From Burkholderia multivorans ATCC BAA-247 (GTDB taxonomy: Bacteria > Pseudomonadota > Gammaproteobacteria > Burkholderiales > Burkholderiaceae): DNA of 64,000 bases. Each line of letters opens with the position of its first letter. Position 1 is the first letter of the stretch. The stretch is taken from contig NZ_CP009832.1 in the NCBI RefSeq assembly GCF_000959525.1, forward strand, positions 2,170,001-2,234,000. Reading direction: 5' to 3'. A program made the translations under genes and the position numbers. The notes under the pieces are model-generated. The model was not told the DNA's origin, did no database searches, and saw only the letters and a list, made by a program, of their open reading frames with translations. This document shows, one piece after another, positions 1 through 64,000 of this stretch.

Positions 1-525
1 TAATAGGCGCCGGACGGCGCACGGCGCAGCGAGTAGTGAGGTTCGGTCCGGTCGGACGAGGAAGGCGGTCGTTTGATGATTGGCATGTCGGAATGGCGGG
101 CTGCGTGGTGCCCTCGGACGCATGCGGAAAATGCAGGCGGATGAGTCGGAGTGGTATGTCGTGGCTACAGTCACGTCGACAGACCGCGCCATGCGTCGAT
201 CCGTTCCCGCGACGTGACAGCGCATTTTAATGAAATCGCCCGCGTGCCTTCGCGATTTTTTGTAAAAATTCCCGCACATCGGTATCGCGCCGCGCGTATC
301 GGCGCGATCCTCGGCCTATCATGGACACGCGAACACGCCTGCATGCGCGCGTTTCTTTCAGTCGCGAAAGGTTTGGCGCAGGTGCGCACGATGCGCTTGA
401 AGCCGCGCGTTTAAGCCGTATTTAAGTGAAGCGGTGGTGTAATATCCGCCGGCTCGCACGGGTCGCCAGCGGCACGCGGCGAGCGATGCCGCGACGCGCG
501 GCGCCTTTCAACCACGGAGGATTTC
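1..525. other. Left-edge region without a recognisable gene
   Basis: No open frame here has the codon bias or a recognisable domain of a real protein. The last part is the upstream region of the pspA-like gene and holds its Shine-Dalgarno GGAGG at 516-520. No convincing promoter hexamers or sigma-54 element could be assigned. Confidence 0.6.
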
Positions 526-1206
526 ATGTCGCTTTTCGACTCTATTTCGCGCACGATCAAGGGCCTGCTGAACGACGCGGCCGATTCGGTACAGGATCCG
601 TCGCGCGACGCACGGCAGATCGTGCGGGAGCTCGACGACAGCATCGGCCGTGCCGAGAATTCGCTGATCGAGATCGAAGCGCAGGTCGCCACGCAGCGCA
701 GCAAGCGCGACGCGGCCGACGACAAGGTGAAGAAGTACGAAGACGGCGCGAAGCGCGCACTGCAGGCCGGCGACGAAGCGCTCGCGCGCGAGGCGCTCGC
801 CGCGCAGGTAAACGCGGAAGCCGAGCGCGATGCGCTCGCGGCCGAGCTCGCGACGCTCGAACCGTCGGTCGAAAAGCTGAAGGGGCAGATCGCCGACATG
901 CGCCAGCGCCGCAACGATCTGAACGCGCGCTCGAACATCCTGCAGGCGAAGCAGGAAATCGCGCAGGCGAAGGACGTCGCCGCGAGCGCGCTCGGCGGCA
1001 TTGGCGGCAAGAACCTGTCCGAAGACTTCCGCAAGCTCGAAGACAAGGTCGCGCTGCAGAACGCACGCTCGGACGCACGGCTGAATTCGGCCGACACGTC
1101 GAGCGGCAAGGCGCTCGACGACAAGCTCGCCGCCCTGAACAAGGGCCCGTCGGTCGAGGATCGCCTCGCGGCGCTGAAAAAGCAGATCGACACGCCCGCG
1201 CAGTAA
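526..1206 (+). CDS. PspA/IM30-family protein
   Basis: A 226-residue, highly charged, almost wholly alpha-helical protein. It begins with a short amphipathic segment (SLFDSISRTIKGLLNDA), as in PspA/Vipp1 proteins, where that helix binds membranes. Residues about 25-190 are Ala/Lys/Glu-rich heptads expected to form long coiled coils. PspA proteins scaffold the inner membrane under envelope stress and, in enterobacteria, inhibit PspF. No pspF or pspBC is adjacent, so the classical Psp circuit is not shown. GGAGG lies 5 nt before the ATG. The next gene starts about 80 nt downstream on the same strand and encodes a membrane-anchored TPR protein, so the two may be co-expressed. Confidence 0.85.
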   Translation: MSLFDSISRTIKGLLNDAADSVQDPSRDARQIVRELDDSIGRAENSLIEIEAQVATQRSKRDAADDKVKKYEDGAKRALQAGDEALAREALAAQVNAEAERDALAAELATLEPSVEKLKGQIADMRQRRNDLNARSNILQAKQEIAQAKDVAASALGGIGGKNLSEDFRKLEDKVALQNARSDARLNSADTSSGKALDDKLAALNKGPSVEDRLAALKKQIDTPAQ

Positions 1207-1288
1207 ACCGGCGCGCCGCGCGGCGCGTGTCGTGCGCCGCGCAGCGAACCGATCGTCAGGAGACGGGCCTATCGCGCCCGGTTCGACC

Positions 1289-2479
1289 ATGAAGAAATCT
1301 CTCGCCGCTCTCGGCCTCTCGCTGATGCTGCTGTCGTCCGCCGCATTCGCGGTTCCGTCGCTGCAGCAAGTCGAGCAATCGATCGCGCAGCGCGACTGGC
1401 AGCGCGCGGACGCGCAGTTGTCGCAAGTCGTCGACGCGCATCCGAACAACGCGCACGCGCGCTATCTGTATGCGCAGGTGCTCGATCGCGAAGGCCGCGC
1501 GGCCGACGCGCTCGTGCAGTTGCAGCGCGCGAAGACGCTCGATCCGCAATTGCGCTTCACCGACGCGTCGCGCTTCGCGCAAACCGAAGCGCGGATTCGT
1601 GCCGATGCGTCGCGCACGACCGGCAACGTGCCGTCGGCTACGCCGTCCGGTTCGCTGCAATCGTCGCTCGCGCCGTCGTCCGCACCGGCCGTCAAGCACG
1701 GGCCGTCGACCACGATGTGGATCGGTCTCGGCCTGCTCGTCGCGGTGATCGCGCTGGTACTGCGCTGGACGCTGCGGCGCGCGCGCTCGGCCGGCGACAC
1801 GCGCGCCGACGACGAACGGCGCGCGCAGCTCAAGCGCGCAACCGACGTGCTGAACGACATCCGGCCGCTGAAGCTCGACGCGAAGCTCTCGACGTTGCCG
1901 GGCGCGGCCGCCCTCGCCGGCGAACTCGACGCGATCGAAGCCGATGCGCGCACGCTCGTCGAATCGCTGTCGAACGGCAAGAATCCGGTGCCGCCGTACC
2001 GGATCGACGAGCTCGAGCAGCGTCATGCAAGCGTGAAGGCGCGCGTCGAAGGCCGCCCCGATCCGGCCGCGCAGCCGGCCGCACCGGGCAACGGCAGCGG
2101 GTCCGTGTACGCGCAGGAAGCCGATCGCGTGACCGGCGCGCAAGGCCAGCCGTATCAGCAACAGCCCTACCCTCAGCAACCGTATCCGCCGCAGCCGTAT
2201 CCGCAACAGCAGCCGCCCGTCGTGATCCAGCAAGGCGGCGGTTTCGGCGGCGGCATGGGCGGCCTGCTGACCGGCGTACTGCTCGGCGAAGCGATGTCGG
2301 GCGGCCGCGATCGCGTGATCGAACGCGACGTGATCGTCGACGACGAGCGTCGCCGCCAGCAGAATGCGGACCCGGGCTTCGATCTCGGCCGCGGCGACGA
2401 TTCGAACTGGAGCGACGGCAACGGCGGCGGTGTCGATCTCGGCAGCAACGACGACGGCTGGAGCGACGACAACACCTGA
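1289..2479 (+). CDS. TPR membrane protein with Gln/Pro-rich and Gly-rich segments
   Basis: Starting at ATG 1289 gives 396 residues and a clear signal sequence (MKKSLAALGLSLMLLSSAAFA). The longer frame from 1232 would bury it. Order of parts: signal peptide 1-21, one or two TPR-like helical hairpins at about 22-95, a Ser/Pro linker, a transmembrane helix at about 143-160 followed by Arg-rich sequence, a helical region, a Gln/Pro/Tyr-rich low-complexity stretch (DNA about 2149-2220), a glycine-rich patch and an Asp/Asn/Gly-rich acidic tail. This suggests a periplasmic TPR domain tethered to the inner membrane with a cytoplasmic disordered tail. Function is unknown. Its place after the PspA-like gene suggests an envelope-stress role, which is inference. 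Confidence 0.75.
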   Translation: MKKSLAALGLSLMLLSSAAFAVPSLQQVEQSIAQRDWQRADAQLSQVVDAHPNNAHARYLYAQVLDREGRAADALVQLQRAKTLDPQLRFTDASRFAQTEARIRADASRTTGNVPSATPSGSLQSSLAPSSAPAVKHGPSTTMWIGLGLLVAVIALVLRWTLRRARSAGDTRADDERRAQLKRATDVLNDIRPLKLDAKLSTLPGAAALAGELDAIEADARTLVESLSNGKNPVPPYRIDELEQRHASVKARVEGRPDPAAQPAAPGNGSGSVYAQEADRVTGAQGQPYQQQPYPQQPYPPQPYPQQQPPVVIQQGGGFGGGMGGLLTGVLLGEAMSGGRDRVIERDVIVDDERRRQQNADPGFDLGRGDDSNWSDGNGGGVDLGSNDDGWSDDNT

Positions 2480-2511
2480 GCGCAGCAACCGATCGGCTCG
2501 GCGTTGCACAA

Positions 2512-2550
2512 ACGGGGCGTCCATGCCATGCATGGCGCCCCGTTCTCGTT
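2512..2550 (+). terminator. Hairpin downstream of the TPR gene
   Basis: Inverted arms ACGGGGCG (2512-2519) and CGCCCCGT (2536-2543) are followed by a weak T-containing run. This could be an intrinsic terminator separating the pspA/TPR unit from mscL. The U tract is poor. Confidence 0.5.
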
Positions 2551-2723
2551 GATGGCGCGCGCACCGCCCGTCGATTTGTCAATCATTTCAAGATGGACTA
2601 CCGGCAAGCGGGCGCGTTCGCTATCATGCGACCATCGGTGTGCCACCGACCCTTTATTCGACGCCCCGCCCCGCCGTGCGTCCCGGCACGCCTTCCCCCG
2701 CCCCAACCAGGAGAAAGCCGCTC

Positions 2724-3155
2724 ATGAGCATAATCAAGGAATTCAAGGAGTTCGCCGTCAAGGGCAACGTGATGGATCTCGCCGTCGGCGTGATCATCGG
2801 CGGCGCGTTCTCGAAGATCGTCGACTCGGTCGTGAAGGATCTGATCATGCCGGTCATCGGCGTGCTGACCGGCGGTCTGGATTTCTCGAACAAGTTCGTT
2901 CTGCTCGGCACCGTCCCCGCATCGTTCAAGGGCAATCCGGATTCGTTCAAGGATCTGCAGGCCGCGGGCGTCGCGGTGTTCGGCTACGGTTCGTTCATCA
3001 CCGTGCTGATCAATTTCATCATCCTGGCCTTCATCATTTTCCTGATGGTGAAATTCATCAACAAGCTGCGCAAGCCCGCGGAAGCCGCACCGGCCGCAAC
3101 GCCGGAAGACATCGTGCTGCTGCGCGAGATCCGCGATTCGCTGAAGCAGCGCTGA
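2724..3155 (+). CDS. mscL: Large-conductance mechanosensitive channel MscL
   Basis: A 143-residue inner-membrane channel that opens under membrane tension to release solutes on hypo-osmotic shock. The N terminus ([24 protein letters not shown]) is the conserved amphipathic S1 helix running into TM1 (about 15-45). TM2 is at about 83-105, and a charged cytoplasmic C-terminal helix ends in EIRDSLKQR. Length matches the family. ATG 2724 is preceded by an AGGAGA-type ribosome site, while the longer frame from 2640 adds non-conserved residues. It is monocistronic, with a strong terminator immediately downstream. Confidence 0.97.
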
Positions 3156-3180
3156 TCGCGCCCGTCGCGCTCACCCGAAC

Positions 3181-3208
3181 GGCCCGCTCTCGTGCGGGCC
3201 TTTTTCTT
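3181..3208 (+). terminator. Intrinsic terminator of mscL
   Basis: A perfect GGCCCGC/GCGGGCC stem (3181-3200, 6-nt loop) is followed directly by TTTTTCTT, 25 nt past the mscL stop codon. Confidence 0.9.
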
Positions 3209-3400
3209 GCGCACCTGCGACGGCGACCGCGTGCGGTGCATCGCACTTTTTTGTGACAGGCGAACGCACGCGCGCGGAAAGCAGGTCTATGATGGAGACT
3301 AACGACAGTACAGGCGCCGAGACGCTGGCTGTGTCGATCGTGGCAAGCGGGTCGACGGGAGGCATCGATCGTCGTACCGCACGAATGCTGCATTTTCGTG

Positions 3401-3409
3401 TGCTATAAC
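3401..3409 (+). promoter_or_regulatory. Extended -10 promoter for the gene at 3448
   Basis: TGCTATAAC matches an extended -10 element (TGn plus TATAAC at 3404-3409) about 40 nt before the ATG. No good -35 is visible, as is common for extended -10 promoters. Confidence 0.45.
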
Positions 3410-3447
3410 GGATCGGCATGCGGCGTACATAGCCGGGAGTGGGTCGC

Positions 3448-3939
3448 ATGAAAGTGCCGCATTTCTTGCAATTGTTTTTGAGGCGAGTGTTTATGTCCTT
3501 CCCGAAAAAACGTCGACGTGCGCAACAGGACGGCCAGGAATCGTTCCTCGCGGTATTGCGCCATTCGAAGCCGTTCGCGCAGCTCGACACCAAGATTGCC
3601 CGCGCCCGCGCGCAGGACGAGCCCGTCCTCTACGCGCACGTGCTGCCCGGCCTCGACGTCCTGCTATGCAGCGTGCGCGGCGCGCAACCGCCGTATCCGG
3701 CGATCGCCGATTTGCGCAAGCGCTGCATCGAGTCGATTGCCAATGCGCTCGAGCAACCGCTCGACGGCCTCGAAAACGGCGGATACTGGTACGAAGCGAA
3801 CGGCTTCGGCTTCCTCGTCTTCGCGAGCCGCGCCCGCGCACGTATCCTGCCCGAATTTGGTGCAGGCACGAAAGCGAGCCTGCGCGGCGGTCTCGGCCGG
3901 CAGAACGCCGGCGACACGACACCTCGCTCCCTCGGCTGA
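3448..3939 (+). CDS. Conserved hypothetical protein, about 163 aa
   Basis: Not recognised. The protein is soluble: a basic N terminus (KKRRR near residue 18), then a compact domain with SFLAVLRHSKPFAQLDTKI, VLYAHVLPGLDVLLCSVRG and GGYWYEANGFGFLVFASR, and a Gly/Arg-rich tail. Two starts are possible. ATG 3448 has GGGAG about 9 nt upstream, and ATG 3493 has GAGG 9 nt upstream. The second would begin directly at the basic segment. The gene stands alone, with an extended -10 promoter before it and strong hairpins after it. Codon use is normal for the genome, so it is likely a real genus-level gene. Confidence 0.65.
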   Translation: MKVPHFLQLFLRRVFMSFPKKRRRAQQDGQESFLAVLRHSKPFAQLDTKIARARAQDEPVLYAHVLPGLDVLLCSVRGAQPPYPAIADLRKRCIESIANALEQPLDGLENGGYWYEANGFGFLVFASRARARILPEFGAGTKASLRGGLGRQNAGDTTPRSLG

Positions 3940-3953
3940 ACCGCCAACGATTC

Positions 3954-4017
3954 GATGGGCCGCCTCCGCGCGGCCCATCGGCCGTCTGCACACGCCGCGC
4001 GCGCAACGCGCGGCGTG
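3954..4017. terminator. Two strong hairpins between convergent genes
   Basis: Arms GATGGGCCGC (3954-3963)/GCGGCCCATC (3970-3979) and CACGCCGCGCG (3991-4001)/CGCGCGGCGTG (4007-4017) are perfect 10- and 11-bp stems. They lie between the convergent genes ending at 3939 and 4027. Neither has a T run, so any termination would be unconventional or factor-assisted. Confidence 0.5.
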
Positions 4018-4026
4018 CGGCCTGCG

Positions 4027-4917
4027 TCAGCGCGCGTGGCGTCCGTTCTGCGGGCGCACGATGTCGATGAACGCCGCGAAGTCCGCGCTGGCGAGCCCCT
4101 GTGCGGCGCCGAGCCGCAACACCTGCTGGACCGTCGCCGATACGGGCATCACCGCGCCCGTGTCGCGCGCGGCGTCGGCGATTGCATCCACATCCTTCTG
4201 GAACGTGCCGAGCGCGCCGATCGGCGCGTGCGCGCCCGACGTCATGCGCGGCACGAAGGTCTGCAGCAGCACCGAGTCGGCCCAGCCGCCGGCGAGCGCT
4301 TCGGCGAGGCGCGCCGCATCGATGCCGCTTGCCTGCGCGAGGCCGACCGCCTCGGCGATTGCCGTGACCGTGGCCGTCACGATCGCCTGATTGCAGAGCT
4401 TCGCGGTCTGCCCGGCGCCGGCATCGCCCATGTGCGTGATGCGCGACGCGTACGTGTCGATCAACGGCCGCACCGCATCGAGATCGGCCGCACGGCCGCC
4501 CGCCATCACGGCGAGCGTGCCGGCCTGCGCACCCGGCACGCCGCCCGACACCGGCGCGTCGACCCAGCCGACGCCGAGCGCAGCCGCGCGCGCCGCATAG
4601 TCGCGCGTCGCGGCCGGCGCAATGCTCGAATGATCGACGATGCGCTGCAGCCGCCGGGCCGACGCGTCGCCCGCGAGCAGGCCATCGGCGCCGAATACGA
4701 CGTCGCCGACCGCGCGCGTGTCGAGCACGCAGACGAATACCGTCTCGACACGCTGCGCGAGTTCACGCGGCGTATCGACGACCTGCGCGCCTTCCGCCGC
4801 GAGCGCCTCCGCCTTCGCACGCGTCCGGTTCCACACGCTGACGCGATGCCCGGCCGCCAGCAGATGCCGAATCATCGGCGCGCCCATCAATCCCGGTCCG
4901 CAAAATCCGACTTCCAC
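4027..4917 (-). CDS. NAD(P)-dependent beta-hydroxyacid dehydrogenase (3-hydroxyisobutyrate dehydrogenase family)
   Basis: A 296-residue oxidoreductase. The chosen start is GTG 4917, because GAGGAC lies about 6 nt upstream and the protein then begins [15 protein letters not shown], the Rossmann GxGxxG motif placed where this family has it. The ATG at 4986 adds 23 unconserved residues. Other family marks are the substrate-binding loop [12 protein letters not shown] and the catalytic-lysine helix [11 protein letters not shown]. Family members reduce tartronate semialdehyde or oxidise 3-hydroxyisobutyrate and related acids; the substrate here cannot be read from sequence. Urate catabolism, encoded nearby, yields glyoxylate, so a tartronate semialdehyde reductase role is possible but unproven. 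Confidence 0.85.
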
Positions 4918-5051
4918 GATTGTCCTCGTCTCCGATAAGGGTTGCACTTGCCGCCCATCATACCTATCACTCAAGAAGCCGGACACGCGCGACGCCGCTT
5001 CGGGCGCGCGGCTTGCGCCGGCGCTGTCACCGACATTCCAGGGAGTGCATC

Positions 5052-5261
5052 ATGAGCGACCACGTCTACAAGTTGATCGAGCTGACCGGTTCGTCGCGGC
5101 AATCGTGCGACGACGCGATCCGCAACGCGATCTCGAAGGCCGGCAAGACGCTGCACAACCTCCACTGGTTCGAGGTGACCGACACGCGCGGCCACATCGA
5201 AGGCGACCAAGTGATCCACTGGCAGGTGACGCTGAAAGTCGGCATGCGTCTCGACGACTGA
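5052..5261 (+). CDS. Dodecin family flavin-binding protein
   Basis: A 69-residue protein. The frame open from 4920 is trimmed to ATG 5052, which gives the normal dodecin N terminus ([15 protein letters not shown]) with GGGAG upstream. Dodecins form hollow dodecamers that store or buffer FMN, riboflavin or CoA. The conserved [12 protein letters not shown] segment includes the Trp that stacks on flavin, and the chain ends in the usual strand [13 protein letters not shown]. It is single-gene and divergent from the dehydrogenase at 4917. Confidence 0.93.
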
Positions 5262-5515
5262 CCGGCGCCCCGCGACACACCGCGCCACACCGCGCCACAC
5301 CGCTACACGCGCTTCGCCGCACCGCTGGACGCTCACCGCCGCATGCCCGCGGCGGCGTGCGCCGCGTCCGTTTCTCCCTCCGTTCCGGCCGCGGCCGCGG
5401 CCCGAACGGCGCCCGTCTGCGGGTATCCATCTCTTGACGCTGGTTTTCGTTCATATTAAAAACCATATACCCCAAACGCCCCTCGATCAGCCCAGACATA
5501 TAAACCGGAGAAATC

Positions 5516-6445
5516 ATGAGTCAGCAACGCGAGGCGATCGACACGTACCTCTTGCGCGTCTTGCACACCCTGTTGATGGAGCGCAGCGTCACGCGCGCGG
5601 CCGTCAAACTGAATCAGTCGCAGCCGGCCATCAGCGCCGCGCTGCGACGCCTGCGCGACATCACCGGCGATCCGCTGCTGGTGCGCGGCAAGTCCGGCAT
5701 GGTGCCGACCGAATACGGGCTGCGCCTGCTCGAGCCCGTCCAGAACGCATTGCGCGAAATCGAACGGATCAAGTTCCAGCAGCACAACTTCGATCCGGCC
5801 ACGTCGATCCGCTGCTACCGGATCGGCTGCCCCGACTATCTGAACGTGCTGTTCGTGCCGACCGTCGTCGAACGCTTCCGCCAGGCCGCGCCGAACGCGA
5901 CGCTCGAGTTCCATTCGCTCGGCCCCGCGTTCGACTACGAACTCGCGCTCGAGGACGGCAAGCTCGACATCGTCGTCGGCAACTGGCCGGAGCCGCCCGA
6001 GCAGCTTCACCTGTCGAACCTGTTCGTCGACGAGATCGTCTGCCTGATGAGCAACACGCACCCGTTCGCGAAACGCGGCGGGCTGACGCTCGACCAGTAC
6101 CTGAACGCGCCGCATCTCGCGCCGACGCCGTACTCGGTCGGTCAGCGCGGCGCGATCGACGTGCATCTCGCGCGCGAGCGGCTCAAGCGCCACGTCGTCG
6201 TCACGCTGCCCTACTTCAATCTCGCGCCGTACGTGCTCGTGAAGTCGGACCTGATCTTCACGACGACGCGGCTGTTCGCCGATCACTACGCGAAATTCCT
6301 GCCGCTGTCGGTCGTGCCGGCGCCGCTCGATTTCCCGCCGATGCAGTACTACCAGCTCTGGCACGAGCGCTGCCACTACTCGGACGAGGTGCGCTGGCTG
6401 CGCGGCCTCGTCGCCGAAGCGACGCGCACGCTGATCGAACCGTAA
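5516..6445 (+). CDS. LysR-type transcriptional regulator
   Basis: A 309-residue LTTR. The winged helix-turn-helix is at about residues 5-62 (LLMERSVTRAAVKLNQSQPAISAALRRLR, then LVRGKSGMVPT). The effector-binding domain follows, with CPDYLNVLFVPTVVERFRQ and LDIVVGNWPEPPEQLH. The gene is convergent with the 8-oxoguanine deaminase gene (stop codons about 100 nt apart). It is the nearest activator-type regulator to the purine cluster, which suggests but does not prove that it controls that cluster. AT-rich DNA with ATTAAAAACCATATA around 5455-5470 upstream probably contains its promoter or autoregulatory site. Confidence 0.9.
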   Translation: MSQQREAIDTYLLRVLHTLLMERSVTRAAVKLNQSQPAISAALRRLRDITGDPLLVRGKSGMVPTEYGLRLLEPVQNALREIERIKFQQHNFDPATSIRCYRIGCPDYLNVLFVPTVVERFRQAAPNATLEFHSLGPAFDYELALEDGKLDIVVGNWPEPPEQLHLSNLFVDEIVCLMSNTHPFAKRGGLTLDQYLNAPHLAPTPYSVGQRGAIDVHLARERLKRHVVVTLPYFNLAPYVLVKSDLIFTTTRLFADHYAKFLPLSVVPAPLDFPPMQYYQLWHERCHYSDEVRWLRGLVAEATRTLIEP

Positions 6446-6545
6446 GCGGCCGCGCGCCAAACGCCGTGCACCTCGCGCGTGCACGCGCCGCACGTCGTGC
6501 GTCGTGCTGCGGTCGCGGCGGTGGCCAAGACCGCCGCCGCGCCGG

Positions 6546-7958
6546 CTAGCGCGATGCTTCGACGAGCATCTTCGCGAGCGCGTTGTGACGTTCGATCACG
6601 GGCGGCAGATCGAGCGTCGCGAGCCGCCCTTCACGCACGACCACCTTTCCGTTCACGACCGTATAGGCGGTCTGCGACGGCGCACAGAACACGAGCGCCG
6701 CGACCGGATCGTGCAGCGCGCCCGCGAACAGCGGCTGACGCAGGTCGAACGCCGCGAAGTCGGCGGCCATGCCCGGCTTCAGCGCGCCGATGTCGTCGCG
6801 GTTCAGCACCTTCGCGCCGCCGAGCGTCGCGATCTCGAGCGCTTCGCGCGCGGTCATCGCATCGGGGCCGAAGCCGACCCGCTGCAGCAGCAGCGCCTGC
6901 CGCACTTCGGCGACCATCTGCGCGCCGTCGTTCGATGCCGAGCCGTCGACGCCGAGCCCGACCGGCACACCCGCGAGCCGCATCTTCTTCACCGGCGCAA
7001 TGCCGGACGCGAGCCGCATGTTCGAGCACGGACAGTGCGCGACGCCGGTGCCCGTGCGCGCGAACAGGCCGATGCCCGCGTCGTCCAGCTGCACGCAGTG
7101 CGCATGCCAGACGTCGTGGCCGACCCAGCCGAGATCTTCCGCGTATTCGGCCGGCGTCATCCCGAACTTCTCGCGGCTGTACGCGATGTCGTTGACGTTC
7201 TCGGCGAGGTGCGTGTGCAGCGACACGCCGTACTCGCGCGCGAGCAAGGCGGCGTCGCGCATCAGGCCGCGGCTCACCGAAAACGGCGAACACGGCGCGA
7301 CCACGACGCGCAGCATCGCGTAGCGGCCTTCGTCGTGATAGGTCTCGATCAACCGCTGCGCGTCGCGCAGGATGTCGGGCTCGCGCTCGACGACAGAATC
7401 CGGCGGCAGCCCGCCGTCGCGCTGGCCGACGCTCATCGCGCCGCGGCTCGCGTGAAAGCGCATTCCGATTCGCTGTGCGGCCGCGATGCTGTCGTCGAGC
7501 CGGCTGCCGTTCGGATAGATATACAGATGGTCGCTCGACGTCGTGCAGCCTGACTGCAGCAGCTCGGCCATCGCGGTCAGCGTCGAGACTTCGATCATCT
7601 CGGGCGTCAGGTTCGCCCAGATCCGGTACAGGTTCGTGAGCCAGCCGAACAGCTCGGCGTTCTGCGCGGCCGGCACCGCGCGCGTGAGGCTCTGATACAT
7701 GTGATGGTGCGTGTTCACGAGCCCCGGAATCACGAGATGGCCGCGCAGATCGAGCACCTCGTCCGCGGTATCGGGCAACTCGGCGCTCGGGCCGACCGCG
7801 ACGATCCGGTTGTCTTCGATGTAGAGCCCCGCGTCGCGCAGTTCGCGCCGCGTGTCGTCCATGGTCACGAGCACGTCGGCGTGCTTGACCAGCAAGGTGG
7901 TCGGGCGGGATGGGGAGGATTGCGGCGCGCGTGCGCCGGCGTGCTGCTCGAGGTTCAT
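6546..7958 (-). CDS. 8-oxoguanine deaminase (AtzB/TrzN-like amidohydrolase)
   Basis: A 470-residue metal-dependent amidohydrolase. It has the N-terminal beta-sandwich (LLVKHADVLVTMDDTRRELRDA), the metal HxH motif in NTHHHMYQS (His84, His86), the later HTHLAEN and HAHC motifs and the LGVDGSASND metal-Asp motif. The signatures SGCTTSSDHLYIYPNG and APCSPFSVS are those I associate with 8-oxoguanine deaminases, which convert 8-oxoguanine to urate and ammonia; related proteins act on hydroxyatrazine. The gene is divergent from uraH, and urate is the substrate of PuuD encoded nearby. It therefore likely feeds oxidised guanine into the urate pathway. Confidence 0.87.
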   Translation of the reverse strand: MNLEQHAGARAPQSSPSRPTTLLVKHADVLVTMDDTRRELRDAGLYIEDNRIVAVGPSAELPDTADEVLDLRGHLVIPGLVNTHHHMYQSLTRAVPAAQNAELFGWLTNLYRIWANLTPEMIEVSTLTAMAELLQSGCTTSSDHLYIYPNGSRLDDSIAAAQRIGMRFHASRGAMSVGQRDGGLPPDSVVEREPDILRDAQRLIETYHDEGRYAMLRVVVAPCSPFSVSRGLMRDAALLAREYGVSLHTHLAENVNDIAYSREKFGMTPAEYAEDLGWVGHDVWHAHCVQLDDAGIGLFARTGTGVAHCPCSNMRLASGIAPVKKMRLAGVPVGLGVDGSASNDGAQMVAEVRQALLLQRVGFGPDAMTAREALEIATLGGAKVLNRDDIGALKPGMAADFAAFDLRQPLFAGALHDPVAALVFCAPSQTAYTVVNGKVVVREGRLATLDLPPVIERHNALAKMLVEASR

Positions 7959-8467
7959 GCGTTCTCCGCGTCGGTGTACCCCCGACCGCTTGCGGGGGCG
8001 CTCACAAAGCCGTTCGAACGCTGCGTCGCGGCACGCTCCGGTGCCTGCGTCCGTTCGAACGCCCTGGCCCGGTTACCCGGCGTGCTCGCCGTCTTCGGGG
8101 TGCGGCGCCGGCCGTCGGCCGACGCGCACGGCGGGAGGATCGCCGATGCGCGCGCCGCGCACAATGCGCGACGACGAATACCGGGCTTCACGGTCGCGAT
8201 ATGGTACGCCGCGCAGCGGCCCCGCGGCGGGCCGCACCCGCGCGCGGCGGGCCGCGCCGGCAAGGCGTCGACAGCCGGTCATGCGCGGCGCATTATCTTT
8301 GCTATCGCGCGCGTATTTGCCGCAGGAACCTTCTTACAATGCCTGCACGGCGCTCGCTTCAACTTCGCCGACGGGTATGTAGCCACGTGACGTGGAGCCT
8401 CGATCCGCCGCACTGTCATTGGATCGAGCCGCCGCCGAACATCGCATTCACACAAGGACAATTGCGA
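7959..8467. promoter_or_regulatory. Divergent control region, 8-oxoguanine deaminase / uraH
   Basis: This 509-nt region has no gene. It holds two copies of the perfect palindrome CGTTCGAACG at 8011-8020 and 8052-8061, 41 bp apart or about four helical turns. It also holds a CCCCCG/CGGGGG hairpin (7979-7998) in the presumed leader of the deaminase gene, and the 13-bp palindrome CCACGT-G-ACGTGG at 8383-8395 about 75 nt before uraH. A TACAAT at 8335-8340 could be a -10 for uraH, but no matching -35 is evident. Confidence 0.5.
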
Positions 8468-8821
8468 ATGGGAAAGCTCACTACCCACGTACTCGATACG
8501 GCGAACGGTCGTCCGGGCGCCGCACTCAAGGTGGACCTCTACGCGCTGGACGGCGACTCGCGCCGCGCGATCAAGACCGTGCTGACCAATAGCGACGGCC
8601 GCTGCGACGAACCGCTGCTCGAAGGCGCCGCGCTCACCGCCGGCGAATACGAGCTCGTGTTCCATGCCGGCGACTACTTCGCGTCGCTCGGCGTGAAGGT
8701 GCCCGAACCCCGTTTCGTCGACCGCGTCGTGCTGCGTTTCGGCATCGCCGATCCGGGCGCGCACTATCACGTGCCGCTGCTCGTATCGCCGTGGTCGTAC
8801 AGCACCTATCGCGGCAGCTGA
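8468..8821 (+). CDS. uraH: 5-hydroxyisourate hydrolase
   Basis: A 117-residue transthyretin-like enzyme that hydrolyses 5-hydroxyisourate to OHCU, the second step of urate breakdown. It begins MGKLTTHVLDTANGRPG with the conserved histidine and ends in the diagnostic YRGS tetrapeptide. Length is typical. ATG 8468 has AAGGA about 10 nt upstream; the longer frame from 7910 runs through non-coding DNA. puuD follows 53 nt downstream on the same strand, so the enzymes for steps one and two are probably co-transcribed. Confidence 0.97.
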   Translation: MGKLTTHVLDTANGRPGAALKVDLYALDGDSRRAIKTVLTNSDGRCDEPLLEGAALTAGEYELVFHAGDYFASLGVKVPEPRFVDRVVLRFGIADPGAHYHVPLLVSPWSYSTYRGS

Positions 8822-8874
8822 CACACGCATCGGCTGCCCGCATCAAGACAACGATCTGAGTCTGGAGGAGTTTC

Positions 8875-10068
8875 ATGGAAGGCTTCATCACCGACTGGCT
8901 GAACCTCGCGCTGCGATGGCTGCACGTCATTGCAGCGATCGCGTGGATCGGCGAGTCCTTCTACTTCGTCGCCCTCGACAACAGCCTGAAACCGCCGACC
9001 GACGCGAACCAGCGCAAGCGCGGCGTGTTCGGCGAGCTGTGGCACGTGCACGGCGGCGGCTTCTACAACATGCAGAAGTACACGGTCGCGCCGCCGGAAA
9101 TGCCCGAAGACCTGCACTGGTCGAAGTGGCCGTCGTACACGACGTGGATGTCGGGCTTCTCGCTGTTCTTCGTGCTGTACCTGCTCGCGCCGAACACCTA
9201 TCTGATCGACAAGAGCGTGCTCGACATGGGCCCGGTCGTCGCCGTCGCCTCCGCGCTCGGCTTCCTGATGGCCGGCTGGATCGTCTACGACTCGCTGTGC
9301 CGCCTGCTCGGCACCAACGATCGCGTGCTCGGCATCTGTGTAGGCATCTACGTCGTCGTCGCGGCCTACCTCGCGTGCCATATCTTCGCCGGCCGTGCCG
9401 CGTATCTGATCGTCGGCGCGATGCTCGCGACGATCATGTCGGCGAACGTGTTCTTCGTGATCATTCCCGGCCAGCGCAAGATGGTCGACAAGATGCTCAA
9501 GGGCGAAGAGCCGAATCCGATCTACGGCAAGCGCGGCAAACAGCGCTCGGTGCACAACACCTACTTCACGCTGCCGGTCGTGTTCGCGATGCTGTCGAAC
9601 CACTACGCGATGACGTACGCGAACAAGTACAACTGGGTCGTGCTCGTGCTGATCATGCTGGCCGGCGCGCTGATCCGCCAGTTCTTCGTGATGCGTCACC
9701 GCGGCCAGCAGCTGTGGTATCTGCCGCTCGGCGGCGTCGCGCTGATGGCCGGCGCGCTGGTGTGGACGATGCCGAAGCCGGTCGCGCCGGAAGCGCAGGC
9801 GGCGAACGCACCGAAGATCGCCGTCAAGGACATCATGCCGATCCTGCAGCAGCGCTGCGTCGAGTGCCACTCGTCGAAGCCGACGCTGATGGGCAGTGCG
9901 CCTGCCGGCGTGATGTTCGACACGCCGGACGAAGTGTCGAAGAACGCGCAGCGCATCTACGAGCAGGCCGTGCGACTGAAGACGATGCCGATCGGCAACG
10001 TCACGCACATGACCGACGACGAGCGGACCAAGCTCGCCGCGTGGTTCGAGGGTGGCGCGGTGAAGTAA
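8875..10068 (+). CDS. puuD: Urate hydroxylase PuuD (membrane-bound, cytochrome c domain)
   Basis: A 397-residue integral membrane protein that oxidises urate to 5-hydroxyisourate using electron carriers, replacing soluble urate oxidase. About eight transmembrane helices cover residues 1-300 (first: WLNLALRWLHVIAAIAWIG). The C-terminal domain is a cytochrome c with the heme motif C328-V-E-C331-H and a later Met-containing segment (LKTMPIGNVTHMTDDER). GGAGG precedes the ATG. It follows uraH and ends before a strong terminator. The heme domain implies coupling to the respiratory chain. Confidence 0.96.
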   Translation: MEGFITDWLNLALRWLHVIAAIAWIGESFYFVALDNSLKPPTDANQRKRGVFGELWHVHGGGFYNMQKYTVAPPEMPEDLHWSKWPSYTTWMSGFSLFFVLYLLAPNTYLIDKSVLDMGPVVAVASALGFLMAGWIVYDSLCRLLGTNDRVLGICVGIYVVVAAYLACHIFAGRAAYLIVGAMLATIMSANVFFVIIPGQRKMVDKMLKGEEPNPIYGKRGKQRSVHNTYFTLPVVFAMLSNHYAMTYANKYNWVVLVLIMLAGALIRQFFVMRHRGQQLWYLPLGGVALMAGALVWTMPKPVAPEAQAANAPKIAVKDIMPILQQRCVECHSSKPTLMGSAPAGVMFDTPDEVSKNAQRIYEQAVRLKTMPIGNVTHMTDDERTKLAAWFEGGAVK

Positions 10069-10121
10069 GCCGCCGCGCGCCGGGCGACGAACGAAGCTCG
10101 GCGCGATCCTCTCCGTTCTCG

Positions 10122-10148
10122 GGGCCCGGAAACGGGCCCGTTTTTTTG
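10122..10148 (+). terminator. Terminator of uraH-puuD
   Basis: A perfect GGGCCCG/CGGGCCC stem with a GAAA tetraloop (10122-10139) is followed by G and seven T residues, about 55 nt past the puuD stop. Confidence 0.93.
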
Positions 10149-10715
10149 CCGGCGGCGTTTGCGGCAAATGTGCTGCGGGCGGTTGTCGACGTGTCGTGCC
10201 GTGTCTTGGCGTGATCGTACGCAGCAATACGTCGTATGCACGCCACGCGACGCTCGCATCCGCGACCGCGAGACTTCGTCCGCAAGCCATTCGCGCCAGG
10301 CGACGATGCGCCGATCGCCAAACGACGGCTTCGGATACACGACGCGATACGCGGCGTCGGCGCCACTGCTACAACCAAGTCGAACCGGCACACGAGCCGG
10401 CTGTCCGCGATGCACGCGCGATCATTCGCAGCGGCCCGAGGCAGCCGCTGCATCCTCCGTCGCCGCCTACACGATGTGACTCGAATCCGGCAACGCGATG
10501 CAGTGGCCCGCATCGAAAGGGGCCACGCCCGCTGCAGCGATTCACGACAACCGGTGCGATCACATTGCGCCGCCGACATCGCAATTCACATTGCGAGGCA
10601 CGCGATGCAGCAGCTCGCGCGCGCCTCGCCATCGTGCCGCACGATCGCGACGACGGGATACGCCCATACGAACGAGGAACCCTCTGTCGCACCATAACGC
10701 CACACATGGCACGCA
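10149..10715. other. Gene-free interval between convergent transcripts
   Basis: About 570 nt between the puuD terminator and the allA terminator. Open frames on both strands lack the usual G/C third-position bias and recognisable domains. No tRNA, repeat or promoter pair could be supported. It may be decayed sequence. Confidence 0.6.
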
Positions 10716-10743
10716 TAAAAAAACCCGCGCGAATCGCGCGGGT
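10716..10743 (-). terminator. Terminator of the allantoin-degradation operon
   Basis: Read on the minus strand, the stem CCCGCGCG/CGCGCGGG (10724-10731, 10735-10742; 3-nt loop) is followed by eight U residues (A tract 10716-10723), about 30 nt beyond the allA stop. Confidence 0.93.
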
Positions 10744-10773
10744 CCATGTATCGCACTACGATCGACCAACCAC

Positions 10774-11286
10774 TCAGGCCATCACTGCGTCGAGCGCCTC
10801 CTCGGTCAGCCACAGCGATTCGCGCAGATCCTGCTCGTTCAGATTCAGCCCGTCACCGCCACGATCGACGACGATGAAGTCGCTGACTTCGCCGAGCGCG
10901 ATCAGTGGATGATGCCAGACGCCTTTCGCATAGTTCACGCCCTGCCATCCGCTCGTCACGAACGCACGAATCTTCGACTCGTCGAGATCGCCCGCGGGCG
11001 CGACGACGATCAGATACGGCCGGTCGTTCAGCGGCACGAAGGCCTGGCTGCCGAGCGGATGCCGCTCGAGCATCTTCACTTCGAACGGCAGCGTGCGCGG
11101 CTGACCGCGGAACAGGTTGATCAGCGTGCGCCCGCCTTCGTCCTCGACGTCGACTTTCGCGAGATCGTGAAAGCGGATCGTCGTGCCGAGATTGATCGGG
11201 ATCTGCTTGGCGCCTTCCGTCTCGATCACGTCGCCGAACGGCGCGAACGCTTCCTTGGTCAGCGGTTCGATGGTCAGCGTCTTCAT
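10774..11286 (-). CDS. allA: Ureidoglycolate lyase
   Basis: A 170-residue cupin-like enzyme splitting ureidoglycolate into glyoxylate and urea, the last step of the allantoin branch. Recognisable segments are [20 protein letters not shown], the central [19 protein letters not shown] and the family motif [11 protein letters not shown] 11286 overlaps the stop of alc by four bases (ATGA). The longer open frame in this phase runs antisense through alc and is not real. It is the last gene of the puuE-uraD-alc-allA set. Confidence 0.95.
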
Positions 11287-12296
11287 TTGTCGAGCGTCCC
11301 CCACAGGCGCAGGCGCGACACGCCGCCGTCCGGAATGATGTTGAGCCGCACGTGCGTGATCGGCCCGAGCGACGCGATTTCCTGTTCGAAGTAGTGCTGC
11401 TTGTCCATCTGCAGCTTCTGCTCGCCGAGCAGCACCGGCCAGAACATCGACTGCGTGATCAGCGAACTGTCGGTGCCGCCCGACACGTACGCGGCCTGAA
11501 TCGAGCAGCGGTCCGGATAGTTGCCCTTGAAGAACGCCGTATCGACTTCGATGCGGCGAATCACGCCCGGCTGCGCGAGCGCGATGATCGCCCAGTCGTT
11601 GCCGGGCTCGCGGCGGCGACGCGTTTCCCAGCCGTCGCCCATGTTCACGCCGCGGCCGGGCAGCAGCATGTTCGATGCGGCGCCGAAGTGCTGGTTGTTC
11701 GCGGCCACCACGTAGCCGCCGTTTTCCATCGCCGCGAGATCGAACTGCTCGGTCGCGCTCGCGCCGGCCCAGTCGAGCTGCGGCTGGCCGTAGACGCGCA
11801 GCCGTGCGATGCCGCCGTCCGGATAGATGTTCACGCGCAGATGCGTGAACGCGCGCACGTCGGTGGTTTCGACGTAGTGGTGGCTGTTGCCCTGCAGTGC
11901 CGTCGACGCGACGATCTCGACCCATTCGGTCGCATGCGTCGGCGCGCCGTCGGCCACGTATGCGGCCTCGATCGACGCGGCCGGCGGGAAGTTGCCCGTG
12001 AAATGGCTCGTGTCGATGTCGACACCCTTGATTACGCCGGGCCGCGCGAGCTTGACGATGCACCAGTCGTAGCCGGTCGTGCGCTTCCGGCGCGTTTCCC
12101 AGCCGTCCATCCACTTGCCGTGATCGTCGTACTTGCCGGGGATGAACACCGCCGGCTCGGGGTTCAGCATGCGCTCCTTCGGCGCGAAGAAATCGTCGCT
12201 GGCCTCGAGCGCCTGCGCACCGAGACGCGGATCGGCGAGATTCACGTAGCGCCGCGTGAAATCGGGTGCATCGGGATCGAGAAGCGGGAGGGCCAT
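11283..12296 (-). CDS. alc: Allantoicase
   Basis: A 337-residue protein of two tandem allantoicase (jelly-roll) domains. Each carries a GWETRR(K/R)R motif and a THLRVNI(Y/I)PDGG(I/V) motif, at about 65-155 and 220-320. It hydrolyses allantoate to ureidoglycolate and urea. Length fits the bacterial family. It sits between uraD (69 nt upstream) and allA (4-nt overlap), placing it in the correct order of the pathway. Confidence 0.96.
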
Positions 12297-12365
12297 GATG
12301 TTTCCTTGTCAGTGATGCCAGTGATGCGTGGAGGCCGCTGCCACGCAGCAGGCCGTGTTGCGGTG

Positions 12366-12887
12366 TCAGGCGTCGATCAGGTCGTCGAGGCGGAAGCGCG
12401 CGATCCGGTAGATCTGGTCGAGACTCGTGCGCAGTTCCTCGTCGCGCGAATGATTCACGCGCTTTTCGAAATTCGCGATGATCCCGTGCCGATCGTAGCC
12501 GCGCACGGCGAGGATGAACGGGAAGCCGAACTTCTCGCGATACGTGCGGTTCAGCGTCTGCAGCTTGTCGAATTCTTCCTGCGTGCACTGGTCGAGGCCC
12601 GCGCCGCTTTGCTCGCGCGTCGACTCGGCCGTCAGTTCGCCGCGCACCGCCGCCTTGCCGGCGAGCTCCGGGTGCGCGTTGATCAGCGCGAGCTGGCGTG
12701 CGTCGCCGCCCGCCTCGACCGCGCCCGACATCGCCTTGTGCAGCGCGTCGACGCTCTCGAACGGACGGTCGGCCGCGACCGCTTCGGCGACCCACGGCGA
12801 ATGCTCGAAGATCCCCGACAGCGCCGCGACGAATGCGCCCGGCGCCATCGTGTTCAGTTGTTCCAACGTGTAACGCATCGCCTTCAT
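12366..12887 (-). CDS. uraD: OHCU decarboxylase
   Basis: A 173-residue helical enzyme converting 2-oxo-4-hydroxy-4-carboxy-5-ureidoimidazoline to S-allantoin. The catalytic-histidine loop [11 protein letters not shown] places His72 in the expected position. [20 protein letters not shown] and the FPFILAVRG motif with its conserved tail complete the family pattern. The start ATG 12887 overlaps the puuE stop by four bases, which fixes the start at MKAM rather than the inner MRY. With UraH and PuuD it completes urate to allantoin. Confidence 0.96.
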
Positions 12888-13837
12888 GCTTTCCCTTCGT
12901 TTTGATGATTGGGCTGATACGGATGATGTTCACGCCAGTGACGCGCGATATCGACACGGCGCGTCACCCATACGCGGTCGTGCTTTTCGATGTGATCGAG
13001 GAAGCGCTGCAGCGCACGGAACCGGCCCGGCCGGCCGAGCAGGCGGCAGTGCATGCCGATCGACATCATCTTCGGCGCTTCGTCGCCCTCTTCGTACAGC
13101 ACGTCGAACGCGTCGCGCAGATAGTGGAAGAAGTGGTCGGCCGTGTTGAAGCCTTGCGGCGTCGCAAAACGCATGTCGTTCGTGTCGAGCGTGTACGGGA
13201 CGATCAGCTGCGGCGTCGTGCCGCCGTTCGACACCGCGACGTCCATCCAGAACGGCAGATCGTCGCCGTAGTAGTCGGAGTCGTACAGGAAGCCGCCGTA
13301 TTCGGCGACGAGGCGATGCGTGTTCGGGCTGTCGCGGCCCGTGTACCAGCCGAGCGGGCGCACGCCCGTCACGCGTTCGATCGCTTCCATGCCGAGCCGC
13401 ATGTGCTCGGCCTCGAGCTCCGGCGTCGCGTTCTGATAATGGATCCAGCGCCAGCCGTGGCACGCGATTTCATGGCCCAGCTCGACGAATGCGCGCGCGA
13501 CTTCCGGATGACGCTCGATCGCCATCCCGACGCCGAACACCGTCAGCGGCAGCCCGCGCTTCTCGAACTCGCGCAGGATTCGCCATACGCCGACCCGCGA
13601 ACCGTATTCGTAGATCGACTCCATGCTCATGTGACGATCCGGATACGCGGCCGCGCCGACGATTTCGGACAGGAACTGCTCGGAGCCCGGATCGCCGTGC
13701 AGCACGCAGTTCTCGCCGCCTTCCTCGTAGTTCAGCACGAACTGCACGGCGACACGGGCGCGCCCCGGCCAGTTCGCCTGCACGGGATGACGGCCGTAGC
13801 CGATCAGGTCGCGAGGATAGTTGGAATCGTATGCCAT
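12884..13837 (-). CDS. puuE: Allantoinase PuuE (polysaccharide-deacetylase fold)
   Basis: A 317-residue protein of the urate-catabolism deacetylase family, hydrolysing allantoin to allantoate. It is unrelated to the amidohydrolase-type AllB. Markers are [13 protein letters not shown] at the N terminus, [24 protein letters not shown] and [19 protein letters not shown]. It is the first gene of the minus-strand puuE-uraD-alc-allA unit, whose promoter must lie in 13838-13984. That interval includes a duplicated CGCCCATAC direct repeat near 13947-13965. Confidence 0.94.
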
Positions 13838-13984
13838 GGTTCGAAGTGCGACGAAAGCTTGCTGAAATTATGGGTTCGCACCGCCCGCGCAACGCCGGAA
13901 GCCGGCTGCACGGGCCGATGCGACGACGGCCCAGTGTAGCGAAAACGCCCATACGCGCCCATACAGCGGCGCAGATAGTGCATG

Positions 13985-14821
13985 TCAGACGGCGTGTATG
14001 TGCGGTTGCGGCAAATCGGGCGCCGGCTCCGCTGCGGCCGCCCCGCTTCGCGCGCCTGCGCCGGCCGGCGACGCCGCGAGTGCGTCGTTCGGCGGACTGA
14101 AGCGCGCGAACTCGCCGTCGTAGCGCTTCGGCAGCGGGCGCGCGTAATCGCCGCGCTTGGCCGTCGCGAGGCGCAGCGCGACGAGCGCCTCCGCCCACTT
14201 GACGGCCGCGGTCACGCCCTCGACGACCGGTGCGCCGATCTGCTGTTCGATCTCGTGCGCGAACTCGGCCATGCCCGCGCAGCCGAGCACGATTGCGTCC
14301 GCGCCGTCCTCCTCGAGCGCGCGCCGGCATTCGTCGACGATGATCTTGCGCGCGGCCGAGCCGGGCCGGTCGAGCTCGAGCACCGCGACGTCGGTCGCGC
14401 GCACGTTGCGGCAGAACCGCTTCATCCCGTAGCGCTCCGCGAGGTGCCACGCCATGCCGCACGTGCGCGCGAGCGTCGTGACGACCGAAAAGCCCGGTGC
14501 GAGCACGCTCGCCGCATGCATCGCGGCTTCGGCGATCCCGATCACGGGGCCGCGCGCGAGTTCGCGCGCCGCGTAGAGGCCCGGATCGCCGAAACAGGCG
14601 ATCACGTACGCGTCGACACCGTCGCGTTCGCCCTGCGCGATCTCGGCAAGCAGCCCGGGCGTCGCGAGCGCCTCGTCGTAATAACCTTCGATCGACGGCG
14701 GACCCATCGTCGGGCTCACCGCGACGATCTGCGTGCCGGGCGCCGCGACTTCGCGCGCGCAGCGGCCCATCGCGTCGGTCATCCGCTGCGTCGTATTCGG
14801 ATTGATCAGCTTGATCTGCAT
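13985..14821 (-). CDS. Asp/Glu/hydantoin racemase family protein, probable allantoin racemase
   Basis: A 278-residue two-domain racemase. The two catalytic cysteines are visible: Cys76 in VIACFGDPG and Cys181 in IVLGCAGM. The N terminus IKLINPNTTQRMTDAM is that of hydantoin/allantoin racemases (HpxA type). Such an enzyme lets the cell use both allantoin enantiomers, since UraD makes the S form. Residues about 240-278 form an Ala/Pro-rich tail not needed for the fold. It lies 10 nt after the NCS1 permease gene, so transport and racemisation are linked. A hydantoin substrate is the main alternative. Confidence 0.85.
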   Translation of the reverse strand: MQIKLINPNTTQRMTDAMGRCAREVAAPGTQIVAVSPTMGPPSIEGYYDEALATPGLLAEIAQGERDGVDAYVIACFGDPGLYAARELARGPVIGIAEAAMHAASVLAPGFSVVTTLARTCGMAWHLAERYGMKRFCRNVRATDVAVLELDRPGSAARKIIVDECRRALEEDGADAIVLGCAGMAEFAHEIEQQIGAPVVEGVTAAVKWAEALVALRLATAKRGDYARPLPKRYDGEFARFSPPNDALAASPAGAGARSGAAAAEPAPDLPQPHIHAV

Positions 14822-14831
14822 GGCGCGCTCC

Positions 14832-16316
14832 TCAACGCTGCGTGCCGGCGAGCACGCGGTAGAACACGAAGCCGAGTGCCGCGCCGATGAACCACGAGAA
14901 GTTCGCGACGCCTTGCCAGCCCGGCATCATCACGCAGACGATCGCGATCACCGCGGCCGGCAGCAGTGCGGCGAGCGCGCGGCGGTTCACGCCGCCCGTG
15001 TACCAGTAAGTGCCGCTCTCCGACATCGTGTAGAGATCGTCGCGCACGAGCCGGCCGCGCTTGACGAGATAGAAGTCCGCGATCAGCACGCCGTACAGCG
15101 GGCCGATGAATGCGCCGAGCACGTCGAGCGTGTAATGGATCACGGCCGGGTTGTTGAAGAGATTCCACGGCGTGATGAACACCGACGCGACGGCCGCGAG
15201 CATCCCGCCCGCGCGCCAGCTGATCAGCCGCGGCGCGACGTTCGAGAAGTCGAATGCCGGCGACACGAAGTTTGCGACGATGTTGATGCCGATCGTCGCG
15301 ATCGTGAAGGTCAGCGCGCCGAGAATCACTGCGGTCGGATGATCGATGCGGCCGACCGTCTCGACCGGATCGGTGATCAGCTCGCCGAACACCGGCAGCG
15401 TTGCGGCCGTCGTGATGACGGTGACGAGCGAGAACGCGAGGAAGTTCACGGGCAGCCCCCAGAAGTTGCCGCGCTTCACTTCGCCGAACGACCGGCAGTA
15501 CCGCGAGAAGTCGCCGAAATTCAGCATCGGTCCGGAGAAGTACGACACGACGAGCGAGATGGCCGTGATCATCACCGGGATCACTTCTGCGCCGTGATAC
15601 TTGACGCCGCCGAGGTTGATCCCGATGTTGCGCCAGCCCGCGCGCCACACCATGTAGCCGGCGAGGATGAACATCACGACGTAGACGGCCGGACCCGCGA
15701 AGTCGATGAACTTCTTGATCGTCTCCATCCCGTTCCAGAACACCAGCGCCTGCAGCACCCACAGCAGCATGAAGCCGGCCCAGCCGACGGCCGACAGGCC
15801 GAGGAAGCCGTAGCGATGAACGTCCGCATACAGCAGCCACTGCGGGAAGAACTTCAGCACGACGATCACGAGCGCGCTCGATGCGAGATACGTCTGGATC
15901 CCGTACCACGCGATCGCGATCAGCCCGCGAATCACGGCCGGCACGTTCGCGCCGAGCACACCGAACGTCGCGCGGCACGCGACGGGATACGGCACGCCGA
16001 TCTGCTGGCTCGGCCGCGCGATCAGGTTGCAGAGCACGTTGACGAGACTGATGCCGACGATCAGCGCGATCAGGACCTGCCAGCTCGTGAGCCCAAGCGC
16101 GAACAGGCTGCCCGCGAACACGTAGCCGCCGACGCTGTGCACGTCGGACATCCAGAACGCAAAGATGTTGTACGATCCCCACGTCTGATTCTTCAGGGGT
16201 GCCAAATCTTCGTTGTACAGACGCTCGCTGTAACCGCCCGGCAACGCGGGGCCGCCGCCCTCGCCGCCCTCTTGCGCCGGATAGGCGCTGTCGTGCGCCA
16301 CACTGAACTGAGCCAT
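14832..16316 (-). CDS. NCS1 family nucleobase/allantoin:cation symporter
   Basis: A 494-residue transporter with about 12 transmembrane helices. ATG 16316 follows AAGGAG and starts MAQFSVAHDSAYP; the upstream extension is not conserved. Family marks are the N-terminal YNEDLAPLKNQTWGSYNIFAFWMSD motif, the helix-break ARPSQQIGVPYPV, the segment SYFSGPMLNFGDFSRYCRSF and WNLFNNPAVIHYTLD. NCS1 proteins import uracil, allantoin, hydantoins or purines. The racemase gene next to it and the GntR gene upstream point to allantoin or hydantoin uptake. Confidence 0.93.
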   Translation of the reverse strand: MAQFSVAHDSAYPAQEGGEGGGPALPGGYSERLYNEDLAPLKNQTWGSYNIFAFWMSDVHSVGGYVFAGSLFALGLTSWQVLIALIVGISLVNVLCNLIARPSQQIGVPYPVACRATFGVLGANVPAVIRGLIAIAWYGIQTYLASSALVIVVLKFFPQWLLYADVHRYGFLGLSAVGWAGFMLLWVLQALVFWNGMETIKKFIDFAGPAVYVVMFILAGYMVWRAGWRNIGINLGGVKYHGAEVIPVMITAISLVVSYFSGPMLNFGDFSRYCRSFGEVKRGNFWGLPVNFLAFSLVTVITTAATLPVFGELITDPVETVGRIDHPTAVILGALTFTIATIGINIVANFVSPAFDFSNVAPRLISWRAGGMLAAVASVFITPWNLFNNPAVIHYTLDVLGAFIGPLYGVLIADFYLVKRGRLVRDDLYTMSESGTYWYTGGVNRRALAALLPAAVIAIVCVMMPGWQGVANFSWFIGAALGFVFYRVLAGTQR

Positions 16317-16464
16317 GACTTCTCCTTGACGCGGCCGGATGGCCGCTCCACCGTCATCGATAACGCCCCGGATCGTCGTCCGGAGTCGGACCCGCGGCCC
16401 GCGGCGCGAGCCGCGGACCTGCATTGCTCTGTGGTGTGGCGCGTCGTCGAGCCCGGGTCGCCGT

Positions 16465-17169
16465 TCAGGCGCCGCCGAACACTTCGCGCAAATCGACCTG
16501 GCCCTGCGCGGGCCGGTCGAGCATCTTCAATTCGACATGTTGCAGGTGCTGCGCCATCAGCGCGGCCGCCCGCTTCGCGTCGCCCGTCTCGAGCGCCGCC
16601 AGAATCTCGCCGTGATCGTCGAACGAGCACGGGCTGCGTCCATGCGACTCGTACAGCGCGGACATCAGCGTCGAGCGCGCGACGAGCCCTTCGAGGCACT
16701 CGCCGAGCGTCGCATTGCCGGTCAGTGCGGCGAGCGCCGTATGAAACTCGCCCGACAGCCGGATCCACGCGGCGAAGTCGTGCCGCTCGAACGCCTTGCG
16801 CTCCTTGTCGATCAGCGCCGCGATGCCCTTGAGCCGCTTCGCGCTCGGGCCTGTGGCGATCCGCTCGACGACTGCCAGCTCGATGATGCGGCGCATCTCG
16901 AACACTTCGTGCACGTCCTGCAGCGTCGGGCTCGCGACGAACGCGCCGCGGTTCGGCTCGAGATCGACGAGCTTGTCGGTCGCGAGCTGTGCGAGCGCCT
17001 GCCGGATCGTCCCGCGCTTCACGCCGAACAGCTCGCACAGCTGCGCCTCCGTCAGCTTCGCGCCGGGCGCGAGCCGATGCTCGAGGATCGCGGTGCGGAT
17101 CCGTTCGGCGATCGCTTCGTGGCCGGCGGCCGCGGACGGGGTGGATTCGGGCTCGTTCATGATCTGCAT
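16465..17169 (-). CDS. GntR family regulator, FadR/FCD subgroup
   Basis: A 234-residue regulator. The winged HTH is at about residues 15-82 (LTEAQLCELFGVKRGTIRQALAQLATDKLV), followed by the all-helical FCD ligand domain (VHEVFEMRRIIELAVVE, the metal/ligand histidines in EFHTALAALTGN, and ALMAQHLQHVE). ATG 17169 has AAGGA about 10 nt upstream; ATG 17160 is the alternative. Its place upstream of the permease and racemase suggests a local repressor. Palindromic candidate operators lie directly upstream. Confidence 0.92.
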   Translation of the reverse strand: MQIMNEPESTPSAAAGHEAIAERIRTAILEHRLAPGAKLTEAQLCELFGVKRGTIRQALAQLATDKLVDLEPNRGAFVASPTLQDVHEVFEMRRIIELAVVERIATGPSAKRLKGIAALIDKERKAFERHDFAAWIRLSGEFHTALAALTGNATLGECLEGLVARSTLMSALYESHGRSPCSFDDHGEILAALETGDAKRAAALMAQHLQHVELKMLDRPAQGQVDLREVFGGA

Positions 17170-17430
17170 CGTGTGATGGTCCTTATCGTAGAACGGACAT
17201 AAAGATTGTCAACAATTCTTTTCCCGTATTGTGCACACTTCGAGCGCATCGCGCCGCGCGAAACCGGTGCATCGTGCATCAAAATCAGGCGCAGCAAGGC
17301 GTTCACACCCGTTTGAGGCGGCTCTCGTCGTATACCCTGCCCGCCATTTTGTCGACAAAATTGGTGCACGGCCCATTCGCCTTCCCGTTTCGGGCGGTAG
17401 AAAAAGACGGCCGTTAGTTGCGCAATTGCT
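17170..17430. promoter_or_regulatory. Control region upstream of the GntR gene with two TTGT...ACAA palindromes
   Basis: ATTGT-CA-ACAAT at 17205-17216 overlaps a consensus -35 (TTGACA on the minus strand, 17207-17212). A 16-bp perfect palindrome ATTTTGTCGACAAAAT lies at 17346-17361. The best -10 is TACGAT (17185-17190, 16-nt spacing), but that gives a very short leader. TNGT-Nx-ACNA half-sites are typical of FadR-subgroup GntR regulators. No gene is seen in this interval. Confidence 0.55.
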
Positions 17431-17435
17431 CGAAG

Positions 17436-17458
17436 AAAAAGGCGGGACGCCCCGCCTT
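17436..17458 (-). terminator. Terminator of the LD-carboxypeptidase gene
   Basis: A perfect AAGGCGGG/CCCGCCTT stem (17439-17446, 17451-17458; 4-nt loop), read on the minus strand, is followed by a U-rich tract, about 20 nt past the stop codon. Confidence 0.85.
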
Positions 17459-17477
17459 GTCCGATCCGCGCCGCCGC

Positions 17478-18416
17478 TCAGCCGAGATGCGGATAATCCG
17501 ACAGCGTCAGCCGGAACCCGTGCGCGTTCGCGACGAGCTGCGCACGTGCGCCGAACGGCAGCGTCAACAGATCGGGCACGTGGCCGAACTGCAGCCCCGT
17601 GACGACGGGAATGCCGATCACCGCGCGCACCTGGTCGATCATCGCCTGCATGTCGTAGCCGTTGTCGTACTCGAACGGCCGCGCGCCGGTGAACTGGCCG
17701 AGCACGAGCGCCTGCTGGCGCGCGAGCACGCCGGACAAATGCAGCTGGTAGATCATCCGTTCGATCCGGAACGGCTGCTCGTTGACGTCTTCGATGAACA
17801 GGATCCCGCCCTCGATGTCCGGCATGTACGGCGTGCCGACCAGCGATGCGAGGATCGCGAGGTTGCCGCCCCACAGCGTGCCCGTCACGTTGACGGACTG
17901 CACCTGCGGCGCGTCGGCGACGATCGTTGTGGTCGGCTGCGTCAGCGTCTGCCAGAAGTGCTGCATCGTGAAATCGCTCGGCGTTTCCGCGCCGAAGTCC
18001 GCGGACAGCATCGGCCCGCCGAAGCTCTTGATCCGCGCCTTGGCGTACAGCGCGACCTGGATCGCGGTGAAATCGCTGTGGCCGACGAGCGCGATCGGCT
18101 GGTCGCGCAGCCGGCGTTCGAGCCCGCGATAGTCGAGGCCGTGCAGGATTCGTGCGGCGCCGTAGCCGCCGCGCACCGCAAGCGCGATGTCGGGCAGCGG
18201 CCGCGCCGGATCCGCCAGCCGGTTCAGGTCGGCCGCGCGCTCGCCGTCGGTGCCGCCGAAGCGCTGGAAGCGGCGCTGCGTCGCCTCGATGTTCTCGATG
18301 CGCTGTTGCGCGACGCTGAGCCGCTCGAGCGCGCGATTGATCGCGTCCGGATCGTGCGGATAGCCGGACGGCGCAAGCAGGCGGATGGTGTAGGACGCGG
18401 CGGGCTGAAAGGACAT
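17478..18416 (-). CDS. ldcA: Muramoyltetrapeptide LD-carboxypeptidase (S66 family)
   Basis: A 312-residue cytoplasmic peptidase that removes the terminal D-Ala from murein tetrapeptides during peptidoglycan recycling. The nucleophile motif is LVGHSDFT (Ser114), in the usual place after AVRGGYGAARIL. The FIEDVNE glutamate and the C-terminal QFGHVPD histidine supply the rest of the Ser-His-Glu triad. Length fits. It is the last of three minus-strand genes with tadA and the DUF1992 gene, though the 84-nt gap before it may hold its own promoter. Confidence 0.93.
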   Translation of the reverse strand: MSFQPAASYTIRLLAPSGYPHDPDAINRALERLSVAQQRIENIEATQRRFQRFGGTDGERAADLNRLADPARPLPDIALAVRGGYGAARILHGLDYRGLERRLRDQPIALVGHSDFTAIQVALYAKARIKSFGGPMLSADFGAETPSDFTMQHFWQTLTQPTTTIVADAPQVQSVNVTGTLWGGNLAILASLVGTPYMPDIEGGILFIEDVNEQPFRIERMIYQLHLSGVLARQQALVLGQFTGARPFEYDNGYDMQAMIDQVRAVIGIPVVTGLQFGHVPDLLTLPFGARAQLVANAHGFRLTLSDYPHLG

Positions 18417-18500
18417 GGCGAAAGGTGTCGGGATCGTGGAACTGCTTAGAGGGACCGAACCGGCGCCGGTTCACGAAGGCAGCCGCGCGGGCCGTGCCGG

Positions 18501-19462
<962 letters not shown>

Positions 19463-19525
19463 CAGTCAATCGGAACAATGCGGCAGCCGAATTCTAGCAG
19501 GGTGACGCCCGTATGACAGGCCCCT

Positions 19526-19541
19526 TCGAGCATATGCTCGA
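19526..19541. promoter_or_regulatory. 16-bp perfect palindrome upstream of DUF1992-tadA
   Basis: TCGAGCATATGCTCGA is perfectly self-complementary. It lies in the 234-nt gap between the MFS stop (19697) and the DUF1992 start (19462), both minus-strand genes. It is a candidate operator; its low T content on either side argues against a terminator. Confidence 0.35.
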
Positions 19542-19696
19542 TATTGTGGTTTTTAGGGCCGGAATCGCCGCGCATGCCGGCCGATCGGCACGCGTTCCGC
19601 GCAGGCATGCGGCTGCTACGCGTGTGGCGTGTGGCGCCCGCCGCACGGGACGCCAGCCGCCGGCATGCCCGCCGCGCGATGCCGCCGCGCGCGCGA

Positions 19697-20920
19697 TCAC
19701 GCGGTCACCGCGTCGGGCCGGGCAGCAGGAAACGGACGAAACATCGTCGCAATCAGACAGGCGCCGACGCCGATCGCGAACGAGCCGACATAAAGCCAGC
19801 CATAGCTGCCGAACGTATCGACGATCAGCCCGCCGGCGACCGGCCCTGCCGCCATCCCGAGGCTGCCGGCCATCGCGCTGCCGCCGATCACGGTGCCCAT
19901 CATCCGCAGCGGGAAGTTTTCGCGCGCGAGCACCGCATAGAGTGGCATCACGCCCGCATAGACGAAGCCGAACAGCGTCGCGACCGCGTAGAAACCGTCG
20001 AGCGTGCGCACGAATGCATAAGCGAGCGCGCCGAGCGCCTGAACCAACAGCCCGGCGACCAGCATCCGCTTCGCGCCGACGCGATCGCCGAGCACGCCGA
20101 ACACGATCCGGCCGCCCATCCCCGCGAGCCCTTCGACGCTGTAGATCGACACCGCCACGATCAGCGGGATTCCGCAGGTCACCGCATAGCTGACCGTATG
20201 AAAAATCGGCCCCGAATGCGTCGCGCAGCAGAAGAAATTGGTCAGCAGCAGCAGCGCGAACTGCGGCGAGCGCAGCGCGTGCGCGACCGTCATCGGCGCT
20301 TCCGCGCCGCCCGCGACGGACGGTGCGCCGTGTGCGCCGTCCCTACCGGCCAGCGCCGGTGCGCGACGCACGAGCAGCGACGCGGGGATCATCGTCGCGG
20401 CCGCGACCGCCGCGATCGTCAGCATCGAGGAGCGCCAGTCGTGCGTCGACACGAGCCACGCGGCGAGCGGCGACATCGTCATCGGCGCCATGCCCATGCC
20501 GGCCGACACCAGCGACACCGCGAGGCTGCGGTGCGTGTCGAACCAGCCCGTCACGCACGCCATCATCGGCGCGAACATCGCGGCCGTCGTGCCGCCGACC
20601 GCGAGCCCGAAGATCGCCTGAAACGCGGCGAGCGACGGCGCGCGGCTCGCGAGCGCGAGGCTCGCGGGCAGCAGGACCGCACCCGCGACGACCACCGCGC
20701 GCGTGCCGATGCGGTCCGACAGGCTGCCCCACGCGATGCTCGCGAACGCCATCGCGAGAAAGCCGATCGTCATCGCGGCGGAGATGCCGGTCATCGACCA
20801 GCCCGTGTCGCGCGCGATCGGACGAAGAAACACGGGTAGCGAAAACATCGCGCCGACCGCGATGCAGCCCATCAGCGCACCCGCGGCGACGATCACCCAG
20901 CGGTATCGGGATTCCGGCAT
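19697..20920 (-). CDS. Major facilitator superfamily transporter
   Basis: A 407-residue protein with 12 predicted transmembrane helices. ATG 20920 is preceded by AAGGAG; the upstream extension to 21088 is Arg-rich and not conserved. The MFS motif A appears as GSLSDRIGTR after TM2 and GVLGDRVGAKR after TM8. The overall look is that of the oxalate/formate antiporter-like (OFA) or monocarboxylate porter group, so the substrate may be an organic acid. It is divergent from the GntR-led operon at 21212, with 291 nt between them. Co-regulation with that operon is likely. Confidence 0.88.
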   Translation of the reverse strand: MPESRYRWVIVAAGALMGCIAVGAMFSLPVFLRPIARDTGWSMTGISAAMTIGFLAMAFASIAWGSLSDRIGTRAVVVAGAVLLPASLALASRAPSLAAFQAIFGLAVGGTTAAMFAPMMACVTGWFDTHRSLAVSLVSAGMGMAPMTMSPLAAWLVSTHDWRSSMLTIAAVAAATMIPASLLVRRAPALAGRDGAHGAPSVAGGAEAPMTVAHALRSPQFALLLLTNFFCCATHSGPIFHTVSYAVTCGIPLIVAVSIYSVEGLAGMGGRIVFGVLGDRVGAKRMLVAGLLVQALGALAYAFVRTLDGFYAVATLFGFVYAGVMPLYAVLARENFPLRMMGTVIGGSAMAGSLGMAAGPVAGGLIVDTFGSYGWLYVGSFAIGVGACLIATMFRPFPAARPDAVTA

Positions 20921-21116
20921 GTCACGTCTCCTTGTCGTATCGGATCGAAAGCAAAAGCCGCGCCGCGCAGCGCGGCGCAGTGATCGGGCGCTGCGGCCGC
21001 GCACCGGCCGACCTGAACACGACGAACGGCGCCGTGCGAAATCGACATCCGCAGCGACACGGCCGGCGATTTTTTTCGTCGACCGCATCGCGCCGCATGG
21101 CCGGAACGCATGCGCT

Positions 21117-21132
21117 TTTCCGAAATCGGAAA
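21117..21132. promoter_or_regulatory. Palindrome in the MFS/GntR divergent region
   Basis: TTTCCGA-AA-TCGGAAA has perfect 7-bp arms and lies just upstream of the -35 of the GntR promoter (21154). It is a candidate operator shared by the two divergent transcripts. Confidence 0.4.
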
Positions 21133-21153
21133 GTGAAAAGCAGAAATGCTTCG

Positions 21154-21204
21154 TTGGGCCGGGCGATCGCGCTGACTACACTCGAGCCTTCTTGTCATAA
21201 CAAG
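21154..21204 (+). promoter_or_regulatory. Sigma-70 promoter and operator of the GntR-AprBA-like operon
   Basis: The -35 is TTGGGC (21154-21159), the spacer 17 nt and the -10 TACACT (21177-21182), predicting a start near 21189. The inverted repeat CTTGT-CATA-ACAAG (21191-21204) sits on the predicted start site and ends 7 nt before the ATG at 21212. This is the placement of an autorepressor site. Confidence 0.6.
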
Positions 21205-21211
21205 TCAGCCG

Positions 21212-21988
21212 ATGCCCGCACCGAACGTCGTACCGCTGTCGCCCGCCCCGCTCTACGTGCAGATCAAGGACACGCTGCGCGCGCGGATTCTCGACGGCAC
21301 CTATGCGCCGCACAGCCGGATGCCGTCCGAACACGAACTCTGCGCGATGTTCGACGTGAGCCGCATCACCGTACGCCAGGCGCTCGGCGATCTGCAGAAG
21401 GAAGGCCTGCTGTTCAAGCTGCATGGCAAGGGCACGTTCGTGTCGAAACCGAAGGCGTTCCAGAACGTGACGTCGCTGCAGGGCTTCGCCGAAGCGATGT
21501 CGTCGATGGGCTACGAGATCGTGAACCAGTTGCGCAGCCTGCGCATCGTCAAGGCCGACCGTCACCTCGCCGCGAAGCTGAACGTGCCCGAGCATGCGCC
21601 GCTCGTCGAGATTCATCGCGTGCGGCTGCTGAACCGCGAACCCGTGTCGCTCGAGCGCACGTGGCTGCCCGAAGCGCTCGGCAAGCGCATCGCAAGCGCC
21701 GATCTCGCGACGCGCGACATCTTCCTGATCCTCGAGAACGACTGCGGCGTGCCGCTCGGCCATGCCGACGTGGCGATCGACGCGATTCTCGCGGACGACG
21801 AGATCGTCGATGCACTGCGCGTCGAGGAAGGCAGCCCCGTGCTGCGCATCGAGCGGCTCACGCACGACGCGTCGGGCGCGCCGATCGATTACGAACACCT
21901 CTACTTCCGAGGCGACGCCTTCCAGTACCGGCTGCGCATCGACCGGCAGCGGCACAAGGCGCGCAAACCTGCAAGGAATCCGCGATGA
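21212..21988 (+). CDS. GntR family regulator, HutC/UTRA subgroup
   Basis: A 258-residue regulator. The winged HTH is at about 10-82 (YVQIKDTLRARILDGTYAPHSRMPSEHELCAMFDVSR, then TVRQALGDLQKEGL). The UTRA ligand domain follows at about 95-240, including LVEIHRVRLLNREPVSLERTWLP and the closing DYEHLYFRGDAFQYRL. It is the first gene of the operon, and its stop overlaps the next ATG (ATGA), which makes it a local autoregulated switch whose ligand is probably the imported substrate. Little ribosome site is visible before ATG 21212. Confidence 0.93.
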   Translation: MPAPNVVPLSPAPLYVQIKDTLRARILDGTYAPHSRMPSEHELCAMFDVSRITVRQALGDLQKEGLLFKLHGKGTFVSKPKAFQNVTSLQGFAEAMSSMGYEIVNQLRSLRIVKADRHLAAKLNVPEHAPLVEIHRVRLLNREPVSLERTWLPEALGKRIASADLATRDIFLILENDCGVPLGHADVAIDAILADDEIVDALRVEEGSPVLRIERLTHDASGAPIDYEHLYFRGDAFQYRLRIDRQRHKARKPARNPR

Positions 21989-23724
21989 ACACCCATGTAC
22001 TCGAATACGACATCGTCGTGGTCGGTGGCGGCACGGCCGGCCCGATGGCCGCGATCAAGGCGAAGGAACGCGACCCGTCGCTGCGCGTGCTGCTGCTCGA
22101 GAAGGCGAACGTGAAGCGCAGCGGCGCGATCTCGATGGGGATGGACGGACTGAACAACGCCGTGATTCCGGGCCACGCGACGCCCGAACAGTACACGCGC
22201 GAGATCACGATCGCGAACGACGGCATCGTCGATCAGGAAGCGGTCCATGCGTATGCGACGCACAGCTTCGCGACGATCGAGCAGCTCGACCGCTGGGGCG
22301 TGAAGTTCGAGAAGGACGGCACCGGCGACTATGCGGTGAAGAAGGTTCACCACATGGGGTCGTACGTGCTGCCGATGCCGGAAGGTCACGACATCAAGAA
22401 GGTGCTGTATCGGCAGCTGAAGCGCGCGCGCATCGCGATCACGAACCGCATCGTCGCGACGCGCGTGCTGACCGACGCGCACGGCAACGCGAGCGGCGTG
22501 CTCGGCTTCGACTGCCGCACCGCCGAGTTCCACGTGATCCGTGCAAAGGCCGTGATTCTGTGCTGCGGTGCGGCCGGCCGGCTCGGGCTGCCTGCGTCCG
22601 GCTATCTGATGGGCACCTACGAGAACCCGACGAACGCCGGCGATGGCTATGCGATGGCGTATCACGCGGGCGCCGCGCTCGCGAATCTCGAATGCTTCCA
22701 GATCAATCCGCTGATCAAGGACTACAACGGTCCCGCCTGCGCGTACGTGACGGGCCCGCTCGGCGGCTTCACCGCGAACGGCAAGGGCGAACGCTTCATC
22801 GAGTGCGATTACTGGAGCGGCCAGATGATGTGGGAGTTCTATCAGGAACTGCAAAGCGGCAACGGCCCCGTGTTCCTGAAGCTCGACCATCTCGCCGAAG
22901 AAACGATCCGGACGATCGAGCAGATCCTGCATACGAACGAACGGCCGAGCCGCGGACGCTTTCACGCGGGGCGCGGCACCGACTATCGGCGGCAGATGGT
23001 CGAGATGCACATCTCGGAGATCGGCTTCTGCAGCGGCCACAGCGCCTCCGGCGTGTACGTGAACGCGCGCGCCGAGACCACCGTGCCGGGCCTCTACGCG
23101 GCCGGCGACATGGCGGCGGTCCCGCACAACTACATGCTCGGCGCATTCACGTACGGCTGGTTCGCCGGACAGAACGCGGCCGACTACGTCGCCGGCCGCG
23201 AACTCGCGCCCGTCGATGCCGCGCAGGTCGACGCCGAACGCGCGCGCGTGTTCGCGCCGCTCGCGCGCGAGCACGGCCTCGCGCCCGCTCAGGTCGAATA
23301 CAAGCTGCGCCGGATGGTGAACGACTATCTGCAGCCGCCGAAGGTGACGCGCAAGATGGAAATCGGGCTGCAGCGTTTTGCCGACGTCGCTGAGGATATC
23401 GAAGCGATCAAGGCCACGCATCCGCACGAGCTGATGCGCGCCGCCGAAGTGCGTGCGATCCGCGACTGCGCGGAAATGGCTGCGCGCGCGTCGCTGTTTC
23501 GCACCGAGAGCCGCTGGGGGCTGTATCACCATCGCGTCGACTATCCGCATCGCAACGATGCCGAATGGTTCTGCCATACGTGGCTGCGCAAGCACGCGGA
23601 CGGCACGATGCGCAGCGAGAAGCGGCCAGTCGAACCGTACATCGTGCCGCTCGCCGACGACGAGCGCGCCGCCTACGCGCAATTGCGCATCCGCGAACCG
23701 GCCGCCGTCGCGGCCGCCCTCTGA
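21985..23724 (+). CDS. AprA-like FAD-dependent oxidoreductase (fumarate reductase/APS reductase flavoprotein family)
   Basis: A 579-residue flavoprotein of the succinate dehydrogenase/fumarate reductase/adenylylsulfate reductase alpha superfamily. The FAD-binding GGGTAG is at 14-19. KRSGAISMGMDGLNNAV corresponds to the AprA segment RSGAVAQG, and NAGDGYAMAYHAGA and GLYAAGDMAAVPHNYMLGAF to the second and third FAD contacts. It resembles AprA more than SdhA/FrdA, and its partner is AprB-like. The neighbourhood is not dissimilatory sulfate reduction: no sat, qmo or dsr gene is present. Substrate unknown. The family does hydride, sulfite or organic-acid redox chemistry, and AprA is about 620-650 residues, so this is a shorter paralogue. 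Confidence 0.85.
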   Translation: MNTHVLEYDIVVVGGGTAGPMAAIKAKERDPSLRVLLLEKANVKRSGAISMGMDGLNNAVIPGHATPEQYTREITIANDGIVDQEAVHAYATHSFATIEQLDRWGVKFEKDGTGDYAVKKVHHMGSYVLPMPEGHDIKKVLYRQLKRARIAITNRIVATRVLTDAHGNASGVLGFDCRTAEFHVIRAKAVILCCGAAGRLGLPASGYLMGTYENPTNAGDGYAMAYHAGAALANLECFQINPLIKDYNGPACAYVTGPLGGFTANGKGERFIECDYWSGQMMWEFYQELQSGNGPVFLKLDHLAEETIRTIEQILHTNERPSRGRFHAGRGTDYRRQMVEMHISEIGFCSGHSASGVYVNARAETTVPGLYAAGDMAAVPHNYMLGAFTYGWFAGQNAADYVAGRELAPVDAAQVDAERARVFAPLAREHGLAPAQVEYKLRRMVNDYLQPPKVTRKMEIGLQRFADVAEDIEAIKATHPHELMRAAEVRAIRDCAEMAARASLFRTESRWGLYHHRVDYPHRNDAEWFCHTWLRKHADGTMRSEKRPVEPYIVPLADDERAAYAQLRIREPAAVAAAL

Positions 23725-23735
23725 GGAGCCCGCCC

Positions 23736-23981
23736 GTGTCCCATACCCCGCACGAGATCTTCCTGCGCAGCAGCGCACCGGTCACGATCGACGAGGAACG
23801 CTGCATCGCCGACAAGGGCTGCACCGTCTGCGTCGACGTCTGTCCGCTCGATCTGCTCGCGATCGACGTCAGCAAAGGCAAGGCATACATGCAGTTCGAC
23901 GAGTGCTGGTACTGCATGCCGTGCGAACGCGACTGCCCGACCGGCGCCGTGAAGGTCGACATCCCGTATCTGCTGCGCTGA
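23736..23981 (+). CDS. AprB-like ferredoxin with two [4Fe-4S] clusters
   Basis: An 81-residue ferredoxin. GTG 23736 has GAGGA 8 nt upstream and lies 11 nt after the flavoprotein stop; the longer frame from 23565 is antisense noise. Cluster I ligands are Cys23-x5-Cys29-x2-Cys32-x3-Cys36-Pro. Cluster II ligands are Cys57-x2-Cys60-x2-Cys63-x3-Cys67-Pro in ECWYCMPCERDCP. Both the wider first spacing and the CW-x-C-x2-C pattern match the N-terminal part of the APS reductase beta subunit. It lacks the long AprB C-terminal tail. It is the likely electron partner of the flavoprotein. Confidence 0.9.
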   Translation: MSHTPHEIFLRSSAPVTIDEERCIADKGCTVCVDVCPLDLLAIDVSKGKAYMQFDECWYCMPCERDCPTGAVKVDIPYLLR

Positions 23982-24028
23982 GCGCGCATCGGTTGCCCAT
24001 CGATTCCCCTCTACCGGACTCACGACAG

Positions 24029-25453
24029 ATGAACACCACGCTACGGACCTTGCGCCTGCTTGCCGCGTCGCTCCTGCTCGCGGCCGCAGGCGCCGCGCAC
24101 GCCGAAACGATCCGCGTCGCGATCGGCACGCAGGACACGACGATCAATTGCGCGACCGGCGGCCTGCTGATCCGCGAACTGCACCTGCTCGACAAGTATC
24201 TGCCGCGCACCGGCAAGTATCGCGACGTCAAATACGACGTGCAGTGGAAGGACTTCACGTCAGGCGCGCCGCTCACCAACGAAATGGTGGCCGGCAAGCT
24301 CGACTTCGGCGCGATGGCGGACTTCCCCGGCGCGCTGAACGGCGCCGCGTTCCGCAAGGCCGGCCGTGCAAGCGTGTTCATCGCGGTGCTCGACGGCAGC
24401 ATCGACGGCAGCGGCAACGGCATCGTCGTGCCGACGAATTCGCCGGTGCGCGCGTTCGCGGACCTCAAGGGCAAGACGATCTCGGTGCCGTTCGCATCGA
24501 CCGCGCACGGCATGCTGCTGCGCGCGGTCCGTGCGCAGGGCTGGAATCCCGACACCGACGTGAACATCGTCACGCAGGCGCCCGAAGTCGCCGGCAGCGC
24601 GCTGAAGGCCGGCAAGATCGACGCGCACGCCGATTTCGTGCCGTTCGCCGACCTGTTCCCGTATCGCGGCATCGCGCGCAAGATCTACGACGGCGCGCAG
24701 ACTCACGCACCGACCTTCCACGGCGCGCTCGTCGATGCCGCGTATGCGCAGCGCTATCCGGAAATCGTCGTCGCGTACCTGCGCGCGGCGATCGAAGCGA
24801 ACCGGCTGCTCGCGCAGAACCCGGAGAAGTACAGCCTGCTGATCGAGAAAGTCACCGGGATCGAGGCGCCGGTCGACTATCTGTATCACGGTCCGCTCGG
24901 CATCCAGACGCGCGACCTCACGTGGAAGCCCGAATACCGGCAGGCCGTCGCGACCGCGATCGACACGCTGAAACTGCTGAAGAAGACCGACACCGCGCCC
25001 GACCCCGCGACGTTCATCGACGACCGCTACATCCGCGCGGCGTTCGCAGCGTCCGGGCTCGACTACGACGCGGCGCTGAAGCGCTACGGCCGGCAGCCGC
25101 TCGTCGCGAACGATGCGTCGACCGGCAAGCCGATCCGCGATTTCAACGACGTCGCGCAAGTCTGGCCGGCCGGCGACGAAGCCGTGCGTCATTACGCGAA
25201 TCCGGCGTCGGCGTTTGCGGCGCTCGCGAAGCTCGGCGCGTCTGCGAAGGTGCGTGCGGTCTTCGTGCACGACCATGCAAGCGGGCTCAAGCTGTTCGCC
25301 GATCAGGCCTGGTACGTGAAGGACGCGCACGGCGCCCTCACCGCGTTCCTGCTCAAGTCGGGCGCCGACGCTTACGCGCAGCGCGTGTCGGGTTCGGTCG
25401 TCGACTATGCGGCCGCGCGGACCGGCTCCGCCGCGGCGCTCGCCGCGCGCTGA
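24029..25453 (+). CDS. NitT/TauT-type ABC substrate-binding protein with NosL-like C-terminal extension
   Basis: A 474-residue periplasmic protein. The Sec signal is 1-25, ending AHA before ETIRVAIG. Residues about 26-340 are a SsuA/TauA/NMT1-type binding fold (EMVAGKLDFGAMADFPG, VPFASTAHGMLLRAV, DAHADFVPFADLFPYRG). Residues 367-474 are extra: the family is normally 310-340 long. This tail resembles the NosL copper-chaperone fold (RAVFVHDHASGLKLFADQAWYV, LTAFLLKSGADAYAQRVSGSVVDY) but lacks the NosL CxxCGM-type ligand motif. Its genes for permease and ATPase follow. The ligand is unknown; sulfonates, nitrate-like anions and pyrimidines are the usual choices. Confidence 0.85.
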   Translation: MNTTLRTLRLLAASLLLAAAGAAHAETIRVAIGTQDTTINCATGGLLIRELHLLDKYLPRTGKYRDVKYDVQWKDFTSGAPLTNEMVAGKLDFGAMADFPGALNGAAFRKAGRASVFIAVLDGSIDGSGNGIVVPTNSPVRAFADLKGKTISVPFASTAHGMLLRAVRAQGWNPDTDVNIVTQAPEVAGSALKAGKIDAHADFVPFADLFPYRGIARKIYDGAQTHAPTFHGALVDAAYAQRYPEIVVAYLRAAIEANRLLAQNPEKYSLLIEKVTGIEAPVDYLYHGPLGIQTRDLTWKPEYRQAVATAIDTLKLLKKTDTAPDPATFIDDRYIRAAFAASGLDYDAALKRYGRQPLVANDASTGKPIRDFNDVAQVWPAGDEAVRHYANPASAFAALAKLGASAKVRAVFVHDHASGLKLFADQAWYVKDAHGALTAFLLKSGADAYAQRVSGSVVDYAAARTGSAAALAAR

Positions 25454-25490
25454 ACGGCGCGCCTCTCCCCTCATCGATACGGATATCCGC

Positions 25491-26366
25491 ATGGCCGCGA
25501 CCTTCGAGCTTGCCAAACGCCGTCTCTCCGAACCGTCCCGCGCCGGCGACGCGCGCGCCGCCCATGCCGCCGCACGCGGTGCGCCGCCGCTGCTGCGCCG
25601 TCGCGCCGCGCGGCTCGCGTCGCTCGTCGCGTGCATCGCGCTGTGGCAGGCCGCCGTCCATTGGCGACTGTCGCTCGGCGTCGTCACGTTCGCGAACGTC
25701 CCCGCCCCGGCCGATGTCGGCCCCGCGCTGTGGGCGCTACTGCATTCGCCGAAGCTGCCGATGCACCTGTTTGCAAGCCTTACGCGCGTGCTCGCCGGCT
25801 TCGCCGCGGCGGCGGTGACGGGCGTCGGACTCGGTCTCGCGATCGGCCGCTATCGCGCGCTCGAAGACGCGCTGCTGCCGCCGCTCGAGGTGCTGCGGCC
25901 GATTCCGGCCGTCGCGTGGATTCCGCTCGCGATCCTGATGTTTCCGTCGTCCGAGCTCAGCATGATGTTCATCACGTTCGTCGGCGCGCTGTTCCCGATC
26001 CTGCTGAACACCGTGCACGGCGCGGAAGCCGTCGACCCTCGCCTCGTCGCGACTGCGCGCAGCCTCGGCACACGCGGCTTCGCGCTCTACGCGGAAGTGA
26101 TCCTGCCCGGCGCGGCACCGGCGATCTTCACGGGGCTGTCGATCGGCATGGGCACCGCGTGGTTCTGCCTCGTCACGGCCGAGATGATCGCCGGCCAGTA
26201 CGGCATCGGCTATTTCACCTGGGCGTCGTACACGCTGCAGAACTATCCCGACATCGTCGTCGGCATGGCGTTGATCGGGCTGCTCGGCATGGGCAGCAGC
26301 CTGCTCGTCAAGCGGATCGGCAGCGCGCTCACGCCGTGGTACGCACCGCGCGGAGGCCGGCGATGA
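25491..26366 (+). CDS. ABC transporter permease, SsuC/TauC type
   Basis: A 291-residue inner-membrane permease with six predicted helices and the BPD_transp_1 EAA loop (ATARSLGTRGFALYAEVILPGAAPAIFTGL). ATG 25491 begins MAATFELAKRR; the frame open from 25407 has no support. Its last codon overlaps the ATPase start (ATGA). It forms the channel of the importer with the binding protein upstream and the ATPase downstream. Confidence 0.93.
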   Translation: MAATFELAKRRLSEPSRAGDARAAHAAARGAPPLLRRRAARLASLVACIALWQAAVHWRLSLGVVTFANVPAPADVGPALWALLHSPKLPMHLFASLTRVLAGFAAAAVTGVGLGLAIGRYRALEDALLPPLEVLRPIPAVAWIPLAILMFPSSELSMMFITFVGALFPILLNTVHGAEAVDPRLVATARSLGTRGFALYAEVILPGAAPAIFTGLSIGMGTAWFCLVTAEMIAGQYGIGYFTWASYTLQNYPDIVVGMALIGLLGMGSSLLVKRIGSALTPWYAPRGGRR

Positions 26367-27151
26367 GCGCCGCCGCATCGGCATCGGCCGCGCCCGGCCG
26401 CGTCGGCGTGCGCGCGCTGACGATCGAACTCGGTCCGCCGCACGCGCGTTTCGCGGCGCTCGATTCGCTCGAGCTCGACGTCGCACCCGGCGAATTCGTC
26501 TGCGTGCTCGGACCGTCCGGTTGCGGGAAATCGACGTTGCTCGGCGCACTGGCCGGGCACGTCGCGGCGACACGCGGCGAGATCGTCGTCGACGGCCAAC
26601 GCGTCGATCGCCCACACCCCGATCGCGGGCTCGTGTTCCAGCAGCACACGCTGTTTCCATGGAAGCGCGTGATCGACAACGTCGCGTTCGGCCTGAAGAT
26701 GAAGGGCGTGCCCGCGCGCGAGCGCCGCCGCGAGGCCGCCGAACTGCTCGAACTCGTCGGACTCGGCGCGTTCGGCGCGCACTATCCGGCGCAACTGTCC
26801 GGCGGCATGCAACAGCGCGTCGAAATCGCCCGCGTGCTGATCAACCGGCCGCGCGTCCTGCTGATGGACGAGCCGTTCGGCGCGCTCGACGCGCAGACGC
26901 GCCGGATGATGCAGACGCTGCTGCTCGACATCTGGTCGCGCATCGGCACGACCGTGCTGTTCGTCACGCACGACATCGAGGAAGCGCTGTTTCTCGGCGA
27001 TCGCATCGTAATGCTGTCGCCGCGGCCCGCGCGCATCGTCGCCGACATTCGCGTGCCGCTCGCGCGACCGCGCACCGACGACAGCACGACCGAACCTGCC
27101 TTCGTCGACATCAAGCGCCGCTGCCTCGCCTTGCTGCGCGATGCGGGCTGA
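26363..27151 (+). CDS. ABC transporter ATP-binding protein, SsuB/TauB type
   Basis: A 262-residue ATPase. Walker A is GPSGCGKST (50-58), the Q loop VFQQHTLFPWKRVIDNV, the signature LSGGMQQR (from 145), Walker B LLMDEP (Asp169, Glu170) and the H loop VTHD (His203). All key residues are intact. The start overlaps the permease stop by four bases. It powers the importer of the AprBA-like operon. Confidence 0.95.
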   Translation: MSAAASASAAPGRVGVRALTIELGPPHARFAALDSLELDVAPGEFVCVLGPSGCGKSTLLGALAGHVAATRGEIVVDGQRVDRPHPDRGLVFQQHTLFPWKRVIDNVAFGLKMKGVPARERRREAAELLELVGLGAFGAHYPAQLSGGMQQRVEIARVLINRPRVLLMDEPFGALDAQTRRMMQTLLLDIWSRIGTTVLFVTHDIEEALFLGDRIVMLSPRPARIVADIRVPLARPRTDDSTTEPAFVDIKRRCLALLRDAG

Positions 27152-27191
27152 CTGCGCGGCGCCGGCCCCTTTACCGATCCGGTTTTCATCC

Positions 27192-28193
27192 ATGACCTTT
27201 TCCGCTCCTGCCTTTCCGCCGTCCGGTGCCTACGATGCCTATGACGCCGACCACGCCGCGCTGCTCGCGCGGCTCGCCGCAGCCGACGCATCGGTGCGTC
27301 GCGTCGCACTGCTTGAACTCGCCGATCTCGAAGATGCGGCGCTCGTGCCCACGTTCGTCGCCGTGCTGCGCGACGATCCGTCCGCCGACGTGCGCTGCGA
27401 AGCCGCGCGCGTGCTCGGCGCATGGGAGCGGCCCGACGTCGTCGACGCACTGTGCGCGGCGCTGCTCGATCGCGACGACGACGTGCGCGCGAGTGCGGCG
27501 CAGAGCCTGTCCGAACTGAAGGAACTCGCGTCCGGCGCCGTGCTGTGCCGCTGGGCCGATCGGGCCGAGCCGTCCGTGCGCGCCGCCGTCCTGCGCGGCC
27601 TGCGCGAATTGCGCGATCCCGACGCGTATGCGCCCGCCCTGCGCGCGCTCGAGGACGGCACCGCGGCCGTGCGCGCGGAGGCCGTCGCGGTGCTGGGCTG
27701 GCTCAAGGATGCGCGCGCACTCGCGCCGCTCGCACGTATCGCGACCGCCGATGCCGACGCCGCCGTGCGACGGATCGCGGTCGGTGCACTCGGCTTCGCG
27801 GCGTCCGGCGACGCCGCCGTTGCCGACGCGCTGCTTGTCGCGCTGCGCGACCGCGAATGGCAGGTGCGCGAGGAAGCGGCCGCGACGCTCGGCAAGCTGC
27901 GGATCGCGGCCGCGCGCGCGCCGCTCGTCACCGCGCTCGACGACGATTACTGGCAGGTGCGCCTGCGCGCCGCACGCGCGCTCGGGCAGCTGCGCGACGC
28001 CGCTGCGGCACCGGCCGTCGCGGCGCTGCTCGTGCATTCGATCAGCAATCTGCGCAAGGAAGCCGCGCTCGCATTGGGCGAACTGCGCGATTCGGCGTCG
28101 CTGCCCGCGCTGCATGCGGCGCTCGACGATCGCGATCCGGAAGTGCGCAAGGCCGTGCGCATCGCGATCCGGCAGATCGAGGACGCGCAATGA
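27192..28193 (+). CDS. HEAT-repeat (PBS lyase-like) protein
   Basis: A 333-residue all-helical solenoid of about nine to ten HEAT repeats of roughly 31 residues, each with the pattern DxxxxVRxxAAxxLGxLxD (for example DDPSADVRCEAARVLGAW and DDRDPEVRKAVRIAI). The repeats run from residue about 25 to the C terminus with no catalytic domain. Such PBS-lyase-type HEAT proteins act as scaffolds or help attach cofactors. It lies 40 nt after the ABC ATPase and overlaps the DUF971 gene by four bases, so it belongs to the operon. A role in assembling or docking the redox partners is inference. Confidence 0.88.
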   Translation: MTFSAPAFPPSGAYDAYDADHAALLARLAAADASVRRVALLELADLEDAALVPTFVAVLRDDPSADVRCEAARVLGAWERPDVVDALCAALLDRDDDVRASAAQSLSELKELASGAVLCRWADRAEPSVRAAVLRGLRELRDPDAYAPALRALEDGTAAVRAEAVAVLGWLKDARALAPLARIATADADAAVRRIAVGALGFAASGDAAVADALLVALRDREWQVREEAAATLGKLRIAAARAPLVTALDDDYWQVRLRAARALGQLRDAAAAPAVAALLVHSISNLRKEAALALGELRDSASLPALHAALDDRDPEVRKAVRIAIRQIEDAQ

Positions 28194-28513
28194 CTGCGCC
28201 GACCGAACTCGTGCTTGATCATGCGGCGCGCGCGCTGACGTTGCGCTGGGCCGACGGCGGCACGCAGCGCATCGACTATGCGCGGCTGCGCCGTGCCTGT
28301 CCGTGCGCGGCATGCCGCGCGCTGCGCCGTCGCGGCATGGTCGTCGTCGCGCCGGCCGATCTGACGCTGGCCGGCGTGGAGCCGGTCGGCTACGGCATCT
28401 GCGTCGCGTTCGGCGACGGGCATGCGCGCGGCATTTATCCGTGGGCGTATCTGGCTGAACTGCGGGATGCCGGAGAGAACGCGACGATCGATGCGTCGTG
28501 CGCGGACGTCTGA
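28190..28513 (+). CDS. DUF971 (GBBH-like N-terminal domain) protein
   Basis: A 107-residue single-domain protein. The family marks are LRWADGGTQRIDYARLRRACPCAACR, with a likely metal site Cys37-x-Cys39-x2-Cys42, and the closing FGDGHARGIYPWAYLAEL with His78. The fold is that of the N-terminal zinc domain of gamma-butyrobetaine hydroxylase. Stand-alone copies occur beside Fe-S and redox genes and have no firmly assigned function. It is coupled to the HEAT-repeat gene by ATGA overlap and is the last gene of the operon. No clear terminator follows. Confidence 0.88.
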   Translation: MTAPTELVLDHAARALTLRWADGGTQRIDYARLRRACPCAACRALRRRGMVVVAPADLTLAGVEPVGYGICVAFGDGHARGIYPWAYLAELRDAGENATIDASCADV

Positions 28514-28731
28514 CCCGGTCGCTTCGCGGATATGTCGATGCATACGGCGCCGCCGCGCGGCGACATGCGGGCGCGAACGCTGCGATACTGGCGAGTGCAG
28601 ACCTTGGCCATTCATCGCGCGCGGCACACGGACACGCGAGCCCGTGGCGGTCGCCGCGCCCCGCGTGCGATCGTTTATAGCGCGCGATGAATGCACGCAG
28701 GCCGTTTGCGCGTTCGTATCGGGTTCAGATC

Positions 28732-29217
28732 ATGCCGACATCGTCCTCTTCCGCCGCCGACGCCACGGACAACGTGCGCGTCGTTCCCGCCGTGATCGGC
28801 ATCGTTCTACGCGGCCGCGACGTGCTGCTCGTACGCCGCGCGAATCCGCCCGACGCGGGCCGCTGGGGCTTTCCCGGCGGCAAGATCGAAGCGGGCGAGC
28901 CGATCCGCGATGCCGTCGTGCGCGAACTGGCGGAAGAAACGGCGGTGAAAGTCGAGGCAGTCGACGTCTTCACTGCACTCGACGCATTCGGTCGCGACGA
29001 CGACGGCACGCTGCGCCAGCACTTCGTGATGGTGGCGGTGCTGTGCCGATGGTTGCGCGGCACGCCGGCGGCCGGTGACGATGCGCTCGATGCGCGCTGG
29101 TTCGGTGTGGATGAACTGGAGCGTCGAGACGATCTGCCGATGAGCGCGGGCGTCGTCGACGTCGCGCGGCGGGCCGTCGAGCGGGCATCGGCGCTCGCCG
29201 AACGGCCTCGCCGCTGA
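28732..29217 (+). CDS. NUDIX hydrolase
   Basis: A 161-residue NUDIX protein. The Nudix box runs from GGKIEAGEP to RELAEETAV, matching Gx5Ex7REUxEExGU except that Ala replaces the usual Gly after EET. The domain is complete, with the RRANPPDAGRWGFPGGK strand and the final DARWFGVDELE. ADP-ribose or oxidised-nucleotide pyrophosphatases have this look; the substrate is unassigned. ATG 28732 is preferred to 28687, because the extra 15 codons include AGG, CGT and TTT, which are rare here. The gene is convergent with the RNA ligase gene. Confidence 0.85.
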   Translation: MPTSSSSAADATDNVRVVPAVIGIVLRGRDVLLVRRANPPDAGRWGFPGGKIEAGEPIRDAVVRELAEETAVKVEAVDVFTALDAFGRDDDGTLRQHFVMVAVLCRWLRGTPAAGDDALDARWFGVDELERRDDLPMSAGVVDVARRAVERASALAERPRR

Positions 29218-29246
29218 ACCGGTATCGGCACCGTTGCGTGATGCCG

Positions 29247-29832
29247 TCAGATCGGCGTGGTCAAGTCGAGCGGCCAGCGACCGATCACGTCATGGCGCGT
29301 CTTGCCGAGCCAACTGTCGATCAACACGAACTCGCTGACCGTCCACGCGATCGGCTCGATCGTGTGCGGCGCGCCGGCTGCGGTCGTAGCGCAGCGTGAC
29401 ATGCGGCGTAAAGCTCGCGCGCGACGGTCGAAGGCCCGTCCTTTTCAGTGCCTCGACGAGTTGCCGCTGCAGGTCGATCAGCTCATGCGAAACGTCGGAC
29501 ACGGTCAGCACCCAGGGCCGATCGTCGGTGCGGCCGCTGAAGCTGACGATCCGGTCGAACGACACGTCGAACGGCCGCGCGCGGACGCGCTGTGCCGCGT
29601 CGCGGGCACGGACAATCACCTCCGGCGGTATGTGCATGAATTCGCCGAGCGAATGCAGCGTCACATGCAGGCGCGCCGTATCGACCCAGTGCCCGGTGCG
29701 GGCCGCGTCCGGCCACAAACGACGCGCCGCATCGGCAATCCGCGCAGCGGTATGCGGATCGGGCTGCGCCGCAAAAAACAGCCGATGATGCAGCCGCGGC
29801 GCTTCGATGCCCGGCAGAGTCAGTTGGGTCAC
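29247..29832 (-). pseudogene. thpR: 2'-5' RNA ligase / RNA 2',3'-cyclic phosphodiesterase, apparent frameshift
   Basis: From ATG 29832 the frame gives a 2H phosphoesterase with both catalytic motifs (LHVTLHSL and FTPHVTLRYD). In frame it then continues into Arg/Asp-rich nonsense, ending at 29290. One base out of phase, the DNA from about 29378 downward encodes AGAPHTIEPIAWTVSEFVLI and then a tail ending GRWPLDLTTPI, stop 29247, which is the normal C terminus of this family. The interval is 586 nt, or 3x195+1, so a single extra base near 29379 explains it. Either a real disrupting mutation or a sequencing error. The active-site part is intact. Confidence 0.8.
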
Positions 29833-29910
29833 GGCGCGATTAGCGATATGCCGATGGACAAGCGTCCATTATCGTCAATCGAACGACGCGCCGCTTGCGG
29901 CAGAAAAAGC

Positions 29911-29940
29911 GACGCCCGGCAGATTGGGTTGCCGGGCGTC
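29911..29940 (-). terminator. Terminator downstream of the SDR gene
   Basis: Perfect 11-bp arms GACGCCCGGCA (29911-29921) and TGCCGGGCGTC (29930-29940). On the minus strand the stem is followed by GCTTTTTC. It lies about 170 nt past the SDR stop and before the RNA ligase gene. Confidence 0.75.
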
Positions 29941-30113
29941 GGTGTCGGCGCAACATGCGATCGGGAAGCGATGCGCATTTATGGTCGGTGGTTTATCGCC
30001 AATCGATCATCGGCAAATCGCGCGCCATCGGCATCACGCTGCGGCGCCCGGTGGCGTCTTTGCCGCGGGACGAACTCGGAGCCAGTTGCGCGTCTCTTGT
30101 ACGCCTGCGCTGC

Positions 30114-30992
30114 TCAGGACGCCTCGATTCGCTCGAGATCGGCGATCAACCCAGGCCCCGTCGGATTCCAGCCGAGCACCTTGCGCGTCTTTTCGCTCGA
30201 GGCCACGAGATCGTGGCCCGCGAATGCCGCCAACCAACCGAAATGCGCAGGCGCCTCTTCCGCGGACAGGGAGGCGACAGGCACTTTCAGCGCACGGCCG
30301 ATCGCTTCTGCAATATCCCGCATCGGTACACCTTCTTCCGCCACGGCATGATATTTCGCGCCGGCCTCGTTCTTTTCCAGCGCCAGCCGGTAAAGACGCG
30401 CGACATCCGAGATGTGCGCTGCAGCCCATCGATTGCGTCCTTCGCCGACGTACGCGGACACCCCCTTCTCCCGCGCGACGGCGACGGCGTAGGTCAGAAG
30501 CCCTTGCCGCACCGTGTCGTGGACCTGCGGAAGCCTCACGACCGCGGCGCGCACACCCTTCAGCGAGCGCGCCGTCTGCTCCGACACGCGCGGAAACGGG
30601 AAATCAGGCGGCACATCGTCGTCCTCGGTCGCGAGCCGGCCCGGGGCGGCCAATCCCGCCGTGCCTGCCGTCACGATCAGAAGCTTGTCCGAACCGGCGA
30701 GGACCGCACCCAGCGCTTCGATGGCGCGGCGATCGATCTCGCAGGACTGCGCAAAGTTCGACCAGTCGTGAACGAAGCCGAGATGAATGACGGCGTCGGC
30801 CGCCGCCGCGCCCGCCCGCAGGCTCTCGGTATCTTCGAGCGAACCGCGATGGACGTCCGCGCCAATGGCGGCCAGCGATTTCTCCCCCTCGTCCGAACGC
30901 GCCAGACCGAGGACGCGATGTCCGGCGGCGATCAATTCCTTGACGGTGGGAATGCCAACAAATCCGGTGGCGCCGGTAACGAAAACACGCAT
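30114..30992 (-). CDS. NAD(P)-dependent SDR family oxidoreductase (extended, epimerase-like)
   Basis: A 292-residue extended short-chain dehydrogenase. The Rossmann motif is TGATGFVG (6-13), followed by NADP-loop residues (LARSDEGEKSLAAIGADVHRG) and AVIHLGFVHDW. The canonical YxxxK is not obvious, as is common in atypical SDRs of this group, which are often annotated as nucleoside-diphosphate-sugar epimerases of unknown substrate. It is divergent from the MmyB-type regulator gene 99 nt away. Such regulator/SDR pairs are frequent in proteobacteria, so the neighbour probably represses it. Confidence 0.85.
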   Translation of the reverse strand: MRVFVTGATGFVGIPTVKELIAAGHRVLGLARSDEGEKSLAAIGADVHRGSLEDTESLRAGAAAADAVIHLGFVHDWSNFAQSCEIDRRAIEALGAVLAGSDKLLIVTAGTAGLAAPGRLATEDDDVPPDFPFPRVSEQTARSLKGVRAAVVRLPQVHDTVRQGLLTYAVAVAREKGVSAYVGEGRNRWAAAHISDVARLYRLALEKNEAGAKYHAVAEEGVPMRDIAEAIGRALKVPVASLSAEEAPAHFGWLAAFAGHDLVASSEKTRKVLGWNPTGPGLIADLERIEAS

Positions 30993-31091
30993 GATTTGCT
31001 CTCCAGGTTTGCCAGGGAGACAAATCTAGGCGCAGAGACTATCCTGGTAAAGTAGTGACGTTATCATATTAAATTGATTAACAGGATCGAC

Positions 31092-31979
31092 GTGGAACAG
31101 GCGAACGAAAACCTGCTCGGGACGTATCTGCGGGACCGGCGCATGAAGCTCGACCCCGTCGCGCTCGGCTTTCCCGCGGGGCGCCGGCGCACGCCGGGGC
31201 TGCGCCGCGAGGAAGTGGCGCAGCGCGCGAATATCAGTCCCACCTGGTACACCTGGCTGGAACAGGGTCGCGGCGGCGCGCCATCGGCCGACGTGCTCGA
31301 CCGCATTTCGCAGGCCCTGATGCTGACGGACGTCGAGCGCGAGCATCTTTTCCTGCTCGGCCTTGGGCGGCCTCCGGTGGCGCGCTATCGCGAGACGGAC
31401 GGTGTCACGCCGCGTCTGCAGCGCGTCCTCGACGCACTGGATCCGAGCCCCGCCCTGATTCGCACGGCGACCTGGAACGTCCTTGCCTGGAATCGGGCGG
31501 CGACTGTCATGCTGGGCGACTATGGATCGCTGCCGCCGCATCAGCGCAATGTACTGCGCACGATCTTCCTCGACCCGCGTGCGCGCGCCGTGCAGTATGA
31601 CTGGGAGAGTGTCGCGCGCCACGTCATCGGCGCATTCCGCGTGGACGCCGCGCGTGCGGGTGCGGCGACGGAGGTGGAACCGCTCGTCGACGAGCTGTCG
31701 CGGCTGAGTCCCGAATTCAGGGCGATGTGGCGTGACAACGATGTCCGCGAAATCCACGGCGAGCGTGTCAAGCGCATTCGCCATCCGGTGCTCGGGCCGC
31801 TTGCGTTTGAATACTCGACGTTCTCGGTCGACGGCCGGACCGATCTCAGCATGTGCGTCTACAACCCGGCGACGCGGGCCGATGTAGAGAAGATCGCATC
31901 GCAGATTGAGTCGGTGGTACACCGCTCGCCGCCGGTGGACGGAGGGGCCGTAGCGAACGTGGACGGTAATGGTCGGTGA
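31092..31979 (+). CDS. XRE-family regulator with MmyB-like ligand domain
   Basis: A 295-residue regulator starting at GTG 31092, with AGGA about 7 nt upstream; the TTG 18 nt further up is less likely. The N-terminal HTH is at about 8-80 (LGTYLRDRRMKLDP, TPGLRREEVAQRANISPTWYTWLEQGRG). The C-terminal MmyB-like PAS-type domain is at about 100-270 (RTATWNVLAWNRAATVMLGD, HPVLGPLAFEYSTFSVDGR), which in relatives binds a small hydrophobic ligand. The SDR gene is divergent, and the shared 99-nt promoter region is AT-rich with ATATTAAATTGATTAA near 31065-31080. Confidence 0.92.
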   Translation: MEQANENLLGTYLRDRRMKLDPVALGFPAGRRRTPGLRREEVAQRANISPTWYTWLEQGRGGAPSADVLDRISQALMLTDVEREHLFLLGLGRPPVARYRETDGVTPRLQRVLDALDPSPALIRTATWNVLAWNRAATVMLGDYGSLPPHQRNVLRTIFLDPRARAVQYDWESVARHVIGAFRVDAARAGAATEVEPLVDELSRLSPEFRAMWRDNDVREIHGERVKRIRHPVLGPLAFEYSTFSVDGRTDLSMCVYNPATRADVEKIASQIESVVHRSPPVDGGAVANVDGNGR

Positions 31980-32273
31980 GACCGTTGTGTGTTTCCGTTG
32001 CCCTCTTAAGCCGGGCAATCGCGGGCTTGGGCTTGAGATTGCACGAGACAGGTTCTCAGAGGAGACCTGTACCGTCGTCGAAGACGGATTTAAGGCGATA
32101 GTGAACCGGACGATCTTGATGATCCGGCTTTCGGTTCTCGTCGACTTCGCTACAGCCGGCCTGTTCTGCCGGCCGGCGATAGCGGCTGATCGTTGCCGAT
32201 AGCAGCCGTGACGTGCCTTTCATTGAATCAGCACGTCACGAGCGTTTTGCGAGAGTCGTCGAGGGGCGTGATT
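31980..32273. other. Hairpin-rich gene-free interval
   Basis: No supported gene. At least five inverted repeats are packed into about 195 nt: 32048-32070 (ACAGGT...ACCTGT), 32072-32087 (CCGTC/GACGG), 32106-32127 (imperfect CCGGA...TCCGG), 32155-32173 (GCCGGC/GCCGGC, self-complementary arms) and 32207-32240 (CGTGACGTGC/GCACGTCACG, 10 bp perfect). CGGCTG/CAGCCG at 32183-32208 could form instead of the last. The final stem is followed by AGCGTTTTGC and may terminate the regulator transcript. Confidence 0.5.
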
Positions 32274-33893
32274 TCACTCCCACTCAATCGTCGCCGGCGG
32301 CTTCCCCGAAATGTCGTACACCGCGCGATTGATCCCGCGCACTTCGTTGATGATCCGGTTCGACACACGCCCGAGCAGCGAGTACGGCAGATGCGCCCAG
32401 TGCGCCGTCATGAAGTCCGTCGTCTGCACGGCGCGCAGCGCCGTCACGTAGTCGTACGTGCGCCCGTCGCCCATCACGCCGACCGACTTCACCGGCAGGA
32501 ACACCGCGAACGCCTGGCTCGTCAGGTCGTACCAGCTCTTGCCGACGTCCGCTTCGCCGCACAGGCCGGCAGCCGCATCCTGCGCGGTCGCGACCGTGTT
32601 GCGCAGCTCCTCGATGAAGATCGCGTCCGCGCGGCGCAGCAGGTCCGCGTACTCGCGCTTCACCTCGCCGAGGATCCGCACGCCGAGGCCCGGGCCCGGG
32701 AACGGATGGCGATACACCATCTCCGGCGGCAGGCCGAGCGCGACGCCGAGCTCGCGCACTTCGTCCTTGAACAGGTCGCGCAGCGGCTCGAGCAGCTTCA
32801 GGCCGAGCGTCTCCGGCAAGCCGCCGACGTTGTGGTGGCTCTTGATCGTCGTCGCCTTCTTCGTCTTCGCGCCGCCCGACTCGATCACGTCCGGATAGAT
32901 CGTGCCCTGCGCGAGCCACTTCGCGTTCGACAGCTTCTTCGCCTCGGCCTGGAACACCTCGACGAACTCGCGGCCGATGATCTTGCGCTTCGCTTCCGGA
33001 TCGGTCACGCCGGCCAGATGGCCGAGGAACTGCTCGGACGCGTCGATGTGCACGACCTTCGCATGCAGACGGCCTTCGAACATGTCGAGCACCATCTTGC
33101 CTTCGTTCAGACGCAGCAGCCCGTGGTCGACGAACACGCAGGTCAGCTGATCGCCGATCGCGCGATGGATCAGCGCGGCCGCCACGCTCGAATCGACGCC
33201 GCCCGACAGGCCCAGAATCACTTCCTCGTCACCGACCTGCTCGCGGATCTTCGCGACCGCTTCCTCGATGTGGTCGCGCATGATCCAGTCGGGCTTCGCG
33301 CCGGCGATCTGCAGCACGAAGCGCTCGAGCATCTGGCGGCCCTTCACCGTATGCGTGACTTCCGGATGGAACTGCACCGCGTAGTAGCCGCGCGCCTCGT
33401 CGGCCATCCCGGCGATCGGGCAGCTCGGCGTCGACGCCATCAGCTTGAAGCCCGGCGGCAACTCGGCGACCTTGTCGCCGTGGCTCATCCAGACCTTCAG
33501 CATGCCGTGGCCTTCGGCCGTCGTGAAATCCTCGATGCCGTCGAGCAGGCGCGTATGGCCGTGCGCACGCACTTCCGCGTAGCCGAATTCGCGATGGTCG
33601 CTCCACTCGACCTTGCCGCCGAGCTGCACGGCCATCGTCTGCATCCCGTAGCAGATGCCGAGCACCGGCACGCCGAGATCCCACACCGCCTGCGGCGCGC
33701 GCAGTTGATGGTCTTCGTACGTGCTCGCGTGACTGCCCGACAGGATCACCGCCTTCGGCGCGAATTCGCGGACGAATTCGTCGGACACGTCGTTCGGATG
33801 GATTTCGCAGTAGACGTGCGCTTCGCGCACGCGGCGCGCAATCAGTTGGGTGACTTGCGAACCGAAGTCGAGAATCAGGATTTTGTCGTGCAT
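32274..33893 (-). CDS. guaA: GMP synthase (glutamine-hydrolysing)
   Basis: A 539-residue enzyme making GMP from XMP. The class I glutamine amidotransferase domain (1-195) has nucleophile Cys81 (LGICYGMQ) and His176/Glu178 (QFHPEVTHT). The ATP pyrophosphatase domain has the P-loop SGGVDSS (230-236), followed by the dimerisation domain ending KPPATIEWE. All key residues are present and length is typical. guaB lies upstream on the same strand, separated by a small membrane-protein gene. Confidence 0.99.
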
Positions 33894-34009
33894 GGCTGCG
33901 GACGGGATGATGAGAATAAGAAAAGCAGCGCGTTCGATTGAACCTGCGCTGCGTCAATAGCATGGACGGCGACGTCGGGCGGCGGACGGCACGCGCGACG
34001 CATCGCCGG

Positions 34010-34615
34010 TCAATCCTGCGTCGGCGGGCGCTCGTCGAGCGCGACGGTGCCGGACGACGAGCCGGGCCTCGACGGCGCGACGGGCGGAACGCCCGACGAC
34101 GGCGGCACCGGCGCGGACGGCCGGACGACGACGGGCTCGACCCGCTGCGGCGCGCGCTCGACGACGGGCTCCGCGGTGCGCTGCGGCGCACGCGCGTCGA
34201 GCGCCTGCGCGCGCTCGCGCCGCCGCACGGCCGACGCGAGTCGCACACCGCCGAGGCCGAGCACGATCAGCACGACGCCGGCGATCGCCGACAGCACCCT
34301 GCCGGCCGCGGCGAGCGCGGGACCGCTGCCCGTGCCGATGGACCAGACGACCGTCAACACGCCGGTCAGCCAGTTCACATGGCCGACCGCGCGGGCGACG
34401 GGCGCCGTCAGATCGCCGTTGACCGCCGCATGAAACGCGAGCCACGCGAGGCCGAGCAGCGCAATGCCGAAGGCCTGGCCGAGCATCGCCGGTTCGACGT
34501 TCGCCAGTTGCAGCGCGTTGAACAGCGCATGCCACGGCGTCAGCACGAACAGCAGCCCGAACGCCAGCAGCAGCACGGCATCGACGACCAGCACGGCTCG
34601 CAGCAGCGGTTTCAT
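34010..34615 (-). CDS. Small membrane protein encoded between guaB and guaA
   Basis: A 201-residue protein with about four transmembrane helices (LLRAVLVVDAVLLLAFGLLFVL; AMLGQAFGIALLGLAWLAFH; NWLTGVLTVVWSIG; VLSAIAGVVLIVLGLGGV). A long cytoplasmic tail rich in Pro, Arg and Ser follows from about residue 130. No known domain was recognised. It starts 6 nt after the guaB stop and so is translated from the guaB message. Its place inside the guanine-nucleotide operon is conserved, to my recollection, among Burkholderia, but no role in purine synthesis is established. Confidence 0.75.
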   Translation of the reverse strand: MKPLLRAVLVVDAVLLLAFGLLFVLTPWHALFNALQLANVEPAMLGQAFGIALLGLAWLAFHAAVNGDLTAPVARAVGHVNWLTGVLTVVWSIGTGSGPALAAAGRVLSAIAGVVLIVLGLGGVRLASAVRRRERAQALDARAPQRTAEPVVERAPQRVEPVVVRPSAPVPPSSGVPPVAPSRPGSSSGTVALDERPPTQD

Positions 34616-34621
34616 CGGCGA

Positions 34622-36137
<1,516 letters not shown>

Positions 36138-36146
36138 AACACGAAC

Positions 36147-36234
36147 AACGGCTTAGCCGTTTTCCGCCGTTCCGGGGCCGAATCGTTCGAATCGCCGTTC
36201 GCTTCGTTTTCGATCGCCTTTCGTTTCGGCCCCG
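36147..36234. repeat. Inverted repeats upstream of guaB
   Basis: AACGGCT-t-AGCCGTT (36147-36161) is a 15-bp near-perfect palindrome just upstream of the guaB -35. Farther up, CGGGGCCGAA (36173-36182) and TTCGGCCCCG (36225-36234) are perfect 10-bp arms 42 nt apart. They may serve as an operator for guaB or as transcript ends for the DUF2182 gene. No gene is seen in 36083-36341. Confidence 0.4.
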
Positions 36235-36341
36235 CATCGCCCCGTTCGCGCAATCGGACGGCCCGGTCCGCATCGGCGGACCGGCGTGCCGGCCGCGCGC
36301 CGGTCGAGTCGCGTCCGGACGCGTGCCAATGTCCTCCCCCT

Positions 36342-37193
36342 CTATATCGCGCCGGCTGCACTCGCGAGCATCGCGACCCCGCCCACGAGCATCGCCGCGC
36401 CGACGATCCGTGCCACGCGATGCCCGTGCGGCAGCAGCCGCTCGGCCGCGATCGCCGCAGTCGCGACCGCCATCACGCGCAGGTCCATCGCGCCGGCCGC
36501 CAGCGCCGCGGTCATCAGATTGCCGCAGCAGGCGGCGCAGTGCAGCGCGATACGCATGCCGTGCCGCCACGCATCGGCGGCGTCGGCACGCGGTGCCGAC
36601 GCGCCGGCCGGCTCGTTGCGGCAACAATCGAGGCGATGGCGCTTCCAGCCGGTCAACTGCAGCGTGCCCGCCGCGAAGACCGTCGCGCCGCTCGCAAACG
36701 GCAGCGCATACGCGAGCGCCGACAGCCGCAGCGCCGCCGCTGCAAGCACGTCGCCCGCCATCCAGACGAGCACGCCGATCGCCATCCATACCGAGAAATA
36801 CGCACCGCCCGCGATCGCGACGCGCGCCGTCCGATGCGCAGGCCCGGGCACGTGCGCGCCGATCAGCTGCCGGTAATGCCACAGCGCAGGCGCGAGCACC
36901 GGCAGCATCATCGCGACGACCATCGTGCCCCACATTCCGGCGAACGCGGCGAGCGCACGGTCCGCGCGCCATCCGCACGGATGGCCCCACGCGGCCGGCG
37001 CAAGCCAGCCGCCCGCCGCGATGCCGCCGCCCATCGCGTCCATCGACGCGTGCCGGTTCAGCAGCACGGCCACGGCCGTTGCCGATACGGCAGCCAGCAC
37101 CGCGCCGAATGCTTGCCGCTCGCGGCCTGTCGCGCGCGCGTTCATCGCGGGCTCGTCGTCGGTCGGCGACGCCGCGCGCTCAGCGCTGCGCAT
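36342..37193 (-). CDS. DUF2182 membrane protein
   Basis: A protein of up to 283 residues with about six transmembrane helices and the DUF2182 pattern: GMWGTMVVAMMLPVLAPALWHYRQL, LQLTGWKRHRLDCC, a Cys-rich loop (HCAACCGNLMTAALAAGAMDLRVM) and a final hydrophobic helix. The His/Cys-rich motifs have led to the description predicted metal-binding membrane protein; the function is unproven. Start is uncertain. ATG 37193 overlaps the DUF899 gene by 14 nt, and ATG 37145 gives 267 residues. It is downstream of, and probably coupled to, the DUF899 gene. Confidence 0.82.
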   Translation of the reverse strand: MRSAERAASPTDDEPAMNARATGRERQAFGAVLAAVSATAVAVLLNRHASMDAMGGGIAAGGWLAPAAWGHPCGWRADRALAAFAGMWGTMVVAMMLPVLAPALWHYRQLIGAHVPGPAHRTARVAIAGGAYFSVWMAIGVLVWMAGDVLAAAALRLSALAYALPFASGATVFAAGTLQLTGWKRHRLDCCRNEPAGASAPRADAADAWRHGMRIALHCAACCGNLMTAALAAGAMDLRVMAVATAAIAAERLLPHGHRVARIVGAAMLVGGVAMLASAAGAI

Positions 37194-37944
37194 ACTCGTC
37201 GTGCCGGCGCCACCATATGCCGGTTTCGTTGCGTCCGAGCGGCGCACGATCGAGCCACGCGTACATGCCCCACAGCGCGTCGAGCCCGCGCGCGTACGTC
37301 GAATACGTGTGATAAATCGCATCGTCCTCGCGCACGAACGCGCTCATCCCCGGCCGGTCGCGCGCGTAGGTCCGCGCATCGGTGCCGCAGGTTGCCGCGA
37401 ACTGCGCGACCGGCGCAGGCGGCGGATCCATGTCCATCGCGTGCGTGCCGCGCGCATAGTTGTAGTCGACGTCGCCCGTGCGCTGCTGCGCCTCGGTGAA
37501 CGACACGTTGAAGTCGAAGTTGAAATCGCTGTCCGCCGACGACGCCCACGGAAACGTCCATCCCATTCGCCGCCGATAGCCGAGCAGCTTCTCGAGCGGC
37601 GCACGCGAGACGGCCGTCAGCGTCACGTCGTGATGCGCGAGGTGGACGACGAATCCGTCGAAACCGTCGGCGAGCGCCGAGCACGACGGACAGCCTGCCT
37701 TGTAGTCGGGGCCGAACATGAAGTGGTAGACGAGCAGTTGCGAGCGGCCGCGAAACAGGTCCGCAAGCGTCGCCGGGCCGTCCTCGGTGTCGAACCGGTA
37801 GGTCTTGTCGACGCGCACCCACGGCAGCGCCGCACGCCGCCGCGCGAGTTCGTCGCTTTGCCGCGTCAGCGCCTTTTCGGCGTCGAGCAGCGCACGGCGC
37901 GCGGCCAGCCATTCGTCGCGCGTTCCGGTGAGATGGGTCGTCAT
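37180..37944 (-). CDS. DUF899 thioredoxin-like protein
   Basis: A 254-residue protein of the DUF899 family, remotely thioredoxin-like. ATG 37944 follows AGGAGG and starts MTTHLTGTRDEWLAARRALL. Core motifs are PWVRVDKTYRFDTEDGPATLADLF, LLVYHFMFGPDYKAGCPSCSALADGFDG (CPSC in the thioredoxin active-site position) and the C-terminal TYSTYARGLDALWGMYAWLD. The exact reaction is unknown; a redox role is suggested by the CxxC. It is divergent from the TPR/HTH regulator gene at 38056, with about 110 nt between. Confidence 0.9.
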   Translation of the reverse strand: MTTHLTGTRDEWLAARRALLDAEKALTRQSDELARRRAALPWVRVDKTYRFDTEDGPATLADLFRGRSQLLVYHFMFGPDYKAGCPSCSALADGFDGFVVHLAHHDVTLTAVSRAPLEKLLGYRRRMGWTFPWASSADSDFNFDFNVSFTEAQQRTGDVDYNYARGTHAMDMDPPPAPVAQFAATCGTDARTYARDRPGMSAFVREDDAIYHTYSTYARGLDALWGMYAWLDRAPLGRNETGIWWRRHDEYAQR

Positions 37945-38055
37945 CGTAGCTTCCTCCTGTCGATCGGTATCGGGCACGGCCGGCGGCCGTGTGCGTGGTG
38001 CTAGATTAGGAGCCGTCGCATCGCCGGAGGGAGTGACAAGTGTGTCGGGATTCCG

Positions 38056-39276
38056 ATGGATTCGCTGATTACCGCGGCCGCACGCGCGCTCGCGGGCGGT
38101 GACGCGCTCGGCGCGCTGAACCGCGTCGCGCTGCGCGACGATGCGCCGGCGCTCGCATTGCGCGGCATCGCGCTCGCGCAGCTCGGCGACTTCGAGCGTG
38201 CGCGTGCGCTGGTGCGCGCGGCGACCCGCGCATTCGGCGCCCGGGAAGTCGTCGCGCGTGCGCGTTGCGTCGTCGCGGAAGCGGAAATCGCGCTCGCGGC
38301 GCGCGACCTCGGATGGCCGTCGCGCGCGCTCGACGCCGCATGCACGACGCTCGACGCGCACGGCGATCGCGCCAATGCCGCACTCGCGCGCCATGTCGGC
38401 GTGCGGCGCCTGCTGCTGATCGGCCGCGTCGACGAAGCCGAACGCCGGCTCGCGACGCTCGATCCGACGCCGCTGCCGGCCGCGTCGCGCGCGGCGCACG
38501 AACTGATCGCGGCCGGCATCGCGATGCGCCGCGTGCGCGCCCACGCGGCACGTGCGGCGCTCGCACGCGCACGCGAGGCCGCGCTGGCTGCCGGCATCGC
38601 CGCACTGACCGCCGAGATCGACGCCGCCGGCCGAATGCTGGCCGCGCCTGCCGCGCGGCTCGTCGCGCAGCACACGTCGCGCGCCGTGGGACTCGACGAC
38701 GTCGAGGCGCTGTTCGCGTCCAACGCGCTCGTCGTCGACGCGTGCCGATACACGGTGCGCGATCCGCGCACGACGGTGCCGCTCGCGCGCCGCCCGGTGC
38801 TGTTCGTGCTCGCGCGTGTGCTCGGCGAAGCGTGGCCGGCCGACGTGCCGCGCGACGCGCTGATCGCCGCCGCGTTTCGCACACGGCATCCTGACGACAC
38901 GCATCGCGCGCGGCTGCGCGTCGAAATCGGCCGGCTGCGCGCGCTGCTGCGCCCGCTTGCGAACGTCACCGCGACGCCGCGCGGATTCGCGCTCGAACCG
39001 CTCGGCACGCGCGACGTCGCCGTGCTCGCGCGCCCGGTCGACGACCGCCATGCCGACGTGCTCGCGCTGCTCGCCGACGGCGAAGCATGGTCGAGCTCCG
39101 CCCTCGCGCTCGCGCTCGGCGCGAGCCAGCGCACCGTGCAGCGCGCGCTCGACGCACTCGCGGAAGCAGGCAAGGCGCACGCGTTCGGGCGCGGCCGCGC
39201 GCGCCGCTGGACCACGCCGCCGCTGCCGGGATTCGCGACGACGTTGTTACTCCCGATGCCGGTCGCGGGCGACTAG
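38056..39276 (+). CDS. TPR-containing helix-turn-helix regulator
   Basis: A 406-residue protein. Residues about 1-220 are Ala/Arg/Leu-rich helical repeats like TPRs (ALALRGIALAQLGDFERARALV and similar). Residues about 235-315 look like a winged OmpR/SARP-type segment (RRPVLFVLARVLGEAWPADVPRDALI...RLRVEIGRLRALL). The C terminus at about 335-395 is a second winged HTH (SSALALALGASQRTVQRALDALAEAGKAHAFGRGRARRW). It probably controls the divergent DUF899-DUF2182 pair or the propeller gene after it. The ribosome site before the ATG is weak. Confidence 0.75.
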   Translation: MDSLITAAARALAGGDALGALNRVALRDDAPALALRGIALAQLGDFERARALVRAATRAFGAREVVARARCVVAEAEIALAARDLGWPSRALDAACTTLDAHGDRANAALARHVGVRRLLLIGRVDEAERRLATLDPTPLPAASRAAHELIAAGIAMRRVRAHAARAALARAREAALAAGIAALTAEIDAAGRMLAAPAARLVAQHTSRAVGLDDVEALFASNALVVDACRYTVRDPRTTVPLARRPVLFVLARVLGEAWPADVPRDALIAAAFRTRHPDDTHRARLRVEIGRLRALLRPLANVTATPRGFALEPLGTRDVAVLARPVDDRHADVLALLADGEAWSSSALALALGASQRTVQRALDALAEAGKAHAFGRGRARRWTTPPLPGFATTLLLPMPVAGD

Positions 39277-39336
39277 GATCGACTTGCATGACGAACCGCC
39301 CCGGCGACCGGCCGACCGAACGACAAGGTGATCACG

Positions 39337-40014
39337 ATGACACGATCGAAAGCAGACATTCTTCGCGAATACGGCCCGTTTCCGGGCGTCGACGGCGTGC
39401 ACGGCGTCACGTTCGACGGACAGCGGATCTGGTTCGCGTCCGGCGACAAACTCAACGCGCTCGATCCGGAGCGCGGCACGACGGTTCGCACGATCGACGT
39501 CGCCGCGCATGCGGGCACCGCGTTCGACGGCCGTCATCTGTTCCAGATCGTCGAAGACCGCATCGAGAAGATCGACCCCGAATCGGGCCGCGTGCTCGCG
39601 ACGCTGCCCGCGCCGGGCGGCGGCGGCGATTCGGGTCTCGCGTGGGCCGAAGGCACGCTGTGGGTCGGCCAGTACCGCGAACGCAAGATTCATCAGGTCG
39701 ATCCGCAGTCGGGCGCCGTGCTGCGCACGATCGAGTCGAACCGCTTCGTGACCGGCGTCACCTGGGTCGACGGCGAGCTGTGGCACGGTACGTGGGAAGC
39801 CGACCGCAGCGAGCTGCGACGCATCGATCCTGAGTCAGGCCGCGTGCTCGAGCAACTCGACCTGCCCGACGGCGTCGGCGTATCGGGACTCGAATCGGAC
39901 GGCGGCGAGCGCTTTTTCTGCGGCGGCGGCAACAGCGGCAAGCTGCGCGTCGTACGTCGCCCGGCGCGAACAGCGCCGCCGGACGACGCGCAACGCGAAT
40001 CCACCGACGACTGA
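39337..40014 (+). CDS. Beta-propeller protein (NHL/Vgb-like)
   Basis: A 225-residue protein built of five or so repeats of about 42 residues with the pattern G-x-x-(L/I)-W-x-(A/G)-(S/Q)-x-x-x-x-(K/R)-(L/I)-x-x-(L/I)-D-P-x-(S/R)-G (for example IWFASGDKLNALDPERG and LWVGQYRERKIHQVDPQSG). This matches NHL or glutamine-cyclotransferase-like propellers. There is no signal peptide, so it is cytoplasmic. ATG 39337 has AAGGTG 7 nt upstream. It lies 60 nt after the TPR/HTH gene on the same strand and may be co-transcribed. No enzymatic residues can be named. Confidence 0.75.
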   Translation: MTRSKADILREYGPFPGVDGVHGVTFDGQRIWFASGDKLNALDPERGTTVRTIDVAAHAGTAFDGRHLFQIVEDRIEKIDPESGRVLATLPAPGGGGDSGLAWAEGTLWVGQYRERKIHQVDPQSGAVLRTIESNRFVTGVTWVDGELWHGTWEADRSELRRIDPESGRVLEQLDLPDGVGVSGLESDGGERFFCGGGNSGKLRVVRRPARTAPPDDAQRESTDD

Positions 40015-40115
40015 CGCGAATCGCGCACCGCGCCGCGAGTGCAGGAATGGACAAGACGCGGCCGCACGAGCGCGGCTACCATGCGCGCTCGTCAGTGATT
40101 CGTCGGGAGCAGTGA

Positions 40116-41099
40116 ATGCAGCGCGGTGTGGTGTACGGCGTCCTCGCGGGCGCCATGTGGGGCATGGTCTTTCTCGTTCCGCGTTTGCTGACCGACTTCT
40201 CGCCGCTGCTGCTGAGTGTCGGCCGCTACGCGATGTACGGGCTCGTGTCGGTGGCCGCCGCGTTGCCGGCCGCGCGCTCGCTGCTCGCACGGCTCACACG
40301 CGGCGACCTGATCGCGCTCGCAAAGCTCGCGCTCGTCGGCAACGTCGCGTACTACATGTTGCTGTCCGCGGCCGTGCATTTGATCGGCATCGCGCCGAGC
40401 TCGCTGATCGTCGGCGTGCTGCCCGTCACCGTCACGCTCGCAGGGCTCGGCGACCGCGGCGCGGTGCCGCTGCGGCGGCTTGCCGCACCGCTCGCGCTCG
40501 TCGTCGCCGGCATCGCCTGCATCAACGTCGATCTGTTCACGTCGGAAGCCGCGCATGCGACGACGCTTGCGCAAAAGCTTGCCGGCATCGCCTGCGCGGC
40601 CGGCGCGCTCGCGAGCTGGACCTGGTATGCGGTCGCCAACACGCGCTATCTGCAGCGCCATCATCGTTTCGACGGCAACGAATGGTCGGTGCTGTGGGGC
40701 GTCGTGACCGGTGCGATCGGCGCGCTCGGCTGGGCCGTGATCGTCGCGCTGCCGGCCGGCACCGTACAGGCTGCGCTGCCCGCGTCGCGCTGGCACCTGT
40801 TCTGGCTGCTGAACCTCGGCCTCGCGATCGGCGCGTCGTGGCTCGGCAACGGGCTCTGGAACGCGGCGTCGAAGCGGCTGCCGCTCACGCTGTCGGGCCA
40901 GTTGATCGTGTTCGAGACGGTGTTCGCGATGCTCTACGCGTTCATCTTCGATCAGCGCATGCCGCGCGTGCTCGAAATCGCGGCGCTCGCGCTGCTGCTC
41001 GCCGGCGTGTACGGTTCGGTGCGGCGGCACGGCGATGCGGACGGTAACGGCAACACGCCGACGCGCGCCGCGATCGATCCGAACGCCGCCGCGCACTGA
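40116..41099 (+). CDS. EamA/DMT family transporter
   Basis: A 327-residue protein of ten predicted transmembrane helices in two EamA halves (VVYGVLAGAMWGMVFLVPRLL, and AIGASWLGNGLWNAASKRLPLTLSGQLIVFETVFAMLYAFIF). The C terminus is cytoplasmic. It belongs to the drug/metabolite exporter superfamily; amino acids or related metabolites are typical cargo, but the substrate cannot be told. It stands alone on the plus strand and converges with rnfH. Confidence 0.92.
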   Translation: MQRGVVYGVLAGAMWGMVFLVPRLLTDFSPLLLSVGRYAMYGLVSVAAALPAARSLLARLTRGDLIALAKLALVGNVAYYMLLSAAVHLIGIAPSSLIVGVLPVTVTLAGLGDRGAVPLRRLAAPLALVVAGIACINVDLFTSEAAHATTLAQKLAGIACAAGALASWTWYAVANTRYLQRHHRFDGNEWSVLWGVVTGAIGALGWAVIVALPAGTVQAALPASRWHLFWLLNLGLAIGASWLGNGLWNAASKRLPLTLSGQLIVFETVFAMLYAFIFDQRMPRVLEIAALALLLAGVYGSVRRHGDADGNGNTPTRAAIDPNAAAH

Positions 41100-41142
41100 G
41101 CGCGGCCGCTTCAATCGGACGAATGAAACAAACGCACGCGGC

Positions 41143-41466
41143 TCAGCGCGCGTCCTTGTGCATCCACTTGCGCCCTTCGACGGAGCCGTCGCGGCGCGCC
41201 TTGTCGACGCGCCGCTGGCGCGCGATCTTCGGATCGACGATCAGCGGCCGATAGATCTCGACGCGATCGTGATCGGCGAGCGGCGCGTCGAGCGACGCGA
41301 GTTTGCCGTAGATGCCGGTTTTCGCATGCGCGAGATCGATTTCGGGATGCAGCGCGAGCACGCCGCTCGCCTCGATCGCCGCGCGCACGGTCGCGCCTTC
41401 GGGCAGCGACACCGGAATCAGCGTCTGACGGTCGGGCAGCGCATAGCAGACTTCGATCGACAGCAT
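41143..41466 (-). CDS. rnfH: RnfH family protein (UPF0125)
   Basis: A 107-residue protein with a ubiquitin-like beta-grasp fold. It has the typical MLSIEVCYALPDRQTLIPVSLPEGATVRAAIEASGVL start and DRVEIYRPLIVDPKIARQRRVDKARR motif, and a basic tail. Despite its name, the gene here is next to ratA and not an rnf operon, as is usual in proteobacteria. Its molecular function is unclear. It starts 5 nt after the ratA stop and is co-transcribed with it. Confidence 0.95.
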   Translation of the reverse strand: MLSIEVCYALPDRQTLIPVSLPEGATVRAAIEASGVLALHPEIDLAHAKTGIYGKLASLDAPLADHDRVEIYRPLIVDPKIARQRRVDKARRDGSVEGRKWMHKDAR

Positions 41467-41470
41467 CGCC

Positions 41471-41908
41471 TCACCCTTTACCGTAGCGCTGGTCCGCGCG
41501 CTTCACGAACGAATCGACGAACGTGTTCGCGATATGGTTGAACACCGGACCGATGATCTTTTCGAGCAGGATGCTCGAGAACTCGTAGTGCAGCGAGAAT
41601 TCGATCTTGCACGCATCTGCGCGCAGCGCGGTGAAGCGCCACGAGCCCGTGAACTTCTTGAACGGGCCGTCCGCGAAGTCCATGTCGATCCGCGTCGGAC
41701 GCTGCTGCGTATTGCGCGTCGCGAAGTGCTGCTTGATGCCCTTGAAGTTGATGTCGATGCGCGCCTCCATTCCGCTCTCGTCCTGACGGCGAATCTCGAC
41801 ACCGCCGCACCAGGGCAGGAAATTGGGGTAGTCGGCCACGTCGGTGACGAGGTCGAACATCTGTTCCGCCGAATGACGGATCAATACGGTTTTCTGGACA
41901 TCTGCCAT
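41471..41908 (-). CDS. ratA: RatA family SRPBCC protein
   Basis: A 145-residue START/SRPBCC-fold protein, related to eukaryotic Coq10, with MADVQKTVLIRHSAEQMFDLVTDVADYPNFLPWC at the N terminus and KKFTGSWRFTAL, LHYEFSSILLEKIIGPVFNHIANTFVDSF at the C-terminal helix. In E. coli RatA (YfjG) was described as blocking 70S assembly, and the family is also linked to ubiquinone handling. The ratA-rnfH pair divergent from smpB is a conserved arrangement. Confidence 0.95.
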   Translation of the reverse strand: MADVQKTVLIRHSAEQMFDLVTDVADYPNFLPWCGGVEIRRQDESGMEARIDINFKGIKQHFATRNTQQRPTRIDMDFADGPFKKFTGSWRFTALRADACKIEFSLHYEFSSILLEKIIGPVFNHIANTFVDSFVKRADQRYGKG

Positions 41909-42006
41909 AAATCGCGCGGCATCGCTGAAGGTGGGAGAGCAAGCCGGGCGATCCGCGCCCCGCTTTGCTAAAATCGTGATTTTAAACGAGTTGGCCCGAT
42001 CCTTTC

Positions 42007-42453
42007 ATGAGCATCATCGACAACAGGAAAGCGCACTTCGATTACCACATCGAGGAACGCTATGAGGCGGGGCTCGTGCTCGAGGGCTGGGAAGTCAAGG
42101 CGCTGCGCGCCGGGCGCGGGCAAATCAAGGAAGGCTACGTCGTGATCAAGAACGCCGAGATCTTCCTGATCGGCACGCATATCAGCCCGCTGCCCGAAGC
42201 CTCGACGCACATCAAGCCCGATCCCGTGCGCACGCGCAAGCTGCTGCTGCACCGTGACGAGATCAAGAAGCTGATCGGCAAGGTCGAGCAGCGCGGCTAC
42301 ACGCTCGTGCCGCTGAACTTCCACTACAAGGGCGGCCGCGTGAAGTGCGACATCGCGCTCGCGAAAGGCAAGAAGTTGCACGACAAGCGCGAAACCGAGA
42401 AGAAGCGCGACTGGGAACGCGAGAAGGCACGCATCATGCGGGCCGGCGCCTGA
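42007..42453 (+). CDS. smpB: SsrA-binding protein SmpB
   Basis: A 148-residue tmRNA partner required for trans-translation. It starts [34 protein letters not shown], has the [27 protein letters not shown] core, and ends with the basic helix [23 protein letters not shown] that enters the ribosome decoding site. Length is standard. It is divergent from ratA, and tmRNA itself is not in this window. A long terminator follows. Confidence 0.98.
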
Positions 42454-42475
42454 CGCACGCGCATTGCCTGAAACG

Positions 42476-42508
42476 ATACGGCCCGCTTCGAGCGGGCCGT
42501 ATGTTTTG
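42476..42508. terminator. Bidirectional terminator between smpB and the SPFH gene
   Basis: A 12-bp perfect stem ATACGGCCCGCT/AGCGGGCCGTAT with a 3-nt loop (42476-42502) is followed by GTTTTGG on the plus strand. It serves convergent transcripts, though the U tract is short. Confidence 0.85.
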
Positions 42509-42531
42509 GTCGACTCGACGATTCGTGCGCG

Positions 42532-43479
42532 TCAGCCGTTGCCGCGCGGCAGGTCGGCCGCGGCCGGCGTCGCGCGCTTGACGATCGTCAGTGCGGACGC
42601 GATCGCCGTGCCGAGATCGGACAGATTGGACGGCACGATCAGCGTATTGCCCTGCTTCGCGAGATTCGAAAACGCGCCGACGTACTGCTCGGCGACCTTC
42701 AGATTCACCGCATCCATCCCGCCTTGCGACTGGATCGCGCTCGCAATCTTCTGAATCGCCTGCGCATTCGCTTCGGCGACCGCGAGAATCGCGGCCGCTT
42801 CGCCCTGCGCCTGATTGATCGCGGCCTGCCGCTCGCCTTCGGACTTCTGGATCGCCGCCTCGCGCGCACCCGACGCGAGGTTGATCTGCTCCTGCTTGCG
42901 CCCTTCGGACGCGGCGATCAGCGCGCGCTTCTCGCGCTCCGCGGTGATCTGCGCCTGCATCGCGTGCAGGATTTCCTTCGGCGGCGTCAGGTCCTTGATC
43001 TCGTAGCGCAGCACCTTAACGCCCCAGTTCGCGGCGGCCTCGTCGAGCGCGGACACGATACTGTGATTGATGAAGTCGCGCTCCTCGAACGTCTTGTCGA
43101 GCTCGAGCTTGCCGACTACCGAGCGCAGCGTCGTCTGCGCGAGCTGCGTGATCGCGAGCACGAAGTTGCTCGACCCGTACGACGCCTTCATCGGATCGGT
43201 GACCTGGAAATACAGCACGCCGTCGACCTGCAGCTGCGTGTTGTCGCGCGTGATGCAGACCTGGCTCGGCACGTCGAGCGGAATCTCCTTCAGCACGTGC
43301 CGGTACGCGATACGGTCGACGAACGGCAGCACGATGTTCAGCCCCGGCGACAGCGTCGCGTGATAGCGGCCGAAGCGCTCGAGCACCCACGCGTGCTGCT
43401 GCGGCACGATCTTCACCGTCTTCGATACGATCACGATCGCGATGACGAGCAGTACGACCCAGATGATCAGCGAATCCAT
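42532..43479 (-). CDS. SPFH/stomatin-like membrane protein (QmcA-like)
   Basis: A 315-residue band-7 protein: N-terminal membrane anchor (LIIWVVLLVIAIVIVSKTVKIV), SPFH domain at about 20-190 (VLERFGRYHATLSPGLNIVLPFVD) and an Ala/Glu/Gln coiled coil at about 190-260. Two ATGs lie 6 nt apart at 43485 and 43479. The second is preferred because AGGAGG is then 8 nt upstream instead of 2. SPFH proteins build microdomain scaffolds that control membrane proteases and lipids. Together with the NfeD gene just upstream this is a classic stomatin-NfeD pair. Confidence 0.95.
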   Translation of the reverse strand: MDSLIIWVVLLVIAIVIVSKTVKIVPQQHAWVLERFGRYHATLSPGLNIVLPFVDRIAYRHVLKEIPLDVPSQVCITRDNTQLQVDGVLYFQVTDPMKASYGSSNFVLAITQLAQTTLRSVVGKLELDKTFEERDFINHSIVSALDEAAANWGVKVLRYEIKDLTPPKEILHAMQAQITAEREKRALIAASEGRKQEQINLASGAREAAIQKSEGERQAAINQAQGEAAAILAVAEANAQAIQKIASAIQSQGGMDAVNLKVAEQYVGAFSNLAKQGNTLIVPSNLSDLGTAIASALTIVKRATPAAADLPRGNG

Positions 43480-43517
43480 CGACATTTCCTCCTTGTTGTA
43501 TGCACGGGCACGGACGA

Positions 43518-43952
43518 TCAGCCCGCAGGTTTCGCGACGACCACGAGGCAGTTGCCGCGCACGGCGCTGACCTGATAGACGCGCGCATCGTCGCGCTCGC
43601 CGGCCGCCAGCTCGACGTCCCACTCGGCACCGCGATACTGGACGCGCGCGCGGCCGTCATGCCACGCGCCGACCGTGACGGTCGCGCCGATATCGAGGTT
43701 GACGTCGGGATTCGTCGACGTATCGCGCTTCTGCTTGCGCCCGAGCCCCGAGCGGCGCAGCGCGATCATCGCGACGAGCGCGATGGCGGCGGCCGCGCCG
43801 ATCTGCACGTGCGGCGCGAAGCCGGCGAGCTGCAGCAGTCCGCCGGCAACGAAGCCGAGCGCGATCATCAGCAGATAGAACGTCCCCGTCAGCAGCTCGG
43901 CCACGACGAGCACGCCGACTCCGACCCACCAGAACAACTGCGCCGACATCAT
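43518..43952 (-). CDS. NfeD family membrane protein
   Basis: A 144-residue short NfeD: two to three transmembrane helices in the first 75 residues (LFWWVGVGVLVVAELLTGTFYLLMIALGFVAGGLLQL, then AAAAIALVAMIAL), followed by the soluble OB-fold domain (VGAWHDGRARVQYRGAEWDVEL, VYQVSAVRGNCLVV). ATG 43952 has AGGAG 6 nt upstream. The protease domain of long NfeD forms is absent. Its partner is the SPFH protein encoded 38 nt downstream. Confidence 0.93.
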   Translation of the reverse strand: MMSAQLFWWVGVGVLVVAELLTGTFYLLMIALGFVAGGLLQLAGFAPHVQIGAAAAIALVAMIALRRSGLGRKQKRDTSTNPDVNLDIGATVTVGAWHDGRARVQYRGAEWDVELAAGERDDARVYQVSAVRGNCLVVVAKPAG

Positions 43953-43967
43953 TGCGGTCTCCTGCAA

Positions 43968-43998
43968 ACGAAAACACCCCGGATCTACCGGGGTGTTT
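43968..43998 (-). terminator. Terminator of ppsA
   Basis: An 11-bp perfect stem AAACACCCCGG/CCGGGGTGTTT (43972-43982, 43988-43998) with a 5-nt loop. On the minus strand it runs into TTTTCGTTT. It lies 78 nt past the ppsA stop. Confidence 0.88.
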
Positions 43999-44075
43999 AT
44001 AGCATGAACCTTGCATTTTGCCTTCAACGAAAGTGCGGCCGAGCCGCCCTTTCGTCGAAGCGACGCGATCGACCG

Positions 44076-46475
44076 TTATTTCCGGTTCGCGAGCGCCTGC
44101 CAGGTATCGATGATCGTGTCCGGGTTCAGCGAGATCGACACGATGCCTTCGTCGGTCAGCCACTGCGCGAAATCCGGATGATCGGACGGGCCCTGACCGC
44201 AGATGCCGACGTACTTGCCCATCTTGCGGCACGTATCGATCGCGCGCTTCAGCAGGAACTTGACCGCCGGATCGCGCTCGTCGAAATCGACGGCCAGCAG
44301 CTCCATGCCCGAATCGCGATCGAGGCCGAGCGTGAGCTGCGTGAGGTCGTTCGAGCCGATCGAGAACCCGTCGAAGTACTGCAGGAACTCTTCCGCGAGA
44401 ATCGCGTTGGTCGGCACCTCGCACATCATCACGAGGCGCAGCCCGTTCTCGCCGCGCTTCAGGCCGAACTTCTCGAGCAGGCCGACGACGCGTTCCGCCT
44501 GCTTCACGGTGCGCACGAACGGCACCATGATCTCGACGTTGGTCAGGCCCATCTCGTCGCGCACGCGCTTGAGCGCACGGCACTCCATCTCGAACGCCTG
44601 CGCGAAGTCGTCGGCGATGTAGCGCGACGCGCCGCGGAAGCCCAGCATCGGGTTTTCCTCGTCCGGCTCGTAGCGCGAACCGCCGATCAGCTTCTTGTAC
44701 TCGTTCGACTTGAAGTCGGACAGACGCACGATCACGGGCTTCGGATAGAACGCCGCGGCAATCGTCGCGACGCCTTCGGTCAGCTTGTCGACGTAGAACG
44801 CACGCGGCGACGCATGACCGCGCGCGACGCTCTCGACGGCCTTCTTCAGATCCTGATCGACGTTCGGATACTCGAGGATCGCCTTCGGGTGCACGCCGAT
44901 GTTGTTGTTGATGATGAACTCGAGACGCGCGAGGCCGACGCCGGCGTTCGGCAGCTGCGAGAAGTCGAACGCGAGCTGCGGATTGCCGACGTTCATCATG
45001 ATCTTCACCGGAATTTCCGGCAGTTCGCCGCGCTGCACTTCGGTGACTTCCGTCTCGAGCAGCCCGTCGTAGATCTTGCCTTCGTCGCCTTCCGCGCACG
45101 ATACGGTGACGAGCGCGCCGTCCTTCAGCACGTCCGTCGCGTCGCCGCAGCCGACCACGGCCGGCACGCCGAGCTCACGCGCGATGATCGCCGCGTGGCA
45201 GGTACGCCCGCCACGGTTCGTGACGATCGCCGACGCGCGCTTCATCACCGGCTCCCAGTTCGGATCGGTCATGTCGGCGACGAGCACGTCGCCCGGCTGC
45301 ACGCGTTCCATTTCCGACGGATCCTGGATCACGCGCACGGGGCCCGCACCGATCTTCTGGCCGATTGCACGGCCGGTCGCGAGCACCTGCGACTGGCCCT
45401 TCAGCTTGAAGCGCTGCTCGGCCTTGCCGCTCGCCTGGCTCTTCACCGTCTCCGGACGCGCCTGCAGGATGAAGATCTTGCCGTCGCGGCCGTCCTTGCC
45501 CCACTCGATGTCCATCGGACGCTGGTAGTGCTTCTCGATGATGACCGCGTACTTCGCGAGCTCGATCACGTCGTCGTCGGTGATCGAGTAGCGGTTGCGC
45601 TGCTCGTGCGGCACGTCGACCGTCTTCACGCGGCCCGGCTCGCCCGGCTGCGTGAATTCCATCTTGATCAGCTTCGAGCCGATCGAGCGGCGGATGATCG
45701 GGTACTTGTCCTGCGCGAGCGTAGTCTTGAACACGTAGAACTCGTCCGGGTTCACGGCGCCCTGCACGACCGTTTCGCCGAGACCGTAGCTCGACGTGAT
45801 GAACACGGCGTCCTTGAAGCCCGACTCGGTGTCGATCGTGAACATCACGCCGGCCGCGCCGACGTCCGAACGGACCATGCGCTGCACGCCGGCCGACAGC
45901 GCGACTTCGGCATGCGTGAAGCCCTTGTGCACGCGATACGAGATCGCGCGGTCGTTGTACAGCGACGCGAACACATGCTTCATGCGGTCGAGCACGTCCT
46001 CGATGCCGACGACGTTCAGATACGACTCCTGCTGACCGGCAAACGAGGCGTCGGGCAGATCTTCGGCCGTGGCGGACGAGCGCACGGCGAACGACAGCTC
46101 GCCCGGCGAGCCGCTTTGCAGCACTTCGAACTGCGCGCGGATTTCCTGCTCGAGGCGCGGCTGCAGCGGCGCGTCGACGATCCACTTGCGGATTTCGGCG
46201 CCGGCTTCGGCGAGCGCCTTCACGTCGTCGATGTCGAGCGACTCGAGACGCTTCGCGATGCGGTCGGTGAGGTCGTTGTGCTTGAGGAAATCGCGGAATG
46301 CGAGCGCGGTCGTGGCGAAACCGGTGGGAACGCGCACGCCTGCCTCGGCAAGCTGGCTGATCATCTCGCCGAGCGACGCATTCTTGCCGCCCACGATCTC
46401 CACATCGGTCATCCGCAACTGCTCGAACGGAATTACATACGCCTGGTCCTTTGCGACGTTTGCTGCGTTAGTCAT
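44076..46475 (-). CDS. ppsA: Phosphoenolpyruvate synthase
   Basis: A 799-residue enzyme making PEP from pyruvate and ATP for gluconeogenesis. ATG 46475 gives [20 protein letters not shown], with AGGGG upstream. The N-terminal ATP-binding domain has [17 protein letters not shown]. The swivelling phosphohistidine domain has [15 protein letters not shown], with the catalytic His near residue 427. The C-terminal PEP/pyruvate barrel ends with the catalytic-Cys motif [10 protein letters not shown]. All regions are intact. It is divergent from ppsR, its regulator. Confidence 0.98.
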
Positions 46476-46848
46476 ACAAGCCCCTAAGTGTGAAAAAAAT
46501 GCTCGATCGCGCAAGTGGGCTTGAACGCGGGCGCTTGCAAAAAGGCGCGGCGCGTCTTGCGCAACCTGTTAGATAAACAATCGCAGACGCGAAAGCTTCC
46601 GACCCGATTACAAAAATCCCGGCAGAAAGGCGAATTTTGCAGATGAATCGCCGAACTTGCCGGGAGTTTCGAATCGCTCGCGGCAAGCCTCGGGCATCGT
46701 ACGCGCCCCGCCCCCGCAATTGCTTATCCAACAGGTTGCCGCTATTCTACCGTGCCGGCTGCAGGATGTGGCACGACCTTGTCACTGCGTCTGGAGGGCG
46801 GCCTCGAGCCGCCCGCGCAACCGCCCTTCACGTTCGACGTCCAGATTC
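46476..46848. promoter_or_regulatory. Divergent ppsA/ppsR control region with duplicated 21-bp element
   Basis: No gene is present in these 373 nt. A ppsR promoter is visible: -35 TTGCTT (46720-46725), 17-nt spacer, -10 TATTCT (46743-46748). The spacer coincides with TTATCCAACAGGTTGC. The same element occurs in opposite orientation at 46561-46581 (minus-strand reading TTGTTTATCTAACAGGTTGC), 19 of 21 positions alike, facing ppsA. The paired arrangement suggests one regulator acting on both genes. Confidence 0.65.
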
Positions 46849-47664
46849 ATGCTGCCTACCGTTTTCATCGTCTCCGACGGCACGGGGATTACTGCCGAAA
46901 CCTTCGCGCATTCGATCCTCTCCCAGTTCGACCAGAAGTTCCGCCTCGTGCGCGTGCCGTTCGTCGATTCGCTCGACAAGGCATACGCGACCGTCGAGAA
47001 GATCAACGAAGCCGCCGTGCACGACGGCCGCCGCTCGATCGTGTTCACGACGCTCGTCGACAGCGAGTCCAACGAGATCGTCAAGCGCTCGAACGCGCTC
47101 GTGCTCGACATGTTCCAGCGCTTCGTCGAACCGCTCGAGCAGGAACTGCAGCTGAAGTCGAGCCACGCGATGGGCCGCGGCCACCAGAACGCGGACACCG
47201 AGGAATACAAGACGCGCATCGAGGCGATCAACTTCTCGCTCGCGCACGACGACGGCCAGTCGAACCGCAACCTGTCGGAAGCGGACGTGATCCTGGTCGG
47301 CGTGTCGCGCAGCGGCAAGACGCCGACGAGCCTCTATCTCGCGATGCAGTACGGCGTGAAGGCCGCGAACTATCCGCTGATCCCGGAAGATTTCGAGCGC
47401 GGCAAACTGCCGTCGGCGCTGGCGCCCCACCGCGACAAGCTGTTCGGGCTGTCGATCGATCCGCAGCGTCTGTCGGAGATCCGCAACGAGCGGCGTCCGG
47501 GCAGCAAGTACGCGGCGCCCGAAAACTGCCGCTACGAGATCAACGAGGCCGAAGCGATGATGCGGCGCGAAGGCATCAAGTGGCTGTCGTCGACGCACAA
47601 GTCGATCGAGGAAATCGCGACGACGATCCTGCAGGAAATCCGCCTCGAGCGGCAGTCGTACTGA
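46849..47664 (+). CDS. ppsR: PEP synthase regulatory protein (bifunctional kinase/pyrophosphorylase)
   Basis: A 271-residue DUF299 protein that inactivates PEP synthase by ADP-dependent phosphorylation of a Thr and reactivates it by Pi-dependent dephosphorylation. It starts [24 protein letters not shown] and has the P-loop [18 protein letters not shown] near residue 151 and the NYPLIPEDF motif. ATG 46849 fits the family N terminus; the longer frame from 46657 covers the promoter region. A strong terminator follows. Confidence 0.97.
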
Positions 47665-47693
47665 TCGTCGCGGCGGATCGTCCCGCCGGAAGC

Positions 47694-47724
47694 AAAAAGG
47701 CCGCGTTCGACGCGGCCTTTTTTC
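47694..47724. terminator. Bidirectional terminator between ppsR and the TrmH-family gene
   Basis: A AAGGCCGCGT/ACGCGGCCTT stem with a 3-nt loop is flanked by A5 on the left and T6 on the right, so it can end transcripts from both strands. Confidence 0.93.
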
Positions 47725-47758
47725 GTTCTCGCCCTGACGCGGCGATCTGCGCGCGAGA

Positions 47759-48541
47759 TCACGCGCGACGCTGCTGCCGGACCTGCTCGAACAGACATAC
47801 CGCGGCAGCTGCCGCGACGTTCAGCGACTCCATGCCGCCCGGCTGCGGAATCGTCACGCGATGAGCGGCGATGTCGCGCCAGAACGCCGACACGCCCGCG
47901 CCTTCGTTGCCGAACACCCACGCGACCGGTTGCGACAGGTCGCAGTCGTAGATCGCCTGCGCGCCGTGCGAATCGGTCAGCGCGACCGGCACGTCGAGCC
48001 GCGCCGCGAGCGCCTCGGGCGCGACATCCTCGTGGATCGACAGCAGGAAATGCGCGCCCATGCCGGCACGCAGCACCTTCGACGACCACGCATACGCGGT
48101 GCCGGGCGCGCAGAACACGTGCCGCACGCCGGCCGCCGCCGCACTGCGCAGGATCGAGCCGACGTTGCCGGCGTCCTGCACGCCGTCGAGCACGACCGAC
48201 GTATGGGCGACGCGCGCCGGCAGCGGCGGCGAGGGACGATCGACGAGCAGCAGGAAGCCGACGCCGTTGACGACGTTCGACAGCTGTCCGAACAGCGCAT
48301 CGGGCAGCGTCACGATGCGCTGCGCGTCGATGCGTGCAACGATCGCCTGCGCTTCCGCATGGCCGAGCGCGCCTTCGGTCGCGACGCACAGCTCGGGTAT
48401 CGCGCCCGTATCGAGATAGGCGCTCGCGAGGTGGAATCCTTCGAGCAGCGCCTGCCCGCTGCGGCGCTGATGGGGTGTCGAACCCGCAAGCGCCTTCAGG
48501 CGCTTGTAGAGCGGGTTGTCCCTTGACGTAATGGCTTTCAT
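47759..48541 (-). CDS. TrmH/SpoU family RNA 2'-O-methyltransferase
   Basis: A 260-residue SPOUT enzyme. The substrate-binding N-terminal domain starts [20 protein letters not shown]. The three SPOUT motifs are [35 protein letters not shown] and [20 protein letters not shown] 48541 overlaps the rnhB stop by four bases (ATGA). Family members methylate ribose in 23S rRNA or tRNA; the exact nucleotide is not readable here. It is the last gene of the rpsB-to-trmH cluster. Confidence 0.93.
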
Positions 48542-49170
48542 CGAATCAGATCGAGCGCTTCGCGCACGGGCGCGAACGAACGCCGATGCGCTTCGCACGG
48601 GCCGTGCTCGCGCAGCGCGGCAAGATGTTGCGGGGTGCCGTAGCCTGCGTGCACGTTGAAACCGTAGACGGGAAAACGTTCGTGCAGATCGACGAGCATG
48701 CGGTCGCGCGTGACTTTCGCGAGGATCGATGCGGCCGAGATGCTCGGCACGAGCGCATCGCCGCTGACGATCGCCTCCGCGCGCACGGACAGCGTGGGGC
48801 AGCGGTTGCCGTCGATCTGTGCAAGCGTCGGCAGCACCGACAGCCCTTCGACCGCACGCTTCATCGCGAGCATCGTCGCATGCAGGATGTTCAGCGAGTC
48901 GATTTCGTCGACGCTGGCCGATGCGACGCAATACGCGCGCGCATTCGACACGATCAACTCGTACAGCGCATCGCGCTTCTTCGCGGACAACACCTTCGAA
49001 TCGTCGAGCCCGTCGATCGGCCGGGCGGGATCGAGAATCACCGCGGCCGCGACGACGGGCCCGGCAAGCGGCCCGCGCCCCGCTTCGTCGACGCCGCAGA
49101 CGATCTCGTCCGGGCGGTTGAAGTCGAAGCCCGCCTGCATATCGGCGAACGTGATGCGGCCTGCCGTCAT
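48538..49170 (-). CDS. rnhB: Ribonuclease HII
   Basis: A 210-residue RNase HII that nicks at ribonucleotides in DNA. Catalytic acidic residues are Asp28 and Glu29 in [16 protein letters not shown], with the later [10 protein letters not shown] and the [13 protein letters not shown] segment. ATG 49170 overlaps the lpxB stop (ATGA), so start and operon membership are secure. The lpxA-lpxB-rnhB order is common in proteobacteria. Confidence 0.98.
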
Positions 49171-50336
49171 GCGCGCCTCTTGCGCTGGTCGAGCACGCGC
49201 GCGACGGCTTCGGCCGCCTTCGCGGCGGTGTTCTGCCGCAGCGACACGTGCATCTCGGTGAACACTTCGGTCAGCGTGCGGCGGTTCGCGTCGTCGCGCA
49301 GCTGCGTAAGCGTCGCGTCGGCGAGCGCCTCGGGCGTCGCGAAATGCTGCAGCAGCTCGGGCACGACGAAGCGGCCGGCGAGAATGTTCGGCAGCCCCAC
49401 GTACGGCAGATAGCCCTGCCGGCGCATGATCTGCCCCGTCAGCCAGGGCACCTTGTACGAGATCACCATCGGCTTTTTCAGCAGCGCCGCTTCGAGCGTG
49501 ACGGTGCCGCTCTTCACGAGAATCGCGTCGGCGGCCGTCATCGCGACCTGCGAGCGGCCGTCGGTGATCGTCAGCGCAAGCTGCGGACGCGCGTCGACGA
49601 GCGGCTGCAGCAACTCGCGCAGCGCGGGCGTCGCCGCCGGCATCACGAAGCGCAGGCCCGGCTCGCGCTGCTGCATCAGCGCCATCGCCGCGAAGAAGGT
49701 CGGGCCGATCAGCGCGATCTCCGAGCGGCGGCTGCCGGGCAGCACCGCGATCACGGGGCCGTCGGCCGGCAGGCCGAGCGCGATGCGCGCGCCGTGCGTG
49801 TCGGGTTCGAGCGGAATCTCGTCGGCGAGCGGATGGCCGACGTACGTCGATGCGACGCCCGCCTTGTCGAGAATCGCCGGCTCGAACGGGAACAGGCACA
49901 GCATGTGGTCGACGGACTTCGCGATCTTCTTGATCCGCCCGCCGCGCCACGCCCAGATCGACGGACACACGAAGTGGATCGACGGAATGCCCGCGTCGCG
50001 CGCCGCCTGTTCGACGTTGAAGTTGAAGTCGGGCGCGTCGACGCCGATGAACGCGTCGGGCCGCTCCGCGAGCAGCTGGCGCTTCAACTCGCCGCGGATG
50101 CGCAGGATCTCCGGGATCTGGCCGAGCGCCTCGACATAGCCGCGCACCGTCAGCTTGTCCATCTGCCAGTGCGAGTCGAAGCCCTGCGCGATCATCCGCG
50201 CGCCGCCGATCCCGTAATAGTGGGTCGACGCGGGCAGCCGCTCGCGCAATCCGCCTAGCAGCGACGCCGCGAGCAGATCGCCGGACGGTTCGCCCGCCAC
50301 CATCGCGAGCCGGAGCTGAGTGGTCGGCAGCGGCAT
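49167..50336 (-). CDS. lpxB: Lipid-A-disaccharide synthase
   Basis: A 389-residue GT-B glycosyltransferase joining UDP-2,3-diacylglucosamine and lipid X. Key segments are [63 protein letters not shown] and the acceptor-site [20 protein letters not shown]. It begins 3 nt after the lpxA stop. Complete and typical in length. Confidence 0.98.
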
Positions 50337-50339
50337 CGC

Positions 50340-51128
50340 TTAGCGGATGATGCCGCGCTGCGACGCGTCGATGAACGCGACGAGCGCATTGACCGGTGCA
50401 TCGCCGTCGCCGCCCGCCTGCGCGAGCTCGCGCAGCTGCGTCTTCGCCTCTTCGAGCGACAGGCCGTTCTTGTACAACAGCCGGTACGCGCTGCGCAGCG
50501 CCGAAATCGCGTCCGGCGAGAAACCGCGCCGGCGCAGCCCTTCGATGTTGATGCCGTGCGGCTCGGCCTTGTTGCCGGCCGCGATCACGAACGGCGGCAC
50601 GTCCTGCACGAGCGCCGACGCGCCGCCGAGCATCGCGTGCGCGCCGATGCGCACGAACTGGTGCACGCCCGACATCCCGCCGATGATCGCCCAGTCGCCG
50701 ATTTCGACGTGGCCCGCCATCTGCGCGTTGCTCGACAGGATCACGTGGTTGCCGACGCGGCAGTCATGGCCGATATGCACATAGGCCATGATCCAGTTGT
50801 CGTCGCCGAGCGTCGTCACGCCGGCGTCCTGCACGGTGCCCGTGTGGATCGTCGTGAATTCGCGGATCGTGTTGCGGTTGCCGATCACGAGCTTCGTCGG
50901 CTCGTCCTTGTACTTCATGTCCTGCGGACGGCCGCCGACCGACGCGTAATGGCCGATGCGGTTGTCCTCGCCGATCGTCGTGTGACCTTCGATCACGCTG
51001 TGCGAACCGATCGTCGTGCGCGCGCCGATCGTGACGTGCGGGCCGATGATCGCGTACGGGCCGATTTCGACCGACTCGTCGATCTGCGCGCCCGGTTCGA
51101 CGATCGCGGTGGGATGAATCCTGGTCAT
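50340..51128 (-). CDS. lpxA: UDP-N-acetylglucosamine acyltransferase
   Basis: A 262-residue left-handed beta-helix acyltransferase, the first lipid A enzyme. Hexapeptide repeats fill residues 1-190 ([32 protein letters not shown]). The catalytic histidine is in [13 protein letters not shown]. The C-terminal helical bundle carries [17 protein letters not shown]. It lies between fabZ and lpxB, the standard order. Confidence 0.98.
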
Positions 51129-51186
51129 GCGCCGTTGCCTCTCGAAATGATGTGTCGCTTTACGTTGCGGATGCGTACCGCGCCGC

Positions 51187-51654
51187 TCAGGGCGCCGCGT
51201 CGGCCGTCTTGACCGTGCACATCAGCTCGGCTTCCGCGGCAACCTTCCCGTCCACTTCGGCCACTGCCTTGAACTTCCAGATCCCGCGGATGTAGCGTTC
51301 GAACGTCACGTTCAGGATCAGCTGGTCGCCCGGTTCGACGACACGCTTGAAGCGCGCGCCGTCGATGCCGACGAAGTAGTACAGCGTGTTCTCCGGATCC
51401 TTCGGCTGCTCTTCGGAGAACGTCAGCAGCGCGGCGGCCTGCGCGAGCGCTTCGAGGATCAGCACGCCCGGCATCACCGGCCGCTTCGGGAAATGGCCCT
51501 GGAAGAACGGCTCGTTGATCGACACGTTCTTCAGCGCTTTGATGCCTTTGTGCGGTTCGAGTTCGAGCACGCGGTCGACGAGCAGAATCGGATAGCGATG
51601 CGGCAGCAGCGTGAGGATCTTGTGGATGTCGAGATTGATTTTTTCAGTGCTCAT
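51187..51654 (-). CDS. fabZ: 3-hydroxyacyl-[ACP] dehydratase FabZ
   Basis: A 155-residue hot-dog-fold dehydratase of fatty acid synthesis. The catalytic His54 is in [15 protein letters not shown] and Glu68 in [11 protein letters not shown] 51654 ([22 protein letters not shown]) fits the family; the GTG at 51669 adds five residues. It competes with LpxA for the hydroxymyristoyl-ACP pool, which explains the linkage to lpx genes. Confidence 0.98.
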
Positions 51655-51781
51655 GATGGTTCGTCTCACGCAGAGGCTGCGCGGTGGTGAAGCAAAAGCT
51701 GAAACGGACCGCGACGCGGCCCTGTCTGGCGAACCGGGCCGGATGCGCTGGCCGTGCCCGGTTCATCGGTCGCATCGCGCG

Positions 51782-52864
51782 TCAGGCGTCCGTGTCGCCG
51801 CGCTGCGCGGCGAGCGCGGATTCGAGCGCCTTGATGCGATCGCGCAGTTTGTCGAGGTTGCGCACGAGCGCCGCGCTGCGGTTCCATTCGCCGTGATCGA
51901 CGGCCGGGAACGCGCTCGTATAGATGCCGGCCTTCGGCAGCGACTTCGACACGCCCGATTTGGCGGTGACGATCACGTAGTCGCCGAGCGTCACGTGGCC
52001 GGCAATCCCGACCGCGCCGCCGATCATGCAGTGGCGCCCGATCGTCGTGCTGCCCGCGATGCCCGCGCAGCCTGCGATCACCGTATACGCGCCGATCCGG
52101 CAGTTGTGGCCGATCTGGACCTGGTTGTCGATCTTCACGCATTCCTCGATGACGGTATCCGCCATCGCGCCGCGATCGATCGTCGTGTTCGCGCCGATCT
52201 CGACGTCCGGGCCGATCGACACGCCGCCGACCTGCGGAATCTTGACCCAGGTGCCCGTGCGCGCCTCGCCTTCGCCGACGAAGTCCGGCGCGAAGCCGAA
52301 ACCGTCGGAGCCGATCACCGCGCCCGCGTGCACGATCGCACGCGGACCGATCTTGCAGCCGTGATAGACGGCGACGTTCGGGTACAGATGCGAGCCTGCG
52401 CCGATCGTCGTGCCGCGGCCGACGAACACGTTCGCGTCGAGCTGCACGCCATCTTCGATCACGGCGCCCGCCTCGATCGTCACGTGCGGGCCGATCACCG
52501 CGCTGTCGGCGACGCGCGCGGCCGGATCGATCGTCGCGCTCGGATGCACGCCGGCCGCGCGCGGCGGCGCGGCGAGATCGATGAACATCTGCGCGACGCG
52601 CGCGAAATACGCGTACGGATTCGGCGTCACAATGAAATTGCGGCCGCTCGCGGCCGCGCCCAGCTTTTTCAGATCCTTCGGCGCGATCAGCACCGCGCCG
52701 GCGCCGGTCGTCTCGACCTGCGACAGGTATTTCGGATTCGCGAGGAACGCGAGCTGCCCGGGGCCGGCCTGGTCGAGCGGCGCGAGGCTGGCGACCTTGC
52801 ATTGCGCGTCGCCGGCGATCTCGCCGCCGAACCGCTTTACGAGTTCCTCAAGCGTCAATGCCAT
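51782..52864 (-). CDS. lpxD: UDP-3-O-(3-hydroxymyristoyl)glucosamine N-acyltransferase
   Basis: A 360-residue lipid A enzyme. The N-terminal uridine-binding domain ([39 protein letters not shown]) is followed by the left-handed beta-helix ([32 protein letters not shown]), the catalytic His in [14 protein letters not shown] and a C-terminal helix. It starts 15 nt after the ompH stop. Confidence 0.98.
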
Positions 52865-52879
52865 TCGTCGTCTGCTCCG

Positions 52880-53407
52880 TCAGTTCGTCGAGCCGGACGC
52901 GAGTGCCTTGAGCACCTTGTCGGTGATGTCGATGCGCGGGCTGACGTACACGGCTTCCTGCACGATCAGATCGTAATTCTGCTGCTCGGCGATCTGCTTG
53001 ATCACCTTGTTCGCCTTGTCCAGCACCGCGGCCAGCTCCTCGTTGCGACGCTGGTTCAGGTCTTCGCGGAACTCGCGCTGCTTGCGCTGGAAGTCGGTGT
53101 CGAGCTGGGCGAGATCGCGCTGCTTCTGCGCGCGATCGGCCGCCGACAGCGACGCGCCGTTCCTGTCGAGCGAGTCGGACAGCGACTTCAGACGTGCCGC
53201 CATGTCCTGCAGATCCTTGTCGCGCTTCGCGAACTCGGCTTCGAGCTTCGTCTGCGCCGCCTTGGCGGGCGCCGACTCGCGCAGGATCCGATCCGAATTG
53301 ACCGCCGCAATGCGGGCGACGTCCTGTGCGTGCGCCGTCGCGGCGCCCAGCGCCAGCGCAACGGTCAACGCGCACATCACTCGTTTCGAAAACTTACCGG
53401 TTAGCAA
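52880..53407 (-). CDS. ompH: OmpH/Skp-like periplasmic chaperone
   Basis: A 175-residue periplasmic protein. The signal peptide is 1-27 (ending AHA before QDVARIAAVN). The rest is a long charged helical hairpin (AKAAQTKLEAEFAKRDKDLQDMAARLKSLSD...RKQREFREDLNQRRNEELAAVLDKANK) forming the tentacles of a Skp-type trimer. It closes with YDLIVQEAVYVSPRIDITDKVLKAL. It escorts unfolded outer-membrane proteins to BamA, encoded 34 nt upstream. Confidence 0.97.
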   Translation of the reverse strand: MLTGKFSKRVMCALTVALALGAATAHAQDVARIAAVNSDRILRESAPAKAAQTKLEAEFAKRDKDLQDMAARLKSLSDSLDRNGASLSAADRAQKQRDLAQLDTDFQRKQREFREDLNQRRNEELAAVLDKANKVIKQIAEQQNYDLIVQEAVYVSPRIDITDKVLKALASGSTN

Positions 53408-53441
53408 AATTACCCTCTCGTTGCTGTTGTCATGCGTTCGA

Positions 53442-55751
53442 TCAGAACGCCGTCCCGATCTGGAACTGGAATTTCTGGTACTGGTCGCCTTCGTGTTTCT
53501 GCAGCGGGAAGCCGAGGCTCAGCTTCAGCGGGCCGATCGGCGAGATCCACGCGAGACCGATACCGTAGCCGTAGCGCAGGCCGTTCGCGCCGGTACTCGT
53601 GCCGCCCGGCGCGTTGCCCCACACGTTACCGCCGTCGAGGAACGTGAACACGCGCAGCGTGCGGTCGTAGCCGGTGCCCGGCAGCGGGAACGTCAGCTCG
53701 ATGTTGCCGACGACCATCTTCGAGCCGCCGATCGGGTCGTTCGTCTTCGAGTCGCGCGGGCCCAGCGAGCTCGGCTCGTAGCCGCGCACGGAGCCGATAC
53801 CGCCCGCGTAGTAGTTCTTGAAGATCGGGTACGGGTTGCCGATACCGTTACCGTAGCCGCCCTGCAGGTTCAGCCCGAGGATGAAGCCGCGCGAGAACGA
53901 ATAGTAGTACTGCGCCTGCAAGTCCGCCTTGTAGTACTGGATCTTGCCGACCGGCACGCCGTATTCGATGTTCGCCTGCGTGAAGTAGCCGCGGCTCGGG
54001 ATCAGCGCGCTGTCACGCGCGTCGCGCGACCACGCGACCGTCAGCGGCACCGTGTTCGACACGCGGCCGAACTGGTTCACGTAATCCTGGTAGCTCTGCG
54101 GCGTGTTCGAATCGATGTCGAGGCGGTTCTGCTCGAAGCCCGCGCCGAAGTACACGGTATCGACTTCCGAGAACGGAATGCCGAACTTCAGGTTGCCGCC
54201 GGCGCTGATGATCCGGAAGCTCGAGTTCGTCGAATAGTAGAGCGGCTGGTACGTGCGGTAGTAGACGTCGGTGATCCGCTTGATCCCGTCGACCGTGAAG
54301 TACGGATCGACCTGCGTGACCGTCAGCGTACGGTAGCTCTTCGCGGTGTTCACGTTGACCGCGAGGCTCGTGCCCGAGCCGAACACGTTGTCCTGCGACA
54401 CGCCGGCCGACAGCACGACCTTGTCCGTCGACGAGAAGCCGGCACCCAGCGTGATCGCGCCGGTCGGCTTTTCGTCGACCTTCACGTTCACGTCGACCTG
54501 GTCGTTCGTGCCTTCGACCGGCACGGTCGTCACGTCGACGTTCGTGAAGTAGCCGAGACGGTTCACGCGATCCTTCGACAGCGCGAGGCGATTCGAATCG
54601 AACCACGAGCTTTCGAGCTGACGCATTTCGCGACGCACGACTTCGTCGCGCGTGCGCGTGTTGCCGACCACGTTGATGCGGCGCACGTACACGCGGCGGC
54701 TCGGATCGACGACGAGGTTCAGGTTCACCTTGTGGTTCGCCTGATCGATGTCCGGCTGTGCGTTGACGGTCGCGAACGCATAGCCGTATTCGCCGAGCTT
54801 GTCGACGATCGCCTTCGTCGTCTGCTGCAGCTTCTCGGCCGAGAAACGATCGCCCGGCTTGATCTTGATCAGCTTGTTCAGTTCGGCTTCGCGATCGAGC
54901 AGGTTGCCCGACAGCTTGATGCCCGACACCGTGTACGGCTCGCCTTCGTGCAGCGTGACCGTCAGGTACATGTCCTTCTTGTCCGGCGAGATCGACACCT
55001 GCGTCGACTCGATGTTGAACTCGAGATAGCCGCGGTTCAGGTAGTACGAGCGCACGGCTTCGAGGTCGCCGGTGAGCTTTTCCTTCGAGTACAGGTCGTT
55101 CTTCGTGTACCACGAGAACCAGTTCGGCGTCGACAGCTGCATCTCGTCGCGCAGCGTGCTCGTGCTGAACGCCTTGTTGCCGATGAAGTTGATCTGGCGG
55201 ATCTTCGCGCTCGGCCCTTCGGCGACCGCGAACAGGATCGACACGCGGTTCGCGTCGACCGGCGTGACCGTCGTCTTCACTTCGGCCGCGTAGAAGCCGC
55301 GCGTCAGATACTGGCGCTTGAGCTCCTGCTCGGCCTTGTCGACGAGCGCCTTGTCGTAGTAGCGGCCGTCGGCGAGACCGACTGCGCGCAGCGCCTTGGT
55401 GAGGTTGTCCTTGTCGAATTCCTTCGTGCCGGTGAAGTCGATCGACGCGATGGCCGGACGCTCCTGCACCTGCACGATCACGACGTTGCCCTGCGTGGCG
55501 ATGCGAACGTCGTTGAAAAAGCCCGTCGCGTAGAGCGCGCGGATTGCTTCGGATGCCTTGTCGTCGGTGAACGTGTCGCCTTGCTTGATCGGCAGATATG
55601 CGAATACGGAACCCGGTTCGACGCGCTGCAGCCCCTCGATCTTGATGTCTTGCACCACGAACGGTGCCGCTGCGTGGGCCGCGAAGCCGTGCGCGGCGAG
55701 CGCGGCCGCTGCAACTGTCTTAGGTACAAAGCGATGAGGTTTGAACAACAT
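53442..55751 (-). CDS. bamA: Outer membrane protein assembly factor BamA
   Basis: A 769-residue Omp85 protein. A signal peptide (about 1-28) is followed by five POTRA domains at about 30-425 (first: FVVQDIKIEGLQRVEPGSVFAYLPI). The 16-strand barrel has the conserved lid motif GSVRGYEPSSLGPRD and ends FQFQIGTAF with a C-terminal Phe beta-signal. It inserts and folds outer-membrane proteins. It lies between rseP and ompH, the canonical arrangement. Confidence 0.99.
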   Translation of the reverse strand: MLFKPHRFVPKTVAAAALAAHGFAAHAAAPFVVQDIKIEGLQRVEPGSVFAYLPIKQGDTFTDDKASEAIRALYATGFFNDVRIATQGNVVIVQVQERPAIASIDFTGTKEFDKDNLTKALRAVGLADGRYYDKALVDKAEQELKRQYLTRGFYAAEVKTTVTPVDANRVSILFAVAEGPSAKIRQINFIGNKAFSTSTLRDEMQLSTPNWFSWYTKNDLYSKEKLTGDLEAVRSYYLNRGYLEFNIESTQVSISPDKKDMYLTVTLHEGEPYTVSGIKLSGNLLDREAELNKLIKIKPGDRFSAEKLQQTTKAIVDKLGEYGYAFATVNAQPDIDQANHKVNLNLVVDPSRRVYVRRINVVGNTRTRDEVVRREMRQLESSWFDSNRLALSKDRVNRLGYFTNVDVTTVPVEGTNDQVDVNVKVDEKPTGAITLGAGFSSTDKVVLSAGVSQDNVFGSGTSLAVNVNTAKSYRTLTVTQVDPYFTVDGIKRITDVYYRTYQPLYYSTNSSFRIISAGGNLKFGIPFSEVDTVYFGAGFEQNRLDIDSNTPQSYQDYVNQFGRVSNTVPLTVAWSRDARDSALIPSRGYFTQANIEYGVPVGKIQYYKADLQAQYYYSFSRGFILGLNLQGGYGNGIGNPYPIFKNYYAGGIGSVRGYEPSSLGPRDSKTNDPIGGSKMVVGNIELTFPLPGTGYDRTLRVFTFLDGGNVWGNAPGGTSTGANGLRYGYGIGLAWISPIGPLKLSLGFPLQKHEGDQYQKFQFQIGTAF

Positions 55752-55778
55752 GCATCCCCAATATGTAGCTGCATCAAA

Positions 55779-55810
55779 TCAGGCGGCTGCGTTGCGGCGG
55801 CCGCCTGATG
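55779..55810 (-). terminator. Hairpin between rseP and bamA
   Basis: Perfect 10-bp arms ATCAGGCGGC (55779-55788) and GCCGCCTGAT (55801-55810) lie directly after the rseP stop and before bamA. Minus-strand downstream bases (TTGATGCAGC) make a poor U tract, so partial attenuation or RNA processing is likelier than full termination. Confidence 0.4.
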
Positions 55811-55812
55811 CT

Positions 55813-57183
55813 TCAGAAATGGATTAACCGAGCCAGGTCGTTGAACAGCGCGATCGCCGACAGTGCGACGATGCAGATCAGCCCGGCTCTTTGTAGAATC
55901 AGTTGCCAGCGCTCCGAAACGGCTTTCCCGGTCGCGGCTTCAACCAGATAATATAACAGATGCCCCCCGTCCAAAACGGGAATCGGCAACAAGTTCAGCA
56001 CCCCGAGGCTAATGCTGACAAGGGCGAGGAACGACAGGAACGCCGACGGGCCGAGCCGCGCGCTCTTGCCCGCGTAGTCGGCGATCGTCACCGGGCCCGA
56101 CAGGTTCTTCAGCGACGCGTCGCCGACGATCATCCGCCCGAACATGCGCAGCGAATACACCGCGATGTCCCACGTGCGGTGCGCGCCGAGCCGCACGCTT
56201 TCGATCGGCCCGTAGCGCACGTCGACGCTCGGCGTGTGCATCGACAGCGCCGCGCCGATGCGGCCGATCTGCTGCCCGGTTTCTTCGTCGCGCTGCGGCT
56301 GCGGCACGATCGGCACGGTCTGCACGGCGCCGTTGCGCTCGATCTGCAGCGCGACCGTCTTGCCCGCATCGTGCTTCACTGCATCGATGAACCGCGCGGC
56401 GCCGCCGATCGGCGCGCCGTCGATCGCGAGCAGCTTGTCGCCGGCCTTCAGCCCCGCCTGCTGCGCCGCACTGCCGGGCTGCACCGACGCAATCGACAAG
56501 GTGCCGCCGCCGGTCTCGAAGCCGAGATGCATCATGAAATCGTCGTCGAGCTCGCTTTCGGGAACGTGACGCAGGTCGACGCGGAAATCGAACGTCGCGT
56601 CGCCGTCGCGTGCGGCGAGCACGACCTCGCGGCGATCGAACGCGGCCGACAGCAGCTTCCAGCGCAGGTCCGACCACGAGCGCACGGGCTCCGGCTCGCC
56701 GCCCTGCACATCGCGCATCGACACGATCGTCTCGTTGCCGTCGAAGCCGGCGCGCGCGGCCACGGTGCCCGCGGCCGGCGGCGCGAGGATCGCGGCCGGC
56801 TCGGTCACGCCGGTGGCGAAAACCGCGGAGAACAGAACGATCGCCAACAGGAAGTTGGCAATGGGACCGGCCGCGACGATCGCGATGCGCTTGCCGACCG
56901 ACTGCCGGTTGAACGCCTGGCCGAGCTCTTCCGGCTTCACGCCGGGCCCCGGCTCGCGCTCGTCGAGCATCTTCACGTAGCCGCCGAGCGGCAGCGCGGA
57001 CAGCGTCCATTCGGTGCCCGTGCGGCGGCTGACCCAGCGTGCGACGGGCTGGCCGAAGCCGATCGAGAACCGCAGCACCTTCACGCCGCACCAGCGCGCG
57101 ACGCGGTAATGACCGTACTCATGCACGACGACCAGCACCCCGATCGCCACCGCAAACGCGATCAGTTCGACCAGCACGTTCAT
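55813..57183 (-). CDS. rseP: Site-2 protease RseP
   Basis: A 456-residue intramembrane zinc metalloprotease. The HExxH motif is His21-Glu22-Tyr-Gly-His25 in the first helix. PDZ domains occupy about 115-300 (GGGTLSIASVQPGSAAQQAGLKAGDKLLAIDG). The second zinc site is NLLPIPVLDGGHL in the third helix. It cleaves anti-sigma factor RseA and signal-peptide remnants. ATG 57183 has GAGGTG upstream and lies 11 nt after the dxr stop. Confidence 0.97.
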   Translation of the reverse strand: MNVLVELIAFAVAIGVLVVVHEYGHYRVARWCGVKVLRFSIGFGQPVARWVSRRTGTEWTLSALPLGGYVKMLDEREPGPGVKPEELGQAFNRQSVGKRIAIVAAGPIANFLLAIVLFSAVFATGVTEPAAILAPPAAGTVAARAGFDGNETIVSMRDVQGGEPEPVRSWSDLRWKLLSAAFDRREVVLAARDGDATFDFRVDLRHVPESELDDDFMMHLGFETGGGTLSIASVQPGSAAQQAGLKAGDKLLAIDGAPIGGAARFIDAVKHDAGKTVALQIERNGAVQTVPIVPQPQRDEETGQQIGRIGAALSMHTPSVDVRYGPIESVRLGAHRTWDIAVYSLRMFGRMIVGDASLKNLSGPVTIADYAGKSARLGPSAFLSFLALVSISLGVLNLLPIPVLDGGHLLYYLVEAATGKAVSERWQLILQRAGLICIVALSAIALFNDLARLIHF

Positions 57184-57194
57184 GAGCACCTCAT

Positions 57195-58391
57195 TCAGAC
57201 AGTGCGCTCCACGCGTCGCGCAGGCGCTTTCGCAATGATCTCGGCGGCGAGGCGGCGCGCTTCGGCATCGGCCGCGAGGACGTCGTCGAGCCCGTCGGGC
57301 GCGCGGTTCGGCAGCGCGTCGAGCACCGCTTCGACCGTCGCCGCGATCGCCATGAAGCCGATCCGGCGCTCGAGAAACGCTTCGACCGCGACTTCGTTCG
57401 CCGCGTTCAACGCGGCGCTCGCGATACCGCCTTCCGCGAGCGCCTTCAGCGCGAGCGCGAGACACGGGAAGCGCGCATAGTCGGGCTTCTCGAACGACAG
57501 CTGCGCGATCTGCGCGAGGTCCAGCTGCTCGACGCCGGCGTCGACGCGCTCCGGAAACGCGAGCGCATGCGCGATCGGCGTGCGCATGTCGGGATTGCCC
57601 AGTTGCGCGAGCACCGAACCGTCGCGATACGACACGAGCGAATGGATCACGCTCTGCGGATGGATCAGCACGTCGATCCGGTCGCCCGGCAGGCCGAAGA
57701 TCCAGTGCGCCTCGATCACCTCGAGGCCCTTGTTCATCATCGTCGCCGAATCGACCGAAATCTTGCGGCCCATCACCCAGTTCGGGTGCTTGCAGGCCTC
57801 GTCCGGCGTCACGTCGACGAGCGTCGCCGGCTCGCGCGTGCGGAACGGGCCGCCCGACGCGGTCAGGATGATCTTCGCGATCCCGCCGTGCTCGGCCGCG
57901 TCGCGCGGCATGCACTGGAAGATCGCGTTGTGCTCGCTGTCGACCGGCAGCAGGATCGCGCCGTGATCGCGCACCGCGTCCATGAAGATCGCGCCCGACA
58001 TCACCAGCGATTCCTTGTTCGCGAGCAGGATCCGCTTGCCGGCGCGCGCGGCCGCGAGGCTCGGCGCGAGACCGGCCGCCCCGACGATCGCCGCGACGAC
58101 CGTGTCGCAGCCGTCGCTCTTCGACACGTCGACGAGCGCCTGCGGCCCGTACAGCACGGTCGTCCGGCTGCCCGCCGCGCGCAGGCGCGCCTCGACGTGC
58201 GCGGCGGTCGCCGCGTCGCCGACCACCGCGACTTCGGGCGCGAAGCGCAGGCACTGTTCGACGAGCTTGTCGCCGTTGCGGTGCGCAGTCAGCGCGTAGA
58301 CCGAGAAACGCTCGGGGTGGCGCGCGACGACGTCGAGCGTGCTGTCTCCGATCGAGCCCGTGGAACCGAGCAGTGTCAGACGTTTTTGCAT
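57195..58391 (-). CDS. dxr: 1-deoxy-D-xylulose 5-phosphate reductoisomerase
   Basis: A 398-residue NADPH enzyme making methylerythritol phosphate, the committed step of bacterial isoprenoid synthesis. It starts [20 protein letters not shown] (NADPH loop), contains [12 protein letters not shown], the metal/substrate loop [10 protein letters not shown] and LTASGGPFR, and the C-terminal helical domain. It supplies precursors for UppS, encoded nearby. Confidence 0.98.
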
Positions 58392-58406
58392 AACAGAAAT
58401 AATGGT

Positions 58407-59228
58407 TTAACCAAGCAGCAGCATCGCGAGCGGCAGCACGGGCAGCAGCGCGTCGACGCGGTCGAGCACGCCGCCGTGCCCCGGCAGCAGTCCGCTCGAA
58501 TCCTTGACGCCGGCCTGACGCTTGAGCAGCGATTCGAACAGGTCGCCGATCACGCTGTACACGACCAGCAGCGTCAGCGCGGCCCACGCGCCGGCCATGC
58601 CGTAGCGCATTGCATACGCGGAAAACAGGGTCGGCTCGAACCGGTGCGCAGCCATCGCGATGCCCGATACGACCATCACCGCGAGCCAGCCGCCCACCGC
58701 CCCTTCCCAGCTCTTGCCGGGGCTGATCGTGACGGCCAGTTTACGCTTTCCGAAGGCCTTGCCCGCGAAATATGCGCCGATATCGGCGAGCCACACCACC
58801 AGCAGCAGCGAGAGCACGAACGGCACGCCCTGCGCACGCGCCGCGACGAGCGCATGCCAGCATGCGGCGAAAATCACGAGGCCGGTCGCAAGCAGAAACG
58901 GCCGCCACACGCGGCCGGCCAGCTCGGGCTTGCGGCGCAGCGCGAACGGACCGGCCAGCAGCCAGAACACGCCGGCGGCGGCAAAAAGGGGACGGGATGC
59001 GTCGGCATCGATGCCGAGCGGCGCGGTCGCCGCGAGCGCCAGCGCCGCGACCACCGCATAGACGACCGGCCCGGCACCGGGCAGCTTCAGCAGGCGCGCC
59101 CATTCCCATGCGGCGAACACCAGCACGACGGCGATCAGCGCGCCGAACGCGGCAAGCGGCGCGTACAGCGTCACCGGCAGCAGCACTGCCAGCATCGCGA
59201 TCGCCGTGATCACACGGGTTTTCAGCAT
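58407..59228 (-). CDS. cdsA: Phosphatidate cytidylyltransferase
   Basis: A 273-residue polytopic inner-membrane enzyme forming CDP-diacylglycerol. About seven to eight helices. The CDS signature runs [35 protein letters not shown] near the C terminus, preceded by [12 protein letters not shown] 59228 overlaps the uppS 3' end by 7 nt. Confidence 0.97.
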
Positions 59229-60004
59229 GAAAGGGAGTCGGCGTTTTGCGACTGCGGCTCGAGCTGCGCGCTGGTGCGGCCGAAGCGGCGCTCGCGCTCG
59301 GTATACGACGCGAGCGCTTCGGCAAGCGCCGCGCCGTCGAAATCCGGCCAGTATTTGTTCGTGAAATAGAACTCGGCGTAGGCGAGCTGCCACAGCAGGA
59401 AGTTGCTGACGCGCTGCTCGCCGCCCGTGCGGATGAACAGATCGGGCTCCGGCGCGTACGCCATCGCCAGGTGCGGCGCAAAGGACTCTTCGGTCACTTC
59501 GACCTCGCGACCCTCGCGCGCGGCCTGCTCGACGAGTTTCTTCGTCGCCTGCAGGATGTCCCAACGGCCGCCGTAGTTCGCGGCGATCGTCAGCGTGAGA
59601 CGCGTGTTGCGCGCCGTCTTGGTCTCGGCGCGGCGGATCAGTTCGCGGATGCGCGGCTCGAAGCGCTCGAGATCGCCGACCACGCGCAGCCGGATGCCGT
59701 TCGCATGCAGCTTGCCGATCTCGCGCTCGAGCGCGGTGATGAACAGCCGCATCAGGAACGACACTTCGTCGGACGGGCGCCGCCAGTTTTCCGAGCTGAA
59801 CGCGAACAGCGTCAGATATTCGACGCCCGCGCGCGCGCAGCCTTCGACCACGGCCCGCACGGCGTCGACGCCGCGCGTATGCCCGGCGACGCGCGGCAAG
59901 CGGCGTTCGGTCGCCCAACGGCCGTTGCCGTCCATGATGATCGCGATATGACGCGGCACGACGCCGACGTCAGGCACGCGAACGGTAGAGCTGGTATAGG
60001 TCAT
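59222..60004 (-). CDS. uppS: Undecaprenyl diphosphate synthase
   Basis: A 260-residue cis-prenyltransferase making the C55 carrier for peptidoglycan and O-antigen. The catalytic Asp25 is in [12 protein letters not shown]. Other conserved parts are [29 protein letters not shown] and the C-terminal [26 protein letters not shown] with TNKYWPDF. The last 20 residues are variable. Coupled to cdsA by overlap. Confidence 0.98.
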
Positions 60005-60053
60005 GGCCGTTGAGACAGGGATGCGGGAAGGAGGCGGCGCGCGACGACGGTCG

Positions 60054-60614
60054 TCAGACCGTCATGATCTCGGCTTCCTTGGTCTGCACGAGCTTGTCGA
60101 TTTCGGCGACGTGCTTGTCGGTGAGCTTCTGCACGTCGTCGCCGGCACGGCGCTCGTCGTCTTCCGAGATTTCCTTGTCCTTCACGAGCTTCTTCAGCGC
60201 TTCGTTCGCGTCGCGGCGCAGGTTGCGGATCGCGACCTTCGCGGTCTCGCCTTCGCCCTTTACGACCTTGGTCAGCTCGCGGCGGCGCTCTTCGGTCAGC
60301 GGCGGCATCGGCACGCGGATCAGGTCGCCGGCCGTCGCCGGGTTCAGGCCCAGATCGGCTTCGCGGATCGCCTTCTCGACCTTCGCGACCATGTTCTTTT
60401 CCCACGGCTGCACGCCGATCGTACGCGCATCGACGAGCGTCAGGTTCGCGACCTGCGAAATCGGCACCATCGATCCGTAGTAGTCGACCTGCACGTGATC
60501 GAGCAGACCGGTGTGCGCGCGGCCCGTGCGGATCTTCGCCAGATCGTTCTTGAACGCTTCGATCGAGCGCTGCATCTTCTGCTCGACGCCCTTCTTGATA
60601 TCAGCGACACTCAT
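60054..60614 (-). CDS. frr: Ribosome recycling factor
   Basis: A 186-residue factor that splits post-termination ribosomes with EF-G. It starts [39 protein letters not shown] and has the tRNA-mimic features ([40 protein letters not shown]). It lies between pyrH and uppS, as in most proteobacteria. Confidence 0.99.
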
Positions 60615-60718
60615 TTCAACCTCCGAACCTTCAAACCTTCAAAGAACGCGGGCCGCCCGGCGCGCGCAGCGCGCGCCGCAGCCGGTTGCCCACGCCGCTT
60701 GCCCGCATCCGCGGGAGT

Positions 60719-61585
<867 letters not shown>

Positions 61586-62467
61586 TTACTGCTGCTTTGC
61601 TGCTGCGACTTGCGCGGCCACTTCGGCGGCGAAATCGTCCTGGCGCTTTTCGATGCCTTCGCCGACGACGAACAGCGCGAACTTCTGCACTGCGGCATTC
61701 GCGGCCTTCAGCATCTGCTCGATCGTCTGCTTGTCGTTCTTCACGAACGGCTGGTTCAGCAGCGACACTTCCTTCAGGAACTTCTGGACGCTGCCGTCGA
61801 CCATCTTCGCGACGATCTCGGCCGGCTTGCCCGATTCGGCCGCCTTCTGCTCGGCGACGCGACGCTCCTTCTCGATCAGGTCCGCCGGCACTTCGTCGGC
61901 CGACAGCGAAACCGGCTTCATCGCCGCGACGTGCATCGCGACGTCCTTGCCGACCTGCTCGTCCGCGCCCGTGTATTCGACCATCACGCCGATGCGGCTG
62001 CCGTGCAGGTAGGTCGCCAGCTTGTTCGCCGTCTCGAAACGGACGAAGCGGCGGATCGAGATGTTTTCGCCGATCTTGCCGACGAGCGCGAGGCGCACTT
62101 CATCGACCGTCTTGCCGTCGAGCGGCAGTGCCGACAGCGCAGCGACGTCGGCCGGGTTCTTCGTCGCGACGAGTTCCGCGACTTGCTTCGCGAACGCGTT
62201 GAAATCGTCGTTCTTCGCGACGAAGTCGGTTTCGCAGTTCAGCTCGACGAGCGCGCCGGCATTGCCGCCGACGAACGATGCGACGACGCCTTCGGCCGTC
62301 ACGCGCGATGCCGCCTTGCTCGCCTTGTTGCCGAGCTTCACGCGCAGCAGCTCTTCAGCCTTGGCCATGTCGCCGTCGGCTTCGGTCAGCGCCTTCTTGC
62401 ACTCCATCATCGGTGCGTCGGTCTTTGCGCGCAGTTCTGCCACCATGCTTGCGGTAATTGCCGCCAT
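61586..62467 (-). CDS. tsf: Elongation factor Ts
   Basis: A 293-residue guanine nucleotide exchange factor for EF-Tu. It begins [27 protein letters not shown] and has TDFVAKN in the core domain. Two adjacent ATGs occur at 62470 and 62467. The second is chosen since AAGGAG is then 6 nt upstream. It is co-transcribed with rpsB through an intergenic attenuator-like hairpin. Confidence 0.98.
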
Positions 62468-62574
62468 CATTCGCTCCTTGAGTCTGTATTCACAACGCCG
62501 CCCGCTTGGACGCGAACGGCCGAGATTCGTTTCCGGACCCGCGCCGCGACGGCGCGATCAGGTCCGGCGCACAA

Positions 62575-62611
62575 GCTTAAAAAAAGGGGGCCTGTTGAGA
62601 GCCCCCTTTTT
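62575..62611 (-). terminator. Terminator/attenuator between rpsB and tsf
   Basis: A 10-bp stem AAAAGGGGGC/GCCCCCTTTT (62582-62591, 62601-62610; 9-nt loop). On the minus strand it is followed by a run of U and then AAGCTTG. A strong hairpin inside the rpsB-tsf transcript probably reduces tsf relative to rpsB. Confidence 0.85.
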
Positions 62612-62629
62612 GCGCCGGCTCGGGGCCGG

Positions 62630-63370
62630 TTACGCGTTCTCCTCGACGTATTCGTCGTCGCCGCGCACCGCCTGGACCACTTCGTTGACCGCGTTCGCAC
62701 GGCCTTCGAGGATCGCGTCGGCCACGCCTTGCGCGTACAGCGCGACTGCCTTGCTCGAGTCGTCGTTGCCCGGGATCACGTAGTCCACACCTTCCGGCGA
62801 GTGGTTCGTGTCGACCACGGCGATGACCGGCACGCCGAGCTTGTTCGCTTCGGTGACGGCGATCTTGTGGTAGCCGACGTCGACGACGAAGATCGCGTCC
62901 GGAATGCCGCCCATGTCCTTCACGCCGCCGATCGACTTCTGCAGCTTCGCGATTTCACGTTCGAACAGCAGCGCTTCCTTCTTGCTCATCTTCTCGAGCT
63001 CGCCCGCCTCGACTGCCGCTTCCATGTCCTTCAGGCGCTTGATCGACACCTTCAGCGTCTTGAAGTTGGTCAGCATGCCGCCGAGCCAGCGTGCGTTCAC
63101 GAACGGCATGCCCGCGCGCTGCGCTTCCTGCGCGATCGTGTCGCGCGACTGGCGCTTCGTGCCGACGAACAGGATCGTGCCGCGGTTCGCTGCCAGCTGA
63201 CGCACGTACTTCAGTGCGTCGTTGTACATCGGCAGCGTCTTTTCGAGGTTGATGATGTGAATCTTGTTGCGGTGACCGAAAATGAACGGAGCCATCTTCG
63301 GGTTCCAGAAGCGCGTCTGGTGACCGAAGTGGACACCCGCTTCCAGCATTTGGCGCATCGTGACTGCCAT
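62630..63370 (-). CDS. rpsB: 30S ribosomal protein S2
   Basis: A 246-residue ribosomal protein of the small-subunit body. It starts [26 protein letters not shown] and has the [36 protein letters not shown] and [20 protein letters not shown] motifs. The C terminus is acidic (DDEYVEENA). First gene of the large minus-strand cluster, with a leader of about 200 nt. Confidence 0.99.
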
Positions 63371-63753
63371 GTAAATTCTCCACGAGGGTTGGGTCTTAAG
63401 CCGGCTGCCGTACCCGCCGCGCGAACGCGCCCCGAAAGGTCGCCTGCTCCGCGCGGCCGGCACCCTGGTTGCGCCGGCTTGCGATTCGGCACGTGCGAAG
63501 GCGCGCGTGCCGCAAGCCTTCCACCGCGATGCCACTCCCCGACGATCGGGAAATCCGGCATTTGGATGTCGACTTAGCCAGAGAGTATAGCACGCCGATT
63601 TGTCGGCTCTCAAGTCGCGCACCACTTCCGGCTGCCGCGCGGCGCGCGGCCGGGCAATCCGCGAAAACCCGCATCCGCGCGGCCGCAAGGGGCTGCGACG
63701 GCCGCCATAAGGTGCGATAATCCGTCAATTCACCGCATTCCAGGCTCACCTCG
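63371..63753. promoter_or_regulatory. Divergent rpsB/map promoter region and long rpsB leader
   Basis: rpsB promoter on the minus strand: -35 TTGAGA (63608-63613), 18-nt spacer, -10 TATACT (63584-63589). It predicts a start near 63577 and an untranslated leader of about 205 nt, long enough for S2 autoregulatory structure. On the plus strand, TGCGATAAT (63713-63721) is an extended -10 for map, about 30 nt before its ATG. No gene is seen here. Confidence 0.65.
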
Positions 63754-64000
63754 ATGGCTATTACGCTCAAAAACGAACACGACATCGCCCAGATGCGCAT
63801 CGCCTGCCGTCTGGCGAGCGAAGTGCTCGATTTCATCACGCCGCACGTCGTCGCAGGGATCACGACCGCCGAACTCGACCGCCTCTGCCACGAATACATG
63901 GTCAACGAGCAAGGCACGATCCCCGCGCCGCTGAACTATCAGCCGCCCGGCTATCCGCCGTACCCGAAGGCCACCTGCATCTCGGTCAACGACGTGATCT
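63754..64000 (+). CDS. map: Methionine aminopeptidase, type I (truncated by window end)
   Basis: The first 82 codons of a type I methionine aminopeptidase that removes initiator Met from nascent proteins. Visible sequence: MAITLKNEHDIAQMRIACRLASEVLDFITPHV, then GITTAELDRLCHEYMV and NYQPPGYPPYPKATCISVNDVI, which is the substrate-pocket strand leading to the first conserved His just beyond the window. It is divergent from rpsB, the usual arrangement. Confidence 0.96.
   Translation, partial: MAITLKNEHDIAQMRIACRLASEVLDFITPHVVAGITTAELDRLCHEYMVNEQGTIPAPLNYQPPGYPPYPKATCISVNDVI

Follow-up and report, generated by a model that had tools for sequence, protein, structure and literature searches.

An eight-gene operon of Burkholderia multivorans ATCC BAA-247 joins a FAD flavoprotein and a small ferredoxin, relatives of AprBA and of PAPS reductase, to an ABC importer, a HEAT-repeat protein, a DUF971 protein and a GntR regulator. 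As judged from its sequence, the operon probably encodes an organosulfur reductase, and its flavoprotein system may strip sulfite from organosulfur compounds. The full scheme, in which an organosulfur anion is imported and then reductively cleaved with release of sulfite, is put forward tentatively, its chances falling slightly short of even.

To our knowledge, the known routes of aerobes to sulfonates use oxygenases. PMC4267179 names sulfate esters and sulfonates as the major forms of soil organic sulfur and presents the ssu/asf route as oxygenase-based. A conserved, reductive route independent of oxygen, if true, would change how sulfur cycling is read from the genomes of those that carry the flavoprotein family (Burkholderia, Pseudomonas, rhizobia, Methylobacterium, cyanobacteria and actinobacteria; several bacterial phyla). 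At minimum, a large family named ‘fumarate reductase/succinate dehydrogenase’, relatives of which are encoded by at least 592 stretches in one genome collection, is probably misnamed.

Operon structure

Within the analysed stretch of DNA (the 64-kb window), eight open reading frames occupy positions 21212..28513 of the + strand (Table 1). The first-pass annotation had described eight same-strand genes with overlaps and short gaps, and re-measurement of all reading frames on the window sequence confirmed this operon, with three 4-base ATGA overlaps (GntR/flavoprotein, permease/ATPase and HEAT/DUF971) and four remaining intergenic gaps of 11, 47, 37 and 40 bases. The named domains of the proteins were confirmed by Pfam.

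Table 1. Features of the operon (window positions)
Feature	Position	Strand	Evidence or remark
Palindrome CTTGTCATAACAAG, candidate GntR/UTRA operator	21191..21204	.	Directly upstream of GntR start codon
GntR/UTRA (HutC-type) transcription regulator, 258 aa	21212..21988	+	Pfam UTRA, GntR; stop overlaps next start
AprA/PAPS-reductase-related FAD flavoprotein, 579 aa	21985..23724	+	NF006131; solved relative 8a8o_A; tree; active-site columns
2x[4Fe-4S] ferredoxin, AprB-like subunit, 81 aa, GTG start	23736..23981	+	Pfam Fer4_7
NitT/TauT (SsuA/TauA-type) periplasmic substrate-binding protein, 474 aa	24029..25453	+	TIGR01728 below cut-off; SsuA, TauA structures
ABC permease, 291 aa	25491..26366	+	Pfam BPD_transp_1; NtrB/SsuC/TauC-like, all below cut-off
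ABC ATPase, 262 aa	26363..27151	+	Pfam ABC_tran; matches to TauB/SaoA/NtrCD-type models below cut-off
HEAT-repeat protein, 333 aa, probable flavoprotein partner	27192..28193	+	Pfam HEAT_2, 5 stretches; NF010374 match
DUF971 (GBBH-like N) protein, 107 aa, CPCAAC motif	28190..28513	+	Pfam PF06155

Family and active site of the flavoprotein

The flavoprotein is a clear member of NCBIfam NF006131 (PRK08275; 1150.6 bits, cut-off 587), whose database name is ‘fumarate reductase/succinate dehydrogenase flavoprotein subunit’. This functional name is probably misleading for the window protein, as the active site does not support it. The best solved relative was the alpha subunit of PAPS reductase (8a8o_A, E 1.4e-57), followed by AprA. 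The tree gave the family a clade of its own (support 100/100), distinct from that of AprA/PAPS reductase (100/100), and a branch (96/94) joined the two against SdhA/FrdA/NadB and AsfA. Tree and solved relatives thus agree with the AprBA-like redox pair that the first-pass annotation had proposed, and the flavoprotein, when set against AprA, SdhA, FrdA and NadB, did not fall inside a characterised non-Apr clade. Its score against the AprA model was 175.7 bits, below the cut-off of 641.75, and no AprA was found in the genome of the window at E 1e-100.

In the alignment, six residues (N57, S344, E345, G351, H352 and H381) coincide with AprA and PAPS reductase, the SE..GxH motif, the Asn and the His being common to AprA, and all six are invariant in 116 of 116 family sequences. 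Such strictness suggests catalysis on a sulfo group rather than mere relay of electrons. Of the presumed catalytic residues of AprA (Asn, His and Arg), the Asn and the His align with Asn57 and His381, whereas the Arg, R265 in A. fulgidus, aligns with Leu243; the chemistry is therefore not simply that of AprA.

The NCBIfam name of PRK08275 and the Pfam domains FAD_binding_2 and Succ_DH_flav_C would make the flavoprotein a soluble fumarate reductase, a succinate dehydrogenase or an alpha,beta-dehydrogenase related to these. This is very improbable: the catalytic Arg loop of SdhA (GANRLGG-type) is deleted, as in AprA, the SdhA His of QFHPTG is Asn241, the protein lies outside the SdhA/FrdA/NadB group (99/99), and a Pfam scan of the operon found neither a membrane anchor nor an FrdB-type subunit.

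Ferredoxin subunit

The ferredoxin is present in 95 of 95 nearer loci and 20 of 20 further neighbourhoods, and its solved relatives include AprB (3gyx_B and 1jnr_B) and the beta subunit of PAPS reductase (8a8o_C); against the AprB model it scored 38.6 bits, below the cut-off of 135.65. The APS-reductase-beta cysteine spacing ascribed to it earlier holds for the second motif, CW.C..C...CP, which matches AprB including the Trp, but not for the first, which reads C-x5-C-x2-C-x3-CP as against C-x2-C-x2-C-x3-CP in six AprB proteins adjoining fetched AprA loci. Two cyanobacterial members and one actinobacterial member of the ferredoxin family have C-x3-C-x2-C-x3-CP. In PAPS reductase, a Trp of the beta subunit has been proposed as an electron carrier (PMC10322725).

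The window pair shares with AprBA and with the AprA-like PAPS reductase of Methanothermococcus thermolithotrophicus (8a8o) the combination of FAD flavoprotein and 2x[4Fe-4S] ferredoxin subunit, the side of the superfamily tree, the Asn, His and SE..GxH columns, and the Trp beside the second cluster. It differs from them in its separate clade, in scores well short of the cut-offs for AprA and AprB, in Leu for the presumed Arg and in the first cysteine spacing, and its operon has its own importer, HEAT and DUF971 proteins.

Importer, HEAT and DUF971 proteins

The binding protein reached 118.8 bits against the SsuA family TIGR01728 (cut-off 163.5), and its best solved structures were SsuA (2x26) and TauA (6ssy). 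Like SsuABC and TauABC, the operon has a NitT/TauT-type binding protein, permease and ATPase; unlike them, its binding protein is of 474 aa and below the SsuA cut-off, and it is without SsuD, SsuE or TauD.

The HEAT protein corresponds to the C-terminal region of NF010374 (PRK13800), a family of flavoprotein-HEAT fusions that shares its ‘fumarate reductase/succinate dehydrogenase’ name with PRK08275, and a natural fusion of this kind occurs in an actinobacterium; it is a probable partner of the flavoprotein. Solved relatives of the DUF971 protein (3luu_A, 2l6p_A and 2l6n_A) have titles that assign no role, while an Mrp/ApbC-type iron-sulfur carrier stands in its place in cyanobacterial loci, and DUF971 is likely an iron-sulfur helper. 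Fusion and replacement are both in keeping with the earlier view of the two proteins as assembly factors. These roles, like the reaction direction and the link to sulfur, we infer from gene context.

Conservation and gene neighbours

In all 20 neighbourhoods fetched from other genomes, the flavoprotein, ferredoxin, HEAT and DUF971 genes occur together, and in 19 the importer is there too; since the same set recurs across genera, the arrangement is far from chance, and the co-occurrence on which the first-pass annotation had made its reading depend is borne out. Among the 95 nearer loci, 23 had no binding-protein match, some through a contig end.

Neighbour families were sought by blastp (E 1e-5) in the 20 neighbourhoods. 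Homologues of ferredoxin-NADP reductase (NADPH-ferredoxin reductase) were found in 10, with matches below their family cut-off, FdxA in 6 and YeiH in 7. The NADPH-ferredoxin reductase and FdxA neighbours argue for reduction, so of the two directions allowed before (‘oxidises or reduces’) oxidation becomes the less likely. YeiH drives sulfite resistance in Salmonella (PMC12880088). Seven of the 23 YeiH matches in the 20 genomes lie within 10 kb of the flavoprotein, compared with about 0.09 expected at random; five of these seven are from one genus, and YeiH is common overall (6 of 14 control genomes). None of the seven reaches the NCBIfam cut-off, one has an internal stop, and the one that was also Pfam-scanned passes there. 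Such neighbours are rare among the 95 nearer loci (YeiH in 2, ferredoxin-NADP reductase in 1, TauE-type in 4, TauD-like in 8).

TauE/SafE genes adjoin two cyanobacterial loci and an Aquabacterium locus. Loci of the P. putida group adjoin an SsuA-like importer, a TauD-like dioxygenase, a LysR gene and a TonB receptor (families tested on locus L097), and a Pararobbsia locus has, instead of the usual importer, a true SsuA downstream (274.7 bits, cut-off 163.5). Sulfonate or sulfate-ester genes are found near loci in Pseudomonas, Sinorhizobium and Cupriavidus. These sulfur-related neighbours support the organosulfur context guessed at first.

NitT/TauT importers carry other anions too. With this breadth, and with a binding protein below the SsuA cut-off, the operon might act on an anion without sulfur, such as a nitrogen compound or a small carboxylate, the sulfur neighbours being incidental; amidase genes near loci in three lineages (including Methylocystis and Nostoc), accompanied in two of these by GNAT genes, and an ammonium transporter and glnK beyond the Aquabacterium operon would fit. 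Such a role is nevertheless unlikely, given the YeiH and TauE neighbours in separate lineages, the sulfonate and sulfate-ester genes at the three genera above and the relationship to AprA and PAPS reductase.

Relation to asf

The first-pass annotation knew of no characterised pathway of like composition, yet it had overlooked the arylsulfonate desulfonation system asfRABC, the nearest known one, in which a reductase, a small ferredoxin, an SsuA-like binding protein and an ABC importer are clustered as here, likewise in an organosulfur setting. The system is defined by these components and the LysR regulator AsfR (PMC4267179), as against GntR/UTRA in the window. An AsfA-type match adjoins the operon on two Sinorhizobium replicons. 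The protein placed by interpolation as AsfA of C. metallidurans CH34 has 549 aa and 23% identity to the window flavoprotein, and in the tree its very long branch falls with SdhA/NadB. No HEAT or DUF971 gene is annotated in three asf-type loci, whose gene tables are incomplete, and blastp found no HEAT protein around the CH34 AsfA/AsfB pair.

As proposed for AsfAB, the flavoprotein and ferredoxin might be an electron-transfer pair for a separate oxygenase that cleaves the C-S bond. The layout of asfRABC is similar, and aromatic sulfonate use is lost in asfA mutants (PMC4267179); on S. fredii plasmid pSfreNXT3a, the operon adjoins an AsfA-type match, with two annotated LLM flavin oxidoreductases about 6 kb off, and in C. 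pinatubonensis an FMN monooxygenase gene and an acyl-CoA-dehydrogenase-type gene are nearby. We doubt this reading, however, for no oxygenase among those sought is conserved (TauD-like near 2 and NtaA-like near none of the 20 further loci, and 8 and 6 of the 95 nearer ones), and the strict AprA-like active site speaks for catalysis.

Compatible with either mechanism, but quite unlikely, is the reading that this is an asf system in another form, in which AsfA of P. putida S-313 belongs to the flavoprotein family and the CH34 gene is not its true relative. The reported range of asfA (Variovorax, Cupriavidus, Burkholderia, Pseudomonas, Rhodococcus and others; PMC9694294) is much like that of the family, a search for the CH34-type flavoprotein gave 0 of 15 genomes, of which nearly all carry the PRK08275-type family, and 6 of 200 genomes of the order, and the AU test does not reject a tree in which CH34 AsfA joins the family (p-AU 0.063). 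Against it, the CH34 genome paper assigns AsfA/AsfB to Rmet_4334/5, on a megaplasmid without a member of the family, and in Azospirillum the genes after a CH34-type pair encode an SsuA-type binding protein and ABC components, which fits asfABC. Moreover, asfR is a LysR gene, and the descriptions of asf covered here name neither HEAT nor DUF971.

Proposed reductive route

For the proposed organosulfur reductase, we infer what class of substrate is used, that the reaction is reductive, that sulfite is its product and what the HEAT, DUF971 and GntR proteins do, as follows. The SsuABC/TauABC-like importer would bring in a small sulfo-group anion (sulfonate, sulfate ester or sulfamate; most likely sulfonate). 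Electrons would pass from NADPH through ferredoxin-NADP reductase and ferredoxin to the 2x[4Fe-4S] ferredoxin subunit of the operon and on to FAD. Reduced FAD would attack the sulfur in the manner suggested for APS and PAPS reductases (by FAD N5 for 8a8o; PMC10322725), whereupon sulfite would leave and the organic part be freed. The sulfite would enter cysteine synthesis, and in organisms that have YeiH- or TauE-type transporters these would export or detoxify any surplus. The HEAT protein would keep the complex together, while DUF971, or the Mrp-type protein in cyanobacteria, would aid the loading of iron-sulfur clusters.

This route would need no oxygen, which sets it apart from those of SsuD and TauD and from the one proposed for Asf. 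An NADPH/ferredoxin-driven, O2-independent complex of aerobic soil bacteria and cyanobacteria, cleaving organosulfonates (or sulfamates or sulfate esters) via an FAD-sulfite intermediate, would be a new enzyme class, a bolder claim that we advance as a possibility on the doubtful side.

The GntR protein would repress the operon until the substrate is present, and CTTGTCATAACAAG is likely its operator. The palindrome is the only such site in the 64-kb window. Of 84 loci, 37 have a site matching this pattern close to the GntR start and the other 47 gave none, against a background of 0.027 per kb.

Organization and conservation of the operon

The eight genes at 21212-28513 form a tight operon on the plus strand of a host genome of 6.32 Mb in three contigs; neighbouring genes overlap by ATGA at three junctions and are otherwise 11-47 bases apart. 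Directly ahead of the GntR start, at 21191-21204, lies the 14-base palindrome CTTGTCATAACAAG, which is present as a single copy in the window. Of 84 loci, 37 have a site of this pattern close to their GntR gene start. The signal scan returned no sigma-70 promoter signals (0.8 in shuffles) and four terminator signals, no excess over the 4.4 in shuffles.

The gene set is real and widely conserved. Among 95 neighbourhoods (the best 80 of at least 592 relatives in the genome collection, thus biased toward close relatives, plus 15 plasmid records; part of the stretches truncated at contig ends), blastp at E 1e-5 detected the flavoprotein and the ferredoxin in all 95, HEAT in 91, GntR in 84, ATPase and DUF971 in 76 each, the binding protein in 72 and the permease in 70. 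The window flavoprotein is 94-96% identical to those of B. ambifaria, B. lata and others among the matches listed, which makes a host from the Burkholderia cepacia group probable. A less biased sample yielded a flavoprotein match in 21 of 398 Pseudomonadota genomes (10 of 212 genera), and the operon family is present in 16 of 24 relatives within the genus. In 20 neighbourhoods, from 18 of these 21 genomes (genomes G000, G017 and G235 left out) plus two same-genus relatives, flavoprotein, ferredoxin, HEAT and DUF971 were each found in 20 and binding protein and permease each in 19; here as in the 95 loci, matches anywhere in the stretch were taken, and the importer and GntR counts contain some non-cognate genes.

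Gene order is not fixed, being either GntR-type as in the window or DUF971-flavoprotein-ferredoxin-HEAT. In the latter arrangement a regulator of the Crp/Fnr family lies close by, and three of four plasmid loci of this kind also have the importer near. The order flavoprotein-ferredoxin-HEAT-Mrp was seen on two cyanobacterial plasmids, while in Nostoc these four genes are present but split by other genes, and in Tsukamurella a single 893-aa protein comprises flavoprotein and HEAT. Crp/Fnr-family regulators, found at some loci, were considered as oxygen sensors and rejected, as their N-termini carry no Cys cluster.

As far as our searches show, the gene set is uncharacterised: no description was found among the titles listed in searches of open-licence papers, which is weak evidence of absence, nor anything on it in the available portions of PMC8557817 and PMC10708946. 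The window operon is probably an asf-like organosulfur module in which HEAT and DUF971 proteins accompany an enzyme of AprA/PAPS-reductase-like type; its substrate class, reductive direction and sulfite product are predicted.

An AprA-like flavoprotein

The window flavoprotein scores 1150.6 bits against the NCBIfam family PRK08275 (cut-off 587), which is named fumarate reductase/succinate dehydrogenase; the family is probably misnamed in databases. Among solved structures, the one nearest to the window flavoprotein by sequence is the M. thermolithotrophicus AprA-like PAPS reductase (alpha subunit), followed by AprA. For the ferredoxin, two long polyferredoxin-type chains rank top, with AprB next and the PAPS reductase beta subunit lower.

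In a second, 28-row tree, from which TcuA was excluded for its long branch, the flavoprotein family forms a single clade (100/100), AprA and an Ilyobacter PAPS-reductase-like protein a separate one (100/100), and SdhA/FrdA/NadB a third (99/99); support is 96/94 for the branch that sets AprA, the family and another AprA-like protein apart from AsfA and the Sdh side. Support for the family in the first tree, TcuA included, was 74/100. The deeper joins are less sure because of long branches.

In the alignment, the catalytic Arg loop of SdhA is absent from the window flavoprotein, likewise from AprA, and the position of the SdhA His is occupied by Asn241. Asn57, Ser344, Glu345, Gly351, His352 and His381 align with AprA/PAPS-reductase residues or motif columns and are invariant in 116 of 116 family sequences; His381 is common to AprA, and the Ilyobacter protein has Lys at that column. 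Leu243 aligns with an AprA Arg that we take to be catalytic. Alignment A3 excludes the comparison locus L087, owing to a stop codon in the reference. Together, the tree and the active-site columns argue for a flavoprotein that is AprA-like but not AprA, and that would hardly be a fumarate reductase.

A further AprA-like flavoprotein, from a Burkholderiales genome that carries AprA as well, is 30% identical to that of the window and sits on its own long branch (see table).

Relation to the asf system

In P. putida S-313, asfRABC comprises a reductase, a ferredoxin, a binding protein, an ABC transporter and a regulator of LysR type, and strains mutated in asfA can no longer use aromatic sulfonates (PMC4267179). 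In C. metallidurans CH34, asfRAB is on chromosome 2, with AsfA/AsfB being Rmet_4334/5 (PMC2864759, available part). That the window operon is this known system is doubtful, as the CH34 asf replicon has one flavoprotein match only, at 28% and FrdA-like.

Locus-tag interpolation between ORFs taken as dnaE2, TauD and squalene-hopene cyclase placed CH34 AsfA/AsfB at 927.9-929.9 kb of the megaplasmid, and the 928-kb pair is their likely counterpart by sequence position. A FrdA-like pair at 895 kb fits the Rmet numbering order better (flavoprotein before iron-sulfur protein) and the distance worse, and TcuAB at 793.5 kb was rejected, since it scores as TcuA/TcuB and is too distant. No LysR gene was recognised directly beside the 928-kb pair. 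An SsuA-like gene is close to it, and in Azospirillum a CH34-type pair is followed by an SsuA-type importer, an arrangement that fits asfABC.

A closer identity of the window operon with asf is possible, because joining CH34 AsfA to the flavoprotein family is not rejected (p-AU 0.063) and the asfA-bearing genera in the available part of PMC9694294 resemble those of the family. The flavoprotein placed as CH34 AsfA is 23% identical to that of the window, and its ferredoxin 33% over 58 residues. On the asf comparison as a whole, the window operon probably serves a pathway of the asf kind but uses another flavoprotein for it.

On an S. fredii plasmid the two flavoprotein types are neighbours, with two LLM flavin oxidoreductases ~6 kb from these systems. 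The AsfA-type match there falls into three pieces and has no annotated gene, so it is possibly broken; a like-placed match of S. americanum is in one piece. Two Sinorhizobium stretches have the two types <1 kb apart. In three loci a fatty-acid-desaturase-type protein adjoins, or lies within ~9 kb of, AsfA-type flavoprotein genes, and could be an oxygenase fed by AsfAB.

Coordinates of features in the comparison loci
Feature	Position	Source
Window-type flavoprotein	235190-236929	S. fredii plasmid
AsfA-type match	237722-239288	S. fredii plasmid
Window-type flavoprotein and AsfA-type match	L222 (NZ_CP024308 226000-248000)	Sinorhizobium
Window-type flavoprotein and AsfA-type match	NZ_CP013110 1521465-1525566	Sinorhizobium
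Fatty-acid-desaturase-type protein	L144:9984-11015	C. metallidurans CH34
Fatty-acid-desaturase-type protein	L222:19791-20717	S. fredii
Fatty-acid-desaturase-type protein	L224:527-1540	Rhizobium sp. NXC24
Amidase	L032:12749-14119	Methylocystis
Amidase	L209:3246-4685	
Amidase	L119:16026-17426	Nostoc
1150-1260-aa oxidoreductase	L029:10574-14035	
1150-1260-aa oxidoreductase	L212:453-4235	
Further AprA-like flavoprotein	L173 (G034, C19:70734-72371)	Burkholderiales
cysC to GTP-binding protein	L176:5378-10709	Ilyobacter polytropus plasmid pILYOP02

Direction and substrate

Three observations from gene context, namely reductase/FdxA, YeiH/TauE and sulfonate-type neighbours, point to reduction with sulfite as the product. 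Of the 20 loci, 10 have a homologue of ferredoxin-NADP reductase at a distance of up to ~10 kb, and six have FdxA; two scanned reductases were below the NCBIfam cut-off and one scanned FdxA above. In one locus (L205), YeiH, reductase, flavoprotein, ferredoxin and HEAT are consecutive on the same strand. On A. caldus pTcM1 and at the locus L212, FdxA comes with a large pyridine-nucleotide oxidoreductase in place of the ferredoxin-NADP reductase. At L029 and L212, where ferredoxin-NADP reductase was not found, the oxidoreductase accompanying FdxA and the operon has 1150-1260 aa, that of L212 being PRK06567-like, below cut-off.

YeiH gave 23 matches in 20 genomes; seven are no more than 10 kb from the flavoprotein, versus ~0.09 expected by chance. 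All seven score below the NCBIfam cut-off and one contains an internal stop; five are from one genus, and the remaining two represent two other families. Further YeiH cases come from two cyanobacterial loci. Deletion of yeiH renders Salmonella sulfite-sensitive (PMC12880088, available part). TauE/SafE genes adjoin the operon in two cyanobacterial loci and in Aquabacterium.

The window importer is of SsuA/TauA type, and sulfonate or sulfate-ester genes are near the loci of P. putida-group bacteria, Sinorhizobium and Cupriavidus; in Pararobbsia a true SsuA importer stands in for the usual one. Among the matches listed, an SsuA match is near the flavoprotein in at least 5 of 30 genomes (~0.6 expected; 201 matches, ~202 Mb), which is given little weight because two or three independent lineages are involved and the matches are listed only in part. 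Extra neighbours are rare in the 95 nearer loci (YeiH 2, ferredoxin-NADP reductase 1, TauE-type 4 and TauD-like 8, with queries drawn from some of the searched loci and each finding its own), therefore the argument on direction and substrate rests mainly on more distant members.

Amidases near the operon may hint at an amide-linked substrate. Those of Methylocystis and L209 belong to the same NCBIfam family, PRK06169, and the similar Nostoc amidase is 57% identical to that of L209; a GNAT gene adjoins the amidase in Methylocystis and Nostoc.

Mechanism and partner proteins

For PAPS reductase, it has been proposed that N5 of FAD attacks the sulfur to give an FAD-sulfite intermediate, and that electrons travel via two [4Fe-4S] clusters and a beta-subunit Trp (PMC10322725, available part). 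The window operon shares this anatomy, has an importer of its own and contains no gene for nucleotide activation, which suggests, by analogy, that its enzyme would apply the same FAD chemistry to an imported sulfo compound. The natural fusion points to a HEAT role tied to the flavoprotein, and the exchange of DUF971 for an Mrp/ApbC-type protein (Pfam ParA/NUBPL and FeS_assembly_P; NCBIfam matches below cut-off) to a DUF971 role in iron-sulfur loading.

Plasmid pILYOP02, typed as conjugative, carries consecutive genes for cysC, an AprA-like flavoprotein, a ferredoxin, cysD and a GTP-binding protein, a row that is probably a bacterial equivalent of the PAPS reductase pathway known from the methanogen.
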